Shown here piece by piece: positions 1 to 64,000 of a stretch of DNA of 64,000 nt (position 1 is the stretch's first letter; each line of letters opens with the position of its first letter). The notes beneath the pieces were generated by a model. The model saw nothing but the letters and a program-made list of their open reading frames with translations. It searched no databases and was not told where the DNA came from. The stretch is from Mariprofundus ferrinatatus (GTDB taxonomy: Bacteria; Pseudomonadota; Zetaproteobacteria; Mariprofundales; Mariprofundaceae): contig NZ_CP018800.1 in assembly GCF_002795825.1 (NCBI RefSeq), positions 1,736,001 through 1,800,000 on the forward strand, given 5' to 3'. Both the position numbers and the translations under genes were made by a program.

Positions 1-363
1 CGGGTTGAAAATATTATAGCCAAGCCCGCCATAAATCTGTTTGCCGAGTACGATGGCAAACACGGAGGCGAGCAGCGCCATCCACCACGGCACCGCCGCA
101 GGCAGTGTCAGTGCCAGGAACAGGCCGGTCAGTGCCGCCGAATTATCAAGCAGCGTGGAGAGCGGTCGCCCCATCCATTTCAGGCAGATCGCCTCGGTCA
201 CAAGGGCGGTAACCATGCAGGTGAGGATCAAAAGAACCGCAAGCCAGCCGAAAAGGTAGACACTCATGGCGGTAGCCGGCAACAGCGCCAGCACTACGGT
301 CAGCATGGTCATGCGAATTGAATCGCCGCCATGTGCATGCGGCGGGCTAAGCATCACCGGCAT
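1..363 (-). CDS. rnfD: Rnf electron transport complex subunit D (partial)
   Basis: Reading the minus strand from the ATG at 363 gives 121 residues before the window ends, so the C-terminal two thirds are missing. The visible part begins [17 protein letters not shown] and then runs into hydrophobic helices, with the RnfD/NqrB-like stretch LLDNSAALTGLFLALTLP and later GLGYNIFNP. RnfD is an integral inner-membrane subunit carrying covalently bound FMN in the ferredoxin:NAD+ oxidoreductase; the FMN-binding threonine lies outside the window. The start overlaps the rnfC stop as ATGA, so the two are translationally coupled. Family call is firm; full length cannot be judged. Confidence 0.93.
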   Translation of the reverse strand, partial: MPVMLSPPHAHGGDSIRMTMLTVVLALLPATAMSVYLFGWLAVLLILTCMVTALVTEAICLKWMGRPLSTLLDNSAALTGLFLALTLPAAVPWWMALLASVFAIVLGKQIYGGLGYNIFNP

Positions 364-1919
364 CAGCTCTTCTCCTCACGATTCTGTTCATCTCCGGCGT
401 TAATATCACCCTTACTCTCGACCGGCTTCACCGGTGCCTTCTCCCGGCGCACACGCTGACGGCGCGCCGCCTTCTCCGCATTTTCACGGGCGATACGAGC
501 ATCGCGCGCCTCAGAGCGTTTACGGGATGCCTCGGCAAAAACCTGTTCGCGGCGCTGCTGCGCAATCTGCCCCTTGCCGTAACGGAAGTAGTGTACCAGC
601 GGAATATTGGCCGGGCAGACATAGGAGCAGCTGCCGCACTCAATGCAGTCAAAAAGCTGATAATTCTCAGCCCTGTCGAACTGATCGCTGCGACAGGCAT
701 CGGCCAGAAGATTGGGGACCAGATGAATCGGGCACGCCTCACTGCAGTGGCCACAGCGGATACAGGGCTGCTCCTCGGTATGCGCCAGCATCATCGTTTC
801 GGTGCGCATGGCCAGCAGTCCGGTGGTCGATTTGATGACCGGAACATCCACGCTCTTCAGCCGCTCACCCATCATCGGGCCGCCATGCAGGATATGCAGA
901 CCATTCAGATCATCCAGGCCACGGCTGGCAAAGAGGCTACGCACCGGCATGCCGAGGCGAACGCGCATATTGGCTGGATTGGTAACCGCATCGCCGCTGA
1001 CAGTCACCAGTCTTTCGGTAAGCGGATGTCCGAGTACAACCGCATCGTGCAATGCCCTGCTGGTTCCGACATTCTGGCAGATCACACCGATATGCATCGG
1101 CAGGCGCCCTGCCGGCACCTCTTTTCCGGTCAGTGAATAGATGAGCTGCTTCTCACTACCCTGCGGATAACGGGTTGGCAGCACGACAACACGCACGCCT
1201 TCCATATCGGGTGTGCGTGCCAGGGCCTCGCGCATCACATCCGCCGCATCCGGCTTGTTGTCCTCAATGGCGATGATGCCGGAGGAGGCACCCACCATAT
1301 GCATGATGATGGCCAAACCACTGAGAATCTCATCCGGCTGCTCAAGCATCAGGCGGTGGTCGTTGGTCAGCCAGGGTTCACACTCGATACCATTGAGAAT
1401 CACCGTCTCAATCGGAAAACGCTTATCCTGAATCAGCTTGATGAAAGTCGGGAACACCGCTCCACCAAGGCCTGCAAGGCCGCACATACGGGCTCGTTCA
1501 CGCAACGTGGCCGGATTCATCTCGCGCCAGCCCGATAGCGGGTCGAGACTCTCATCACGCTTGTCGTCGCCATCGGACTCGATAAAGATGGATGGCATGC
1601 CCATACCCGACGGATGCGGGATGGCGTGCTCTTCAATCTTTACAACACGCCCTGAAGTCGGCGCATGTACCGGCACGGAGAGATAGCCTTCCGACTTGGC
1701 AATCTTCTGGCCGCGCAACACCCTGTCACCCACCCGCACCAGTGGAGAGCAGGCCTCTCCGATATGCTGCTTCATCGGCAGGATGTGCACCGGGGTAATC
1801 GCAGCCTCTTCGATCGGCAGGGCAGCCGTCACCTTATACATCTCGGGATGCACACCGCCGGCAAAGCTGTGCTGCAGTACGCCCAGCCGCTGGGCCAGTT
1901 TTCTAAGCATGGCCGGCAT
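363..1919 (-). CDS. rnfC: Rnf electron transport complex subunit C
   Basis: About 518 residues. The N-terminal half contains the Rnf/Nqo1-like FMN/NADH-binding fold ([16 protein letters not shown] near residue 145, [15 protein letters not shown]). Two 4Fe-4S motifs follow, [12 protein letters not shown] and [12 protein letters not shown], and the tail is Lys/Arg/Ala-rich as is usual for RnfC. It is the peripheral subunit linking NADH to the membrane part of Rnf. The frame is open to 1952, but the ATG at 1919 is preferred: an AGGCGGG-like ribosome site lies just upstream and it shortens the overlap with rnfB. The order rnfA-B-C-D matches the standard operon; rnfG and rnfE would lie beyond the window. 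Confidence 0.95.
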
Positions 1920-2487
1920 GGGCTTCCCGCCTTTCGTGACCGAGCTGTGCACGTTTTGTATCCGGCAACGGCCAGGACCAGTGTTCTATCAACTCAGGCT
2001 TGTGCAACATGTCGATACAGTCGACCGGGCACGGCTCAATACAGAGCGTGCAACCGGTACAGTGATCGGAGATAATGGTATGATACTGTTTTGGCGCGCC
2101 GACAATCGCATCAACCGGGCAGGCCTTGATGCAGAGCGTGCATCCGATACACTCATCCTCACGGACAAAGGCGGTCATCGGTGCGGATGCCTCCTCCTCG
2201 AGCTCCTTCGGCTCCACCCCCATCAGATCTGCAATCGCCAGCATCGTACGCTCACCGCCAGGCACGCAGTGGTTCACATCGGCTGCCCCGCACGATACCG
2301 CTTCGGCGTAAGGCTTGCAGCCCGGGTAACCGCACTGGCCGCACTGTGTCTGCGGTAGCAGTGCATCGATCTTCTCCACCATCGGATCGCCCTCGACATG
2401 GAACACTTTCTGCGCCACAGCCAGGACAATACCGGCCACAAGCGCGAATGCGCCCAGGCTGAGCAGTGCATACAACAGCTGTGTCAT
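1903..2487 (-). CDS. rnfB: Rnf electron transport complex subunit B
   Basis: 194 residues. An N-terminal membrane anchor ([21 protein letters not shown]) is followed by the Fe-S domain [16 protein letters not shown] and then two 4Fe-4S ferredoxin motifs, [16 protein letters not shown] and [16 protein letters not shown]. RnfB accepts electrons from ferredoxin at the cytoplasmic face of the Rnf complex. It sits 6 bp downstream of rnfA and overlaps the start of rnfC. Length and motif order are normal for the family. In an iron-oxidising or marine bacterium Rnf could make reduced ferredoxin by reverse electron flow, but that is inference. Confidence 0.96.
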
Positions 2488-2493
2488 GGGCTA

Positions 2494-3075
2494 TCAGAGC
2501 TTCACGAGGCCGGAGAAGCCCATGAATGCCAGGCTCATCATGCCGGCAGTAATCAGTGCCAACGGAGAGCCCTTGAACAGTTCCGGAACCGGTGCGATCT
2601 CGATTCGTTCGCGGATCCCGGAAAAGAGGATCAGCACCAGTGCAAAACCGAGTGCAGCCCCGAATCCATAGAGCGCCGAGGTGAGAAATGTCTGCTCCTG
2701 CTGAACATTGAGAATCGCCACACCAAGTACCGCACAGTTGGTGGTGATTAGCGGCAGGAAAATACCCAGACCCTGATAAAGTACCGGGCTGGTTTTATGG
2801 ATCATCATCTCAATAAACTGCACCAGTGAGGCGATAATCAGGATAAAGAAGATGGTCTGCAGATACTCGAGATCGAGCGGCACCAGCACATACTGCTGCA
2901 CCAGCCACGAGGCGGTTGATGCCAGTGTCATGACAAACATCACGGCAAATGACATGCCGATCGCCGTCTCCACCTTGCTGGAGGTGCCGAGAAACGGGCA
3001 GATGCCAAGGAACTTGGTCAGCACATAGTTATTCACCAGTACGGCTGAGAGCAGAATCAGTGCGATTTCGGTCAT
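2494..3075 (-). CDS. rnfA: Rnf electron transport complex subunit A
   Basis: 193 residues, starting [19 protein letters not shown] at the ATG at 3075. The frame stays open to 3171, but the extra 32 residues are not hydrophobic and do not belong to the family. Six membrane helices are expected, with the typical [12 protein letters not shown] near residue 21 and the later [11 protein letters not shown] motif; these conserved cysteines bind a membrane-embedded cluster in RnfA/RnfE. It is the first visible gene of rnfABCD, so its promoter should lie in 3076-3290. The call is secure. Confidence 0.95.
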
Positions 3076-3293
3076 GGCGCCGGAGTATAGGGGGATGCTT
3101 AACGCGCGTACACCGCATAAAACCCACACTTTTACATCTTTGGGGTCATTCCAGGCCGGTTTATGCCGCATATCACCTGTAAAGCTTGCGCCGCTTGATC
3201 ATATCGGATCTCAGAACAGTTCATTGAACATTCATCTACGCCCTTCTATCGTCCCCTCCTGAGTTCAACTTTTTCACAATCCGGAGGATCAAT

Positions 3294-3767
3294 ATGAAAA
3301 CTTTTCTCTTTTCAATCTTTGCAGCTGCTGCCATCTCGCTGCCTGCCGCAGCCGTTGCCGGACACCACGGCCATGGGCACGGCGGCCACGCCTGCGACAG
3401 CAATGCTACATGTCCGCTCGGCCATAAGGATTGCGATGACCACAAAAACTGTCCGAGCGGCCCGCATCAATGCACAGCAGGTTCAGCCAGCATGGACAGC
3501 AACAAGGATGGCAAAGTATCTCTGAAAGAGTTTACCGCTGCGCACGATGCACGCATGAAAGAGAAGTTCAGCCATCTCGATGCCAACGGTGACGGCTTCA
3601 TCACTGACGCCGACCGGGAAGCGCGCAAGGCCAAACGCATCGACGACTTTTTTGCTGCTGCTGATGCCGACAAGGATGGCAAACTCTCCAAGGATGAGTA
3701 TGCGGCGGCAAAAAAAGCGCGCTGGCAGGGAAAGAGGGATTGCCCTCTCTCAAACAAAGGTAAGTGA
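3294..3767 (+). CDS. secreted EF-hand calcium-binding protein
   Basis: 157 residues after a strong ribosome site (CCGGAGG about 8 nt before the ATG). A signal peptide (MKTFLFSIFAAAAISLPAAAVAG) is followed by a His/Gly segment (HHGHGHGGH) and six cysteines in about 30 residues, a possible metal site. Three EF-hand loops follow: DSNKDGKVSLKE, DANGDGFITDAD and DADKDGKLSKDE, all with the expected acidic positions. Predicted role is periplasmic or extracellular calcium binding; the partner is unknown. Its stop overlaps the GTG start of the next gene, so the pair is probably co-translated. Confidence 0.8.
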   Translation: MKTFLFSIFAAAAISLPAAAVAGHHGHGHGGHACDSNATCPLGHKDCDDHKNCPSGPHQCTAGSASMDSNKDGKVSLKEFTAAHDARMKEKFSHLDANGDGFITDADREARKAKRIDDFFAAADADKDGKLSKDEYAAAKKARWQGKRDCPLSNKGK

Positions 3768-4762
3768 TCAGACTCCTTCTGTTGCTCATTACGATATCAT
3801 CTCCTGCTGAAGCCGGCTCCCTGCCGACCCCTGCAGCGGTCAGCTTCAGCGGAGATATCGTGGCAAGTCGAGATATCAGCGCCATCAGCGGCCATAACGG
3901 CATGCTGGTTATTGGCGCCGATGAAGCCCGTCACAATGGCGAAAATGTCATTCAATGGCTCAAGAAAACAGGCTCCAGCAACTACAGCACTGTCTCATCC
4001 TTCACGATCCACCGTGGCGACAATTCAACAGGCAGGGAAATTGACATTGAGGCTATCGCACTTGATGCGCAGAACATCTATGTCATCGGCTCGCACTCGC
4101 TGGCCAGAAAACGGCTCGATCCGGATGCCAGTTATGAAAAAAACCGCAAACGCATCGCATCAATCAAGCGTGAAGCCAGTCGCAACAGCCTCATACGCCT
4201 GCACCTTGATGGCGCCGGAAATATCGTGAAGCAGGACCGGATTTCGCTGCTTCCAATTATCGAGTCTGACCCTGTCCTGGCCCCGTTCACAAGAATCCCG
4301 GGCAAGGAGAACGGCATCGACATTGAAGGGCTTGCCGCCAGAGACGGGCTGCTCTATGCGGGTTTTCGCGCTCCGGTACTGCGTGACGGCTACCTGCCGG
4401 TGCTTCAGTTCGATTTCGACAATGCTGCCACAACCGCCAGAACGCTATATGTAAACCTCGGCGGCCGCGGTATCCGCGACATGGCCACGGTTTCCGATGG
4501 CTTTCTTCTGCTGGCCGGCCCCGTCGGCGATGAGCCGGTAAGTTTCCAGTTGCTGCACTGGAACGGCAGAGATCTCCTGCCAGGCAAGGATCGGAACGGT
4601 GCTGGACGCATCACGCTGATCGGAGAGCTTGCAGTGCCGGATGGAGGAAAAGCGGAGGGCATGGCACTGCTGCAAGAGACGGATCAGGATTATGAACTGA
4701 TAATCGTCTTTGATGGTCTAGACAACGGGGCTCCTCAGCAATTCACCATTGGCAAACCTTGA
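3764..4762 (+). CDS. DUF3616-like exported protein
   Basis: 332 residues from a GTG at 3764 that overlaps the stop of the EF-hand gene (GTGA). The N-terminus MIRLLLLLITISSPAEAG is a signal peptide. The body resembles DUF3616 proteins, predicted beta-propellers: an early SRDISAISGHNGMLVIGADE segment, the central NGIDIEGLAARDGLLYAGFR motif and a late GKAEGMALLQE repeat. Substrate and activity are unknown. Overlap with a calcium-binding gene suggests a shared calcium-dependent extracytoplasmic function, which is inference only. No operon partner follows on the same strand except the 87-residue gene 39 bp downstream. Confidence 0.72.
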   Translation: MIRLLLLLITISSPAEAGSLPTPAAVSFSGDIVASRDISAISGHNGMLVIGADEARHNGENVIQWLKKTGSSNYSTVSSFTIHRGDNSTGREIDIEAIALDAQNIYVIGSHSLARKRLDPDASYEKNRKRIASIKREASRNSLIRLHLDGAGNIVKQDRISLLPIIESDPVLAPFTRIPGKENGIDIEGLAARDGLLYAGFRAPVLRDGYLPVLQFDFDNAATTARTLYVNLGGRGIRDMATVSDGFLLLAGPVGDEPVSFQLLHWNGRDLLPGKDRNGAGRITLIGELAVPDGGKAEGMALLQETDQDYELIIVFDGLDNGAPQQFTIGKP

Positions 4763-4801
4763 TGCTAGGATGCGGCGCCAGTTCAATGCCGGAGACCGAC
4801 A

Positions 4802-5065
4802 ATGCATGAAGAGACCCTGCTGGAATTTCCATGTCAGTTCCCTATCAAGGTGATGGGAAGCAACAGCGACAGCTTTGAGAGTGAAATTGTGATGATTGCC
4901 CGCCAGTTTATTCCACAACTTGGCGAGGCGGCAGTACAGTCGAAAGCGAGCAAAACGGGAAAATATCTCTCGGTCACTGTCACCTTTACCGCCGAAAGCA
5001 AATCACAGATCGACAGCCTCTACCGGGCCATGAATGCGCACCCTGAAGTCAAGATGGTGCTATAA
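4802..5065 (+). CDS. ybeD: YbeD/DUF493 family protein
   Basis: 87 residues, the normal size of the family. The typical pattern is visible: LLEFPCQFPIKVMGSN at the start, VSVTVTF-like beta strand (YLSVTVTFTAES) in the middle and SQIDSLYRAMNAHPEVKMVL at the end. YbeD has an ACT-like ferredoxin fold and no established reaction; it often sits by lipoate genes in enterobacteria, but not here. It overlaps the convergent aroK by 6 bp. Symbol given by family resemblance only. Confidence 0.8.
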   Translation: MHEETLLEFPCQFPIKVMGSNSDSFESEIVMIARQFIPQLGEAAVQSKASKTGKYLSVTVTFTAESKSQIDSLYRAMNAHPEVKMVL

Positions 5066-5608
5066 CTTTTTTTCCTGCCACTTTTTCAGAAATGCAATAA
5101 TCGCCTTTGTCGACTTGTTCTTGCCCATATCGCTGCGTAAGAGAATAAAATCAGCACACGCTTCATAAACCGGGTAACGGACCTCAGCAAGCTGCTGCAA
5201 CTTCTTCAACGTCCCACCCCCTGCAATCAACGGCCGGTTGCTGTCGCCATCAATGCGTCTGGCCAGAAATTCCGGCGAAGCTTTTAACCAGATTACCGGC
5301 GGATGTTTTTTCAGCAACACACGGTTCTTTTCGCGCATCACTGCCCCCCCACCGGTGGCGACAACCGCATGCCGGCCGAGCACCTCGCGCAACGCTTCAC
5401 TCTCCATATCACGAAAGGCCTCTTCGCCCTGCTCGGCAAATATCTCGGGGATGGACCTGCCCGCCTTTTCAACAATATAGTGATCCAGATCGATCATGGG
5501 GATTCCTAAGCGCCCGGCCACCTTTCGGCCTATGCTACTTTTCCCGCACCCCATCAGCCCGATCAGAATCGGAGATACCTGCAACCTTTGATGACCCGCT
5601 TTTCCCAT
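5060..5608 (-). CDS. aroK: shikimate kinase
   Basis: 182 residues from the ATG at 5608, which has a good site (AAAGGGAG, 5 nt before the ATG). The frame is open to 5692 but the extra 28 residues lack family similarity. Walker A is LIGLMGCGKSSIGR, followed by the shikimate-binding DLDHYIVEKAGRSIPEIF, the GGG motif VVATGGGAVMRE and the lid NRPLI. It phosphorylates shikimate in the aromatic amino acid pathway. Only kinase here; aroB is not adjacent as it is in many proteobacteria. Confidence 0.93.
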   Translation of the reverse strand: MGKAGHQRLQVSPILIGLMGCGKSSIGRKVAGRLGIPMIDLDHYIVEKAGRSIPEIFAEQGEEAFRDMESEALREVLGRHAVVATGGGAVMREKNRVLLKKHPPVIWLKASPEFLARRIDGDSNRPLIAGGGTLKKLQQLAEVRYPVYEACADFILLRSDMGKNKSTKAIIAFLKKWQEKKL

Positions 5609-5714
5609 ACCACTCCCTTTACACGGCCAATTCAGCATCATAGAAACCGTGGGGCTGAACGACTGTCTGGCCGGCAGGTTATCAGGCATCAACTTCAGAT
5701 AAAAATGTTGCTGT

Positions 5715-5742
5715 TTTGTAGAACAAGACTTTCTTCTATAAT
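5715..5742 (+). promoter_or_regulatory. predicted sigma70 promoter of pilU
   Basis: A consensus -10 box TATAAT lies at 5737-5742 with a weak -35 (TTTGTA, 5715-5720) 16 bp upstream. It sits about 34 bp before the pilU start, in the divergent space between aroK and pilU. Confidence 0.5.
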
Positions 5743-5775
5743 AGCGTTAAGTTCATTCCATTGAGGGGCATTACC

Positions 5776-6936
5776 ATGACCGAGAACATTTCCATTCGTC
5801 AGCTACTGCAGGTTATGGTGGATAAGGATGCCTCCGACCTCTACCTGATGGCCGGCACCCCGCCGGGTTACCGCATCAATGGCGTGATTCACAGGCTCGG
5901 TGATAAGGAGTTCAATCCGATCACCGTCGAACGACTCGCCGGCGAACTGATGAGTGAAAAACAGAAAGCCGATTTCGCCTCCACCATGGAGATGAACCTC
6001 TCATCCGCTTTTCCGGGCCTTGGCCGCTTCCGCGTCAACATCTATCGCCAGCGCGGCACCGTTGGCATGGTAATCCGCCAGATTACGACCGACATTCCCA
6101 CCATCGATCAGCTCAACCTTCCTGAGGTATTCAAGGATATTTCCATGACCAAGCGCGGGCTGGTACTGATGGTCGGTGCCACCGGCTCAGGAAAATCGAC
6201 CTCGCTGGCAGCCATGGTGGACTGGCGAAACACCAATCAGGCTGGCCATATTATTACGATCGAAGACCCGGTTGAATTCATGCACCAGCACAAAAAGTGC
6301 TTTGTCACGCAGCGTGAAGTCGGTTCAGATACCGTTTCATTCCAGGCAGCATTAAAGAATACATTGCGTCAGGCTCCCGATGTGATTCTGCTCGGTGAGA
6401 TTCGCGAACGCGACACGATGGAGCATGCCATCGCCTTTGCCGAAACCGGACATCTGGCCATGGCCACACTGCATGCCAACAACTCCAATCAGGCGCTTGA
6501 GCGCATTATCAACTTCTTCCCTGAGGAACAGCATCAGCAGGTCTATATGAACCTTGCCATGAACCTGCGCGCCATTCTCTCACAGCGGCTGGTAAAAACC
6601 GCAGGAGGTAAGCGAGTGGCGGCTATTGAAGTATTGATCAATACCCCGCGCGTTGCCGACCTGATCCTTAAAGGTGAAATCGGCACGATTAAGGAGGTAA
6701 TGGAAGCGGGCGAGCAGCACGGCATGTGCACCTTTGATCAGGCACTGTTCCACTTCTGGCAGGATGGCGTTATCTCAGAAATCGAGGCGCTCAGAAATGC
6801 CGATTCTGCCAACAATCTGCGCCTTAAGATGAAGATGAAGAACATCGATGACTCCAAGGGCGAAGGAAAATCGGGGGTCGATGAGATTCTTCAGAAACGT
6901 TCCGGAGATGATGACGACCTGGAGCTGTCGATTTAA
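5776..6936 (+). CDS. pilU: type IV pilus retraction ATPase PilU
   Basis: 386 residues from the ATG at 5776, chosen because GAGGGG sits 8 nt before it; the frame opens at a TTG at 5761 that would place this site inside the gene. Walker A is GATGSGKS, the Asp box IITIEDPVEF, Walker B LLGEIRERDTME and the His box TGHLAMATLHANN. The INFFPEEQHQQV and FDQALFHFWQDGVI segments fit PilU better than PilT, and the acidic tail after residue 350 is PilU-like. PilU assists PilT in pilus retraction at the inner membrane. No pilT is adjacent; the pilMNOQ operon lies 25 kb away. Confidence 0.9.
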   Translation: MTENISIRQLLQVMVDKDASDLYLMAGTPPGYRINGVIHRLGDKEFNPITVERLAGELMSEKQKADFASTMEMNLSSAFPGLGRFRVNIYRQRGTVGMVIRQITTDIPTIDQLNLPEVFKDISMTKRGLVLMVGATGSGKSTSLAAMVDWRNTNQAGHIITIEDPVEFMHQHKKCFVTQREVGSDTVSFQAALKNTLRQAPDVILLGEIRERDTMEHAIAFAETGHLAMATLHANNSNQALERIINFFPEEQHQQVYMNLAMNLRAILSQRLVKTAGGKRVAAIEVLINTPRVADLILKGEIGTIKEVMEAGEQHGMCTFDQALFHFWQDGVISEIEALRNADSANNLRLKMKMKNIDDSKGEGKSGVDEILQKRSGDDDDLELSI

Positions 6937-6944
6937 GTTCCTAC

Positions 6945-9473
6945 TTAGTCCAGAAGGAGGTCAACCCTTGGCCCCGCGCCTTTTTCGCGCTTATCTATCT
7001 GGGCTCGGCAGTTGAACAACCGCTCCGAATCGATCCCTTTCTGAAGCAGCGCATTCATCACAAAGTCCGATCGTGCTTCCGCCATCTCCAGAAGCCAGGC
7101 TTCGATAGCCTCGGCACTCATTGCCTTACGCTTCTCGGCAATTTGAGCACCTTCAGCAGATGTTGCGAAACCACATATCTGCAACCTCAGTGGCTTGCTG
7201 TTTAAGAGCTCGCCGATCTTGCCGACATAACCACCCATTTCTGCATTCAGGGATGTCGCCATCGGTGCAAACTGCACAGGCGTCAGTTTGGGTTTTGAGC
7301 TGCTGCTTAGCGCATCCCCTGCCAGATCAGCAGCCATCATGATTGCCCCGTACGGCTGCAGGAACATGGTTGCCATAGTCAGTGCGCCGGCAGACAGGGC
7401 TGAAGCCAGCGCCTGATTGATCGCATCGCTGATATTGATATTCGGATCATTCAGATCACCAGTGATCGGCACATCCAGTTCGATATCGCCGCGATCATCG
7501 CGCAACATATCCAGCGCCATATTAATCGGCATGCCGATCTCTTCAGCCTTTTCTCCCTTCTTGTCAGAGTCTCCCAGAGTGAGCTTTCGTATCATCAAGG
7601 TGTTCTTTGCATCGATGACGCTCTTCTTGATACCTATTCTGCTATCGAGCGAGAGCTGGCCGGTATCAATAGTCTTGCCGAAATCCCCTTCCAGATATCC
7701 GGTCAGACGCGGCATATCGAAGCTTTTCAGTGAAACTGTCAGGTCGGTCATAAAGCTGCGCTCGGAGGGGTTGATTCTTCCTCCCAGATTCAGGCGGCCG
7801 GCTTTTCCCACCCGGGTCCTGACATCGAGCCTGCCACTGCGTTTGCCGGAGAGGTCCAGCGGCGCAAAGGTAAAGCGGCTGACCGTAATACTTGTATCCA
7901 TTGCCGGGCGAACCGACTCATCGCGAAAACGGATATAGCTGCCGGCATTTACCTGCAGCCGTTCAACTATGACAACCGGGTCACCTTTAGCTGACTTGGC
8001 CTTAACCGATTTTTTTGCCGGCTCTGGCCTGGCAGCAGCAGGCTTGCTCTCCAGCTCATCAAGCACAGCCATTTTGCCGTTATTTCGCTTCAGCAGGTCG
8101 AGCTTCAGCTGATCAACCTCAAGCAACTGCAGCCGATAGCCATTCTCCTCATCAAATTCGGCCTTCGAAGCCGTCACCGTACCGATCGAACCGAGCGACC
8201 GGTTGCCAGATGAGGGGAGAGATACCTGTTGCAGCTTGAGGGAATCAAATGTACCGCGATCGCTGCCCTGCATGCCAAACTGTTTCAGCGAAATCATGCC
8301 AATCGTACCAAGCGGCTCAGCACCTTTCTGCTGCCGAACAGCCAACTCCCGAAGCTCAATCAGGGCAAGCCTGATCGATTCCGGTGCCGAAGCAGCCCCC
8401 AGCTTCGTTGCCAGTCCGGTTGCATGCAGTGATCCGAGCGTGATGTGATCCGCGGCTGTCGAACCCTGCTGCTGCTCAACATCGAAACGCTTCAGGCTCA
8501 AATCCGCTAGTCTGATCGCTGATGGAGTTCTGTCCTCTCTGAGTGTGGCCTCCAAACCGCCTGCCTGCATTGACCCCAGTGACAGCCGGCCCGCACCGGT
8601 CAGTGCCGCTTCCACGATGGCCCTCTGCAAAGCAAGTGAATTAATGGCCACCTCTTTCATCTGCCGGACAGCAAGACCGCTAAGATTGAAATCAGCAAGC
8701 GAGAGTAGCTGAGCCCCCTGCTCATCGGCCAATCCAACACCTTTGATTGCAAGGGAAGTATTCTCAACCTTCAGCGATTCAGTGATATCACCCGCAGCGG
8801 CCGAAAAAGAGAGGTCACCTGAAAAATCCAGTGACTGCAATCCGACCTTGTAACCGTAGCCTGAGAAATTTGTACTGCCTGTCTGCAGGCTCTGGGCCAG
8901 CAGCTGCACACCCCCATCCGGAGCGGAAAGATGCAGCTCGAGGTTTTTAACCGGCAGGTTCAGTACAAAGGCCTTACCGTTAACCTTCACAGTCACATCT
9001 TCAAGCGTCAGTTTATCGACAACTGCATACCATGGATCAGTCACCTCGCTACTCCCGGCAGCGCTCTCTTCCGCAGTAGCGGGAAGCTTAATATCGCCCA
9101 GCTGCCAGCCGCCTTGATCATTCTGCTGCAGATGGATGGTTGAACCTGTGATATTCAGATCGACAACATGGATATGGTTCTTAGAGAGAGGCCACCAGTC
9201 GACTGCCAGGCCAAGTCGATCTATTTTCAGACCGTCACCTGCCTGCAACCCTTCGATCACAAAGGCTCCAACCAGAATATTGATGTCGATATTATCGACT
9301 CGTGCCTCAGTGACACCGTGATCTTCAAGCCATGAAAGTGCCACCTGATGCACGACAAGCGGCAGCATGGTGAGCATTACTGAGACCAGTGCGACAAACA
9401 GGTAGAGAACAATAAAGCGGCGCCTGATTCTCCTGATGGGAGGCTCTTCAGGCATCGGAACCGGATCAGGCAA
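6945..9473 (-). CDS. DUF748/AsmA-like envelope protein
   Basis: About 842 residues. One N-terminal membrane helix (residues about 20-40, FIVLYLFVALVSVMLTMLPLV) is followed by a long periplasmic repeat-like region and a C-terminal part with QICGFATSAEGAQ, an OmpA-like pattern common in DUF748 proteins. Such AsmA-like proteins are thought to span the periplasm and help lipid or envelope transport. The open frame begins at a TTG at 9488 that is itself part of a GGAGG site; that site sits 8 nt before an in-frame TTG at 9473, which I take as the start, and an ATG at 9455 is also possible. It overlaps tsaE. Confidence 0.75.
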   Translation of the reverse strand: MPDPVPMPEEPPIRRIRRRFIVLYLFVALVSVMLTMLPLVVHQVALSWLEDHGVTEARVDNIDINILVGAFVIEGLQAGDGLKIDRLGLAVDWWPLSKNHIHVVDLNITGSTIHLQQNDQGGWQLGDIKLPATAEESAAGSSEVTDPWYAVVDKLTLEDVTVKVNGKAFVLNLPVKNLELHLSAPDGGVQLLAQSLQTGSTNFSGYGYKVGLQSLDFSGDLSFSAAAGDITESLKVENTSLAIKGVGLADEQGAQLLSLADFNLSGLAVRQMKEVAINSLALQRAIVEAALTGAGRLSLGSMQAGGLEATLREDRTPSAIRLADLSLKRFDVEQQQGSTAADHITLGSLHATGLATKLGAASAPESIRLALIELRELAVRQQKGAEPLGTIGMISLKQFGMQGSDRGTFDSLKLQQVSLPSSGNRSLGSIGTVTASKAEFDEENGYRLQLLEVDQLKLDLLKRNNGKMAVLDELESKPAAARPEPAKKSVKAKSAKGDPVVIVERLQVNAGSYIRFRDESVRPAMDTSITVSRFTFAPLDLSGKRSGRLDVRTRVGKAGRLNLGGRINPSERSFMTDLTVSLKSFDMPRLTGYLEGDFGKTIDTGQLSLDSRIGIKKSVIDAKNTLMIRKLTLGDSDKKGEKAEEIGMPINMALDMLRDDRGDIELDVPITGDLNDPNINISDAINQALASALSAGALTMATMFLQPYGAIMMAADLAGDALSSSSKPKLTPVQFAPMATSLNAEMGGYVGKIGELLNSKPLRLQICGFATSAEGAQIAEKRKAMSAEAIEAWLLEMAEARSDFVMNALLQKGIDSERLFNCRAQIDKREKGAGPRVDLLLD

Positions 9474-9894
9474 AGGAGAAGCCTCCAAAGTCCACCTCCC
9501 TCGAATCGACCCCCGTGGTGCTGAACGACACCCAGATCACCGCATCCGGCAACGCACCACGGGCGCGCTCCGGCCACTCGATCAGTGTAATCCACGGTGG
9601 CTGAAAATAGTCACGCACACCGAGCATCTCTATCTCATCAGCATCCTCAAGACGATACCAGTCCATATGGGCCACCCGGCAATCCGACCCGCTATACTCC
9701 TGAATGATTGCAAACGTGGGGCTTGGAAGTGCTTTGTCCGTCACGCCAAGGGCGCGCATCACCGCGCGCGAAAAAAAACTTTTACCGGCGCCAAGTTCGC
9801 CGGATAGCGCCACCACGCTGCCCTGCTTGAGCGTGGCGGCAAACCGCCTCGCTATCGCGATAGTCTCATCCTCACTGTTACAGCTTATTTTCAC
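9466..9894 (-). CDS. tsaE: tRNA threonylcarbamoyladenosine biosynthesis ATPase TsaE
   Basis: About 142 residues from a GTG at 9894. Walker A is LSGELGAGKSFFSR, followed by the conserved LPSPTFAIIQEY and HMDWYRLEDADEIEMLG, and Walker B-like ITLIEWPERA. These are diagnostic of TsaE, the ATPase that works with TsaB, TsaC and TsaD in making t6A37 in tRNAs. An ATG at 9930 would add 12 residues overlapping the preceding CBS gene; the GTG better matches the usual N-terminus (about 8 residues before the conserved DET). Neither start has an ideal ribosome site. Confidence 0.9.
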   Translation of the reverse strand: MKISCNSEDETIAIARRFAATLKQGSVVALSGELGAGKSFFSRAVMRALGVTDKALPSPTFAIIQEYSGSDCRVAHMDWYRLEDADEIEMLGVRDYFQPPWITLIEWPERARGALPDAVIWVSFSTTGVDSREVDFGGFSFA

Positions 9895-9898
9895 TAGA

Positions 9899-10363
9899 TT
9901 ATCGGGCCTCAACCAGGGCCTTGATGACATCGTGTTTACAGATCACACCCACAACCGATTCACCATCAAGCACAGGCAGATGGTGAATCTTCTGATCCCC
10001 CATGATTGATGCGATCTCATTGAGGCTTGTGTCGGCATTCACGGTCAACACATCGGCATTCATCAGGCATTCGGCATTCATCGCCTGCATGCGGGCAAGC
10101 TCATCTTCAAATCTCGCCTCACCCATTGGAATCACCAGATCAAACAGCGCAACTGCGGTCGGCACATGCAGATTCTTCTGCTGGTCGATAAGATCGCTTT
10201 CGGTAATGACGCCCAGCAACCGCTTCTCCTCATCGACAACCAGCATGCCGGAAAGATCCTCCTCGGCGAAACGCCTGGCGATCTCATCAACTGAAGTGTC
10301 CAGATCGCAGTAAGGTGGATTTTCATTCATGATATCGCGCGCAAGAACTTTCGAATTGGGCAT
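9899..10363 (-). CDS. tandem CBS-domain protein
   Basis: 154 residues made almost entirely of two CBS repeats: DIMNENPPYCDLDTSVDEIA to GVITESDLID, then LTVNADTSLNEIASIM to GVICKHDVIKALVEAR. Stand-alone CBS pairs bind adenine nucleotides and act as energy sensors or as partners of other proteins. A clear AGGAGG lies 7 nt before the ATG. It is followed directly by tsaE, with which it is probably co-transcribed. No catalytic domain is present. Confidence 0.85.
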   Translation of the reverse strand: MPNSKVLARDIMNENPPYCDLDTSVDEIARRFAEEDLSGMLVVDEEKRLLGVITESDLIDQQKNLHVPTAVALFDLVIPMGEARFEDELARMQAMNAECLMNADVLTVNADTSLNEIASIMGDQKIHHLPVLDGESVVGVICKHDVIKALVEAR

Positions 10364-10594
10364 AATATCCTCCTGATACCATGATTATAGACCGTAAGAG
10401 AGCGATATAAAACTTCGCCTTTCACCAAACGATCATAATCTTCAGGGAACTTCATTCAAGAGCCGGGATATTCAGATCACTACTGTGCGATCCAACTGCA
10501 GTGGCACTCGCGCGCTGCGCATGTAAAGTGACGTTTACTGCATGCAAATATGCAACGGATTCGCTGGTTAGAGCTCTTCGTGATACAGCTTCTG

Positions 10595-12460
<1,866 letters not shown>

Positions 12461-12617
12461 TCACTCCTCCAGAAACGCGGCAAAATACCGCGGGGCGAAA
12501 CTATAGCGGAGTCGCACCTTAGGGCATAGCCGCGATCCGGAAAACCATTACAGTTGTGAGGATGGACTTTTGATGAAGGGGTTATGAATAGGTGTGCAAA
12601 GACACTTATAGCTTCGG

Positions 12618-13601
12618 ATGAAGAGTGATAGAATCCGCCATATGACCATCAAACTCCCCCGTCTTTCCTCCGCTACGGCAGACCGGCTTCTGCAATCTTC
12701 CGTGGCCGCTCCACGCAGCCGATGGAGCGTACTGAAGGCATCCGGTTCGACTGTGCGCGACTACCTGCAGGGGCAGGTCACTCAGGACATGGGCAAGCTG
12801 ACATCCGAGTGCGGCATCCACGCCTGTCTGCTCACCCCACAGGGCAAAGCGGTATCCGAACTCTATATTATTCAGGGGCGTGATGAGGAACTGATTCTGC
12901 TCGTTCCCTCTGCGAAGGCAGAAATCACGGTAGGTCGACTACGCCAGTTTGCGCTCGGCCATACGCTTCGCATCGGTATCGTCGATACCCTTGCCATCTG
13001 CTCCATACAAGGGGCCAATGCGCCTGAACTGCTGCACAAGTTCGAACTGACCGAACCCGGCAATGGCTGGCTGGCCTGCAGCCGCAGTGAATCTGACGAC
13101 ACCTTTGCACTGGTGATGCCGAAAAGTCCGCGCGGGTTCTGGGTTATCAGCAGCAAAGAAAAGATTGATGTTGCACTCTCGAACCATGTAATGCTGGACG
13201 AAACGGAGTTTGAGGCGATGCGCGTGATTCGCGGTTTCCCCGACTTCGGCACCGAATGGGATGAGAGTATACATCCGCTTAATGCCAACCTGATCGAATT
13301 CGATGGCGTATCCTTCAATAAGGGGTGTTATGTCGGCCAGGAGGTGACCGCCCGCATGAACTGGCGAGGCGGCATCAAGAAAAAACTCTACCGCGTATCG
13401 ATTAGCGGTCAGCCGGACACCATTCCCTGTCCGGTGCAAACCACAGCAAAGATCGGCGAGCTGAAGAGTGCCGCTATCGACCACGAAGGGAACTGTTTTG
13501 GTATAGCCCTGTTGCCGGTTGATGTTGGAGAATCGGAATCTGTGGCTCTGTCGCTTGAGAACGGCGCATCCGTTGAGGTTCTGGAGGCATGCCATGCCTG
13601 A
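12618..13601 (+). CDS. ygfZ: YgfZ/GcvT-like folate-binding protein
   Basis: 327 residues if started at 12618; an ATG at 12642 (MTIKLPRL) is equally plausible since neither has a good ribosome site. The GcvT fold is shown by the early YLQGQVTQDMGKL segment, and the YgfZ signature KGCYVGQEVTARMNWRG is intact with its key cysteine. YgfZ uses a folate to support assembly or repair of certain Fe-S proteins. Placed divergently from thiC, itself an Fe-S enzyme. Not a true aminomethyltransferase because the glycine-cleavage partners are absent. Confidence 0.88.
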   Translation: MKSDRIRHMTIKLPRLSSATADRLLQSSVAAPRSRWSVLKASGSTVRDYLQGQVTQDMGKLTSECGIHACLLTPQGKAVSELYIIQGRDEELILLVPSAKAEITVGRLRQFALGHTLRIGIVDTLAICSIQGANAPELLHKFELTEPGNGWLACSRSESDDTFALVMPKSPRGFWVISSKEKIDVALSNHVMLDETEFEAMRVIRGFPDFGTEWDESIHPLNANLIEFDGVSFNKGCYVGQEVTARMNWRGGIKKKLYRVSISGQPDTIPCPVQTTAKIGELKSAAIDHEGNCFGIALLPVDVGESESVALSLENGASVEVLEACHA

Positions 13602-13866
13602 GTCACAGTCCACCTTTATCTGGTATCACGCCGAAAACCTTAACATGTCCGAAATGAAGAAATGGCTTAAGCTCGTGAAAGAGCAGACGGGTGCCGAATG
13701 CAGGCTCTATGTACGCCGCAAGGAAGGTAAGACCACCTTCATGGAGAGCTATGCAGATATCTCCCCTGCCACCACGATGGCCATCGAAGGGCTCGCTGCC
13801 GCCCACCCGCTGTTCAACGGCATCTCCCGCCGCGCTGAAAGCTTTCTGAGAATTGACGAGCTCTAA
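13594..13866 (+). CDS. DUF4936 family protein
   Basis: 90 residues from the ATG at 13594, with GGAGG 6 nt upstream; it overlaps the end of ygfZ by 8 bp, so the two are coupled. The pattern FIWYHAENLN, then CRLYVRRKEGKTTFMESY, then RRAESFLRI fits DUF4936, small proteins often found next to ygfZ in proteobacteria. Function unknown. No signal peptide or membrane segment. Confidence 0.75.
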   Translation: MPESQSTFIWYHAENLNMSEMKKWLKLVKEQTGAECRLYVRRKEGKTTFMESYADISPATTMAIEGLAAAHPLFNGISRRAESFLRIDEL

Positions 13867-13962
13867 TTCATTCGTTTTTAAATTTGTATTCACCGCACAC
13901 TCAAACATCCATCACTCAGATAAGGAGTACCACCGGGAGCGGGTTTTGATTAGGGTGCCGGC

Positions 13963-15087
13963 ATGTCTGAAATCGCCACCAATATTGCAGTAAAACTGAT
14001 TCGTCGCGAATCGGTGACGCCTGATGATGGTGGCTGCCAGAACTACATTGAGCGCATGCTTGCCCCACTCGGCTTTGTACGTACATCGGTGGATGCCGGT
14101 GGTGTAACCAACAGTATCTATACCCGCATGGGTGAACTTCCGGGAACCCTCGCCTTTGCAGGGCATACCGATGTGGTGCCAACCGGCCCGGTTGAGAAGT
14201 GGCAGTTTGATCCGTTCTCCGGTGAAATCGTGGATGGCATATTACATGGCCGCGGCGCACAGGACATGAAGAGTGCAGTCGCCTGCTGGATTGCTGCGGT
14301 CGGCAAGCTGTGCGGTGAATACACTCCCATCCCAACCATCCAGCTGCTGATCACCTCCGATGAAGAGGGTGAGTCGGTCGACGGTACCATCCGTATTATC
14401 GAGAGGATGCAGGCGGATGGCACACTGCCAGATGCGTGCATCGTCGGTGAGCCTTCATGCTCTGAAATGGTTGGTGACACGATCCGTCGCGGTAGGCGCG
14501 GCGTGGTGCAGATCAAGGCAACATTTCACGGCAAGCAGGGGCATTCGGCCTATCCGCAGGATGCTGACAATGCGATTCATCACGCCGCCCCTGCACTGGC
14601 CAAAATTGCCACCATCGACTGGGGCACGCCTGCAGCCGGATTCCCGGCGACCAGCTGCCAGATTACCAACGTGAACGGCGGCACCGGCGCTACCAATGTT
14701 ATCCCAGGCTTCTGCGAAGCGTTGATTGATATCCGATATAATCCGGCCAACAATTTTGATGGCATCAAATGCACCATCGAGGCGTGCTGCGAAGCGTGTG
14801 ATGTCACGCTGGAGTTTGATCACTCTGCAATTGCATTTTCAACTGCGGACGGTCCATTCCTCGATCTGGTTTCGGACAGCATCAGACGTGTAACCGGTAT
14901 CGAAACTCTGCGCGATACCGGCGGGGGAACCTCCGACGGAAGGTTTCTTGCCGCAGCGGGGGTGCCGGTGGCGGAACTTGGCACCACCAACAGTACAATC
15001 CATCAGGTCGGCGAGCAGGTTGCCGTGAGCGAGCTTGCAACGCTGACTGCGATCTACACCGACATTATTGAAAACTTTGAGGTTTAA
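13963..15087 (+). CDS. dapE: succinyl-diaminopimelate desuccinylase
   Basis: 374 residues, normal DapE length. Metal ligands and catalytic motifs are visible: [12 protein letters not shown] (first zinc His and Asp), [13 protein letters not shown] (bridging Asp), [12 protein letters not shown] (catalytic Glu and zinc Glu) and the late [11 protein letters not shown] (zinc His). It hydrolyses N-succinyl-LL-diaminopimelate for lysine and peptidoglycan. It is followed 2 bp later by queF and then dapF, forming one unit; queF between two dap genes is an unusual insertion but fits a simple operon. Confidence 0.95.
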
Positions 15088-15089
15088 GC

Positions 15090-15464
15090 ATGAGTGAAAA
15101 ACTTGGCGCAGTGATCAACAAGCCGACCCGTTATCTGGAGACATTCGAGAACCCCAATCCCGAACGTGACTACCATGTCCGTATCGATTCACCGGAGTTC
15201 ACCTGTCTGTGCCCGAAAACAGGCCAGCCTGACTTTGCCGAGATCAAGCTTGATTACGTTCCGGATCAGCTCTGTGTGGAGCTCAAATCACTCAAGCTCT
15301 ATTACTGGAGCTTCAGGGATGAGGGACACTTCCACGAGAAAGTGACCAACATGATCGCCAATGACCTGATCGGACTGCTCGATCCCCGTTATATTAAAGT
15401 ACAGGCCGTGTTTAATGTGCGTGGTGGCGTTTACACCACAGTCGAAGTCGAGCACCGCAAATGA
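15090..15464 (+). CDS. queF: NADPH-dependent 7-cyano-7-deazaguanine reductase
   Basis: 124 residues, the short unimodular QueF type. The active-site cysteine lies in [14 protein letters not shown] and the conserved [20 protein letters not shown] motif provides NADPH binding; the end [13 protein letters not shown] is typical. It reduces preQ0 to preQ1 in queuosine synthesis. Starts 2 bp after dapE and its stop overlaps dapF by ATGA. No other queuosine gene is present here. Confidence 0.96.
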
Positions 15465-16174
15465 GCTCTGTTCCATTCACCAAGATGCAGGCTCAGGGCA
15501 ACGATTTCGTCGTGTTAAATGGCCTGAGTTGCGAACTTCCGGAACTGACAGATACGTTCGTGCGCCAAATTACCGAACGCCGCTACGGTATCGGCTGTGA
15601 CCAATTGCTGGTTCTCGAAAATTGCGCGAGTGCCGATGCATCCCTTCGCATCTTCAACAGTGACGGAAGCGAAGCCGCCAACTGTGGCAACGGCCTGCGT
15701 TGTGTCGGCGAATTGCTGATGCATGACTCTGGCAAAGAGAGCATTTCGATCAAGCTTGCTGATCGAACCGTCACGGCATCGCGCGGCGAAACCGGCGTGC
15801 GTGTCGAAATGGGTGCTGCCACGATTACCGATCAAACAGATGCGCATGTCGATGTTGAGATCGGCAATGAACACCGCGTCTTTTTCGAAGCCACAGAGAA
15901 GTTTCCAACTGACCGTAACGTCGAAATCGTCACCGGCCAGGTGGTTGACCATATCTACATCGACATCATTGAGCGCGGTGCAGGGCGCACACCTGCCTGT
16001 GGCAGCGGCGCCTGTGCGACCGCTGCTGCTGTCTGGGCTGTTGAAGGAGAGGTCCGCCCGCTGAAGATCGAAATGCCGGGCGGTGAGGTGATCGTTTCAG
16101 GCTCAATCGACAATGTAATTCTTGAAGGAATTGTCAGTAAAACATTCGAGGGACAGTTTTCAATTGATGGCTGA
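15461..16174 (+). CDS. dapF: diaminopimelate epimerase
   Basis: 237 residues, shorter than the usual 270-280. Both catalytic cysteines are in place: [14 protein letters not shown] and [16 protein letters not shown], and the N-terminal [13 protein letters not shown] is typical. It interconverts LL- and meso-diaminopimelate. The missing length appears in the middle, where the usual GNPH-containing segment is reduced to IGNEHRVFF and the linker before the second cysteine is short. Frame is uninterrupted, so this is a compact variant rather than a broken gene. Confidence 0.93.
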
Positions 16175-16192
16175 AAGAGGTGCAATTGATGC

Positions 16193-16220
16193 TTGCATCC
16201 GCGCGCCTTTCTCCCATAAT
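16193..16220 (+). promoter_or_regulatory. predicted promoter of tRNA-Phe
   Basis: TTGCAT at 16193-16198 and CATAAT at 16215-16220 are 16 bp apart and sit 25 bp before the tRNA, followed by a GC-rich discriminator as is common for stable RNA promoters. Confidence 0.5.
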
Positions 16221-16245
16221 CCGGCCTCCCGAAAGGGGTGACTGA

Positions 16246-16321
16246 GGGCAGGTAGCTCAGTCGGTAGAGCAGTGGACTGAAAATCCACGTGTCGGGGGTT
16301 CGATTCCCTCCCTGCCCACCA
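16246..16321 (+). tRNA. tRNA-Phe (GAA)
   Basis: 76 nt including the encoded CCA. The acceptor GGGCAGG pairs with CCTGCCC, the anticodon stem GTGGA/TCCAC encloses the loop CTGAAAA with anticodon GAA at 16279-16281, and the T arm GGGGGTTCGATTCCCTC is regular. Confidence 0.97.
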
Positions 16322-16324
16322 CAT

Positions 16325-16359
16325 GAAAAGGAGCTGCAGAGATGCAGCTCCTTTTTCAT
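16325..16359 (+). terminator. intrinsic terminator of tRNA-Phe
   Basis: A perfect 12-bp stem (AAAAGGAGCTGC with GCAGCTCCTTTT) with a 6-nt loop starts 4 nt after the tRNA and ends in a T run. The A run on the left makes it usable in both directions. Confidence 0.85.
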
Positions 16360-16413
16360 TTCCAGCGCTCTATCCATAGACAGCGCTTATCTCACTTCCT
16401 ACAGTCTGCGCCC

Positions 16414-17421
16414 ATGCCTGCCACCGAACTGTTGTACAAAACCGCCCTTGAGCAGCCAGCCGGACGAACGCTGGTCATCAATGCACATGCTGATGCACTA
16501 CTGACAGCGCTGCATGAACAAAGCAGCAAGCTTGATCTCTGGCAGCACTTCAAACCCGAAAATAATGCGATCCGGCAGATGGGGTTGAATGCAACTGAGA
16601 CGCTTCAGAGCAATAACGGGAATTACCAATTGATCCTTCTTCTTCCATCCAAGAACAGGCAACAGACGCATTACTGGATAGCCATGGCGATGCAGATGCT
16701 TGGTGATGGCGGCAAGCTGATGGTCGCATGTGCAAACAATCATGGTGCTAAAAGTTATGAAATAGCGCTTAAGAAACTGGCCGGTAACATCGTCTCCTCA
16801 TCGAAATCGAAATGCCGCATCTTCTCGGCCAGAAAAACAGCATCACTCGATAGAGAAGCAGCCGATAGCTGGCTGAATGCTGGAGAATCTCAACATGTAG
16901 CAACGCACGGGCTGATCTCCCGGCCGGGACTGTTCAGCTGGGATCGGCCTGACCGAGGCTCCGAACTGCTGCTCAAGCAGCTGCCTCTGCTCTCCGGCAC
17001 CGGCATGGACCTCTGCTGTGGTTACGGGCTTCTCAGCAATTACCTGCTGCGCACAAATGAAAACATTGAGAAGATCCACCTGGTCGAGGCCGATCGGCTG
17101 GCGCTCGATTGTAGTGAACAGAATTGTATCGTGTGGAGAGAGAAATATGAGAGCCACTGGCTGGACGCAGCCAGTGAAGTTTTGCCCGGCAATATGGAGT
17201 GGATCGTCTGCAATCCCCCCTTTCATACCGGCCAGACGCGCGATGTCGAACTTGGGCAACGGATCATCGAAAACGGCTGCCGCTCGCTAAAACAGGGTGG
17301 CCTGATCTATCTGGTGGCCAATCGTAAACTACCGTATGAGCAGGTGCTGAAATCGGCACTGAAATCATGCCAAACATTGATCGAGACAGAAGGATTTAAA
17401 GTAATACGAGGGGTAAGATGA
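16414..17421 (+). CDS. rsmC: RsmC-like 16S rRNA guanine methyltransferase
   Basis: 335 residues from the ATG at 16414 (MPATELLYKTALEQ); the frame opens at 16342, inside the terminator hairpin, which I reject as a start. The N-terminal half is the catalytically inactive methyltransferase-like domain, and the C-terminal half has the SAM motif GMDLCCGYGLLSNYLL and the catalytic MEWIVCNPPFHTGQT. RsmC methylates G1207 of 16S rRNA; RlmG is a close alternative. Its stop overlaps the rsuA start as ATGA, giving a two-gene 16S rRNA modification unit. Confidence 0.8.
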   Translation: MPATELLYKTALEQPAGRTLVINAHADALLTALHEQSSKLDLWQHFKPENNAIRQMGLNATETLQSNNGNYQLILLLPSKNRQQTHYWIAMAMQMLGDGGKLMVACANNHGAKSYEIALKKLAGNIVSSSKSKCRIFSARKTASLDREAADSWLNAGESQHVATHGLISRPGLFSWDRPDRGSELLLKQLPLLSGTGMDLCCGYGLLSNYLLRTNENIEKIHLVEADRLALDCSEQNCIVWREKYESHWLDAASEVLPGNMEWIVCNPPFHTGQTRDVELGQRIIENGCRSLKQGGLIYLVANRKLPYEQVLKSALKSCQTLIETEGFKVIRGVR

Positions 17422-18152
17422 ACAATCAGAAAGCTGACAGGCTGGACAAACTGCTCTCCAATCTGGGTTACGGGGCCAGAAAGGATGTGCGCTTATGGAT
17501 CAAGGAGGGGTGGGTCACCGTGGATGGTAAACCGGCCACCTCCCCCGCTCAGAAGGTGTTGCCCGATCAGGTTCAGCTTGAAGGTAAGTCACTTGATCAC
17601 CCGCACGGCCTTACCCTGATTTACCACAAACCGATCGGAACAGTCTGCTCACGCAAGGAAAACGGCCGCCTTATCTTTGCTGATTTTCCTGAACGCTGGA
17701 TCGATCGCAAACCGCCGCTATCAAGTGTAGGAAGGCTGGATAAAGAGACATCAGGCCTGCTGATCGTGACCGATGATGGACAGCTCAACCATATGCTGAC
17801 CAGCCCTAAAAAACATATTGCAAAAACCTATTCGGTGACGCTCGATCGCCCGCTGGCAGGCAATGAATCTGAAATCTTTGCCAGCGGTGAACTGCTGCTC
17901 GAGGGCGATGATAAGCCATGCCTGCCTGCGGAACTGACCGTGCTTGGTGAAACCAGTGCATCACTGGTTTTGCACGAGGGGCGCTACCATCAGGTGCGAC
18001 GCATGTTTGCAGCTGTCGGCAATCATGTCACCGCACTTACCCGCACCCACATCGGAGCGCTTGGACTGGATGCTTGTGGACTTGGTGAAGGCGAATACAC
18101 AGTCACCTCTGCGCAAGCACTACTCGAACTTGTTTTAGCTGAATCTGATTAG
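17418..18152 (+). CDS. rsuA: 16S rRNA pseudouridine synthase RsuA
   Basis: 244 residues. An S4 RNA-binding domain (RLDKLLSNLGYGARKDVRLWI) is followed by the RluB/RsuA catalytic core with the Asp motif SSVGRLDKETSGLLIVTDDG and the late GRYHQVRRMFAAVGN. RsuA makes pseudouridine 516 in 16S rRNA; the alternative is a related RluB/E/F enzyme, and the coupling to an rsmC-like gene favours RsuA. Overlaps the upstream gene by 4 bp and the convergent small gene by 4 bp. Confidence 0.87.
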   Translation: MNNQKADRLDKLLSNLGYGARKDVRLWIKEGWVTVDGKPATSPAQKVLPDQVQLEGKSLDHPHGLTLIYHKPIGTVCSRKENGRLIFADFPERWIDRKPPLSSVGRLDKETSGLLIVTDDGQLNHMLTSPKKHIAKTYSVTLDRPLAGNESEIFASGELLLEGDDKPCLPAELTVLGETSASLVLHEGRYHQVRRMFAAVGNHVTALTRTHIGALGLDACGLGEGEYTVTSAQALLELVLAESD

Positions 18153-18400
18153 CGTCTGTAGGAGATACGACGCAGATAAGCATCATCATCGAATTGATGC
18201 CTGCTGGCTTTGCCAGATCGATTGAAAGCGGACCGGCCACTGTTCAAGGCACCTTTACTGCTACTGGTTACAAACTGACCCTCTGTTGTAGTTCTATCTG
18301 CCCTTGTATCAAATGCCCTGTGAGACTCGATCTTCTCCTGAGCCATGGCAGATGCCGATAGTATGAACAGCGAAGATATCAATAGCGTAATGGATTTCAT
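18149..18400 (-). CDS. small secreted hypothetical protein
   Basis: 83 residues with a clear signal peptide (MKSITLLISSLFILSASAMAQ). The mature part is about 60 residues, polar and Arg/Ser-rich, with no motif I recognise. An AGGAGGCGCAC ribosome site precedes the ATG. It overlaps the convergent rsuA by 4 bp. The signal peptide and ribosome site support a real gene; function unknown. Confidence 0.6.
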   Translation of the reverse strand: MKSITLLISSLFILSASAMAQEKIESHRAFDTRADRTTTEGQFVTSSSKGALNSGRSAFNRSGKASRHQFDDDAYLRRISYRR

Positions 18401-18481
18401 GTGCGCCTCCTACTGCGTGGTTGCATAAAAAATTTAACGACCCGACCGGAAGGCAGATGTGACCTGGCGCATCAATACAAT

Positions 18482-18508
18482 AAAAAGCCCCGCAGCAAGC
18501 TGCAGGGC
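18482..18508 (-). terminator. intrinsic terminator of the cyclase gene
   Basis: Read on the minus strand: GCCCTGCAGC and GCTGCGGGGC form a stem with one mismatch, followed by TTTTTA. It lies 24 bp after the cyclase-domain gene. Confidence 0.75.
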
Positions 18509-18531
18509 AATTAACAGGGAACCAATAATAA

Positions 18532-19359
18532 TTAGCTGAGCATGCTCTTCATGCGTTTTCCGAGGCTCGATTCAAGCCCCATCTGCTTCGGTGAAACCTC
18601 ATAGAGAGTGCTGGTTCCAACACCCTTGAGTGTCATATTCTTTGGCGAACCAATCACAATATCACCTGAATAGTCGCGAATTTTTGTATGAATCAGACCG
18701 TAAACGATCTCATCGATCAGAATCTGATTGCGGCGTGCACTGCTCTGAATACGTGCCCCCTTGTCCATGGCATGTCCGATATAATCCTTGGTATCACCCG
18801 GAATCTCTTTCACATAACCACAGGTGATGCCGATCCGGTAATCCATCGCACCGACGATCTTCTTCAGTTTCTTACGACCATTGGCAATACTGCTCTTGAT
18901 CATCAGTGAAGCCATCACGGCATCGATGGCACGTTCAAACACCACCATGACACCATCACCGAGTCGCTTCACGACATGGCCGTTATATCGCTCTACTGCA
19001 CGTTCACAGATATCGCAGAAAAGGCGATTGCGCATATAGCCCTTGGTGTGTCCCATGGAGCGCTTATACTCAGTGGAGCTCTCCAGATCCGTAAACATGA
19101 TGCACTTGTAATGGTCCTGGGTAGTGGCAATGGCATGCGCCACATCTTCAATAATCACATCGAGATCGAGTGGCTTGGCATCCACCCGGCTGGCTGGACG
19201 TGATGCAACCAATTGCGGTACCACGGCCAGATCACCTTTGGATACAACCAGATCAACTGCGCTCTCTTTATCCGCCAGTTTGCGGCTGGCTGAAGTTTTA
19301 GGAATGGTCAGTATCTTGACCTCATTTTTTATTGCCGGTTTCTTTCTCACTGCAGTCAT
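18532..19359 (-). CDS. class III adenylate/guanylate cyclase-domain protein
   Basis: 275 residues. The first 80 or so are low-complexity and basic with no membrane segment. The catalytic domain follows: CIMFTDLESSTEYKRSMG carries the first metal Asp, VKRLGDGVMVVFE the second, RIGITCGYVKEI the central strand and YIGHAMDKGARIQSSA the transition-state region. This is a soluble cyclase of the bacterial class III family; the substrate (ATP or GTP) cannot be told. It stands alone between the secreted protein and the integrated element, with its own terminator. Confidence 0.82.
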   Translation of the reverse strand: MTAVRKKPAIKNEVKILTIPKTSASRKLADKESAVDLVVSKGDLAVVPQLVASRPASRVDAKPLDLDVIIEDVAHAIATTQDHYKCIMFTDLESSTEYKRSMGHTKGYMRNRLFCDICERAVERYNGHVVKRLGDGVMVVFERAIDAVMASLMIKSSIANGRKKLKKIVGAMDYRIGITCGYVKEIPGDTKDYIGHAMDKGARIQSSARRNQILIDEIVYGLIHTKIRDYSGDIVIGSPKNMTLKGVGTSTLYEVSPKQMGLESSLGKRMKSMLS

Positions 19360-19478
19360 ATCAAACCTCGCGCATTACTTTCAGATTGCAGCCATACTTG
19401 AGGGGAAACACCTGTCAATCTGTGATCTACATCGCAAAAGGCCAGTCAAAACCGATCTAACTGTTGAATATAAAAAAG

Positions 19479-19501
19479 AAATGGTCGGGGTGAGAGGATT
19501 C
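19479..19501. repeat. left attachment site (attL)
   Basis: 23 bp identical to 27173-27195, the 3' end of tRNA-Pro including the CCA complement, discriminator, acceptor strand and part of the T arm. Similarity stops one base later, so no second tRNA exists here. Confidence 0.88.
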
Positions 19502-19598
19502 TGACCAATACCTAACCCACTTCACCAATGAACCATTTAATAATAAGGCATTCAGGCAAGACCTAGCTTCTCCTGCTGAACTCCGATGATAACGGAAT

Positions 19599-19620
19599 GT
19601 ACAAGTCCAATGTACAAATA
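19599..19620. repeat. left-end TGTACA repeats
   Basis: TGTACAAGT at 19599-19607 and TGTACAAAT at 19612-19620, 13 bp apart start to start. The same 9-mer occurs at the other end of the element, so these are candidate integrase arm-binding sites. Confidence 0.6.
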
Positions 19621-19625
19621 CAAGC

Positions 19626-20543
19626 CTATCCATAAAGAGTCGGAGGCTTTTCCAGATCCTTATATGGCCGACTCAACCGATCTCCGAACAGAGGGACGAC
19701 TTTCTCGAAGAAGATTTTCCTGAACCCCCAGATAGAACAACCCCGATCAGCATCAAAGGCATATCGCTTCAATCCAGCCTTTGACCTCTCCAGATTGGCA
19801 TAGTGAAAACACAGCTTGAGCATCCATTTCAATTCTGATGCACAATATACCCCCTGCACGATTGGCTGCGTAAAGCCTCTTGTAGCCCCCCAAAACCTTC
19901 CAATATTAATAAAATCTTTTGCGAATTCTTTCTGCTCATTTTTGGAGTAATACTTGGCCATGTAGCTGGCCAGCTTTTTTCCATTTGATGTGGTTATCGG
20001 ATCAATCCTGAATCCACGTCGAACGTGATGTTTATCCTTCTCATTGCCAGTGATCTTTGACCATCTCTTAGACCAGCACTCTGAATAAAAATATTGGCCA
20101 TCCTTATCGATTTTCTTCTTCGTGGGGATCGCTTGGTTTATTATGATGTGAAAATGTGGAGCTCCTCTACTTTGGGCTTCAATCACCCATAGATAATGAA
20201 TGCCAGAAAATTCCTGCCTAAGCCTAGTGAGTAAGGTATTTAGATGGCTCTTTACGATAGCCCCATCCATTGGATAGTCCTTTGGATAGGTAAGCGTGAT
20301 GAACTGCTTGAATGTTTGCTGAGAATTACGGAGTTGATGGATCAATCGATATTTGGACTTTTTCGAGAACTCCTGAATCCTGCCTCGTGAAGACTCTTCG
20401 CTCTCATCTTTTTTAGTTTTATTCTTATGACGCCTGATATCACAGTAGTCAGATCGCGTCTTGTAAACCACATCCTCCTTAAATATCTGCAGGTAATAAT
20501 ATTCTGGTGGAGTGAGTAGTTCTGATGGTGTTTTCTTTTCCAT
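19626..20543 (-). CDS. HUH rolling-circle replication initiator (Rep)
   Basis: 305 residues. The three HUH motifs are present in order: FITLTYP at residues 81-87, the metal-binding HFH within GAPHFHIIIN at 130-132, and the tyrosine motif YMAKYYSKN near 194-202. This matches Rep/G2P-type nickases of small rolling-circle replicons. It would nick the element's double-strand origin and start replication, or act as a relaxase. It reads outward towards attL, six bases after the left TGTACA repeats. No recognisable origin was located. The residues after 205 are basic and unfamiliar. Codon use is AT-rich like the rest of the element. Confidence 0.85.
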   Translation of the reverse strand: MEKKTPSELLTPPEYYYLQIFKEDVVYKTRSDYCDIRRHKNKTKKDESEESSRGRIQEFSKKSKYRLIHQLRNSQQTFKQFITLTYPKDYPMDGAIVKSHLNTLLTRLRQEFSGIHYLWVIEAQSRGAPHFHIIINQAIPTKKKIDKDGQYFYSECWSKRWSKITGNEKDKHHVRRGFRIDPITTSNGKKLASYMAKYYSKNEQKEFAKDFINIGRFWGATRGFTQPIVQGVYCASELKWMLKLCFHYANLERSKAGLKRYAFDADRGCSIWGFRKIFFEKVVPLFGDRLSRPYKDLEKPPTLYG

Positions 20544-20636
20544 CCATAGAACTACTTCCTAGCGGCGGCTAAATCAGAGCAAACTCGCTATACACAGTAT
20601 GTTTTGAGATATGGCTTATCTATCAAGTCCTAGACA

Positions 20637-23591
20637 ATGCTCCTTTCCAAAGTTATGTTCACAGGGATAAAGTTAATAAACTTTGGAGACCATTCAAAAG
20701 AAATGGGCAAGCCATATAGAAAAACCGTATTACTCTTCTTAGCCATGGCTTCAGTTATAGGCTGGGCCTCCTACGAGTATTACGACTTTGAATATAATGC
20801 TAGAAAAGCCCAGATCATTGATCTTGAAATGTTGAACATGGAACGCAGTGAATTCACGATATCTGGACGATTCCAATCTATTATCAGCGATTTGAAAATC
20901 CTCTCCTCTCTATACGAAGTCAATAAGGGAAGAGATATCCCCACCATCGCCCAGCAATTTAAAATCATTTTAACCGAGAAATCACGCTATGACCAAATCA
21001 GGCTAATTGATTTATCTGGTCAGGAAATCGTTCGCATCAACAAGACGGAAGATGGTGCTGTGATCGTCCCGACGCATGAACTCCAAAACAAGAGAGACAG
21101 ATACTACTTTTCTGAAGCCCTGAAACTCGCCAAGAATGAATTTTATATCTCCCCTTTAGATCTCAATATTGAACATGGAGAGGTTGAATATCCTCTTAAG
21201 CCTATGATCAGGTTTTCCACGCCAATTTTCAATTCAAGAGGAAAAATTTCTAGTGTTCTGGTCATCAACTATCTAGCACAAGAGCTACTGAACGCTTATG
21301 AGCAGGCTCATAATATGACCTCTGATGAAGCATCGATTGGAAATATCATGATTCTGAATCAGGATGGATTTTACCTCCATCAAAATGACAGCGCAAAGCT
21401 TTGGGGCTTTATGTTTGATGAAGGTAAAGAGTTCAACTTTGCCAATGACTTTCCAGATGAATGGTTGATTATTAAGAATGCATCCGATGCTCATGCCCAA
21501 CTAGAAACCGAAAACGGATTGTTTATTTATGAATATATTGAGCCATTTCATGAACTAACTTCTATGCTTAGGCACAAAAGCCATGGGGGGGCTGACTGGA
21601 TTACAGTTGCCCATATTCCACGGAGTCAGTTTCAAGCCGAAAAGAGTACGCTCGCCACTAAAATTTTAGCACAATATTTCTTTGCCCTTTTATTGGCTGG
21701 TGGATTATTAATAATAAAAGCCCGATTCGATAAAGCGGACCAAAAGCTATCCGAGGCAAATATAAAAGGGTTGATTCAAAATTCCGCCCTTGAAAGCATT
21801 ATCACATGCAATAAAACTGGATATATTACCGATGCAAATCCAGCCGCGTTAAATCAGTGGAACACCAACTCTGTTGGCATGATGGGCAAGCACATCACAG
21901 ACATTCTTCAACTTTCCGAGTTTACTACTGACTACCTTGAGGCAATTCGATTCAAAGAGCTAAGAGCCAAAGGTTTTGATGGTTCAACGTTTGCTGTTGA
22001 GGCATCCGTATCTAACTTCAAGACCCCGATTTTTGATGGGTTCACTGTATTCCTACACAACATTGATGCGCGAAAAAAACTTGAGGAAGAGCAGGTTAAG
22101 TTATCTAAAGCTATAGAAAGCGCTAACGAGGCAGTTATCCTAACGGATAACCATGGCATCATTGAATATGTCAACCCTGCCCTTGAGCGTCTCTCAGGTT
22201 ATAAGGAAGCTGAATTAATTGGTAAATCGACCGCAATCCTAAATAGCGGCAAGCAAGATAAAGCATTTTACCAGCATCTTTGGAACACAATTAGCAGTGG
22301 CAGAGTGTGGAAAGGAAGCATTATCGACAAAAAAAAGGACGGCACTCTCTATCCCGCGAAACTCACGATATCCCCTATCATAGATAATGATAGAAACATT
22401 ACGCATTATGTTGGAGTTCAGGAGGATCTTACCGAGTTCAATGATATTGAACGCATGTTTCAACAGTCTCAAAAGATGGAAGCCTTAGGAACCCTCGTTG
22501 GAGGCGTGGCCCATGATTTCAACAACACTTTGGCTGGCATAATGGGTAATGCCTATTTGATTGAACGTGCTGTTAAAGACTTACCAAAAGTCAAAGAGAA
22601 AGCATCAATGATTCAAAAGCAGTCAGATCAGGCATCTGGCATGATACGCCAGCTACTGACCTTTTCACGAGTTGATGCTGGTGAATTGCATCCGTTGAAA
22701 CTGTCCACCTTTGTTAAGGAGATCATCAAGTTTTATGAGGTTGCTCTTCCTGAAAACATCAAGTTAATCCAAGAAATTTCTCCGGATGAACTAAACATCA
22801 ACGGAGATGTTAATCTACTTCAACAGGTTCTCATGAACCTATTAAACAATGCCAGAGATGCTGTGTCTTCAGTAGAAAACCCAAAGATAACAGTTAGGTT
22901 GGAGGCAGCTGAGCCTGACGTCTCAATTCAACTATATGTTAATGAACAATGCTCATTGAAGCGTGCCGTTTGCATTTGCATTTCTGACAATGGCACTGGC
23001 ATTAAACCTGAGAATCTTGACCATATTTTTGAACCCTTCTTTACGACTAAGCCCGCAGGACAAGGAACAGGCCTTGGGCTAGCAATGGTCTATGGTGCTA
23101 TTAAATCTCACATGGGCTGCATAGGCGTAAGCAGCGAACTTGGGCATGGAAGCACATTCAAGATCTATCTCCCAATTATATCTCAGGAGATAAGCGGAAC
23201 TGATTTAGAACAAACGAATTTCCTCGAAGGACATGGTGAAGCCATCCTATTAGCTGACGACAATGAGGCCATTCGGGAAGCAACTAAGGAGATGTTAGAA
23301 CTCTTTGGATATAATGTATTGTTAGCCAAATCAGGCAAAGAAGTCATTCAGCTTTATCACGACCATTGCGATAAGATTAAGCTTATCATTTCAGATATTG
23401 TGATGCCGGAAATGAATGGTCCTGATGCCATTAAATCCATCCGTTCGGATCAAGGCAGTGATGTTAAGGTCCTATATATCAGTGGCTATGATTTACCAAA
23501 TGCTCTAGAACAAAATGATGAAGTGGTGTTAAGGAAGCCATTTAGTGCCAAGGACCTAAACATCGCAGTCGCACAAAAACTACATTCCTGA
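20637..23591 (+). CDS. membrane hybrid sensor histidine kinase (element cargo)
   Basis: 984 residues. Helix 1 is about 30-46 and helix 2 about 345-361, enclosing a periplasmic dCache-like sensor of some 300 residues ([19 protein letters not shown] is a typical Cache segment). Two PAS domains follow (about 375-480 and 490-600). The kinase core has the phospho-His in [11 protein letters not shown] (His 626), N-box [10 protein letters not shown] and [15 protein letters not shown] boxes. A C-terminal receiver ends it, phospho-acceptor Asp 920 in [12 protein letters not shown]. No response regulator is encoded in the element. A later ATG at 20703 is possible. Its stop abuts the stop of the convergent ATPase gene with no gap. 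Confidence 0.9.
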
Positions 23592-24620
23592 TCAAACTTT
23601 TAATAACGCACCTCTAAACAGGGTTGGTGCAGCTCCCAGCATGGCAATGCCCTTTCCACTCACAAGATCACTGGCAATTGCAGTCGATTGGCCAAAATAA
23701 GCTCTAGCCATTTCTGCCGTTCTCATACCATAGCCGACTTTTAGCCTTACCTGATTCATAATACCCGATGGCAAACCGCTAGAACTGCTAGGATCTTGAG
23801 TACCAAATATTTGGAACAAACCAACATAACGCCCCCTCATTGCAAGGTGTGTGGCTATTTGAATTATTTCAGATTTCTCATCAAAAAATTGATCCCCTTT
23901 TCTTGGCTCTGTCAGGAAAAGCGGTGATTCGTCCATAAGTACATACTGTGGAAACCACTCATAGCCCATATCACGAGCCTCCAACCAATTATCGACATCA
24001 AGCTCGCGAATAACTTCCTTTCGCTCATCAAAGACACGAGCCATTTCCCGATATACTTCAAGGGCAGCTTCAAGATCTGTTGCCAGATTTTTACAGGGTT
24101 GGCGCCTAAAGTCGTTTCCATCTTTAGTACCCTCAACAATTGTGATGGCCTCAGCTCCCCAAGTTCGCTCTATTTCCTTTAAGAGAACACGAAACAACAT
24201 CGACTTCCCTGATCCAGAAGCACCCGCAACCATCAATACAGGGCTATGTTCGAAGTCTAAAATGATTGGAGAGCCATCCGCATATGTTCCCAACCAGAAG
24301 CTCCCGAACGGGATATTGTCAGGCCTCTCTGAGTAAGGAACCAACTCAGGCAATTTATCCTCTAATAATTCCCAGCGATGAGAACCTAAATCTTTCACCC
24401 CTGTAATTGTTCGATTGAATATGGTGGATAGCCCGTACAAGGCCTTCTCAAATCGATCTGGATCAATGCAATGTGGTGCCACTACATATAACACAGCGTC
24501 CGCATCTCGAAACAGGTTCGGATAAATCCAATTGGTCTCATCCTCTCCATATAGATTGAGATTATTGAACAGCTCAACACATTCACTCAGCTCTTTTTTT
24601 GTTATTGGCTTTACATTCAT
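23592..24620 (-). CDS. FtsK/TcpA-like DNA translocase ATPase
   Basis: 342 residues with no membrane segment. After a 100-residue N-terminal domain comes Walker A VAGASGSGKSMLFRVLLKEI (residues 131-150), Walker B PQYVLMDESPLF (near 226-234) and the sensor segment HLAMRGRYVGLFQIFGTQDP, then GKGIAMLGAAPTLFRGAL. This order is that of FtsK/SpoIIIE/TraB motors, which pump double-stranded DNA or couple it to a conjugative channel. The Zot ATPase of filamentous phages differs in having Walker A at the extreme N-terminus. The start overlaps the stop of the 65-residue membrane protein (ATGA), suggesting that the small protein anchors this ATPase; inference. Confidence 0.8.
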   Translation of the reverse strand: MNVKPITKKELSECVELFNNLNLYGEDETNWIYPNLFRDADAVLYVVAPHCIDPDRFEKALYGLSTIFNRTITGVKDLGSHRWELLEDKLPELVPYSERPDNIPFGSFWLGTYADGSPIILDFEHSPVLMVAGASGSGKSMLFRVLLKEIERTWGAEAITIVEGTKDGNDFRRQPCKNLATDLEAALEVYREMARVFDERKEVIRELDVDNWLEARDMGYEWFPQYVLMDESPLFLTEPRKGDQFFDEKSEIIQIATHLAMRGRYVGLFQIFGTQDPSSSSGLPSGIMNQVRLKVGYGMRTAEMARAYFGQSTAIASDLVSGKGIAMLGAAPTLFRGALLKV

Positions 24621-24814
24621 GACTGCAAAACTCTTATGACATAGTTAACTGCTGCATTGAATGTATCAGGGCTTTTGAGATGCCATATGGCTAACCCCAT
24701 GCCGATAAAAAATAGCAGCGCACTTCCGAGAGACTTCCGTTTCTGAAGTCTCTCAGCAGCAGCTTTTTCTGGGTCTTTAGGAATTGCATGGGGCCTGGCC
24801 TTATTCAGCTTCAT
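24617..24814 (-). CDS. small single-span membrane protein of the element
   Basis: 65 residues: a basic N-terminal half rich in Lys, Arg and Ala, one membrane helix (about 29-46, GSALLFFIGMGLAIWHL) and a short C-terminal tail. No signal peptide, and the charge layout does not match a filamentous-phage coat protein (which has an acidic N-terminus). Overlaps the ATPase by 4 bp and the preceding 70-residue gene by 14 bp. Unrecognised; a membrane anchor for the ATPase is the natural guess. Confidence 0.6.
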   Translation of the reverse strand: MKLNKARPHAIPKDPEKAAAERLQKRKSLGSALLFFIGMGLAIWHLKSPDTFNAAVNYVIRVLQS

Positions 24815-25013
24815 CGCAGTACCTCATCTGTGCAGCAGCAAGACGAGCCTCAAACTCAACCAAGTCTTTCTCGGCCAATCTCAATGCATGAGATATCAAT
24901 TGCTCATCACTTAATCCGTATCTTTCACACAAGGCTTCCAAGTGATTTGCGGTGATTGATTCGATATCTATCTGATAATGCTTTGGAATCGTTTTCATAG
25001 TCGCCGATTCCAT
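24801..25013 (-). CDS. small element protein, helical
   Basis: 70 residues, soluble, mostly helical by composition (HLEALCERYGLSDEQLISHALRLAEKDLVEFEARLAAAQ). Starts at the base after the TAA of the OB-fold-like gene. An internal ATG at 24998 is possible. No family recognised; a small DNA-binding or regulatory protein is conceivable but not shown. Confidence 0.5.
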   Translation of the reverse strand: MESATMKTIPKHYQIDIESITANHLEALCERYGLSDEQLISHALRLAEKDLVEFEARLAAAQMRYCDEAE

Positions 25014-25244
25014 TTAGTTCACAAAACCAACGAGCTGAAATTTATCTTTAGCCCAAGCGCTAACCTTTACTTGAACCTCTAGCTCATCACCGATGCTGAT
25101 TTTCTTAGTCGAATATATTTTGCACCAAGTTGTGAAGATGGAGCCGTTATCGTTCTCATGGGCAAATTGAACATTGTAAAACGGCTTTTTCCCATCCGGT
25201 TCCTTTAGACTTACTGAATTTACTTTTCCCTTTATATAAAGCAT
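25014..25244 (-). CDS. small OB-fold-like protein of the element
   Basis: 76 residues alternating beta-prone strands and charged turns: MLYIKGKVNSVSLKE, FYNVQFAHENDNGSIFTTWCK, ISIGDELEVQVKVSAW. The size and pattern resemble a single-stranded-DNA-binding OB fold, which would suit a rolling-circle element, but similarity to a named family is not certain. It has an AGGAGG site 8 nt upstream, and that site is inside a perfect 7-bp hairpin. First gene of the 76-70-65-ATPase unit. Confidence 0.5.
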   Translation of the reverse strand: MLYIKGKVNSVSLKEPDGKKPFYNVQFAHENDNGSIFTTWCKIYSTKKISIGDELEVQVKVSAWAKDKFQLVGFVN

Positions 25245-25253
25245 GTGTCATTC

Positions 25254-25273
25254 CTCCTGTTGTCTGACAGGAG
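25254..25273 (-). promoter_or_regulatory. hairpin covering the ribosome site of the 76-residue gene
   Basis: On the minus strand CTCCTGT and ACAGGAG pair perfectly around a 6-nt loop; the 3' arm contains most of the AGGAGG ribosome site of the small gene. This could limit translation until opened. Confidence 0.45.
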
Positions 25274-25335
25274 TTATGTACTTGTTGCTGGCGACTATAT
25301 TCAGTCAATACATAGATATTGCAGTATAGGCATTC

Positions 25336-27066
25336 CTACTTTGTATAGAGATGGGACAAATCAACATCATATTTGATCGCTTCCACTGTCTTTTTCAGGG
25401 TAATATAACCAAACCCCTTACCGTATGTGGTACGTCCCTCTCCGGAAAGCTTATGACCAACAAGCGCATCCTGCTCCTCTGAGAGAACACCTGGGTTCTT
25501 CATCAGCATATCGCAGACTGTGTGCCGCCAATTGTGGAATGACTTTCCAAAACGCCCCTTTCTGAAGCGATATCCATACCGTTTGCTCATGTAGTAAGAC
25601 CATGATCCGTTTGGTCCCCTGTTTAAATCAAAGACTTGGTTGGACCCTTTCTTTTTTCTCTCCTCAACATAGTCAAGAAATCCCAATTTCACTAATTCAC
25701 TATGGATTGGAACCATCCGAATAGCTGACGTTCTTTTTACTTCTTTGTCATCCAGTTCATTGATATCAAAAACCCAACCACTGCTATCATCTTGGGCAAT
25801 ATGTTTCACATCATCAATTTTGAGCTGACAAATTTCACCAAGCCTTGCACCGGTAAAAGCCCCAATAAGCATAATCCAGAAATTCTCTGGCTTGCTCCTA
25901 TCATTCTTCACCCAAACATCCATTTCACAAAAAATCTTCTGAACCTCTTGCTGTGTAAATGGTTCTTTTTCATTCTCCTCAGTTTTTGACGAACGAAGAG
26001 TTTTATTCTCAGTATAATTCTTATCCATCAGATCGTTGTTTACTGCATAATTAAACATGGGACTGATAGTGCTGTTGTATTTATTAATGGTTTTTATTGC
26101 CAACAAAGGCACGCCATTTTTCTCATGATCTTGTTCAAGAATTTCGCTAATAGATAGATTGGGATATTTTTTTCGCGCATTAGCTGGCATTTTGTTTTTC
26201 AGCGTTGATAGAAAATCTGTAATTGTCTTATGTGTTATGGACGACACTTTGATATCACCCATTATTTCAATGAACAAAGCATATACTGATTTACACAATT
26301 TCAACGTCTCTGGCTTTATATCAGGTCTAGTAGCCAGATATTCCTCAGCCAGTTCTGAAAAAGTCATCGTATTATTCAACAATTTTGTTGCTTGGGAATC
26401 AGAAGAAGGAACCTGTGGTGTCTTTTTATTCTTAATTTCCTGAAGCATCTTTGCATCTTCAAAGAGCCCTAATCGCTTGAGCTTGTCGGTAAGCAGTCTC
26501 TCTTGGATTGCATCAAACTCGTCAGCATTTTCAGGGTCTTCCCAGCTGACTTGAACGGAGGCATCTCCAATAAAAGAAGTTTCATCTATCATTGCTTGGA
26601 TACCTGCTGCATCCGCATGGGCTAGGGCAGTAGCTATAGTAATCTGGGGAATTGGCTCACTAGCACCCACTCTAAACAATTCAGCTCCCTTTACTTCGAT
26701 AGGAACAGCTGGAATAGGCTTGGCAGGGTCAGAGAAATATAGCAGGCGGCCTCTAAGTGCATTCACTACGCCAGAAAGAACTGCATCGCCTTGGGCTATA
26801 TGTGTAGCAATCGCATCCTGTTTGATTTTCATATCTCGAAGTGGATCGAAAGAATCCGCCATTTTCCCCTTCCCCCTCAGTTCTCGGAAATACTTCTCTA
26901 CCTCAATATTTAAAGCATTATGACGGAGAATAGCCAGAGACCTTTCCCTAGTCCTCAGGCTTTTTTTAATTTCCCGTTTCCGAATGATGGGGCGTAAATC
27001 TTCTGGAACGACTCTGCGGTAATAAAAGACAAAATATTTATTTTTCTGAAGATACTCTACAGCCAC
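25336..27066 (-). CDS. int: tyrosine integrase of the element
   Basis: 576 residues from a GTG at 27066, chosen because CGGAG lies 6 nt before it; the frame is open from an ATG at 27105, which falls between two TGTACA repeats. The catalytic domain has the Arg in TGARLGEICQL, HNWRHTV as the His-X-X-Arg box and the tyrosine in RTTYGKGF, 28 residues from the end. The N-terminal 250 residues resemble phage-type integrases with a DUF6538-like arm-binding part. It sits beside tRNA-Pro and reads into the element, the usual arrangement for tRNA-targeting integrases. Frame intact, so it may be functional. Confidence 0.9.
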   Translation of the reverse strand: MAVEYLQKNKYFVFYYRRVVPEDLRPIIRKREIKKSLRTRERSLAILRHNALNIEVEKYFRELRGKGKMADSFDPLRDMKIKQDAIATHIAQGDAVLSGVVNALRGRLLYFSDPAKPIPAVPIEVKGAELFRVGASEPIPQITIATALAHADAAGIQAMIDETSFIGDASVQVSWEDPENADEFDAIQERLLTDKLKRLGLFEDAKMLQEIKNKKTPQVPSSDSQATKLLNNTMTFSELAEEYLATRPDIKPETLKLCKSVYALFIEIMGDIKVSSITHKTITDFLSTLKNKMPANARKKYPNLSISEILEQDHEKNGVPLLAIKTINKYNSTISPMFNYAVNNDLMDKNYTENKTLRSSKTEENEKEPFTQQEVQKIFCEMDVWVKNDRSKPENFWIMLIGAFTGARLGEICQLKIDDVKHIAQDDSSGWVFDINELDDKEVKRTSAIRMVPIHSELVKLGFLDYVEERKKKGSNQVFDLNRGPNGSWSYYMSKRYGYRFRKGRFGKSFHNWRHTVCDMLMKNPGVLSEEQDALVGHKLSGEGRTTYGKGFGYITLKKTVEAIKYDVDLSHLYTK

Positions 27067-27081
27067 GAAAACTCCGTTAGT

Positions 27082-27115
27082 TGTACAGGCGGATGTACCA
27101 GCCACATGTACAAGT
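27082..27115. repeat. right-end TGTACA repeats
   Basis: TGTACAGGC (27082-27090), TGTACCAGC (27094-27102) and TGTACAAGT (27107-27115) start 12 and 13 bp apart, matching the two copies near attL. They lie just upstream of the integrase start, so they could also serve its autoregulation. Confidence 0.6.
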
Positions 27116-27172
27116 TAGGAGTTCAATAAATTTTAGCGCTGTAAGGTCTTGATAAAGAATACCATTATTAGA

Positions 27173-27195
27173 AAATGGTCGGGGTGAGAGGATTC
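27173..27195. repeat. right attachment site (attR) in tRNA-Pro
   Basis: The 23-bp copy of the element repeat, lying in the 3' end of the tRNA-Pro gene so that the tRNA stays whole after integration. Confidence 0.87.
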
Positions 27196-27252
27196 GAACC
27201 TCCGGCCTTACCGTCCCGAACGGTACGCGCTACCAGGCTGCGCCACACCCCG
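27176..27252 (-). tRNA. tRNA-Pro (CGG)
   Basis: 77 nt with encoded CCA (27176-27178). The acceptor CGGGGTG pairs with CACCCCG, and the anticodon stem TACCG/CGGTA encloses TTCGGGA, giving anticodon CGG. It is the integration target of the adjacent element. Confidence 0.96.
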
Positions 27253-27270
27253 CCCGGTCGAAGATGCCGC

Positions 27271-27299
27271 ATTTTAATGAAGGGAAGTCTGCACATCAA
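27271..27299 (-). promoter_or_regulatory. predicted promoter of tRNA-Pro
   Basis: On the minus strand TTGATG (27294-27299) and TAAAAT (27271-27276) are exactly 17 bp apart, about 18 bp before the tRNA. Confidence 0.55.
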
Positions 27300-27328
27300 G
27301 GAGACCGAATGTGCAAACAGGAATCTCT

Positions 27329-28318
27329 CTAGAAAGGCCTGTGTGCAGAGAAATCGGCCAGTTCGCCAAGTAACAACCTGATTTCACTGTTGCTGTTTTC
27401 AGGAAGACGCAGTTTGGCGCGTTCGGCATAATCTCTGGCGCGTTGCATTGCATAGCCAGCGCCATCCTGGGCCGTCACGCGCTCACGCACCCACTCACGA
27501 TCGCCATCCTCATAGCACCCTCGCTCGGCAATATCTTCAACCCGTTTTCTTAACTCAGCATCGCGTTGCATGGCATGGATCAGAGGCAGGGTAATCTTCC
27601 CCTCCTCCAGATCGTGACCGACAGGCTTACCAGCCTCTTCCGCTTCAGCAAGATAGTCGAGTGCATCGTCCATAAGCTGGAATGCGACACCGAGGCACAT
27701 TCCGTAATCGGCAAGATCAGCCACAACATCGGCAGACTCACCGGAAACATGTGCCCCAACCTCAGTAGCCGCCTTAAACAGAACCGCTGTCTTACGCTCA
27801 ATCACCTCCAGACACTCGGCTTCAGTCATCTCCATATGGAAGGTGCGTGAAAGCTGCAGCACCTCCCCCTCTGCAAGGGCATTGGTGACATCACTCATAA
27901 GCTTAAGCATTGCCATATCGCCATCGGCAACCATCATCTGGAAAGCTCGGGAGAAGAGGTAGTCGCCCACAAGCACACTGGCCTGATTGCCCCAGACGCC
28001 GTTGGCGGACGGGCTGCCGCGACGCTGATCCGATGAGTCGACAACATCATCATGCAACAGTGATGCCGTATGAATAAACTCGACTACTACGGAGAGCGGA
28101 ATATGGCGGTCTCCGCTGTAATCAAACAGGCGGGCAATCAGAAGTGAGAGTAATGGGCGCAGACGCTTGCCGCCACTATTAACGATATAGTGGCCGATAG
28201 CCGGAATCATCATGATATCGGACTGCAGATTCTCATGGATACAGGCATCTACCCGTTCCATATCCATCCTGCACAGCTCGGTTGCACGCTCCAGCGGGGA
28301 AATCATTGTCTCACTCAC
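27329..28318 (-). CDS. ispB: octaprenyl/polyprenyl diphosphate synthase
   Basis: 329 residues. Both aspartate-rich motifs of trans-prenyltransferases are visible: LLHDDVVDSSDQRRG (first DDxxD) and QLMDDALDYLAE (second), with the GGKRLRPLLSLLIA segment upstream. It makes the long prenyl tail of quinones; octaprenyl is the usual product in proteobacteria but chain length cannot be read here. It is divergent from maf. Confidence 0.92.
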   Translation of the reverse strand: MSETMISPLERATELCRMDMERVDACIHENLQSDIMMIPAIGHYIVNSGGKRLRPLLSLLIARLFDYSGDRHIPLSVVVEFIHTASLLHDDVVDSSDQRRGSPSANGVWGNQASVLVGDYLFSRAFQMMVADGDMAMLKLMSDVTNALAEGEVLQLSRTFHMEMTEAECLEVIERKTAVLFKAATEVGAHVSGESADVVADLADYGMCLGVAFQLMDDALDYLAEAEEAGKPVGHDLEEGKITLPLIHAMQRDAELRKRVEDIAERGCYEDGDREWVRERVTAQDGAGYAMQRARDYAERAKLRLPENSNSEIRLLLGELADFSAHRPF

Positions 28319-28380
28319 GGGCTGTGCATCGTAAGCGGGATGTTCGTGCCGTCAAGCTTGAGGCAGGCTATGCTACGCCC

Positions 28381-28941
28381 ATGGAAGTTATTCTCGCCTC
28401 CCGTTCACCCCGCCGCCTCTTCCTTTTGCAGGCCGCAGGCCTTGCCGTCGAAGTGCGTCCATCGCATATCGACGAAACAGCTCTCACTGGAGAAAGCGTG
28501 GAGGATACCGTTAAACGGCTCTGCAGAGAGAAGGCGCTTGCCTGCAAGGTCGATAGCGATATCCCAGTTATCGCGGCCGACACCCTGGTTGCAATCCACG
28601 GCGAAGCGCTCGGACAGCCACGTGACCTCACCCATGCCAAACAGATGCTGATGAAGCTCTCGGGACATGAACACCAGGTCCTCACTGCCGTATGTGTACG
28701 GGTGGGTGAAAACATCGCAAGTGACTGTATTCGCACCAGTGTGAGGTTCCGTGAAATCAGTGAAACCGAGATCGAGACCTACCTGCTGCACAACGAGATA
28801 CTGGATAAAGCGGGCAGTTATGCCATTCAGGGGGGCGCAGCATCGTTTATCGAAGCGATTGAAGGGCCTCTCGATAATGTTATCGGTTTGCCGGTTGCCA
28901 CAACCCTGCATATGATTGCTGAAATGAAGGATATGCAATGA
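28381..28941 (+). CDS. maf: Maf nucleoside triphosphate pyrophosphatase
   Basis: 186 residues from the ATG at 28381 (MEVILASRSPRRLFLLQ); the frame is open from 28282 but that part is not family-like. Conserved motifs SRSPRR, IAADTLVAIHGEALGQP and DKAGSYAIQGGAASFIE identify Maf, which hydrolyses non-canonical dTTP/UTP-type nucleotides. Its stop overlaps the rng start (ATGA), a standard maf-rng pair. Confidence 0.93.
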   Translation: MEVILASRSPRRLFLLQAAGLAVEVRPSHIDETALTGESVEDTVKRLCREKALACKVDSDIPVIAADTLVAIHGEALGQPRDLTHAKQMLMKLSGHEHQVLTAVCVRVGENIASDCIRTSVRFREISETEIETYLLHNEILDKAGSYAIQGGAASFIEAIEGPLDNVIGLPVATTLHMIAEMKDMQ

Positions 28942-30464
28942 GTATTGAACTGCTGGTCAATGTAGCTCCGTTTGAAACGCGGATCGCCCGGATTGAAAAC
29001 AATCTGGCTGAAGAGATATATATCGAACGCGAGAGCGAACGCGGCCTGAAAGGAAACATCTACAAGGGGAGGGTGCAGCGGGTACTGCCCGGCATTCAGG
29101 CGGCATTTGTCGACATCGGCATGGAAAAGGCAGGCTTCCTTTATGCCGGTGATATCGCAACCGCCAAACAGGATGACGATGTCATCAGCGATGAGATGGA
29201 GAGTGGTGATGAAACCGGAAATGACAATGAGTCCCCAGAGTCCCATTACTCCCGCCGAAACGCTCCGGCAATAGACAGCCTGATCAAGGATGGGCAAGAG
29301 CTTATGGTGCAGGTTTCCCGTGAGCCTATCGCGTCAAAAGGTCCACGCCTTACGACCCAGATCGGACTGGCCGGACGCTACCTTGTTTACCTCCCCCATC
29401 TCGACCATATCGGCATAGCGCGCAGACTAGAGGAGCCCAAAGAGCGCGAGCGACTGCTGGAAATTGGCGAGAAACTGAGCCCGAAACATGGTGGTCTGAT
29501 CATCCGCACCGTCGCCGAAGGGCGCAATGAAGAGGATATGCGCGAGGATCTGGATTTCCTGCTCAGGTTATGGGGCGATATCGAGAAGCGCTCAAAAGGT
29601 TCATCGCTCGGCACCATGATTCACAAAGAGCTTAACCTCTACCTGAGGGTAATGCGCGATTATGTCGACAGCGAAGTTGAAAAGATTCATATCGACTCGA
29701 AAGAGGCTTACGAGAGCATGAAAAAGTTTGCCCGTCGCTTTATGCCTGAGGTCGCCAAAAAGCTCTATTACTACCCCGGACAGCGCCCCATCTTTGATGT
29801 TTACGGGGTTGAAGATGCGATTGACCGTGCGCTGCAGCGACGCGTACCGCTAAAATCCGGAGGTTATATCGTTATTGACCAAACCGAGGCGCTGATCGCC
29901 ATCGATGTGAACTCCGGCTCTTTTGTCGGTTCCCGTAACATGGAGGAGACCGGTTTCAAAACCAACCTTGAGGCCGTGCACGAGATCGTTCACCAACTGC
30001 GGCTGCGTAATCTGGGCGGCATTATCGTTGTCGATTTTATCGATATGGAAGAGCAGGAGAACAGACAGCGGCTGATGGAGGTGCTGAAAGAGGCGCTGAA
30101 ACGGGACAAGGCCAAAACGCATATTGTACAACTCTCGGAACTTGGACTTGTCGAAATGACCCGCAAACGCACGCGTGAGTCACTTGGGCGCATACTGCTG
30201 AAGGAGTGTCACCGCTGCCACGGTGTCGGCAGCGCCAAGAGTTCCACAACGATCTGCTACCAGCTCTTTCGTGAGGTAGTTGCGGAGGCACGTGCCTACC
30301 CCTGCGAAAAACTGATGGTCATTGCGCACCCCGAGATAATTGATCTGATGCTTGGCGAAGAGAATAAAGGTGTGGAGCAACTGGAACAGTTTCTCGGCAA
30401 GGAGATTACACTGGAGAGCAATGAGCAGTTCGCACCGGATCACTACGAAATCGTCCTGCAGTAA
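28938..30464 (+). CDS. rng: ribonuclease G
   Basis: 508 residues. The S1-like domain (GNIYKGRVQRVLPGIQAAFVDIG) carries an extra acidic insert around residues 78-105 (many Asp, Glu and Asn), which makes the protein longer than the usual 490. The catalytic Asp motif IAIDVNSGSFVG and the zinc-link CHRCHGVGS are present. It processes 16S rRNA 5' ends and decays mRNA. Coupled to maf. Confidence 0.94.
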   Translation: MSIELLVNVAPFETRIARIENNLAEEIYIERESERGLKGNIYKGRVQRVLPGIQAAFVDIGMEKAGFLYAGDIATAKQDDDVISDEMESGDETGNDNESPESHYSRRNAPAIDSLIKDGQELMVQVSREPIASKGPRLTTQIGLAGRYLVYLPHLDHIGIARRLEEPKERERLLEIGEKLSPKHGGLIIRTVAEGRNEEDMREDLDFLLRLWGDIEKRSKGSSLGTMIHKELNLYLRVMRDYVDSEVEKIHIDSKEAYESMKKFARRFMPEVAKKLYYYPGQRPIFDVYGVEDAIDRALQRRVPLKSGGYIVIDQTEALIAIDVNSGSFVGSRNMEETGFKTNLEAVHEIVHQLRLRNLGGIIVVDFIDMEEQENRQRLMEVLKEALKRDKAKTHIVQLSELGLVEMTRKRTRESLGRILLKECHRCHGVGSAKSSTTICYQLFREVVAEARAYPCEKLMVIAHPEIIDLMLGEENKGVEQLEQFLGKEITLESNEQFAPDHYEIVLQ

Positions 30465-30485
30465 CCCTCCACATCGATCCATACC

Positions 30486-31667
30486 ATGACCGAACTCCGC
30501 TGTTCGCCACTACTTCTATATGTTCATACACCCTTCTGCGTACATAAATGTCACTACTGCGATTTTAATTCACATGAACGCACAAAACCCGACTGGGAAA
30601 GCTATCAACAGGCACTAAAGAGCGAGATGACTCATTGGGCCTGCAGCCCCATGTTTAGCAGCAGGAAATTGTCATCAATATTTTTCGGCGGCGGCACTCC
30701 ATCGCTGGCACCTCCCGAGCTGATCGCATCGCTCATTGATCAGGCAGAACAGCTGCTTGGCTTTGAGGATAATCTTGAGGTCACACTCGAAGCCAATCCG
30801 GGAACCGTGGATGTAGAGCACTTCGCTGGATTTCGTCAGGCTGGGGTGAACCGTCTCTCGATCGGTGTACAGAGCCTGCGTGACCATGAACTTAAATGGC
30901 TGGAACGTATTCACGATAGTCGTACGGCGATCACAGCATTTCATGCGGCCCGAAAGGCCGGCTTTGATAATATCAATCTTGACCTGATTTACGGCCTTCC
31001 GAACCAGACTATGGATCAATGGCTTTACACCCTGCAGAGCGCCATTAATCTGGAACCGGAACACCTCTCCTGCTATCAGCTGACTATAGAACCGCATACC
31101 AGGCTGGCCGCAAGCCACGCCAGCTCCCCTTTACCCCTGCCGAATGATGAGTTGGCTCTGGAGATGTTCACTGAAACCCGGAAAAGATTGTTGGATTATG
31201 GTTTAGCGGCCTATGAGATCTCCAATTTTTCACGTCCGGGATTCAAATGTCGCCACAACGACGGCTACTGGCGATATCACGATTATATCGGTATCGGAGC
31301 CGGAGCTTCCGGAAAATGGGATGAATGGAGCGCAAATGGCAACAGCGGTATCAACCGCTATAGCAATATCAGAACGCCTGAGCGTTATATCGCCTCGGTT
31401 GCGGACAAAGGCTCTGCGATTAACAGTCAGGAGCAGCTTGATTGCATGCATGCAGCAGCAGAAGCGGTATGGCTTGGGCTCCGCCGCACAAACGGAATTG
31501 ACCGGCCTGCATTCAGAAGCCGCTTTGGATTCGACGTCTGGGAGCATTTCTCAGCTCAGTTGGAATTATGGGAAAAACAGGGAATGCTCAACCTGAATAG
31601 ACATTCATTGGCATTGACTGAAAGCGGGTTAACGCTGGCTGATGCAATAGCGGAATCAGTACTATAA
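30486..31667 (+). CDS. hemW: radical SAM heme chaperone HemW
   Basis: 393 residues. The radical SAM motif is CVHKCHYCDF; the CxxxCxYC-DF form is that of HemW, not of the HemN coproporphyrinogen oxidase, which has a longer cysteine motif. FFGGGTPSLAPP and NRLSIGVQSLRDHELKWL support it. HemW passes heme to haemoproteins. It starts 21 bp after rng. Confidence 0.88.
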   Translation: MTELRCSPLLLYVHTPFCVHKCHYCDFNSHERTKPDWESYQQALKSEMTHWACSPMFSSRKLSSIFFGGGTPSLAPPELIASLIDQAEQLLGFEDNLEVTLEANPGTVDVEHFAGFRQAGVNRLSIGVQSLRDHELKWLERIHDSRTAITAFHAARKAGFDNINLDLIYGLPNQTMDQWLYTLQSAINLEPEHLSCYQLTIEPHTRLAASHASSPLPLPNDELALEMFTETRKRLLDYGLAAYEISNFSRPGFKCRHNDGYWRYHDYIGIGAGASGKWDEWSANGNSGINRYSNIRTPERYIASVADKGSAINSQEQLDCMHAAAEAVWLGLRRTNGIDRPAFRSRFGFDVWEHFSAQLELWEKQGMLNLNRHSLALTESGLTLADAIAESVL

Positions 31668-31674
31668 AACAGAA

Positions 31675-31698
31675 GAGGCGGCCATTGCTGGCCGCCTC
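31675..31698 (-). terminator. terminator between hemW and pilQ
   Basis: A perfect 10-bp stem (GAGGCGGCCA/TGGCCGCCTC, loop TTGC) with a T-rich stretch on the minus-strand side, ending the pilMNOQ unit; hemW may use it too. Confidence 0.65.
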
Positions 31699-31719
31699 CC
31701 TGACTGATTCCTCTTCAAA

Positions 31720-34179
31720 TCAGAGGGTAGAGAGCTCATCTCCGATAATAGTCGGGGTGATAAAGATCAGAAGTTCGTTCCGGTTATCCGTTATCGTCTT
31801 ATTTTTGAACAGGTACCCAAGAAGCGGAATATCCTTAAGAAGGGGTACACCATTCACCTGTTCAGACTCAGTCTGGGTGTAGATGCCACCCAGTACGACC
31901 GTCTCACCATTATTAACCAACAGCTTGGTCTCTACGGTTTTCTTATCGATAGATGGCGGGCCACCGGCAGCATCCGGTACGGGCGTGTCCTTATTAACGG
32001 TCAGTTCCATTACGATTCGTTTATCTGCGGTAACCTGAGGAGTAACCTTCAAAGACAGTAGTGAACTTTTCATCTCTGTCGCAGTAGTTGTTCCGCCGGC
32101 ACTTACCGTCGTCACAAGGAAAGGAATTTGCGTATCCTGTTCAATCTTTGCAGGAACCAGATTGCTGGTAAACACCCGGGGACTTGATACCACCTTGATG
32201 TCGCCATTCTGTTCAGCAGCAGAAAGTTCCAGATTCAGGTTCAGGTTGCCGCCCAACTTCGTCAATGTATATCCAACGGCTCCTAACCCGGTGCCAGCAG
32301 CAGCCAAATCGACCACATTGCCTGCAGCTCCACCAAGAGCGGCATTAGGCCCTGCAGCTCCATATACATTGTGCGTATAGTTGTTATTTAATGCTTTTGT
32401 AGCATTCCCGCCCCATCTGACACCCAATTCGCGTGAGAAAGTGTCTGACGCCTCGACAATGCGAGCCTCGATCAGAACCTGCTGAGTGGGTTTGTCTATA
32501 ACAGCAACAAGTCGTTTGATATTGTTCAGCCGTTCGCGCGTATCGGTAATAATCATCGTATTACTACGCTCATCGAGCAGAATGGAGCCTCGGCTGGAGA
32601 GCAGCTTCAATTCACCGCTGCCGCCAGTGCTTTCTGTCGTTGTGGCACCATCAGTAGTCGTTGCTGTTGCAACCGAACCACCCTGTAAAATGGTTTGAAC
32701 ATCATTCACCGAGGCATAACCGAGCGTAACAAACTCTGTTTCCAGTGGTGCCACATCTTCGGCGCTCTCCTTGGCCAGCTTGCGAGCGTCGGCATCCGCT
32801 TTCAACACACCAAGCGGGGCTATGCGAATAACGTTACCGCTCTGCTCTTTACCAAGACCACGTGCCTGCAGGATAAGATCCAGCGCCTGATCCCATGGCA
32901 CATCCACCAGTCTCATCGTCAATACACCCGAAACATCATCCGACATAATAATGTTCAGCTCGCTCATCTCTGCAATCAGCTGCAGTGCATTGCGAATATC
33001 AATATCTTTGTAATTAAAGCTGACCTTCTGTCCTGTATAGGCCTTTTCATCTCTGGCTGCAGCATCCGCCTTTCCAGAAGCAACGAGACTCTCCGGTGTA
33101 AGAGTCAGCGTAAGCACATTACCGTTCTGGAAGGAGGAGACCTCGGCCTTCTGACGCAGCCTTGCCACAATCCGTACATTCCTGTTTACAGCGTAACTGT
33201 CCACCTGCTTAACCGGGCCTGAAAAGGCGCTCACATCCTGCGAACGTTCCTGCCCCGGCGCCAGCGAGGCATTCTTGATATCCAGCGTTACATTGCCGTT
33301 TTCATCATTTAATTTAACAACCGGATTGGCCTCATTGGTTCGAATAACAAGGTGTGCCACCCTGTCATCCGGCTGAAAATCAACCGCCTCAACACTGAGT
33401 CCGGCAGTGCTCTTCTTCGCATCAATCTGGCCAATCCGCAGCACCATCGTGTTACTGTCCGCATCAATCTGGTGGCTGGAATCACCGCCACGCAGGGATA
33501 CAACAAGTCGCATACGGCCCTCGGCAGATCCGACCGTTACATCATTCAGGCGCTGAGCAGAATAGGTGTAGTGCTCTTTCGGAAGGCTTGAACTACCGCC
33601 CCAGAAATCAACCACCATGGTTTTTCCACCATTGGTCACAAGCGCATTGTGGTTAGAGTCCATGTTACGCCCATGCAGAATAAGTTCCGTGATATTCCCC
33701 TTATCCTTTACTGTAATATCCTGCAGAACCGCGCCATCACTCTGGCCAGCTGGTTTACTGGACACCTGAGTCACTGACACCTGAAGATCATTACCTTTTT
33801 CAACGATCTCATATTTGGCCCCTTTGACCAGCGCGATTTCGATACGGACGCCACTGCTGTCACGCTTGGGGTATACACTCTCCACGGCGCCAGCACCTGC
33901 GATATCATCCACGCCTTCAGCCATAGCTGCACCTGGGAAGTTGAGCACCAGCCTTGTAGGCCCTTCAAGATTAAACACCTGGTATTCAGCAGCCTCATCC
34001 ATGGCAATGTTCAGTCGCTGCCCATCACTCTCAGAAAGAAGCTGCATGCCCTGGATGGTGGCTGCATTCACCTGAACACTGTTTGCGCTCAGCAGTAGCA
34101 GAAAGGCGAAAATTCCCACAACCTTGCCGGACCAACCCAATATTCTGTCATCTTTCCATTGTTTCATGATATACCCCAT
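31720..34179 (-). CDS. pilQ: type IV pilus secretin PilQ
   Basis: 819 residues from the ATG at 34179 (GGGAG 7 nt upstream); the frame opens at 34206. A signal peptide ending near VNAATIQ is followed by two AMIN-type domains (about 45-340, glycan binding), a secretin/TonB short N-terminal domain with YKDIDIRNALQLIAEMSELN, a secretin N domain, and the beta-barrel secretin domain with VLIEARIVEASDTFSRELGVRWGG and the late NNGETVVLGGIY. It forms the outer-membrane pore for the pilus. Directly follows pilO; a pilP gene, normally between them, is absent. Confidence 0.95.
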   Translation of the reverse strand: MGYIMKQWKDDRILGWSGKVVGIFAFLLLLSANSVQVNAATIQGMQLLSESDGQRLNIAMDEAAEYQVFNLEGPTRLVLNFPGAAMAEGVDDIAGAGAVESVYPKRDSSGVRIEIALVKGAKYEIVEKGNDLQVSVTQVSSKPAGQSDGAVLQDITVKDKGNITELILHGRNMDSNHNALVTNGGKTMVVDFWGGSSSLPKEHYTYSAQRLNDVTVGSAEGRMRLVVSLRGGDSSHQIDADSNTMVLRIGQIDAKKSTAGLSVEAVDFQPDDRVAHLVIRTNEANPVVKLNDENGNVTLDIKNASLAPGQERSQDVSAFSGPVKQVDSYAVNRNVRIVARLRQKAEVSSFQNGNVLTLTLTPESLVASGKADAAARDEKAYTGQKVSFNYKDIDIRNALQLIAEMSELNIIMSDDVSGVLTMRLVDVPWDQALDLILQARGLGKEQSGNVIRIAPLGVLKADADARKLAKESAEDVAPLETEFVTLGYASVNDVQTILQGGSVATATTTDGATTTESTGGSGELKLLSSRGSILLDERSNTMIITDTRERLNNIKRLVAVIDKPTQQVLIEARIVEASDTFSRELGVRWGGNATKALNNNYTHNVYGAAGPNAALGGAAGNVVDLAAAGTGLGAVGYTLTKLGGNLNLNLELSAAEQNGDIKVVSSPRVFTSNLVPAKIEQDTQIPFLVTTVSAGGTTTATEMKSSLLSLKVTPQVTADKRIVMELTVNKDTPVPDAAGGPPSIDKKTVETKLLVNNGETVVLGGIYTQTESEQVNGVPLLKDIPLLGYLFKNKTITDNRNELLIFITPTIIGDELSTL

Positions 34180-34206
34180 AACCTGTCTCCCGGCCAAAGC
34201 ACGCAC

Positions 34207-34824
34207 CTAGTTGCCCCGGCCCGTTTTTGTACTCTTGGGCGCCTCTTCAACAAACCTGTATGTAACCGCCTGTCCTTTTACCGTTAGTTCATTATCATTC
34301 GCCTGTGTCAGGGTCAGGTTCTTCACATCAACAATACGAGGCATCTCTCCTACCCGCTTGAGAAAGGTCAACAACTGGCGGAAAGTCCCTGTCACATCCA
34401 GTGCCACGGGAACCTCGGCATAAATCTGCTTGGCCACTTCTCTTTCAGGCTTAAAGATACTGAATTCGAGGCCCGAATCCTTACCCGCCCATGACACACT
34501 CTCCAGAAGGTCAGGGATTTGTGACTTCTTCGGCAGCATGTTTAGAGCCACTTTCAGCTGCTTCTCGAGCTGGGCATACTCTTTCTGCTTGCGGGGAAGG
34601 TCTTGTGCTAGCCGCTGGTTCTTGGCCAGCAGCACCTTCTGCATCTCAAGTGCCTGCTCTTCCCTGACAATCTCTTCCTGAATCGGAAGCCAGCCCACAT
34701 AGATATAGGCTCCAACAATCAAAACAAAGGTGATAGCCAGCACCAGCAACTTCTGCCAGACAGGTAGCGGAAGCACGGGCCGCAACATTTCGACAAGGGA
34801 AACCTTCAGGGAATCAAACATCAC
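34207..34824 (-). CDS. pilO: type IV pilus assembly protein PilO
   Basis: 205 residues: cytoplasmic start, one membrane helix (about 26-47), a coiled-coil (EEQALEMQKVLLAKNQRLAQ) and a ferredoxin-like periplasmic domain with PVALDVTGTFRQLLTFLKRVGEMPRIV. PilO pairs with PilN to link the inner-membrane platform to PilQ. The start overlaps the pilN stop by 4 bp. Confidence 0.92.
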   Translation of the reverse strand: MMFDSLKVSLVEMLRPVLPLPVWQKLLVLAITFVLIVGAYIYVGWLPIQEEIVREEQALEMQKVLLAKNQRLAQDLPRKQKEYAQLEKQLKVALNMLPKKSQIPDLLESVSWAGKDSGLEFSIFKPEREVAKQIYAEVPVALDVTGTFRQLLTFLKRVGEMPRIVDVKNLTLTQANDNELTVKGQAVTYRFVEEAPKSTKTGRGN

Positions 34825-35414
34825 ACTCCCCCCCTCTTGCTGACAGCAGAATTCTCACTGTTTCTCTCTGTGTTCTCATCAGCTCGGTTGACGTTCAAAC
34901 TGAAGCTTCTTACCGGGAGTCCATCCACCAATACCCGGCTGATCACCAGCAGTTGAATATCGGTAAACAGCGGTGAGCTATCCAGCTTGCGCATAAAGTT
35001 GGCGACAGCCTTATTGCTTTCACCAAGGCCGGTGAGTTCAATTTTATCACCACTATCTTTTACCGATTTGATCCAGACATTATCGGGAATAACCTGGGCA
35101 ATCTCGTTCAGCGTTTTCAAAGAACGGAAACGCCCCTCCTGCAAACGGTCGATAATATCCAGTTTCCTCTGAACATTCGCACGCAGGTTGTCAAGATTCT
35201 GAATTTTACCGATCTTCTTTTTCAACTCGGCATTCTGCTGTTGCAGCTTAACCGTCTCATCCTTAAGGTCATAGAGCTGCATCGAAGCGGCGGAGTACGC
35301 AGCCAGACTGAGCAGTGCTGCGATTAATATCACACCGCCGAAGATAAATAGGTGCTGCATAATCTGCTGCTGACGTTTAGCAGCACGATACGGAATCAGG
35401 TTAATACGGATCAT
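34821..35414 (-). CDS. pilN: type IV pilus assembly protein PilN
   Basis: 197 residues. MIRINLIPYRAAKRQQQ is the conserved PilM-binding motif; a membrane helix follows at about 23-45, then a coiled-coil and a periplasmic domain (IPDNVWIKSVKDSGDKIELTG). Overlaps pilM and pilO by 4 bp each. Confidence 0.94.
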   Translation of the reverse strand: MIRINLIPYRAAKRQQQIMQHLFIFGGVILIAALLSLAAYSAASMQLYDLKDETVKLQQQNAELKKKIGKIQNLDNLRANVQRKLDIIDRLQEGRFRSLKTLNEIAQVIPDNVWIKSVKDSGDKIELTGLGESNKAVANFMRKLDSSPLFTDIQLLVISRVLVDGLPVRSFSLNVNRADENTERNSENSAVSKRGGV

Positions 35415-36493
35415 TCGTCAAAGCTCCGTGTTGCAAGGCCTACCGGCACCATCAGCATGGGGCCAATTCTCTGCAGGTGCTTCTTGTCGAATTTTTTCGA
35501 TGGAATTTTGATATGATCGAACGGATTGAGAATCGCTGTATCAATACCAAGCCGCTGTTCAAGCTCGGTTGCGATATCAGGGATCAGTGCACAACCGCCT
35601 GATAACAATATCCTGCGCACAGGAAACTCCGCTTTGCTGGCAGAATAGAAGTCGAGTGAACGCACAAGTTCGGAAGTAAGACCCAGATAGAAATGCTCCA
35701 GCGCATCAGGGTGAATGCTCTCGAAATCTTCAATTTTCAGCTGTTCAGCTGCCTGATAGCTGACGCCATGCTCTTTCTGTATCTCTTCGGTCAGCTGTTT
35801 TCCTCCATAGAACTGATCGCGGACAAAGGCCGTTTTACCATTTATCAACACATTGATGTTCATCATGTTGGCGCCGATATTGACCAGTGCATATACATCG
35901 GCATCCTCTTCAGCAACCGCCTGGGCATCGGATGGGGATGCCGGTTCAACGCCAGCCGCCTCAGCACCGTTCTCCAAGGCAAATACTGCGCAATCAACAC
36001 ACTTTGCTGTCAACCCCGCTTCAGACATAACCATCTGATAATCTTCAATAATTTCGCGCTTACAGGCGACCAGAACCACATCGATCAATTCAGGGTTATC
36101 CGGTGTCATGCCCTGAATATAAAAGTCGAGGAACACATCATCGATATCGTACGGAATATGCTCATCGGCCTCGATCTGGATCTGGGCCTCAAGCTCAAAT
36201 TCACTGACTTCAGGAATAGAGATCGTCTTAATGATGACTGCATTGCCGGATACCGCCAGAGCCACACTCTTGGTAGAAGGCTTGGCAATATTGACCGCCT
36301 CACGAAGCGCCTCTGCAACGGCGGTGGAATCAATGATTGTATTTTCCACGATGGCATCCCGTGGCAAAGGGACTGTTGCCAGGGATGAGAGCTCATATCC
36401 TGAACCTGAGCGGGTTAATTCAATCAGTTTGATCCCGGTCGAACTGATATCCACACCCATGACCGCCTCAGACCGCTTTGAAAAAAAAGACAC
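35411..36493 (-). CDS. pilM: type IV pilus assembly ATPase-like PilM
   Basis: 360 residues, actin-like. N-terminal MGVDISSTGIKLIELT is the phosphate-1 motif; VDCAVFALENGAEAAG and ALVNIGANMMNINVLINGKT give phosphate 2, and ILLSGGCALIPDIATEL the adenosine motif. It starts at a GTG (36493) with GGAGG four bases upstream. PilM is the cytoplasmic cap that binds PilN. First gene of pilM-N-O-Q. Confidence 0.94.
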   Translation of the reverse strand: MSFFSKRSEAVMGVDISSTGIKLIELTRSGSGYELSSLATVPLPRDAIVENTIIDSTAVAEALREAVNIAKPSTKSVALAVSGNAVIIKTISIPEVSEFELEAQIQIEADEHIPYDIDDVFLDFYIQGMTPDNPELIDVVLVACKREIIEDYQMVMSEAGLTAKCVDCAVFALENGAEAAGVEPASPSDAQAVAEEDADVYALVNIGANMMNINVLINGKTAFVRDQFYGGKQLTEEIQKEHGVSYQAAEQLKIEDFESIHPDALEHFYLGLTSELVRSLDFYSASKAEFPVRRILLSGGCALIPDIATELEQRLGIDTAILNPFDHIKIPSKKFDKKHLQRIGPMLMVPVGLATRSFDE

Positions 36494-36629
36494 TTGCCCT
36501 CCGTAGCTTAAGCATTACTGGCATATACTCGTGCAAAGTACCTTATTATAAGCGATTAAGTCAAGGTTACTTATATCAAAGTGAGCCAACTTTGCAGTCA
36601 ACTGCATATGAACAGCCTCACATCCGAAT

Positions 36630-39437
36630 TCAGTTGCCGGAAGCAGTGGCGCGCTCTGCCTTTTCATAGGCTTTTTCTGCATCTTTGTCTCGCCCCAAAC
36701 CTTCATAGGCACGCCCGAGATAATGATATATCCGACCATGATAGGAAGCACCTGCACCTTCCAGAATCGACTGTAAATATCCTACCGCTTTAACGTACTG
36801 TTTTGATTTCACATACACTCGCCCGATACGGTAAGTGGCATCAAAATCGCCAGCATCAACCGACAGCTCTTTTTGGTAGTAGCTTAGTGCAAGCGGATAG
36901 TTGCCAAGGTACTCATAACATGCAGCAATGTTGAAATTGCTGTTGTTATGGTTTGCATCCAGCAACACAACCTGTCGAAACACCTCCAGCGCCAAGCCAT
37001 AACGCCCCTTTCGCATCAGCTTATAGCCGTATTGATGCAGTGCATCGACGTTGCCTGCCTCCACGACCGCCTCTACATATTCGCGGTGGGCAGCCATCTC
37101 CAGAGAGAGCGTCTTTCCGTCCAACCCCTCTGCGACTGCATGAAACCGCCTCGTTATCGAGCTATCACCAAGCATGATATCGGCCTGTCTGGCCACTGCT
37201 GCTGAAAACTTAACAGATTGGCCGAACGATGCTTCATCAAAATGGTGCATTCCCATCTCATCCAGTAACCGCAACTTGAACTCTCCAATGCCGCGACTAC
37301 TGAGTTTGGCCATCTCAAATTCGAGCGCCGGATAATCGGCCCTATTCAGCGGCAATCCCGCATTGCCGACCAGATCAAAGGCCCGACTGTTCAGCAGCTG
37401 GTAGGGCATCCACTCAACCAGCAACCCATACTCTTTGAGAAAGTGCTCACGCAGCTTCTTGTTTGCTGCAATCGATGTTACCTGTGATGGTAAAACCGGC
37501 TTGTCGGAAGCGATCAGCATAAAATAGGAGGATTTGATATAAAATATCGCGCAGTAGTTAAAGCTGCCGGCAATGGTATTGAGAATAATGTCCGCCCCTC
37601 TGTCTCCGACCCGTCCATCCATCCAAGTCACGTAAACACCGTCAGGCCTAAGCCGTTTTTTTACCACATCGAAAAAATCCTGTGTATATAATTTGGCTGA
37701 GCTGAAATAGAGCGGCGTGGTCACCGTATTGAGAATCAGGTCATACGACTCATCCGACGCCTTGCTGAAATGAATGGCATCATCAACTATAATATTCACC
37801 CGTGGATTGGATTCGATTTCAAGATTCCACTTGCGCATGCGAAACAGGTTTTCCCGTACCACAGGATTGATTTCAACCACATCGGTAGCCTCAAACATCT
37901 CACCCACAACTGAAGCAGTTGCACCACTCCCCAGCCCCAGAACAAGAGCGCGCTTAAGCCCTGGTGCATGGATAGAAGAGAGAGCACCCACTACCTTTTC
38001 CGACGGACTGTCGAGTGGAATACTGGTGTAACCATTGATAAAGAAATACGGCGTTCCATTGATCCAGTTGATTGAAAAAACATCCTGATAGCCTTTGAAC
38101 TTCTCAGGGAAATCGAACTCTTTTCGGGCCCGCTCCAGCTTATCGACAGCACGAAATTTCGTATAACTTACATAGAGAAGATCCTCATCCCACTTCACCT
38201 TCTCAAACAGCATCATAGGCACAAGAAGCAACAGCGTTACAGTGACTGCCTGGATATTCAAACGGGCATACATAAGCCAGGAGAGTGCTACCAGTAAAGC
38301 AATCATGACCAGCTGTATGCCATAATCGAGATAGCGGTGCAGAACAAACACCATCAACAAAAAGCCAGTCACATTCGCCAGTGAAGCAACATAAAGAAGG
38401 TGGCCGGATTCGCGACTCACATCCCCCCTCTTTCGACCAAGTAGCGCGGGAATCGTCGCTCCGAAAGCGATCGCAGGAATTCCCATCAGCAGTGCAAGCA
38501 CACTCCATTTCAGCAGCACTGATGTAATATAATTTTCGGATGCCTGTTCATAGTAGCCGGCATAGAGATATGCCACCGGCTCAACCGTAACAATCAGCAG
38601 AAGCAGGCCGGCCATCGCAGCGAGCAGCAGTGTGTGAAACCGTACCCCGAAACTGCGCACCAGCATGGACCCGGCTGCAATACCGAGAAGAATGATTGAG
38701 AGCACCAGCGCAAATGATTCGCGAAATGGTCCCAACAACATTTCAGCCAGCTTGATCATGAATAACTGAAAAACGGCCGAAGCCATGCTAACGGGAATCA
38801 GAGCCTGCCAGCGACGCGGTGACAGCCTTAACCGACCCTGGTCGGACAGAGCCGGAGGCTGGGCAACATCGGCAAATGCGACTTTAAGCAACAGTGCTAT
38901 GACAATATTAACAGCCACAAAGCCAAGCGTGGCACCTGTAATTCCCAACCAGCGAATCAGCAGGTATTCGATCAGCAGTGCAGTAAGGGCTGCACCGACA
39001 TTATAAACTGCGTAAACCCCAGAAAAAACAGCTCCGGAAAAGAGACGGCTCATGTAGCCTGCAAACAGAGGCACACTGCAGCCAATCAGAAATGCCGGAA
39101 CAATCAGAAGCATAATACAGATCAGAATGGTTCCGCTTAAACCGGATGGAACGAACGGAATGCCTGCATAGAGAAGCTGATCGATCAGATCGCCACCGAG
39201 AACAAAACCTGCACCGCAGATGCCGATGGCAGCTTCAATCAGCCACAGCCATGGCCAGAGCCGCCATGCATAACGGGAACCGACACCGATACCGAGAAGG
39301 AATGTAATGAGAATCGCCGCTGACACGGCAAACTGATCGCCAATCAGGTTGCCGAGAATCCGACCGTAGAGAATTTCATAGGAGATGCCGGCAAGGCCCG
39401 ATGCCAGCATCAATCCGAAAAAGAGGTTGCGTCGCAT
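36630..39437 (-). CDS. membrane/spermidine-synthase-like/TPR fusion protein
   Basis: 935 residues in three parts. Residues 1-420 are membrane helices similar to the fused spermidine synthase family. A soluble methyltransferase-like spermidine-synthase domain spans about 440-680, with VLGLGSGATASVVGEMFEATDVVEINP for SAM or product binding and LILNTVTTPLYFSSAKLYT. The C-terminal 180 residues contain TPR repeats (DALHQYGYKLMRKGRYGLA, SNFNIAACYEYLGNYPLAL, ATYRIGRVYVKSKQYVKA). The aminopropyltransferase active site is not clearly conserved, so the reaction is unknown. It lies between the pilM promoter region and the secreted-protein pair. Confidence 0.78.
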   Translation of the reverse strand: MRRNLFFGLMLASGLAGISYEILYGRILGNLIGDQFAVSAAILITFLLGIGVGSRYAWRLWPWLWLIEAAIGICGAGFVLGGDLIDQLLYAGIPFVPSGLSGTILICIMLLIVPAFLIGCSVPLFAGYMSRLFSGAVFSGVYAVYNVGAALTALLIEYLLIRWLGITGATLGFVAVNIVIALLLKVAFADVAQPPALSDQGRLRLSPRRWQALIPVSMASAVFQLFMIKLAEMLLGPFRESFALVLSIILLGIAAGSMLVRSFGVRFHTLLLAAMAGLLLLIVTVEPVAYLYAGYYEQASENYITSVLLKWSVLALLMGIPAIAFGATIPALLGRKRGDVSRESGHLLYVASLANVTGFLLMVFVLHRYLDYGIQLVMIALLVALSWLMYARLNIQAVTVTLLLLVPMMLFEKVKWDEDLLYVSYTKFRAVDKLERARKEFDFPEKFKGYQDVFSINWINGTPYFFINGYTSIPLDSPSEKVVGALSSIHAPGLKRALVLGLGSGATASVVGEMFEATDVVEINPVVRENLFRMRKWNLEIESNPRVNIIVDDAIHFSKASDESYDLILNTVTTPLYFSSAKLYTQDFFDVVKKRLRPDGVYVTWMDGRVGDRGADIILNTIAGSFNYCAIFYIKSSYFMLIASDKPVLPSQVTSIAANKKLREHFLKEYGLLVEWMPYQLLNSRAFDLVGNAGLPLNRADYPALEFEMAKLSSRGIGEFKLRLLDEMGMHHFDEASFGQSVKFSAAVARQADIMLGDSSITRRFHAVAEGLDGKTLSLEMAAHREYVEAVVEAGNVDALHQYGYKLMRKGRYGLALEVFRQVVLLDANHNNSNFNIAACYEYLGNYPLALSYYQKELSVDAGDFDATYRIGRVYVKSKQYVKAVGYLQSILEGAGASYHGRIYHYLGRAYEGLGRDKDAEKAYEKAERATASGN

Positions 39438-39523
39438 CAGCTGATCGTAACTAGAGAAGCAACATAAAGAAACAGCATTCCCTCAGTCCGATAAGGCATC
39501 TCCCATCCAACATTGTGAATAAA

Positions 39524-39557
39524 AAAAGCCGCCCTCTATTAGACGGCGGCTTTTGTT
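39524..39557 (-). terminator. intrinsic terminator after the secreted-protein pair
   Basis: GCCGCC and GGCGGC form a 6-bp GC stem flanked by an A run and TTTTG; on the minus strand a run of seven Ts follows. It ends the unit containing the 125-residue gene. Confidence 0.75.
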
Positions 39558-39577
39558 TTCAGTTCACATGCAAAGGG

Positions 39578-39955
39578 TTATTGACCGTGAACTTCTCGCA
39601 TAGACTCGGGGCCTTTCACCTCACCATGGACCCAAGAACCCACGGAACCATCGGCACAAGTACATGGTGACCCGGCAATAGCCTCAGGTGAGCTATCCTT
39701 ATCCTCACCCTCGTCCTCTGGACATGGACCCAAGACATCGCCATGTGCCAAATGTGCACTTACTGCCGGCTGTGCCACCTCAATCGTATGACGATTGCTG
39801 TCTTTACCCGGAGGGTAATGGCAGATGGTCACCTTGCTGCTGGAAGTATCTGCTTCACTGCAATCACAGAACCCCGCAATATCATCAGCGATAGCTGAAA
39901 ATGGGACGCTTATCGCAACTACAGCTGCATACATCACAAATCGAATATATTTCAT
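39578..39955 (-). CDS. secreted protein with Cys-His...AHLAHGD module
   Basis: 125 residues with a signal peptide ending at FSAIADD. The mature part carries VTICHYPPGKDSNRHTIEV, then VSAHLAHGDVLGPC, an arrangement also found in many secreted proteins of other bacteria with unknown role. A short tail (CTCADGSVGSWVHG...) resembles the tail of the next gene upstream, so the two are paralogues. Cys, His and Asp placement suggests a metal site; that is inference. AGGAGG lies before the ATG. Confidence 0.65.
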   Translation of the reverse strand: MKYIRFVMYAAVVAISVPFSAIADDIAGFCDCSEADTSSSKVTICHYPPGKDSNRHTIEVAQPAVSAHLAHGDVLGPCPEDEGEDKDSSPEAIAGSPCTCADGSVGSWVHGEVKGPESMREVHGQ

Positions 39956-40000
39956 ATTACCTCCTGTAAGACCAAAGCTGGTCTGATTAGGTTATATCGG

Positions 40001-40693
40001 TCACTGGCCTTGAACCGAACGGATACTTTGAGGTGCAACCGCTGCACCGGAGACGAACGAACCAGCTGATCCGTCAGGACATGAGCAGGTTCCATCACCG
40101 GGACCGCCAGCACCACACAGAAAACAGGTGGGAGTTGTCGGGCATTCGCCAGCAATATCGCCATGTGCAAGATGTGCTGCCAGTGCCGACTCACTGATGT
40201 TCAGGGTCTGAACATCTGTGGTCTGTGAACCGCCACCATCCTTATCCTTGGAGCCACCACCTGTAACGGTAACATGGCAGACATCCACTTTAGCCTCTTC
40301 GCCATCATCTTTTGATTCGCCGTCTTTGCCGCTATCTTTACCGGAATCATCAGAGACACTCTCTTTGCCGGAATCTTTACCGGAATCATCAGAGCCGCTG
40401 TCTTTGCCGGAGTCATCCGAACCAGAGTCTCCGGAGCGATCCTCTTCTACAACTGCAGCACCGCACTCTCCCAGATAATCCCCATGCTCAGCCAGATGTG
40501 CAGCTACTGCAGATGCGCCAACCGAAAGGGTCTGAGCATTTGACGGGTTTCCTGGCGGTAAATGACAAATCGTCACCTTATCTTCTTGTTTTGCTTGTGC
40601 AGCAGGAATGCCCGTCGAAATTCCGTTGCCAACATTAGCAACCGAAAGTGAATAAAACAGCGCAAACACCGCTAGAAACATCATGTTCTTCAT
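40001..40693 (-). CDS. secreted two-module Cys-His...AHLAHGD protein with Asp/Ser repeat linker
   Basis: 230 residues from the ATG at 40693 (GAGGAG upstream); the frame opens at 40723. After a signal peptide come two copies of the module seen in its neighbour: VTICHLPPGNPSNAQTLSVG...AHLAEHGDYLGEC and VDVCHVTVTG...LAAHLAHGDIAGEC. Between them is a low-complexity acidic linker of repeated DDSGKDSG units, probably extended and possibly calcium-binding. The C-terminal CSCPDGSAGSFVSG matches the neighbour's tail. Function unknown. Confidence 0.68.
   Translation of the reverse strand: MKNMMFLAVFALFYSLSVANVGNGISTGIPAAQAKQEDKVTICHLPPGNPSNAQTLSVGASAVAAHLAEHGDYLGECGAAVVEEDRSGDSGSDDSGKDSGSDDSGKDSGKESVSDDSGKDSGKDGESKDDGEEAKVDVCHVTVTGGGSKDKDGGGSQTTDVQTLNISESALAAHLAHGDIAGECPTTPTCFLCGAGGPGDGTCSCPDGSAGSFVSGAAVAPQSIRSVQGQ
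40320..40438. repeat. tandem coding repeat (DDSGKDSG linker)
   Basis: Several copies of a unit encoding DDSGKDSG/DSGKESV in the secreted two-module protein; likely to vary in copy number between strains. Confidence 0.6.
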
Positions 40694-40895
40694 ACCTTCT
40701 CCTCGATACATATGATCATGCATCTTCCCTCACACAACCACAGATTACGGCGTCTTATTATTAAGCGCCAACACATAAAACCAACTTCACAACCAAACAT
40801 AAAGCATTCCAATAAATATGGAAGTGACTGATATCACACTAACTGACGCAAAATCTGCATCACAGCACTCCGGAAACCGCCTGGATTCCATCAGC

Positions 40896-41921
40896 TTATC
40901 GAATTACTGCCCGTATCATATGGGATGCCTTGCCATTTACGTAGCCAATTGCATAGGCCACGATCCTGTATCCGGAAACCCAATCACCCATACCCGCTGC
41001 GCCATAAGCGCCGAGTGTATCTGGAACTGCAGGATCCGCCTTCTCATGGGCACTGCAGCCAGCTGTTGTTGGCGTGATTGTCGCGACATCACAAGGGCAG
41101 TTGGAAGGCATCTGACCACCGGCACAAGTGGACGGTGCAACAATGCCATCGCCAGAATAGATGCCAGCCGGATCCAGCGGGTAAATCTCAATATCACGCT
41201 CACTGTTGTTCTGATCCCCTGCTGTAATCCAGACCACTGCACCGTTTTCGGGAATATCCTGCCCAACGACGGGTGGATTCTGATGCGGAAGCTGAGGAAT
41301 GGATGGGGTGATGGTCCCATCTGCTGCAATATCCATCTTGATATAACGAGGCAGACTGACACTGATATGATACATTGTTGGCGCCACACGTGTTGCCGGA
41401 TCTGTCCCCACATCAATACAGTTGGAAAAGATGGCATCATCCTGAAAGCAGACCGCCCTATCCTTCATCGGCGAATTGTCAAAATAGAGCACCTGTCCGG
41501 TGATGCCGCTGCCTGAATCACTGATGGAAAGAGGCCCTGGATGGTACCGGTAAGCACCCCACTCCAAGTAGTCGCCCACTGTGCTGAAATACCCCGCCGT
41601 GAATCCTGCTGGAAGTGGAGGCTCACCAAAGCCGGCATGATCATAAGCGCCGGGGTAATTGGTATAGGCATCAAACTCGGCATCATTGGCCAGTGCCCAG
41701 GCGATATAATTGACCGCTGTTTCAGCATAATAGTATGCTTCCGTTGAAGTCTGGGCAGATGCGCTGGTCTGTGTCGCAGTTCGTGAAGTGAAAAACATCG
41801 CCAGCGAGAGAAGCGTTAACAATCCGAGCATTATCACTGCCGTAACCAGCACGAAACCCTCTTCTCGCGCCCTGTTCCGATTTGTCAAAGGAGTTGCCAG
41901 CATATTCAGTTCCTCGGCCAT
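40896..41921 (-). CDS. pilX: PilX-like type IV pilus assembly protein
   Basis: 341 residues. The N-terminus EEGFVLVTAVIMLGLLTLLSLAMFF is a PilX-type anchor helix preceded by a type III signal-like region, followed by TSTEAYYYAETAVNYIAWAL, typical of PilX_N. The rest (about 280 residues) is larger than usual and has several cysteines. It overlaps pilW by 16 bp (an ATG at 41903 would remove this). PilX is a minor pilin that helps start the pilus. Confidence 0.78.
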   Translation of the reverse strand: MAEELNMLATPLTNRNRAREEGFVLVTAVIMLGLLTLLSLAMFFTSRTATQTSASAQTSTEAYYYAETAVNYIAWALANDAEFDAYTNYPGAYDHAGFGEPPLPAGFTAGYFSTVGDYLEWGAYRYHPGPLSISDSGSGITGQVLYFDNSPMKDRAVCFQDDAIFSNCIDVGTDPATRVAPTMYHISVSLPRYIKMDIAADGTITPSIPQLPHQNPPVVGQDIPENGAVVWITAGDQNNSERDIEIYPLDPAGIYSGDGIVAPSTCAGGQMPSNCPCDVATITPTTAGCSAHEKADPAVPDTLGAYGAAGMGDWVSGYRIVAYAIGYVNGKASHMIRAVIR

Positions 41922-42526
41922 GATTTGAACGTCAAACTTAACGTTTTGGTTTCATCGTTCTCATTCACATAACTGGAGCTCAAAGTTACCGTTACCACAC
42001 CGCTTCCTGAGGAAACTGTCATGCCATTTGTTGTATCAAGATCTCGTATCAACTCCTGAAAAGTTGAATAAGAGGCGCCGGGGCGGAGCCAATAAACCCT
42101 GTCATTACTCGTTCTCTGGTATTGAACAATCCCCACATTCCCTTCCAGATCCTGATACGTGAGCGTTTTACTGGCCGCATGCCAGTATGGCAGCACTGCA
42201 AAAGTGGCATTGTTGGTTGGATAGCTTGCAGGGTTGGTCACACCCCGTGCAGTCAAGTCAGCCAGCACGTTCCTGGTCGGCGACTGGGCACTAATCGACT
42301 GACGAATCTCCGCCTGCAGAATATGGGATGCCAGATATAGGTCTGTCATCCGTTCAGTTCGGGAAGCAACCGCCCTGCCAGTATCGTTATAGGAGACAAA
42401 CAGCGCTGTAAGCCCGGCCAGAATAATCAGCCCGATGGCCATACCGATCACCATCTCGATCAGGGTGAAACCCTGTTCGCGTTCCTGATCCATGCGGTTC
42501 ACTCGCTGAAAAGTTTGAGTGCGCAT
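41906..42526 (-). CDS. pilW: minor pilin PilW
   Basis: 206 residues with the prepilin motif EQGFTLIEMVIGMAIGLIIL near residue 18, followed by RTERMTDLYLASHILQAEIRQ as in PilW. It starts directly after the pilV stop. PilW belongs to the pilus-tip minor pilin complex. Confidence 0.85.
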   Translation of the reverse strand: MRTQTFQRVNRMDQEREQGFTLIEMVIGMAIGLIILAGLTALFVSYNDTGRAVASRTERMTDLYLASHILQAEIRQSISAQSPTRNVLADLTARGVTNPASYPTNNATFAVLPYWHAASKTLTYQDLEGNVGIVQYQRTSNDRVYWLRPGASYSTFQELIRDLDTTNGMTVSSGSGVVTVTLSSSYVNENDETKTLSLTFKSWPRN

Positions 42527-43021
42527 CTAATACACCTTGGTCAAATGGGTAAGATAGACTGAGCGGGTCTGCCCCCTGCGCGCCCAGGTTACAGTCACCA
42601 GCTTGGTTTGCGGCACATTTGCGTAACCGGTTGGCTGAATAAAGTTCTGCATGCTGCTCAAATTGGATGCCAACGGGCCTGTGGCAGTAGTTTTGTTGGT
42701 AGTTATTGTATATTCAATACCCACTCCTGTAGCGGGCGTGCAAGTATTACTTGTCGGATATGTGGGGACACTCCCCATCGTTGTCATGGCACAATCCGAT
42801 GCAATCGAAGGAACCCTGTCATTGGCATCCTGCTGCCAGAATTCGAGAACCTGTTCGGCCAAATGCACGGCAGTCAATCGCTCGCGCGAGGTCTGACCAC
42901 TGCTCATCGTGGTAATGCCGAAGCTCCCTAACGCCATCACTCCAATGGAGACAACCACCAGTGCGATCAGGATCTCAATAAGCGTAAACCCGGAAGAGGA
43001 ACTCATGCTCTTGGCTTTCAT
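42527..43021 (-). CDS. pilV: minor pilin PilV
   Basis: 164 residues from the ATG at 43021, overlapping the fimT stop (ATGA); the frame continues to 43204 but that stretch overlaps fimT. Prepilin signal SSSGFTLIEILIALVVVSIGV, then LTAVHLAEQVLEFW typical of PilV. The tail LVTVTWARRGQTRSVYLTHL is also family-like. Confidence 0.86.
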   Translation of the reverse strand: MKAKSMSSSSGFTLIEILIALVVVSIGVMALGSFGITTMSSGQTSRERLTAVHLAEQVLEFWQQDANDRVPSIASDCAMTTMGSVPTYPTSNTCTPATGVGIEYTITTNKTTATGPLASNLSSMQNFIQPTGYANVPQTKLVTVTWARRGQTRSVYLTHLTKVY

Positions 43022-43491
43022 TGCAGATATGCCCTGCCGATAATGTTCAGGCTGATCGCCTGGCTGGTAGTGCCGGCGGTAATAGTAATTGTTCCCGCAT
43101 TGGCTGTACCACGACTGGTAAATGTGCGGGTTGTCGTGGGAGAGAGGGAGAGCTTGCTGGAATATTGTCCAAGGCTGACTGCCTGTGCACTGCACTGCCC
43201 ACAACTTCCCGACAAATCAGCATCATAGGTGTAACCGGTCGAAGTAAACGAAAGACTCACGCTACGGTTCTCCGCCACTGCCTGAACCCGAGCCTGTTTC
43301 ATGTGGGATAGCAGCGATTGTGATGCACTTCGAACCGACTGCTTCTCTTTCCACGAAGAGAAGGCCGGGATCGCGACAGAACTCATCACGCCGACAATAA
43401 CGATTACAATAATCATCTCGAGCAGGGAGAAGCCGTACTGTCCGGAAAAGCTGTCCCTGCTCTCCAGAACTTCGACTTGCCTGCTTCCCAT
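43018..43491 (-). CDS. fimT: GspH/FimT-type minor pilin
   Basis: About 157 residues from the ATG at 43491, 22 bp from the divergent mrcA start; earlier in-frame ATGs (43530, 43578) would run into the mrcA coding region. Prepilin motif QYGFSLLEMIIVIVIVGVMSS, then LLSHMKQARVQAVAENRSVSL of the GspH domain, and a small disulfide (SGSCGQCSAQ). First gene of fimT-pilV-pilW-pilX. Confidence 0.85.
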   Translation of the reverse strand: MGSRQVEVLESRDSFSGQYGFSLLEMIIVIVIVGVMSSVAIPAFSSWKEKQSVRSASQSLLSHMKQARVQAVAENRSVSLSFTSTGYTYDADLSGSCGQCSAQAVSLGQYSSKLSLSPTTTRTFTSRGTANAGTITITAGTTSQAISLNIIGRAYLQ

Positions 43492-43513
43492 GCTTCCGCT
43501 TGAATTGGCATCA

Positions 43514-45910
43514 ATGCGCATTCTATCCATTATCGCGAAAATCGTACTCTCCTTTAGCATTATTGCTGTGATGTGCATTACGATAGGTTATCTTCTGTTC
43601 TCCAGCAACCTGCCAAAACTTACTGCCCTATCAGATTATCAGCCTCCGCTTGTCTCCCGCGTTTACAACAGTGAAGGCGAACTCATCGCAGAGTATGCAG
43701 ATGAACACCGAATCCTGACACCTTTCGAACAGATTCCCGGTCCTCTCAAAAAGGCATTTCTGGCAGCTGAGGATCAACAATTCTACGAGCACCCTGGTAT
43801 CAACCCCGCCCGAATTCTCTCAGCAGCACTGGCTAACCTGCGAGCGGGACAAACCGTACAGGGTGGTTCAACAATCACCCAGCAGGTGGCCAAAAACTTT
43901 CTACTCAGTTCCGAACGCTCGTACACCCGCAAGATTCGCGAAGCGATTCTGGCTTATCGTATTGAAGAGGCATTCTCAAAGGATGAGATTCTCTACCTCT
44001 ATCTCAACCACATCTATCTCGGTCGTGGATCGTACGGTGTTGCATCTGCAGCATGGCGCTATTTCCATAAACCACTGGATGAACTGACCCTTGGCGAATG
44101 CGCCACGATCGCAGGACTTCCGAAAGCACCTGGGAAATATGCGCCCCACATCAACCTGGAAAAAGCGCTACAGAGACGCAACACCATCCTGCACCTGATG
44201 CGTGACAGCGGTTACGCTGAAGAGGCCGAGGTAGAAGCAGCCCTGAACGAGCCGCTTGAGGTAGCCGAGCTGGAGACACCCAAGCTTAACGATGCCTATG
44301 CCGATCTCGTTCTGCGCCAATTGACGGATCATTTCGGCCTCAAAACCCTGCGCAGACAGGGGCTTACCATCACTGTCCCACTCAACCCGAAGATGCAGGA
44401 GGCCGCTATCCGTGCGGTTCGCCATAACGTACTTGAGATTGAACAACGCCAGTTCTACCGCTATCCGGTTAACCATGCCCCCGAAACATGGTCGGAACTT
44501 TTGGAATCGTGGAGAAAGGCCCGCGAAGATAAACCTGTAGCACCAGCCACGGACGAACTGATTCCCGCACTGGTTGTCAAACTAACCAATGGCGACCTGA
44601 CCGTTGATGATGGCAGAAACCGCTGGCAACTGAGCAAACCCTCCTGGACATGGAAGTCACTATCCCAATATCAGGAAGATGGCGCTACTGCAGAGCAGAT
44701 TGCAGCGTTCAGAAAGCGCTCGCGCAGCTGGATCGCTGGTGATGAAATTCGTCTGCAGGGAACCGAAAAGGGCGGAGTCCGGCTTGCTCAGGAACCTTCG
44801 ATTGAGTCGGCGCTCTACGCCATCGACCTCGAGAAAGGCACCGTACTGGCGCGCGTTGGCGGCTATGATTATCAGGCCGCCGGCTTTGACAGGGTTCATC
44901 AGGCTATGCGTCAGCCCGGCAGTGCCTTCAAACCGTTCCTCTATGCATCTGCACTGGCTAACGGATCAACTCCAGCCACGATCGTCATGGATACACCGGT
45001 GGTATTTGACAGTGAGCAGAGCGACGAATTCTGGAGGCCGGAAAACTATAAGGATAATTTTGCAGGACCTGTTCCGCTGCGTAATGCACTGGAGCATTCA
45101 CGCAACCTCGCATCAATCAAGGTACTGCAGAATATCGGCATCAGCCGTTTTCTGAATGATCTGCAGATCTACCCAATGGAGCGCCAGTTCCCCTCCCAAC
45201 TCGCGCTGGCACTGGGTGCCACCGAGGTGTCACTGGAAGCACTTACCAACTCCTACGCCATCATGGCCAGCCAGGGAAAGAGATGGGAACCAGTATCCGT
45301 TCAGCAAGTACAGGACCGTAATGGCAACACCCTGCATCGTTCAGTATCAGGCAACCGCTGCCAGGTCTGCCATGTCACGCCTACGATGTCCGCCAATGAC
45401 GCCATGCGCCCGGCAGAACAGGTGCTTGATCCGGTTGACAGCTTCCTGATCACCAACATGATGAAAGGCGTAATCGAACGCGGCACAGGCCAGCGCGCCA
45501 AAGCCCTGAATCGGCCAGCCGCAGGCAAAACCGGCACCACCAACAAACAGGTTGATGCATGGTTCATGGGGTACACCCCACAAATCATGACTGGCGTCTG
45601 GACAGGCCGTGATACCCCTACCCCGATGGGTCGCAGGGAAACCGGCGCCCATGCCGCACTGCCAGCATGGCTGGAATCAATGCAGGCATTCCACGAAGGT
45701 CGTCCGGTAGAGGATTTCACACCACCGGAAGATGTTGAGTGGGTTGTTATCGATGCCAAAACAGGGCTGCTGCCCGGCCCGGATAGTGAAGAGGTGTTTC
45801 TTGAGGCCTTCCGCAGCGGCACTGCCCCCAGTGAGGAGTCGCCAGCGATCAACTCTCCAATAGAGAGTAAGCCCTCTGAGGATGCCGGCTTTTTCGAACT
45901 GGGACTATAG
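43514..45910 (+). CDS. mrcA: penicillin-binding protein 1A
   Basis: 798 residues from the ATG at 43514 (MRILSIIAKIVLSFS). One membrane helix, then the glycosyltransferase-51 domain with AAEDQQFYEHPG, GGSTITQQVAKN and RKIREAILAYRIE; an OB-like insert; and the transpeptidase domain with the active serine in RQPGSAFKPF, EHSRNLASIKV and the KTGTTN box. It polymerises and cross-links peptidoglycan. PBP1A next to pil genes is common in gammaproteobacteria, where ponA precedes pilM; here it neighbours the minor pilins instead. Confidence 0.94.
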   Translation: MRILSIIAKIVLSFSIIAVMCITIGYLLFSSNLPKLTALSDYQPPLVSRVYNSEGELIAEYADEHRILTPFEQIPGPLKKAFLAAEDQQFYEHPGINPARILSAALANLRAGQTVQGGSTITQQVAKNFLLSSERSYTRKIREAILAYRIEEAFSKDEILYLYLNHIYLGRGSYGVASAAWRYFHKPLDELTLGECATIAGLPKAPGKYAPHINLEKALQRRNTILHLMRDSGYAEEAEVEAALNEPLEVAELETPKLNDAYADLVLRQLTDHFGLKTLRRQGLTITVPLNPKMQEAAIRAVRHNVLEIEQRQFYRYPVNHAPETWSELLESWRKAREDKPVAPATDELIPALVVKLTNGDLTVDDGRNRWQLSKPSWTWKSLSQYQEDGATAEQIAAFRKRSRSWIAGDEIRLQGTEKGGVRLAQEPSIESALYAIDLEKGTVLARVGGYDYQAAGFDRVHQAMRQPGSAFKPFLYASALANGSTPATIVMDTPVVFDSEQSDEFWRPENYKDNFAGPVPLRNALEHSRNLASIKVLQNIGISRFLNDLQIYPMERQFPSQLALALGATEVSLEALTNSYAIMASQGKRWEPVSVQQVQDRNGNTLHRSVSGNRCQVCHVTPTMSANDAMRPAEQVLDPVDSFLITNMMKGVIERGTGQRAKALNRPAAGKTGTTNKQVDAWFMGYTPQIMTGVWTGRDTPTPMGRRETGAHAALPAWLESMQAFHEGRPVEDFTPPEDVEWVVIDAKTGLLPGPDSEEVFLEAFRSGTAPSEESPAINSPIESKPSEDAGFFELGL

Positions 45911-45963
45911 ACAACGCATCAGGCTGGCCAGAATTCTCCTGCCAGACAGACTTTTTGACACCT

Positions 45964-46302
45964 TCACTTCATAAGTGAATTTACTTTGGCCGCCATGATG
46001 AAATCATTCTCGTGCAATCCGCCAATTTTGTGCGTATAAAATGTAATCGTGCAATATCCCCAGCCAAAACTTATATCCGGATGATGCCCCTCCGATTCCG
46101 ACAGCTCTCCTACTGTTGTTGCAAACAGCTGGGCATCAACAAAATTGCTGAATGTAACGGTTCGTCGTAGCTGCCGGGCATCATCTGAAAGTTCCCATCC
46201 TCGAATTTCTATGAGCATCCGCTCCGCATCTTGGCGATCCATCGGGGCAACGCCACCCTTACATGGCATACAGCTTTTATTCTGCAAATTTTCAGGGCTC
46301 AT
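45964..46302 (-). CDS. phhB: 4a-hydroxytetrahydrobiopterin dehydratase
   Basis: 112 residues from the ATG at 46302, with GGAGG 5 nt upstream. The pterin-binding core SEGHHPDISFGWGYCTITFYTHKIGGL is intact, matching PCD/DCoH proteins. It recycles pterin cofactor for aromatic hydroxylases or acts in pterin metabolism; no hydroxylase is adjacent. N-terminal CMPCKGGVAPM is typical. Confidence 0.92.
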   Translation of the reverse strand: MSPENLQNKSCMPCKGGVAPMDRQDAERMLIEIRGWELSDDARQLRRTVTFSNFVDAQLFATTVGELSESEGHHPDISFGWGYCTITFYTHKIGGLHENDFIMAAKVNSLMK

Positions 46303-46365
46303 CACCACCTCCAATGCAGTTGTTATAGATTATTATTTATAATATCGATAGATGAAAACCAGGAT

Positions 46366-47991
46366 CTAAGAGCTACTTTGTCTGTCCTGTTCGTCAGGCG
46401 GCGGCACCTGATCCATCACAAGTTTGTACTCGATGGCATCATTGAGCGCCCGATAGGCCGCCTCCAGCACATCGGTAGAGACACCGACAGTACTCCATTT
46501 TCGATGCCCGTCGCTCGATTCGATCAGCACCCGAACCATTGCCTCAGTAGCCTGTTTGGTGGAGAGAACACGCACCTTAAAGTCGCTTAACTGCATGGCA
46601 CTGAGGCCAGGGTAGACATCAACCAGTGCTGCCCGTAATGCCTTATCCATGGCATTCACCGGACCATTTCCAAGCGCGGCTGAGTGAACCAGTTTGCCTC
46701 CGACACGCACCTGCACAGTTGCCTCAGCCTCAGGCATATCATGATGGCCGCGTTTCTCATCATAAACACGGAAACGCACCAACTCGAAATGACGCCTGAA
46801 ACGACCCATGGCCCTGCGCAGCAATAGCTGAAATGATGCATCTGCACCTTCAAAAGCGTATCCGGCAGCTTCCAACTCCTTGATCCGTGTTACCGCTTCG
46901 GCAACAACAGGATCATCCGCAGCCAGCCCCGCCTCTGGCTCCAGCAACTGCAGCTTGCTCAGGATATTACTTCTCCCTGCCTGGTCGGAGACCATAACGC
47001 GCTGCTCGTTACCGACCAGGGCCGGATCGATGTGCTCATAGAGGCTGCTCTGCTTCCGGATCGCAGAGACATGAATACCGCCCTTGTGAGCGAATGCATT
47101 CTGACCGACAAACGGCTGATGCTGCCACGGCAGCCGGTTGGCCATTTCGTTCACAAAACGGGAGAGTGACGAGAGCTGTTGCAGCTCCACATCGGAAACA
47201 TCGCAGTCGATGCCCAGCTTCAGCTTCAAAATCGGAATTACTGAAATCAAATTGGCATTGCCACAGCGCTCACCGATACCGTTAACGGTTCCCTGCACAT
47301 GTCGTGCCCCCGCCTGCACTGCAGAAATAGTGTTGGAGACTGCTAGCTCGCTGTCGTTATGCGCATGGATGCCGATGATTTTATCAGGGAAACGGGCCAC
47401 AACCTCGCGCACCACATCAAACAGATAGGAGGGTACCGAGCCACCATTGGTGTCGCAGAGCACGAGCGCATCCGCACCACCATCTGCAGCCGCCTTAAGC
47501 ACCTTTATGGCATAGTCGGGACTGGCCCTGTAGCCATCAAAAAAGTGTTCGGCATCAAACATCACGTAATCGAGGCGCTGTTTCAGGTAAGCGACCGACT
47601 CGGAAACAAGTTCAAGGTTCTGCTCCAGTGTGATGCCAAGCGCCTTGGTGGCATGGATATCCCAGCTTTTCCCAAAAATACAGGCGGCATCTGCCCCCGA
47701 CTCGACAAGGTTGTTCAGGCCGCGATCCTTGCTTGCAGCGTGACCCGGCCTGGCTGTAGAGCCAAATGCCACCAGCCTGCTGTTCGGCCAGTTGCGATTC
47801 TTCATCTGCGCAAAAAAGAGGTCATCCTTGGGGCTGGCCCCAGGCCATCCGCCCTCTATCCAATCCATACCGAACTCGGCCAAACGGTTTGCGATTCGCA
47901 TCTTATCTTCAACAGAAAAAGCGATACCCGCGGTCTGGGCACCATCACGGAGTGTGGTATCGAAAAGTTCAACCTGCTGAGATGCTTTCAT
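46366..47991 (-). CDS. cimA: (R)-citramalate synthase
   Basis: 541 residues. The barrel starts FDTTLRDGAQTAGIAFS, with GIHAHNDSELAVSN and NGIGERCGNANL for metal and acyl-CoA binding, and a C-terminal regulatory LeuA dimer-like domain. The TAGIAFS segment after the first Asp and the NTNGG segment favour CimA over 2-isopropylmalate synthase. It makes citramalate from pyruvate and acetyl-CoA for threonine-independent isoleucine synthesis. Stands alone. Confidence 0.88.
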   Translation of the reverse strand: MKASQQVELFDTTLRDGAQTAGIAFSVEDKMRIANRLAEFGMDWIEGGWPGASPKDDLFFAQMKNRNWPNSRLVAFGSTARPGHAASKDRGLNNLVESGADAACIFGKSWDIHATKALGITLEQNLELVSESVAYLKQRLDYVMFDAEHFFDGYRASPDYAIKVLKAAADGGADALVLCDTNGGSVPSYLFDVVREVVARFPDKIIGIHAHNDSELAVSNTISAVQAGARHVQGTVNGIGERCGNANLISVIPILKLKLGIDCDVSDVELQQLSSLSRFVNEMANRLPWQHQPFVGQNAFAHKGGIHVSAIRKQSSLYEHIDPALVGNEQRVMVSDQAGRSNILSKLQLLEPEAGLAADDPVVAEAVTRIKELEAAGYAFEGADASFQLLLRRAMGRFRRHFELVRFRVYDEKRGHHDMPEAEATVQVRVGGKLVHSAALGNGPVNAMDKALRAALVDVYPGLSAMQLSDFKVRVLSTKQATEAMVRVLIESSDGHRKWSTVGVSTDVLEAAYRALNDAIEYKLVMDQVPPPDEQDRQSSS

Positions 47992-48124
47992 GAATAGAGC
48001 CTGTGCCTTGAGTGGATAGAGGCGCGATTTTACGCCTTGGCTGCAGAAATGTCAGTGGCTTTCCATGATCGGCGAACTATGCTGAAATATGACATTCACA
48101 ATTCATCAGGCAGGAGATCTATTT

Positions 48125-49153
48125 ATGCGTGCAGTAATCATGCAGCAAGCGGGCAACCCGGACGTACTAACGATCGAAGAGGTCGCAAAGCCGACATGCG
48201 AAGCAGGAGAAATACTTGTTCAGGTGATGGCTGCGGGTGTGAATCCGATCGACACCAAGCTGCGTGGTCGCGGCCTCTACTTCCCTGATGGATTGCCCGC
48301 CATTCTCGGCTGTGACGGTTCCGGCATCGTCGAAGCAGTAGGCAGTGATGTTACCCGCTTTGAGCCGGGAGATGCGGTTTATTACTGTTACGGCGGCCTG
48401 GGGCAGAAAGCAGGCAACTATGCTGAATACATTGCTGTTCCGGAATGTTATGCGGCCATGAAGCCCGACTATCTCGATTTCATCGATGCAGCTGCAGCTC
48501 CGCTTGTACTTATCACGGCATGGGAGTCACTGTTTGACCGCGCCCGCATCGGCTCGGGCCAGAAGGTATTCATCCATGCCGGCGCAGGTGGCGTCGGCCA
48601 TGTCGCCATCCAGCTGGCCAAGCTGGCCGGTTGTGAGGTGGCAACTTCGGTAAGTTCCGATGAAAAGAAAAACCTGGTCAGGGAATTAGGCGCTGATCTG
48701 ATCATCAACTACCGGACAGAGAATGTGACCGGAGCTCTGCTTGAGTGGACACATCATGAGGGCGTGGATATTGCATTCGACACTGTCGGCGGCGATGCAT
48801 TCAACCAGCTGGTACCTGCCACCAAGGTTTACGGAGATATTGTTACCATTCTTCAGGTTCCAGACGATGCTGACTGGAAAACCATCCGTCTCCGTAATCT
48901 CCGCATTTCTCAGGAACTGATGCTGACGCCAATGGTGCTCGGCATGAACGGGGCTGCAGCGCATCAGGGTGATATACTTGAACAGTGCGCCCAGCTGTTT
49001 GATCAGAAACAGCTCTCAGTATTCGTCTCCGACACCCTGCCGCTTGAGCAGGCGGCCGAGGCGCATCGCAGGATCGAGGCCGGCGGCATGAGCGGAAAAT
49101 TAGTCCTGGAGGTGCAGCAGATGGAGGAGGATGAAAATGAACAGTCAGCCTGA
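48125..49153 (+). CDS. quinone oxidoreductase-like MDR dehydrogenase
   Basis: 342 residues from the ATG at 48125 (AGGAG 8 nt before it). GroES-like N-terminal domain (MRAVIMQQAGNPDVL... GVNPIDTKLRG), then the Rossmann motif HAGAGGVGHVAIQLAKLAG and HEGVDIAFDTVGG. It lacks the cysteine cluster of structural-zinc alcohol dehydrogenases, so an NADPH:quinone reductase of the zeta-crystallin type is likeliest. Overlaps the next gene. Confidence 0.82.
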   Translation: MRAVIMQQAGNPDVLTIEEVAKPTCEAGEILVQVMAAGVNPIDTKLRGRGLYFPDGLPAILGCDGSGIVEAVGSDVTRFEPGDAVYYCYGGLGQKAGNYAEYIAVPECYAAMKPDYLDFIDAAAAPLVLITAWESLFDRARIGSGQKVFIHAGAGGVGHVAIQLAKLAGCEVATSVSSDEKKNLVRELGADLIINYRTENVTGALLEWTHHEGVDIAFDTVGGDAFNQLVPATKVYGDIVTILQVPDDADWKTIRLRNLRISQELMLTPMVLGMNGAAAHQGDILEQCAQLFDQKQLSVFVSDTLPLEQAAEAHRRIEAGGMSGKLVLEVQQMEEDENEQSA

Positions 49154-49493
49154 AATCGTGCCTGAACCATCCATCGAATCGGCTAAAAAGGCCGCCACCA
49201 TCGTTTATGCCCTGCAGGCTGCTTCATTTCTCCTGGCTGTAACATTTATTGCTGCAATCATTGTTAACTATGTCAAAAAGGATGATGTGGCAGACACCTG
49301 GGTGGCTTCGCACTTTCGCTGGCAGATGAGAACCTTCTGGTTTGCTCTGCTCTGGTCATTTATCGGCATCGTCACGCTGATGCTGGGTATCGGATGGTTT
49401 ATAATGATGGGCACCGCAGTCTGGGTGATCTATCGTATCGCCAAGGGCTGGCTTGCACTATCGGACGATAAAGCGATGTATATAGAGGACTAA
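49137..49493 (+). CDS. small membrane protein, DUF4870-like
   Basis: 118 residues from the ATG at 49137, six bases after GGAGGAGG; an ATG at 49131 is less well spaced. Three membrane helices with a DTWVASHFRWQMRTFWF loop, typical of the small DUF4870-like proteins. Function unknown. Overlaps the upstream dehydrogenase by 17 bp and the convergent atpF by 4 bp. Confidence 0.65.
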   Translation: MNSQPEIVPEPSIESAKKAATIVYALQAASFLLAVTFIAAIIVNYVKKDDVADTWVASHFRWQMRTFWFALLWSFIGIVTLMLGIGWFIMMGTAVWVIYRIAKGWLALSDDKAMYIED

Positions 49494-50002
49494 CTTTTTT
49501 TAGGGGGATGCCTCTCCATATCCTCAATGGTCTCCTCGAGAATCTGCCGGGCTTCGCGCTCATCGAGCCGTTGGTGAATCACCTTTTCGGCAGCCTCCAC
49601 AACAAGCTCTGCTGACTGTGCACGAATCTCCCTGATCGCCTTCTGCCGTGCCACTTCGGACTCTTCCCGGAACTCGCGCTTGCGACGCTCCATTTCCTCT
49701 TTCCATTCACCCATGAGCTGACTGCGCCGTTCGAGAATCCGTTTCTCAGATTCATCAAAAAGCTTTTTCGCTTCACTGTCGATACTGGAAAGCTTCTCAG
49801 CGTAATCGAGCCTGAGCTCTTCCACCTCTTCGCGTTTCTGGCGGGCCTCCTCAATCTCCTGCTCAATCAGGCGGGTTCGCTCCTGCAGAATCGAGGCAAT
49901 ACGCGGAAGCACCCATCTGCTGAGCACGACAAAAAGAAGGACAAATGAGATGATTGTCCAGAATATCTGTGATGAGAAAAACGTGGTATCAAACTGTGGC
50001 AT
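49490..50002 (-). CDS. atpF: ATP synthase F0 subunit b (b'-like)
   Basis: 170 residues: one membrane helix (about 14-31) then a long charged coiled-coil. The start MPQFDTTFFSSQIFWTIISF is the b'-type N-terminus seen in alphaproteobacteria rather than the shorter enterobacterial type. It is the stator stalk. Last gene of an F0-only cluster; no second b gene and no F1 genes follow. Confidence 0.93.
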   Translation of the reverse strand: MPQFDTTFFSSQIFWTIISFVLLFVVLSRWVLPRIASILQERTRLIEQEIEEARQKREEVEELRLDYAEKLSSIDSEAKKLFDESEKRILERRSQLMGEWKEEMERRKREFREESEVARQKAIREIRAQSAELVVEAAEKVIHQRLDEREARQILEETIEDMERHPPKKS

Positions 50003-50043
50003 GAAACTTCCTGTTTATTGTTCTTGTTTGGAGCGATTAAGGG

Positions 50044-50271
50044 TCATCCCTGTCCCATGATAATGAATGCAATAACCAGCGCATAGAGCGCGATGGTCTC
50101 AACCAGCGCAAATCCGATCCAGGCATATTTGGCGAGTGTTGGTTCAGCCTCAGGCTGCCGTGCAACCGCTTCAATCATTTTGCTGAAGATCATGCCGATT
50201 CCAACTGCGGCACCAGCCATGCCGAGTGCAGCCAGGCCCATACCAATCGGAATCATTGCTGCAACATCCAT
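50044..50271 (-). CDS. atpE: ATP synthase F0 subunit c
   Basis: 75 residues, two membrane helices. The ion-carrying glutamate is in FALVETIALYAL, and the loop motif AVARQPEAEP is standard. The position equivalent to the Na+-ligand glutamine of Ilyobacter is isoleucine here (AVGIGMIF), so a proton-driven ring is expected. AGGAGGG precedes the ATG. Confidence 0.96.
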   Translation of the reverse strand: MDVAAMIPIGMGLAALGMAGAAVGIGMIFSKMIEAVARQPEAEPTLAKYAWIGFALVETIALYALVIAFIIMGQG

Positions 50272-50317
50272 GAAACCCTCCTAACGCATCGGGAATGTAA
50301 TAAGGTTAGAGTATAAC

Positions 50318-51055
50318 TCAGTGATCGGCCAGCGCATCATCTATGTACACACACGACAGCACCACAAAGATGTAGGCCTGAATAAAGGCGATGATCAACT
50401 CAAGCGCAATCTGCACCACGGTAAAGCCGAGCGGCAACCACTGTAAAAACCAAGGTGCTGCCAGACCAAGCACGGCCAACACGCCCAACGCCATATGCCC
50501 GGCCGTCATATTTGCAAACAGACGAAGCGCCAGCGTAACCGGCCTGGCTAGAAATGAGAGAAGTTCGATCGGCACCATCAATGGCAGCATGATCTTCGGC
50601 ACCCCCTGCGGTGCAAAGGCATGAAAAAAGCCCCAGCCATGGCGATAGAAACGTAACCCTGAGGCATACAGAAAAACACCCACTGCCAGCGTGCCGGTAA
50701 CTGCCAATTGTGATGTAGGCGTGAATGCACCGGGAATCAATCCGACCAGATTACAGCCAAGGATAAAAGTGAACAAAGTGAACATCAGGGGGATATATTT
50801 TTCGCCCTCTCCATGAATATTCAAGCATGTCTGCCTGGCAACAAACCCGTAAAGCATTTCAGCCAGCAACTGGCCCGGCTTCGGCACCAGTTCCGGCCTG
50901 ACCAGCATCAGGCGCAGAGTGCCCGCCACGATAGCAACCGCCAGCCACATAAAAACAGCAGTGTTGGAGATCGATATATCAAGCGGCCCCAGATGAAGTT
51001 CGTAATGAACGATCACCCTGAAATGCTCCAGTGCCCCGCCCATATCCAGACTCAC
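50318..51055 (-). CDS. atpB: ATP synthase F0 subunit a
   Basis: 245 residues with five or six membrane helices. The essential arginine is in FLARPVTLALRLFANMTAGH, and ALELIIAFIQAYIFVVLSCVYIDDA is the conserved C-terminal helix pair. Forms the proton half-channels beside the c ring. The start overlaps the atpI stop by 4 bp. Confidence 0.95.
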   Translation of the reverse strand: MSLDMGGALEHFRVIVHYELHLGPLDISISNTAVFMWLAVAIVAGTLRLMLVRPELVPKPGQLLAEMLYGFVARQTCLNIHGEGEKYIPLMFTLFTFILGCNLVGLIPGAFTPTSQLAVTGTLAVGVFLYASGLRFYRHGWGFFHAFAPQGVPKIMLPLMVPIELLSFLARPVTLALRLFANMTAGHMALGVLAVLGLAAPWFLQWLPLGFTVVQIALELIIAFIQAYIFVVLSCVYIDDALADH

Positions 51056-51294
51056 GGTTCATCCACTCCGTTATTCTTCTGCATATCAACCACCATTAAC
51101 TGATAGAGGTTAATGAAACCTGCAGCCAGCCCGAACACGGCAAACACAATCAGGAAAATGGGGCGGGTATCAAGCCAGCGATCGAGAAAGAAACCGATGC
51201 CAAGCCCAATCATGGTTGAGGCGACAATTTCCGTACCGACCCGCAAGCCCCACTGATGGCCGTGATGCTGCTCTTCATGCTTCAGTTTGGGCAT
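51052..51294 (-). CDS. atpI: AtpI/AtpZ-type ATP synthase accessory protein
   Basis: About 80 residues from the ATG at 51294 (MPKLKHEEQHHGH); the frame extends to a GTG at 51342. Two membrane helices (STMIGLGIGFFLDRWLDTRPIFLIVFAVFGLAAGFINLY) fit AtpI, which helps assemble the c ring. First gene of atpI-B-E-F and only 80 bp after lysR-type gene on the same strand. Confidence 0.82.
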   Translation of the reverse strand: MPKLKHEEQHHGHQWGLRVGTEIVASTMIGLGIGFFLDRWLDTRPIFLIVFAVFGLAAGFINLYQLMVVDMQKNNGVDEP

Positions 51295-51373
51295 CTGTTC
51301 ACACGCATAAGTTTCACCCTCGATCCTGTAGCCAGTGTACACAATACACCCACATTCAGCAATTGGGCGTCAG

Positions 51374-52252
51374 TTAAAACTGGCATTGCTGGAGAAGCTT
51401 CCAGAGGCGTTCCCCGACGGGGCCCATCGGCTCATTGGCGCGGCGGAAGAGATAGATATCGATCTTCAGTGGATCAAGTTCCTTGCCAGAAAGTTCCAGC
51501 AGTCGACCATCGTCCAGCTCTTCGGAAACACGATGGCGTGGCATACGACCCCAGCCTGCACCGGATAAAATCATCCTCTTTTTCATATCGAAATCATTCA
51601 CCAGCCACTGGTGCGCACCCTCAAGTACGCCGGCTGTCTGTCTGGGTGAATTCCGGCTGGTATCGCGAACCACCACCTGCACATACTGTTCAAGGTCGGC
51701 AACTGTGATGGCCGGATAGTGCGTGGCCAGCGGGAAGTCAGGAGAGATGACTGATACCATCTCGGTTGAGGTTAGCCGCACCTCCTCAGTGTACGGTACC
51801 GGCATAAAACGCTCTGCAATGGCAAAGTCGACATCCTTCTCAAGCAGACGCTCCAATGTGCCACCCATATTCTCGATCTGAAGACTCATGCGCGTGGCTG
51901 GCGCGGCTTCCGAAACCTGCTTGATTACATCGAGCACATTCTCAACCGGTGCAATCGCTCCAAGTGCAATGGAGACCTCCGTCTCCTCCCCTTCAGCGAA
52001 GTGACGGGCAATGCTGGAGAGCTCCTCGCTGCGCGACAGGATGCTTTTCGCCTTGCCGTAGAGCACCTGCCCTTGCGGAGTGAGCTGAGGCCGATAGCCG
52101 CCCCGGTCAAACAGGGAGATACCCAGCTCCTGTTCGAGATTCTTGATGGCAATACTGATCGCGGACTGGCTGCGAAAGAGCGCAACGGATGCGGCATGGA
52201 AGCCGCCCTTCTCCACGACGCCACAGAGGGCACGCAACTGTTCCAGTGTCAT
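51374..52252 (-). CDS. LysR-family transcriptional regulator
   Basis: 292 residues from the ATG at 52252 (MTLEQLRALCGVVEKGGF); an ATG at 52282 lies inside a palindrome and is rejected. The winged helix FHAASVALFRSQSAISIAIKNLEQELGISLFDR is typical, followed by a two-lobe effector domain. It is divergent from the cytochrome b561-yceI genes, which it likely controls; its effector is unknown. It also lies just upstream of atpI on the same strand. Confidence 0.9.
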   Translation of the reverse strand: MTLEQLRALCGVVEKGGFHAASVALFRSQSAISIAIKNLEQELGISLFDRGGYRPQLTPQGQVLYGKAKSILSRSEELSSIARHFAEGEETEVSIALGAIAPVENVLDVIKQVSEAAPATRMSLQIENMGGTLERLLEKDVDFAIAERFMPVPYTEEVRLTSTEMVSVISPDFPLATHYPAITVADLEQYVQVVVRDTSRNSPRQTAGVLEGAHQWLVNDFDMKKRMILSGAGWGRMPRHRVSEELDDGRLLELSGKELDPLKIDIYLFRRANEPMGPVGERLWKLLQQCQF

Positions 52253-52261
52253 GCAACCATA

Positions 52262-52282
52262 ATGATTCGAAATACTAATCAT
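52262..52282. promoter_or_regulatory. candidate LysR-type operator
   Basis: ATGATT-N9-AATCAT is a perfect 6+6 inverted repeat containing the T-N11-A core of LysR boxes, 10 bp upstream of the chosen LysR start and in the divergent control region. Confidence 0.45.
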
Positions 52283-52373
52283 GTCTATCGGTTATTTATG
52301 CTTTTTTTATATCAGCAGGGCCACGATAGTTGCACTACGCTAAATGAACAGGCGTATCGGAGGCAAAGTACAA

Positions 52374-52940
52374 ATGTTGCGCAATACACCCACTTCTTAC
52401 GGTCTGGTTACCATTGTCATTCACTGGCTGATGGCGATTGCTATTTTCGGCATGTTCGGACTCGGCCTCTGGATGGTGGAACTCAACTATTATGATAACT
52501 GGTACCACGACGCGCCCTATATCCACAAAGCTGTGGGCATGCTACTTCTCTTCCTGCTCATCTTCCGCTTCGGCTGGAGACTGAACAATGTCCGCCCGAA
52601 GCTGATGGGAGAAACATGGGAGAAACTTGTAGCCCTGGCAGTTCATCGCCTGCACTACCTGCTTCTCTTCATCCTCACCACTACGGGCTATCTGATCCCC
52701 ACCGCCGGAGGTGTCGGTATTGATATCTTCGGCCTGTTCACTGTGCCGGCCACCCTGTCATTCACCAAAGATCAGGCTGATCTGATTGGCATGGTTCACC
52801 TCTATGCGGCATGGGCAGCTGTCGGACTTGCCGTCATGCATGCGGGAGCTGCCCTGAAACATCATGTGATCGACAAAGATATTACGCTACTGCGTATGCT
52901 GGGCGTTAATAGCAACAACACACAACAAGGAGAAAAATGA
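52374..52940 (+). CDS. cybB: cytochrome b561
   Basis: 188 residues from the ATG at 52374, downstream of a GGAGG site. Four membrane helices carry heme histidines in TIVIHWLMAIAIF, YIHKAVGMLLLF, HRLHYLLLFIL and VHLYAAWAAVG. A di-heme quinol-linked cytochrome of the CybB family, possibly a superoxide:quinone oxidoreductase. Followed 2 bp later by yceI, a common pairing. Confidence 0.9.
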   Translation: MLRNTPTSYGLVTIVIHWLMAIAIFGMFGLGLWMVELNYYDNWYHDAPYIHKAVGMLLLFLLIFRFGWRLNNVRPKLMGETWEKLVALAVHRLHYLLLFILTTTGYLIPTAGGVGIDIFGLFTVPATLSFTKDQADLIGMVHLYAAWAAVGLAVMHAGAALKHHVIDKDITLLRMLGVNSNNTQQGEK

Positions 52941-52941
52941 A

Positions 52942-53526
52942 ATGAAACTGAAATACCTATTTGCACCACTACTGCTTCTACTGGCCTTCATCATGCCCGC
53001 TCAGGCAGCCGAAAACTATGCATTCGACATCAAGGGGCAGCACGCCTTTATCCAGTTCAAGATCAAACATCTGGGCTATAGCTGGCTGATCGGCAACTTC
53101 AACACATTTAACGGGTCATACTCCTATGATGAGACCAACCCGGCGAACAACAGCGTTACGGCCGAAATCGATGTGGCAAGCATCGACTCCAACCATGCCG
53201 AGCGTGACAAACATTTGCGCAGCGCAGATTTCTTTGATGTTGCTAAATTTCCCAAGGCGACTTTTACCAGCACCGCTTATGAAGACAAAGGCAACGGCAA
53301 AGGAGTATTGAAAGGAAACTTCACGTTGCGCGGTGTTACCAAAGAGATCGCCTTTGATGTGACCCAGATAGGAGCTGGCAAAGACCCATGGGGAGGGTTC
53401 CGCCGTGGTTTTTCAGGCACCACCACCCTGCACCTCTCCGATTACAATATGCTTAAAGGCGGCATGCTGGGCGCTGCAGCTGAAAACGTAGAGCTCTTCT
53501 TCTCCATTGAAGGGGTCCGCCAGTAA
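52942..53526 (+). CDS. yceI: YceI family periplasmic protein
   Basis: 194 residues with a signal peptide ending at AQAAE. The lipocalin-like fold is shown by YAFDIKGQHAFIQFKIKHLG, EIDVASIDSNHAERDKHLRS, FTLRGVTKEIAFDV and DPWGGFRRGFSG. YceI binds isoprenoid quinone-like lipids in the periplasm; next to cytochrome b561 it probably handles quinone redox. Confidence 0.93.
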   Translation: MKLKYLFAPLLLLLAFIMPAQAAENYAFDIKGQHAFIQFKIKHLGYSWLIGNFNTFNGSYSYDETNPANNSVTAEIDVASIDSNHAERDKHLRSADFFDVAKFPKATFTSTAYEDKGNGKGVLKGNFTLRGVTKEIAFDVTQIGAGKDPWGGFRRGFSGTTTLHLSDYNMLKGGMLGAAAENVELFFSIEGVRQ

Positions 53527-53537
53527 GGCGATTGAGA

Positions 53538-53579
53538 TGCACGCCGGGAGAATCCCCTCTCCTCTCCTCCCGGCGTGCA
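53538..53579 (+). terminator. long-stem terminator after yceI
   Basis: A perfect 13-bp stem (TGCACGCCGGGAG with CTCCCGGCGTGCA) around a 16-nt loop lies 12 bp after yceI. The T tract is weak, but the stem is strong and separates yceI from the next unit. Confidence 0.65.
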
Positions 53580-53682
53580 GGCATTTATGTTAAACCCATT
53601 TATATAGAAATGCCACGCATCGTCAGCATAGGCGTTGCAAATAGTGATCAATTTCACTCGAAACCGGGACATAGGAGCCAAG

Positions 53683-54756
53683 ATGAGTAACAAACTGCTT
53701 TCCCCTGCCAACCTCGCAGGCCTCACACTGAATAACCGTATGGTCATGGCACCGATGACGCGTAACAGGGCGCCTGAAGGCATTGCTAACGCGATCATGG
53801 CTGAATATTACCGGCAACGCGCAGGAGCCGGATTGATCGTGACTGAGGGTTCTCAGATATCCGCGCAGGCAGTCGGCTATCCGGCCACGCCAGGCATTTA
53901 CACGGCTGAACAGGTTGCTGGCTGGAGACAGGTTTGCGATGCAGTGCATGCAGAGGGCGGCCATATCTTTGTACAGCTTTGGCACTGCGGTCGTATTTCC
54001 CACCCTGATTTTCATGCTGGCGAGCTGCCGGTTGCGCCGTCGGCTATCCGGCCTGCAGGTGATGCTTTCACTTATGAAGGGCTCAAACCCTTTGTCACGC
54101 CGCGAGCGCTGGACACTTCCGAAATACCCGCCATCGTAGCGCAGTACCGCCATGCAGCGACCTGCGCCAAAGATGCCGGTTTTGACGGTGTCGAGATCCA
54201 TGCCGCCAACGGCTATCTGATCGATCAGTTTATTCGTGATGGCAGCAACAAACGCACAGACAGGTATGGAGGTTCACTGGAAAACCGCACTCGCCTGCTG
54301 GTTGAAATCGTGAACACGGTTGGCAGTGAAATCGGATTCAACAGGGTTGGTGTGCGCATCTCGCCGGTCAACGGCTTCAACGACATGAGCGACACCAATC
54401 CTCAGGCAACATTCAACCATGTAGCAACCAGCCTCAGCGGCCTAGGGCTCGCCTACCTGCATGTCGTGGAGGTAAGCATGACCGGCGAAGCGAGCAGCGA
54501 ATTTGACTGCCGGCAGCTTCGGGACTGTTTTGATGGCGCATATATCGCCAATGGTGGTTTTGATCAGACACGTGCAGAAGATACCCTTCATTCAGACTCG
54601 GCCGACCTGATCGCCTTTGGTGTGCCCTTCCTCGCCAACCCTGACCTTCCCGAACGCTTCCGCCGCAACGCACCGCTGAACGAAGCGGACCAGACCACAT
54701 TCTACGGCGGAGATGAGCATGGTTACACCGACTATCCAATACTGGAGAACGATTGA
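53683..54756 (+). CDS. Old Yellow Enzyme family alkene reductase
   Basis: 357 residues from the ATG at 53683 (AGGAG 5 nt before). NRMVMAPMTRNRAPEG is the flavin-binding start, HIFVQLWHCGRISHP the substrate loop and DGVEIHAANGYLIDQFIRDGSNKRTD the active-site His-Asn pair. Reduces activated alkenes such as N-ethylmaleimide and quinone-like compounds; nemA-like. Its stop overlaps the following gene. Confidence 0.9.
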   Translation: MSNKLLSPANLAGLTLNNRMVMAPMTRNRAPEGIANAIMAEYYRQRAGAGLIVTEGSQISAQAVGYPATPGIYTAEQVAGWRQVCDAVHAEGGHIFVQLWHCGRISHPDFHAGELPVAPSAIRPAGDAFTYEGLKPFVTPRALDTSEIPAIVAQYRHAATCAKDAGFDGVEIHAANGYLIDQFIRDGSNKRTDRYGGSLENRTRLLVEIVNTVGSEIGFNRVGVRISPVNGFNDMSDTNPQATFNHVATSLSGLGLAYLHVVEVSMTGEASSEFDCRQLRDCFDGAYIANGGFDQTRAEDTLHSDSADLIAFGVPFLANPDLPERFRRNAPLNEADQTTFYGGDEHGYTDYPILEND

Positions 54757-55694
54757 TGGGCATGATGATCGATGGCCGCTGGGAGGGAGATGACGGAAAG
54801 TGGGCCTCCAAAGACGGTAAATTTCACCGCGCGCCATCGAAGTTCCATTGCCAGTTCGGTGGAGAAGGGTTCCCTGCCGAACCGGATCGCTATCACCTCT
54901 ATGTCTCGATGGCCTGCCCATGGGCACACCGCACGCTGATCTTTCGCAAACTCAAAGGGCTGGAGGATATTATTCCCGTCACAGTTGTTGACCCGCATAT
55001 GCTGAGCCGGGGCTGGCAGTTTAGCGAGCCGGAACCGCTCTACGGTTTTAACCATGCACATCAGCTCTATGCAAAGGCCGATTCACAGTACACGGGGCGT
55101 GTGACCGTACCGATTCTCTGGGACAAAAGGCGGGAAACTATCGTTTGTAATGAATCGGCCGAAATCATTCGCATCTTTAATGTTGCTTTCAATGACCTGA
55201 CCGGCAACCGGGATGATTACTACCCTGCCGATCTGCGCGACCAGATCGACGAGATTAATGCCTTTGTATACCCCAACATTAATAATGGTGTTTATAAATG
55301 CGGCTTTGCCACAGCCCAGAATGCCTATGAAGCGGCATTTGATAATCTGTTTTCTGCACTCGATAGTGTAGAGGAGAGATTGACTGCTCAACGTTACCTC
55401 GTTGGCAACCGCATTACCGAGGCGGACTGGCGCCTCTTCACCACACTGATCCGATTTGATGCCGTTTACGTTGGCCATTTCAAATGCAACCGCAACCGCA
55501 TCGCAGATATGCCGAATCTTTCGGGTTATCTGCGCGACCTCTATCAACAGCCCGGCATCGCCGAGACCGTGAACTTCAGCCATATCAAAGAGCATTACTA
55601 CTTTAGCCACGAGTCTATCAATCCGACACGCATCGTTCCGAAAGGACCTGTACTGGACTTCGATGCGCCGCATAACCGAACCTTCATCATATAA
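54756..55694 (+). CDS. yqjG: glutathionyl-hydroquinone reductase
   Basis: 312 residues from the ATG at 54756, which overlaps the previous stop by a base and has GGAG 8 nt upstream. The catalytic cysteine is in SMACPWAHRTLIFRKLKGLE, with the Xi-class markers RVTVPILWDKRRETIVCNES and PYNPN-like FVYPNINNGVYKCGFA. Xi-class enzymes reduce glutathionyl-hydroquinones using glutathione, matching neighbouring reductases. Confidence 0.9.
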   Translation: MGMMIDGRWEGDDGKWASKDGKFHRAPSKFHCQFGGEGFPAEPDRYHLYVSMACPWAHRTLIFRKLKGLEDIIPVTVVDPHMLSRGWQFSEPEPLYGFNHAHQLYAKADSQYTGRVTVPILWDKRRETIVCNESAEIIRIFNVAFNDLTGNRDDYYPADLRDQIDEINAFVYPNINNGVYKCGFATAQNAYEAAFDNLFSALDSVEERLTAQRYLVGNRITEADWRLFTTLIRFDAVYVGHFKCNRNRIADMPNLSGYLRDLYQQPGIAETVNFSHIKEHYYFSHESINPTRIVPKGPVLDFDAPHNRTFII

Positions 55695-55708
55695 GATCAG
55701 GAGCCCAT

Positions 55709-57253
55709 ATGGACAAACCAATCGTTGCCGATAACAAACCCGTTCAGGTGAATCTGAGCAAAGGTCAGGAGTACCACTTCTGCACCTGCGGCAGGTCGAA
55801 GAGTCAGCCATTTTGTGATGGCTCACATATCGGCACTTCATTCACTCCGCGTGTCATCGTTTCCGATGAGGATCAGGAGGCATTTTTGTGCGCCTGCAAA
55901 CACACAGGCAGCACCCCATTCTGTGACGGCTCCCATGCCCAGTTTTCTGACCAGCAGGTGGGCAAAGAAGGCCCCGGCATCAAAACCAAACAGGGAGACC
56001 GCCCTTTGGCAGTCCCCACCCCTGAAGAGCCCACTGTGACGCTGATTCATCAACTGGCCAATGAAGGTTTATCCAAGCTTGGTCACCACGGTCCGATGAC
56101 ATCCATGGGTGTTCCTCGGCACCTGCTTCCTCACTGGGATGACATTCAGATTCTGGCAGCCCAGATGCACACAAAACCCCTCATGGAAGATCATCCGGTA
56201 GGAACTGCGCTGGTGATTGGACCTGAGACAAAAAAACCACTGCAACTGAATATCCCGCTGTTTGTTTCGGATATGAGCTTTGGCTCTTTGTCTGAAGAGG
56301 CCAAAACAGCAATGGCCATAGGTGCAGAATTGGCCGGCACTGGCATCTGCTCTGGAGAAGGAGGCATGCTGCCTGAAGAACAGGCTGCCAACTCACGTTA
56401 CTTTTATGAACTGGCAAGTGCTCAGTTCGGCTATACAGAAGATATACTCGGTAAGGTGCAGGCTTTTCATTTCAAGGGGGGGCAAGGCGCAAAAACCGGC
56501 ACCGGTGGTCATCTGCCAGGCAACAAAAATATCGGTAAAATTTCCCAGGTACGTGGAATCCCAGAAGGGGAGCCAGCAATATCACCACCAACCTTCAAAG
56601 ATCTATCCAGCTCTTCCGATTACAAGAAATTTGCTGATCATGTCAGAGAAATTAGCGGCGGCATTCCCATTGGCTTTAAACTCAGCGCCAATCATATTGA
56701 AAAAGATATCCAGTTCGCACTTGATGCAAGTGCCGACTACATCATTCTTGATGGCCGCGGAGGAGGTACGGGAGCTGCACCTGAACTGTTCAGGGATCAT
56801 ATCAGTGTGCCCACCATTCCGGCACTGGCCAGAGCCAGGAAATACCTTGATGCGCAGGGAGCAAGTGGCCGGGTTACGCTGATTGTCACCGGCGGTTTAC
56901 GACTTGCACCGGATTTTATTAAAGCCATGGCCCTGGGCGCAGAGGGTGTCGCAATCGCGAATTCTGCCATGCAAGCCATTGGCTGTGTGGCCGCCAGAAT
57001 GTGTAATACCAACAACTGTCCGGCAGGCATCGCCACGCAAAATAAACAGTTGCGACAGCGTCTGAATGTTGAACATTCAGCCCTGCGACTGCAGCGCTAC
57101 TTCAGCGCATCGGTAGAGCTTATGCAGACCATGGCCCGGGCCTGTGGCCACCAACACCTCAATGAGTTCAACATCAATGACCTGACCAGCTGGAAAAAAG
57201 AGGTGTGCGATCTCTCCGGTATTCGTTACGCTGGCGTAGAGAGCGGATCATGA
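55709..57253 (+). CDS. CDGSH-domain/glutamate-synthase-like FMN fusion protein
   Basis: 514 residues. Residues 1-90 hold two CDGSH 2Fe-2S motifs (CTCGRSKSQPFCDGSH and CACKHTGSTPFCDGSH). The rest is the FMN-binding glutamate-synthase-like domain: SDMSFGSLSEEAKTAMAIG, KGGQGAKTGTGGHLP, ILDGRGGGTGAAPELF and the 3Fe-4S cysteines in CNTNNCPAGIATQ. The amidotransferase domain of true glutamate synthase is missing, so it probably catalyses a flavin redox reaction on an unknown substrate. It ends overlapping pirin by 4 bp. Confidence 0.85.
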   Translation: MDKPIVADNKPVQVNLSKGQEYHFCTCGRSKSQPFCDGSHIGTSFTPRVIVSDEDQEAFLCACKHTGSTPFCDGSHAQFSDQQVGKEGPGIKTKQGDRPLAVPTPEEPTVTLIHQLANEGLSKLGHHGPMTSMGVPRHLLPHWDDIQILAAQMHTKPLMEDHPVGTALVIGPETKKPLQLNIPLFVSDMSFGSLSEEAKTAMAIGAELAGTGICSGEGGMLPEEQAANSRYFYELASAQFGYTEDILGKVQAFHFKGGQGAKTGTGGHLPGNKNIGKISQVRGIPEGEPAISPPTFKDLSSSSDYKKFADHVREISGGIPIGFKLSANHIEKDIQFALDASADYIILDGRGGGTGAAPELFRDHISVPTIPALARARKYLDAQGASGRVTLIVTGGLRLAPDFIKAMALGAEGVAIANSAMQAIGCVAARMCNTNNCPAGIATQNKQLRQRLNVEHSALRLQRYFSASVELMQTMARACGHQHLNEFNINDLTSWKKEVCDLSGIRYAGVESGS

Positions 57254-57969
57254 GCATCAGCATTCATACAGCAACAATTGTTCCTGAAGGCGATGGCGTA
57301 ACAGTCAAAAGGCTGATGCCGCTGGCAGGCCTGCGCAATTATGATCCTTTTGTGTTGTGGGATCACTTCGACATCTCAGGTGGAGGCTTCCCTGATCATC
57401 CGCACCGTGGTTTTGAGGCGATCACCTACCTCTTTGATGGCGGCATGAATCACAGCGACAATCTCGGCAACCACGGTGCCATCCATGGCGGCGGTGCGCA
57501 GCGCTTTACTGCTGGCCGCGGCCTGGTTCACTCGGAATTCCCGGATGGTCACGCCCACGGTATCCAGCTCTGGATTAACCTGCCCAGGCGATTGAAATCA
57601 ATTGATCCTGACTACCAGCAGCTACAAGAAAGAGAGATCCCTGAGAACTGCAGTGATGGTGTAACCGTTCGTACTATAGTTGGCACCGGATCGCCGCTAG
57701 AGCTGCATACCGAGGTGGAGTATCTCGATATCCAGCTTCAACCTGGCAGCACCTACAGACATAACATTGCTTCCGCTTTTCGCGGCTTTGTTTATGCTGT
57801 TGCAGGAAAATTCACAGCCAATGGAGTAATGTCCGAAAATGGCCAGGCACTATTTATCGAGAGTGAGCAGTTGATTGAGTTGAAAAGTGAACAGGGCGCG
57901 AGGCTCATGTGGTGTTTCGGAAACCCTCATCACGAACCGATCAACCAGCACGGTCCGTTTGTAGATTAG
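57250..57969 (+). CDS. pirin family protein
   Basis: 239 residues from the ATG at 57250 within the previous stop. Bicupin with metal ligands in FPDHPHRGFEAITYLFDGGMNH and HGGGAQRFTAGRGLVHSEFP; the two histidines and the His-Glu pair are those of pirins with quercetin-dioxygenase-like activity. Consistent with an oxidative/electrophile cluster. Confidence 0.92.
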   Translation: MSISIHTATIVPEGDGVTVKRLMPLAGLRNYDPFVLWDHFDISGGGFPDHPHRGFEAITYLFDGGMNHSDNLGNHGAIHGGGAQRFTAGRGLVHSEFPDGHAHGIQLWINLPRRLKSIDPDYQQLQEREIPENCSDGVTVRTIVGTGSPLELHTEVEYLDIQLQPGSTYRHNIASAFRGFVYAVAGKFTANGVMSENGQALFIESEQLIELKSEQGARLMWCFGNPHHEPINQHGPFVD

Positions 57970-57975
57970 GGGGCA

Positions 57976-58614
57976 ATGATGAGCAAACAGCAGAGATACG
58001 AAGGCCATGCGATTACAGTCTGTTTCGATGCTTCGCGCTGCATCCATTCTGGAAAGTGTGTGCAGGGGCTGCCAGATGTATTCAGGCCCGACGTCAAAGG
58101 GCAATGGATTTATCCGGATGCCGCCGACGTGACAGCGCTGGCCCAATTGATTGCAACCTGCCCATCCGGCGCCCTTCGTTATGAACGAAAGGAGGGGGAC
58201 AATGAGCAGGCTCCTGAGGCAAACAGCGTTACCGTAGAAGCCAACGGACCGCTGCATATCCGAGCTGATTTTACGATCAATGGTGAGGGGCAGGATAGCC
58301 CGCGAGCTACTCTGTGCCGCTGCGGCGCATCAAAAAACAAACCATGGTGCGATGGCGCCCATAACGAAGCCGGATTCAACGATGCGGGTGAGGTTCCTCC
58401 GTTCAATCCCGATGAGGAACCCCAAGCAGGTAAGCTCGACATCAAACCGCTGAGAAATGGGCCGCTCTATCTGGTTGGCCCACATACCATTTGCGATTCA
58501 TCCGGCAAGCCGGCAAGGGTGTGTGGCAAAAGCGCAATGTGCCGCTGCGGCGCATCGAAAAGCAAACCCTACTGCGATGGCAGTCATGCAGCCATCGGCT
58601 TCAGTTGCGAATAG
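57976..58614 (+). CDS. YjdI-like ferredoxin/CDGSH fusion protein
   Basis: 212 residues. An N-terminal mono-cluster ferredoxin part (VCFDASRCIHSGKCVQGLPDVF, CPSGALRYER) of the YjdI type is followed by two CDGSH motifs (CRCGASKNKPWCDGAH and CRCGASKSKPYCDGSH). Likely an electron carrier for the fusion reductase two genes upstream. Starts 6 bp after pirin. Confidence 0.85.
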   Translation: MMSKQQRYEGHAITVCFDASRCIHSGKCVQGLPDVFRPDVKGQWIYPDAADVTALAQLIATCPSGALRYERKEGDNEQAPEANSVTVEANGPLHIRADFTINGEGQDSPRATLCRCGASKNKPWCDGAHNEAGFNDAGEVPPFNPDEEPQAGKLDIKPLRNGPLYLVGPHTICDSSGKPARVCGKSAMCRCGASKSKPYCDGSHAAIGFSCE

Positions 58615-58656
58615 TCATATCATGAGAACTACAGAGAGGTGGTTTTCAGGCACCCT

Positions 58657-60774
58657 TTAAGCCGAGGCTGCGCCATTCTTTTTCCGGGCTGCAGCATGCT
58701 CAACAACCGTGCGCAAAGAAGCGAAGGTATAAGGCTTGCTTAAGAAATCGTCGGGCTGGCAGCCGGCGGAGTTATTCAGCGCACTCTCTGCGTCATATCC
58801 CGACGACATCGTGACATAAACATCCGGATCTAACGTTCGAAGCGCCTTCAGGCATGCCACGCCATCCATCTCCGGCATGGTGACATCGAGCAGCACCCAG
58901 TCGATATCAGCCTCTTTCGAAAACAGCTCTATCGCCTCCATGCCGTTTGAGGCTACAACCACCTGCTGCCCAAGTTTCTCCAGCATTCTTTTGGCCACTG
59001 CAGCCACAGATCCTTCATCATCAACCACCAGCACCTTTGCCTTTTCAGTTGCGACAAGCGCTGGTTGCTTGTCCGTTTCAGGGAACAACCCATCCTTGCA
59101 ATAGCAGGGGAACCAGACTGAAATATCACTGCCCTTTCCGGGAATGCTTTGCACCTCCATGCCTGCATGATGGGAACGGAGAATACCAAGAATGGCACTC
59201 AGGCCCAGGCCCCGGCCGGTAAACTTGGTCGTAAAGAAGGGATCGAACATGTGTTCGATCACCGCAGGCTCCATGCCGCAGCCGTTATCCTTGACCGCGA
59301 TCACCACATAACAACCCGGCTTCATCTCAACACCCGAAACCGGATCAACCCTCCCCTCTCCAATATCTTGATGATGAAGTGAGAGAAGAATCCGCCCCTG
59401 CTTATCGCTGCCAATTGCCTCGGCCGCATTGGTCACCAGGTTCAGAAGCACCTGGCTGACCTGAGATCTGTCACCCTCGATCAGCCCCTTAGAGTGGTCG
59501 AAATCAAGCTCAAACGAGATATGCTTGCCAATTGAGACTTCGAAAAGCGGATGCATCTCCTCAATCAACCCACGAACATTGATCGGCTCATATTTCATCA
59601 GCCCCTTGCCCGAATAGGCCAGCATCTGCCTGCAGAGATCGGTTGCTGCATATGCGGCCGAATTGATACAGGCAAGCGACTCCTGCATGGAATCACTGAG
59701 ACCCGTCTCCATCTTGGCCAGCTCAACCCCCCCCTGAATGGCAGTCAGAAGATTATTGAAATCGTGTGCCACACCACCAGCCATGATCCCCAGTGCCTCC
59801 AGCCTCTGTGAGTGCTGCACCTGCCTCTCCAGAGACTCATGCTCCATTTCAGCGATGACCTTATCAGTAATATCGTTGGCAAAACCAACAATGCCCAGAA
59901 AATCTCCCTGGCTATCCACCACCTTTACCTTGGTAATATCAAACGTCCTGACTACACCATCAACCTCTATCTCTTCCTGAGCATGATATGCCTCTTCAGA
60001 ATCAAGGCACTGCTGATCCGATGCCATCCACTTCTCTGCCAACGCCTTGGGAACAGGCAGCGAGCCGGCTTCTATCTGCTGAAGCTGAGACTCAGAGATC
60101 TCCCCCCACACTGAACAGGTTCTGTTTACAAACTGAAAATTAAGGTTGCGATCAACCATCCAGATACCAATCGGCGAGTGGTCGAGAATCACCTGCATGC
60201 GGTACTGCTGCTGCTCCAGATGGCTGTTGGCCTCGGCCAGCTGCTGCTGCCGAAGTTCCAGTTGAGACCTGTAGATATAGGCAAGGATTCCGAAAAAGAG
60301 TATTACGGAGACCAGACAAAAAATCTGGATAGCTGAATAGGGCAAGGTAAGCACGCCGGATGAGATCAACCCGCCAACTGCGACCAGCTCGACCGCAAAT
60401 GCGATGACCCAGTATTTAGCCTGCCTGGCCGGATGGACAAAGTTGGCCACAAACGGGTAGCCCGCGACCCAGTAAATCCCCGTGTTCGCAATACTGTTAA
60501 AAAAGATCAGTGCGGTGAAAAGAGTGACGGCACAAAGCATCAGCGAATTTTCAATGATGATGAGATCTGCACCGTTCCGGATAAACCAGCAGGAGACGAC
60601 CATCACCACTGCCAGCATGGCTTCAGCTGCAAACAGGGCAAAACAGTCGGGGTCGAAGTAGTGAATCAGGCTGAAAAAAGCGAGGGTAATCGCAGAAATA
60701 AGGTGTACCAGCAACAGCACTTTCCGCCTGTCGTCGAATACCGATACACTCCCACTTCCCATCGTAAAACTCAT
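58657..60774 (-). CDS. hybrid sensor histidine kinase
   Basis: 705 residues. Five membrane helices fill residues 17-167, then a PAS domain (about 190-305) and HisKA with phospho-His 337 in [12 protein letters not shown]-box LLNLVTNAAEAI, DNGCGMEPAV and GRGLGLSAI, and a receiver with phospho-acceptor Asp 630 in WVLLDVTMPEMDG. Architecture resembles the kinase in the integrated element, though the sensor differs. No dedicated response regulator adjoins it. Confidence 0.92.
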   Translation of the reverse strand: MSFTMGSGSVSVFDDRRKVLLLVHLISAITLAFFSLIHYFDPDCFALFAAEAMLAVVMVVSCWFIRNGADLIIIENSLMLCAVTLFTALIFFNSIANTGIYWVAGYPFVANFVHPARQAKYWVIAFAVELVAVGGLISSGVLTLPYSAIQIFCLVSVILFFGILAYIYRSQLELRQQQLAEANSHLEQQQYRMQVILDHSPIGIWMVDRNLNFQFVNRTCSVWGEISESQLQQIEAGSLPVPKALAEKWMASDQQCLDSEEAYHAQEEIEVDGVVRTFDITKVKVVDSQGDFLGIVGFANDITDKVIAEMEHESLERQVQHSQRLEALGIMAGGVAHDFNNLLTAIQGGVELAKMETGLSDSMQESLACINSAAYAATDLCRQMLAYSGKGLMKYEPINVRGLIEEMHPLFEVSIGKHISFELDFDHSKGLIEGDRSQVSQVLLNLVTNAAEAIGSDKQGRILLSLHHQDIGEGRVDPVSGVEMKPGCYVVIAVKDNGCGMEPAVIEHMFDPFFTTKFTGRGLGLSAILGILRSHHAGMEVQSIPGKGSDISVWFPCYCKDGLFPETDKQPALVATEKAKVLVVDDEGSVAAVAKRMLEKLGQQVVVASNGMEAIELFSKEADIDWVLLDVTMPEMDGVACLKALRTLDPDVYVTMSSGYDAESALNNSAGCQPDDFLSKPYTFASLRTVVEHAAARKKNGAASA

Positions 60775-60892
60775 CCCTGCTTTCTAGCCCCCATGATATA
60801 CCCAGGCAAGCAGCATACCATTCAAGTCTGCTGCTTGATATTAGCTTCTCTCGCTCTGGTCAGTATGTACAATTGCAGCCAAGGAGATAGCC

Positions 60893-61120
60893 ATGCCAAT
60901 TTATGAATATCGCTGTAACGACTGCCAGCATAAATTTGAGACACTGGTGCGCAACAGCTCTGAACCTGTTTCCTGCAAACAGTGCAACAGCCTGAGCCTG
61001 CAGAAACTGATTTCGGCTCACGCCGTCACATCAGGCGCTCCCGATACCGCTTGCGGAACCGCGCCCTGCTCACCTCTCCCGGCTTGTGGAACCGGTGGCT
61101 GCTGTCCGGGGATGAACTGA
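60893..61120 (+). CDS. FmdB family zinc-ribbon protein
   Basis: 75 residues. MPIYEYRCNDCQHKFETL and VSCKQCNSLSLQKLIS give the FmdB zinc ribbon, and a Cys/Gly/Pro-rich tail follows. Such proteins are widespread and of uncertain role, often regulatory. Its stop shares a base with the next start. Confidence 0.85.
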   Translation: MPIYEYRCNDCQHKFETLVRNSSEPVSCKQCNSLSLQKLISAHAVTSGAPDTACGTAPCSPLPACGTGGCCPGMN

Positions 61121-61599
61121 TGATGAAGAAATCACTCCTGCTGCTCTTGACCCTGTTGCTGATCGGTTGTTCATCCGAACCAGCCAAACCCTTCGATCCC
61201 CAGCTGGCTTCTGACAATGCCGCCAAAGGCGCCGCTTTTCTTCAGCACAACGCTTCGGCAGAGGGGGTCATTACCCTTCCCAGCGGCCTGCAATACAAAG
61301 TCCTGAGAGCAGGGTCAGGAATCTCCCCTGCGCTGCAGAGCAATGTCACCGTACACTACCGCGGCACCACCATTGACGGCCGCGAATTTGACAGCTCCTA
61401 CAGCCGTGGCAACCCGATGATTTTCCAGACCAACCGTGTAATTCCTGGCTGGACAGAGGCACTGCAGCTGATGAAAGAGGGGGCGCAATGGCAGCTCTTT
61501 ATTCCGGAAAATCTCGCCTATGGTGCGCGCGGCGCTGGTGATGCCATCGGCCCCAATGAAACGCTTATTTTCGAGGTTGAGTTGTTGAAGGTTCATTGA
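61120..61599 (+). CDS. FKBP-type peptidyl-prolyl isomerase lipoprotein
   Basis: 159 residues from 61120 (61123 is also possible). A lipoprotein signal LLLIGCSSEP gives a lipidated cysteine. The FKBP domain follows: VTVHYRGTTIDGREFDSSYSRG, GWTEALQLMKEGAQWQLFIPE, ending in the GPNETLIFEVELLKV strand. A Mip/FkpA-like periplasmic folding catalyst, here without the N-terminal dimer domain. Confidence 0.91.
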   Translation: MMKKSLLLLLTLLLIGCSSEPAKPFDPQLASDNAAKGAAFLQHNASAEGVITLPSGLQYKVLRAGSGISPALQSNVTVHYRGTTIDGREFDSSYSRGNPMIFQTNRVIPGWTEALQLMKEGAQWQLFIPENLAYGARGAGDAIGPNETLIFEVELLKVH

Positions 61600-61683
61600 G
61601 ACACCGAATGACCAGCCTCCGGTTGAATGCGCGTGAATGACATTTTTTTTGATTGTTCTATTTCACCCTGCTAACTTCTTAGC

Positions 61684-62271
61684 ATGACTTCGGCGCCCTC
61701 CAGCATCATCATTGAACTGCCTGCGTGGCTCTCGGATTTCATGGCGGAGGATAAGAGCGTATATCCTGACAAAACCTCACGCATGCAGCTGGCAATTCGG
61801 CTTGCCCGCCGCAATATCGAGCAGGAGAGCGGTGGTCCGTTTGGGGCTGCAATCTTCGATATGAGCTCTCATACCCTGCTGGCAGCAGGCGTGAACCTTG
61901 TCGTCCCTTCAAACTGCTCAATAGCCCATGCCGAAATGGTTGCCATCACTATTGCCCAGCAGAAACTCGGCTCCTTCGACCTGGGTGCGGAGGGGCTCCC
62001 CCGCTTTGAACTGGTTACCAGCTGTGAGCCGTGCGCCATGTGTTTCGGGGCGATCCCGTGGTCAGGCATCCGCCACCTTGCATGCGGCGCACGCGATGAA
62101 GATGCGCGAGCCATCGGCTTTGACGAGGGACCGAAGCTGTCCGACTGGAGCGCTGCCCTGAATGAGCGTGGAATTACAGTCGAAACGGACATCTGCCGGG
62201 ATGAAGCTATCGGCGTTCTAAACAGATACGCAGAACTTAACAGAGATATCTATAATGCACGGCAATCTTAA
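61684..62271 (+). CDS. guanine-deaminase-like nucleobase deaminase
   Basis: 195 residues of the cytidine/deoxycytidylate deaminase fold. The zinc motif is HAEMVA and TSCEPCAMCFG, with IPWSGIRHLACGAR after it. The GGPFGAAIF start and DARAIGFDEGPK segment resemble bacterial guanine deaminase more than tRNA adenosine deaminase. Likely releases ammonia from guanine or a related base. Overlaps the channel gene by 17 bp. Confidence 0.78.
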   Translation: MTSAPSSIIIELPAWLSDFMAEDKSVYPDKTSRMQLAIRLARRNIEQESGGPFGAAIFDMSSHTLLAAGVNLVVPSNCSIAHAEMVAITIAQQKLGSFDLGAEGLPRFELVTSCEPCAMCFGAIPWSGIRHLACGARDEDARAIGFDEGPKLSDWSAALNERGITVETDICRDEAIGVLNRYAELNRDIYNARQS

Positions 62272-63016
62272 GCGCCTGTTCAGAACTGTTTTTCTCTGCG
62301 CTTCACTGCTCTGTTATGCCCCGGCGGCATCACTCGCGGACAACTTCTCAACCACCAACCTGCAACTCTTATACGGCACTAATTTCCACGACAACTATTA
62401 CGGCAACAATACTTCCGATGGCAATATGACTACCCTCACGCTGGAGCATTTCAGCACCTGGTCTTATGGCGATAACTATCTCTTTGTCGATCTCCTTTCC
62501 GGAAACTTCCTCGACTTTGCAGGCTCCCCTACCGGCAGCCACACGCGCATCTACTCCGAGTGGGCTCCCCGTCTAAGCCTTTCCGCCATCTCAGGCCATG
62601 ATTTGTCGATCGGAATATTCAAAGACTTTTTTCTCGCAGGTCAGCTCAATCGTGATGGTGATGGGTTTCATGCAGAATTGATCGGCCTGGGCACGGATCT
62701 CTCGATTCCCGGCTTCAACCTGCTCAGCATCCACGCCTATCTTCGCAAAGACAATTTTAACCGCCGCACCTGGCAGACCACCACGGTATGGAGCGTCCCC
62801 TTCGGCACATGGATGTCATTTGAAGGGTTTATCGATATTTATGGCTCTGACAGTAACGGTACGGAAATTGGCATGCAGCCGCAGCTGCTGCTTGATATCG
62901 GCAATCTCTTCGGCCAGGAGTTTGATAACCTGTCCGCCGGGATCGAATGGGATTATCACCATAACCGCTTTCTCAACAGCAGTGTGCTGCAGGGTATGAT
63001 AAAATGGGTATGGTAA
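62255..63016 (+). CDS. Tsx/DUF5020-like outer membrane channel
   Basis: 253 residues with a signal peptide ending at AASLADN. The mature protein is a run of amphipathic beta strands with aromatic girdles, ending GMIKWVW with the C-terminal aromatic of outer-membrane barrels. FSTTNLQLLYGTNFHDNYYG and EWDYHHNRFLNS are Tsx-like. With the adjoining deaminase it suggests nucleobase or nucleoside uptake and use. Confidence 0.8.
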   Translation: MHGNLKRLFRTVFLCASLLCYAPAASLADNFSTTNLQLLYGTNFHDNYYGNNTSDGNMTTLTLEHFSTWSYGDNYLFVDLLSGNFLDFAGSPTGSHTRIYSEWAPRLSLSAISGHDLSIGIFKDFFLAGQLNRDGDGFHAELIGLGTDLSIPGFNLLSIHAYLRKDNFNRRTWQTTTVWSVPFGTWMSFEGFIDIYGSDSNGTEIGMQPQLLLDIGNLFGQEFDNLSAGIEWDYHHNRFLNSSVLQGMIKWVW

Positions 63017-64000
63017 AAACCCTGCACCCGATTCGATCCCTTTTCGCCCTCTTCTCACTCATTTTTCTGGGGGCTTCCTCCACCGGCGCTGCAGAACAGA
63101 TCGAACTGCAACTGAAATGGAGGCATGCCTTCCAGTTTGCCGGCTTTTACATGGCGATCGAGAAAGGGTACTACAGGGATGAGGGGCTGAACGTTAAACT
63201 GCTGGAGGGCGGCCCGGGCAACAACCCGATCGAGCATGTACTCAAGGGCGAAGGGCGCTACGGCATCACCGATACCGGCGTGCTGATGGCTCGCTCAGCC
63301 GGCAAGCCGGTCAAAACGCTCGCAGCCTTCTTCCAGCACTCGCCGCTGGCACTCGCCGTACTCGCCGACTCCGGCATCCATACCTTTGCCGAGCTTAAGG
63401 GCAGGCGGGCAATGATGCAGTCGGGCCACATGGATGCGGTGATACTGGCGGCGATGAAGAAGGCTGGGCTGGGGCCAGGCGACATTATCCGCCAGGACAC
63501 CAGCTTCAACCTGCAGGATCTGATCAACCACAATACCGACGCCTTCAGCGTCTACACCACCGACCAGCCGCACCAGCTCGACGAGATGGGCATCCCCCAC
63601 CGTCTCCTCGACCCGCGGGATTTAGACATCGACTTCTACGGTGATATTCTTGTCACCTCAGAGGCTGAAGTTGCCAAACACCCCAAACGGGTCGATGCAA
63701 TGATCCGCGCCAGCATGAACGGATGGCGGTACGCCCTGGATCATATGGATGAAGCGATCGAGCTGATCATTCAGAAGTACAACAGCCAGTCGCTGTCACG
63801 CCACCAGCTCTACCACGAAGCGGTAAAAACCAGCGAACTGATCCTCAAGGATGTGGTGGCTCTGGGCTACATGAGCGAGGAGCGCTGGCAGAAGATCGCC
63901 GCAACCTACCGCGGCCTCGGGCTGATCCCCGCCGATTTCCAGCTCGACGGCATGCTCTACGAACCTGAGACCGACCTGAAAACCATCATTCGCCACTACG
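63010..64000 (+). CDS. NMT1/THI5-like periplasmic sensor or binding protein (partial)
   Basis: At least 330 residues, open at the window end. The signal peptide (SLFALFSLIFLGASSTGAAE) is followed by LQLKWRHAFQFAGFYMAIEKGYYRDEGLNVKL, diagnostic of NMT1/THI5-like solute-binding domains. In marine proteobacteria such domains often form the N-terminus of membrane signalling proteins with PAS and GGDEF or kinase parts, so the missing C-terminus may be signalling. It overlaps the Tsx-like gene by 7 bp (63004 is an alternative start). Confidence 0.8.
   Translation, partial: MVKTLHPIRSLFALFSLIFLGASSTGAAEQIELQLKWRHAFQFAGFYMAIEKGYYRDEGLNVKLLEGGPGNNPIEHVLKGEGRYGITDTGVLMARSAGKPVKTLAAFFQHSPLALAVLADSGIHTFAELKGRRAMMQSGHMDAVILAAMKKAGLGPGDIIRQDTSFNLQDLINHNTDAFSVYTTDQPHQLDEMGIPHRLLDPRDLDIDFYGDILVTSEAEVAKHPKRVDAMIRASMNGWRYALDHMDEAIELIIQKYNSQSLSRHQLYHEAVKTSELILKDVVALGYMSEERWQKIAATYRGLGLIPADFQLDGMLYEPETDLKTIIRHY

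Follow-up and report, generated by a model that had tools for sequence, protein, structure and literature searches.

PilY1 is usually viewed as the protein that caps the tip of the type IVa pilus and serves as its adhesin. What, in Mariprofundus ferrinatatus, is the role of two small genes that lie directly downstream of pilX, the position of the PilY1 gene elsewhere? We addressed this question in a stretch of 64,000 nucleotides, analyzed whole and called the window here, as well as in related genomes of the same lineage, taken as Zetaproteobacteria (Mariprofundia), and in genomes of other groups.

Genes, domains and neighbours of P0001 and P0002

All features in this paragraph and the next lie on the minus strand of the window. 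The two genes encode P0001 (40001..40693, 230 residues) and P0002 (39578..39955, 125 residues), both given as coding sequences including the stop codon. We call proteins encoded in the place after pilX slot proteins. P0001 and P0002 have a common layout, in which an N-terminus that is hydrophobic and, by eye, resembles a Sec signal peptide is followed by one or two CH...HGD modules, a CxCxDGxxG stretch and a conserved short C-terminus. The single module of P0002 (39722..39835), located by sequence match and structure models, reads KVTICHYPPG...AHLAHGDVLGPC. In P0001, module 1 (40463..40579; protein search and alignment) reads KVTICHLPPG...AHLAEHGDYLGEC; after a linker of Asp, Ser, Gly and Lys (40318..40430; tandem-repeat search), module 2 (40139..40291; protein search, with the start taken from the sequence) reads KVDVCH...AHLAHGDIAGEC, has no PPG and carries a Gly/Ser/Lys/Asp insertion behind CH. 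The C-terminal tails, placed by the tail motif, are SIRSVQGQ in P0001 (40004..40027) and SMREVHGQ in P0002 (39581..39604). Domain searches found neither an N_methyl nor a PilX_N prepilin N-terminus in either protein. Both proteins gave nothing credible in Pfam, NCBIfam, PHROGs, PDB sequences and phage records, and the same holds for P0002 in one further search.

The operon upstream encodes minor pilins. The nearest is PilX-like and is the putative docking partner (40896..41921; PilX_N at E = 6e-4, under the curated cut-off), followed outward by a PilW-like protein (41906..42526; N_methyl match, with the PilW label from position), a PilV-like open reading frame (42527..43204; GFTLIE motif by eye, true start probably internal) and a FimT-like protein (43018..43578; FSLLEM motif by eye). 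The downstream neighbour of P0002 is a spermidine-synthase/TPR membrane fusion (36630..39437), identified by domain search. A terminator-like hairpin with a T run lies 3′ of P0002 (39528..39547), a consensus match only, in a region where the same search found six such sites against 3.6 expected. An earlier note on this DNA had described two adjacent minus-strand genes with a common module, present twice around a linker in one of them, between a minor-pilin operon and a TPR fusion; the open reading frames and domain searches agree with it in each respect, the second copy in P0001 being interrupted by the insertion. The Gly/Ser tail of that description is recast here as CxCxDGxxG and then the extreme C-terminal R[SE]VxGQ.

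Two further observations concern the surroundings. The spermidine-synthase/TPR fusion also adjoins module genes in two genomes outside the lineage (L236:975-3707 in G179 and L241:62-2803 in G142). The window also contains a pilM-N-O-Q-like cluster (31720-36493) with no pilP between pilO and pilQ; here and in other loci, the pilM to pilQ labels are ones that we presume from gene order. Loss of PilP from the genome was rejected, as PilP (PF04351) is encoded at C1:529354-529740 of the same genome (G000).

Conservation, spread and structure of the module

The CH...HGD module is a real, widespread and uncatalogued domain of about 40 residues, found mostly in exported proteins. Its pattern C-H...H..HGD...C is nearly invariant among 87 copies from many phyla. 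Counted over 87 distinct copies of at least 32 residues, using the ungapped sequences at each position, the first Cys is conserved in 86/86, the next His in 85/85, the AHL His in 85/87, the HGD His in 83/87, the Asp in 85/86 and the last Cys in 84/86. The expectation that Cys, His and Asp would be conserved among homologues is thus borne out, and near-invariant Cys and His, candidate ligands of the kind seen in zinc-finger-like metal domains, are present in the 87 copies. Their pattern suggests that the module may be stabilized by a disulfide or by a metal. Module proteins were gathered by profile, since an earlier regular expression had missed many copies. Of the two alignments, A3 has 73 rows, including the window and L001 rows, drawn from 86 module references, and A5 has 80 of 84 references plus three rows from the window's own genome; near-duplicates, fragments and odd lengths were dropped from both.

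Within the 2.30 Mb genome, a single contig, the DNA pattern for HLAHGD occurs in three places and its reversed control in none, and a protein search gives four module matches in three genes. The third gene (C1:682081-682194; L001:1366-1704) lies about 1.09 Mb from the window genes, has no pilin neighbours and adjoins a site-2-protease-like gene (label by eye); a family search with its module likewise gave no credible match. The two intact window copies and this third copy are identical in 21 of 39 alignment columns, and 14 columns are common to all four copies. Scanning a collection of 84,980 species genomes yielded 25 module loci, which belong to Bacteroidota, Omnitrophota, Planctomycetota, Myxococcales, Patescibacteria, Nitrospirales, an archaeon and others, and three haloarchaeal plasmids carry the module too. 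Many copies belong to surface proteins unrelated to pili, for example in Bacteroidota.

The model of the module alone has a mean pLDDT of 90 and a beta-beta-alpha arrangement. In fold searches, neither this model (best Z 3.3) nor that of P0002 (best Z 2.6) gave a match at E ≤ 0.001, in the PDB for the module; rows for ribosomal-protein folds, L9 included, were set aside as noise. Eighty-three module sequences searched against Pfam gave scattered weak matches only (best E 0.016), and AHLAHGD and six other module strings are absent from the open-licence PMC papers. The earlier description of the module as common and uncatalogued therefore holds for the libraries searched (Pfam, NCBIfam and motif strings in the literature).

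The C-terminal tail and the linker

With or without a module, the slot proteins end in the consensus hydrophobic-R-[ES]-[IV]-x-G-[QNEK]-stop, which covers the last six to eight residues. The motif R[EDSTQN][VILM]xG[QNEKRW]-stop ends 50 of 2,379 open reading frames in the lineage loci, a frequency that is not genome-wide because the loci were picked via module or PilX matches. Each of the 50 encodes a module or slot protein; the module is present in 39 and missing from 11. By comparison, 719 permuted motifs ended 0.35 open reading frames on average and 28 at most, and the motif shifted 6 to 30 residues upstream was found in none or one. In the tail, Gly is encoded by each of its four codons and Arg by six, and each of the three stops is used; because these synonymous codons and stops vary, the constraint acts on the protein. 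When a profile built on the final 32 residues was run on 13 whole genomes, every match at E < 0.001 was a module or slot gene. As judged from these sequences, the tail peptide is specific to the module/slot family and not general to secretion. The model of P0002 shows the tail as a low-confidence coil. As a DNA pattern, the tail was tried in four genomes and left unused, its 5, 3, 7 and 7 hits being near chance against control totals of 6, 0, 1 and 4.

The linker of P0001 is a DNA tandem repeat with a period of 39, 2.4 copies and a score of 146. Runs of Asp, Ser, Lys, Gly, Glu and Asn of 20 to 139 residues occur in 31 of 77 module/tail proteins versus 1 of 422 control genes, and the unit and length differ greatly between proteins, in line with the suggestion in the earlier note that the linker varies. 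One might guess that the Ser/Asn linkers are glycosylated.

The slot after pilX in the lineage

Module genes in related genomes are placed 3′ of pilV-pilW-pilX and 5′ of pilM or another conserved membrane-protein gene. Of 41 genomes, 38 have a PilX homologue at E ≤ 0.001. We compared 33 loci with a homologue of the window PilX, and in 31 of them the sequence extends at least 700 bp downstream. In 25 of the 33 loci, a protein with the tail motif is encoded within 2 kb after PilX and on its strand, and 15 of these 25 carry the module. Slot proteins often stand two to four in tandem. The other eight loci (L112, L113, L114, L115, L116, L121, L126 and L128) have no tail protein; five of these genomes (G005, G006, G008, G010 and G012) encode a module protein elsewhere, with a similar and sometimes eroded C-terminus. 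At L113, L114, L115 and L116 a FadL-type outer-membrane porin directly follows pilX and replaces the slot proteins. The L113 copy matches the model of the pilus-system porin FilD, below the cut-off.

Several loci vary in other ways. The first slot gene ends in RS[FLY]-stop and not in the tail at L065:4956-5546, L067:5748-6083 and L071:4819-5397, and also at L069 and L070; this ending is perhaps a second tail type. Genes with both module and tail exist without pilin neighbours as well, one of them in the window genome. One such gene keeps its own place in several genomes (L001, L061, L064, L066, L068, L145 and L146), next to thiolase-like and site-2-protease-like genes (labels by eye). A polytopic protein of about 272 residues with no Pfam family is encoded at L067:7619-8440, L062, L065, L071, L120, L130, L147, L230, L231, L232 and L237; in 10 of these 11 loci a module/tail gene lies 77-319 bp upstream of it, and at L147 and L230-L232 the two genes have moved together. 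Another polytopic protein, of about 500 residues and again with no Pfam family, follows the slot proteins at L063:9180-10712, L118:483-1961, L073:3370-4869 and L127:3948-5456; by eye it is perhaps GT-C-like.

Comparison with PilY1

Like PilY1/PilC (PF05567), P0001 and P0002 combine the slot after pilX, export as far as their N-termini indicate, and conserved C-terminal residues. However, PilY1/PilC proteins have about 1,000 or more residues and a beta-propeller or vWA domain, and P0001 and P0002 have no such domain. Neither matched PF05567 at E ≤ 10, and we did not file them as PilY1 because the propeller domain is missing. PF05567 had no match in 59 lineage genomes (0/41 and 0/18), a count that a diverged PilY1 may escape. 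Since PF05567 also matched none of the 14 built-in control genomes, 53 Pseudomonadota genomes from outside the lineage served as positive controls, and 21 of these matched (7/20 and 14/33). Among the open-licence PMC papers, none was found that pairs PilY1 with Zetaproteobacteria.

In published operons pilX is followed by the PilY1 gene (PMC13190605), and the last residues of PilY1 have been modelled as a beta-strand added to PilX (PMC11046646, PMC13190605). Because PilY1 is modelled as attached in this way, we compared PilY1 C-termini with the tails. The tail core, fixed beforehand, occurs in the last ten residues of 10 of 28 PilY1 proteins versus 24 of 380 other genes, and in 37 of 1,400 interior windows. 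A PSSM built from the lineage tails has weak power to tell PilY1 ends apart (AUC 0.58-0.61), and on these ends the core PSSM is no better than its reversed form (0.64). The same core often ends the minor pilins of the operon (PilX 13/33, PilV 14/39 and PilW 9/39). W-R-x-[VILM], a pattern noticed after the fact, is found in 11 of 28 PilY1 ends versus 4 of 380 controls. Equating the tail with the C-terminus of PilY1 thus held only partly, given the weak PSSM and a core in 10 of the 28; as a sign of homology, the likeness between the two ends is suggestive and falls short of proof.

The module in pilins outside the lineage

The module is present in 30 of 398 Pseudomonadota genomes, and 21 of these 30 belong to the window's genus, family or order. 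In eight of the other nine, the module is part of a PilX-like protein or is encoded beside a pilin gene. The L140 protein passes the PilX_N cut-off, those of L141 and L237 match PilX_N below it, and those of L142, L241, L243 and L244 have a PilX-like N-terminus by eye only. L238 and L242 encode exported-looking module proteins adjoining a pilin gene, and L236, cut by the contig start, continues with the spermidine-synthase/TPR gene and a pilin-like gene. The exception is G132 (L240, at a contig edge). The fused PilX gene of L140 stands in the order fimT-pilW-pilX-pilM-N-O. PF05567 was found in three of these nine genomes (G069, G132 and G142, the last below the cut-off). The strict tail is absent from all ten of those non-lineage module proteins, and its absence from pilin fusions is expected if the tail replaces a covalent linkage. 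Modular pilins that carry a foreign domain at the pilus exist, such as PilB of Streptococcus sanguinis (PMC8179133), and at L140, L141, L036 and L055 the CH...HGD module likewise lies inside a pilin-like protein, whereas in the window it sits in a separate protein that is not a pilin.

The species-genome scan gave a broader picture. Of its 24 non-lineage loci, four (L036, L055, L056 and L059) encode a prepilin-like module protein by regular expression, and L052 and L044 are of pilus type by neighbours or Pfam. Most of the remaining non-lineage module proteins are of other surface types; therefore, the module is not pilus-specific. The link to surface structures that the earlier note proposed is upheld by the slot after pilX and by the module at pilins in eight of the nine other Pseudomonadota genomes. 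That account was sound on Cys/His/Asp, surface link and linker, and overlooked the absence of PF05567 matches, the PilX-module fusions and the tail, which offers the best hint of how the proteins work.

Proposed function and alternatives

Sequence alone shows the slot, tail and module as well as the PilX-module fusions elsewhere, and the linkage of the slot and module proteins to pili is strong. We propose, with confidence and doubt in about equal measure, that P0001 and P0002 are small type IV pilus tip proteins that, in a lineage with no PF05567 match, do the job of PilY1 and dock on PilX by the tail. Both proteins would be exported by Sec. Their last six to eight residues would then be added as an edge beta-strand to PilX, encoded just upstream; this docking is inferred from the position, the exclusivity of the tail, the fusions and the models of PilY1 on PilX in the literature. 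The docked protein would be held on the tip complex of FimT, PilV, PilW and PilX, and the export and tip location of P0001 and P0002 are to be taken as similarly indirect. The flexible, length-variable linker of Asp, Ser, Lys, Gly and Asn would project the module or modules outward, and these, stabilized by disulfide or metal, would be the contact element; what they bind is a guess. Observations that count against such tip proteins are the eight of 33 PilX loci without a tail protein, four of them with the FadL-like porin, the module-plus-tail genes that occur away from pilin genes, the low-confidence coil of the tail in the P0002 model, the weak PSSM and the presence of the tail core at the ends of minor pilins.

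The proteins could instead be cargo secreted through the pilus, like TcpF and CofJ, that rides on the minor-pilin tip and leaves the cell, to end up in biofilm or on mineral, for instance, with the tail as the signal recognized by the carrier. TcpF and CofJ of type IVb pili are also exported non-pilins whose genes accompany those of minor pilins, TcpF is recognized by the minor pilin TcpB through a short terminal peptide (PMC9565799), and small exported proteins in tandems of two to four within a minor-pilin operon are what such cargo would look like. However, by comparison of published motifs, the TcpF/CofJ signal is N-terminal (PMC9565799) and the conserved end is C-terminal here, and a module fused into PilX-like pilins, as seen elsewhere, cannot be released. 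We consider cargo unlikely.

A surface family that binds metal or acts in redox chemistry through Cys, His and Asp, with genes that merely happen to lie near pilin genes here, would account for the near-invariance of these residues, for the many copies in surface proteins unrelated to pili and for the third copy far from pilin genes. Yet the slot is conserved with and without the module, and fusions to pilins have arisen repeatedly, which makes so loose a link to the pilus improbable. Finally, it is very doubtful that the tail is a sorting or processing tag for an envelope enzyme, unrelated to PilX: its strict placement at the stop codon and the polytopic membrane proteins next door, one moving with the module gene (L147, L230-L232), fit such a tag, but PEP-CTERM-type tags are hydrophobic anchors on many unrelated proteins, and the tail is hydrophilic by eye with no membrane anchor, is confined to module/slot genes by profile in 13 genomes and is kept by module-less slot proteins in the same slot.

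Implications for pilus assembly

Returning to tip proteins that dock on PilX, the lineage as a whole may have exchanged PilY1 for small, fast-changing proteins that share little beyond a six-residue PilX clip. This clip would be a portable tag by which tip heads dock and can be exchanged for one another, and the commonest head would be the CH...HGD module, which perhaps binds metal or mineral; we put this forward tentatively, as something short of an even prospect. According to a recent proposal, donation of a strand to PilX is a general signal for assembly (work cited in PMC13190605). If our reading is true, the lineage would offer a natural minimal system in which to ask whether strand donation alone licenses pilus assembly. 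A short docking tag would be gained, and a widespread, uncatalogued extracellular module would have its first functional setting.
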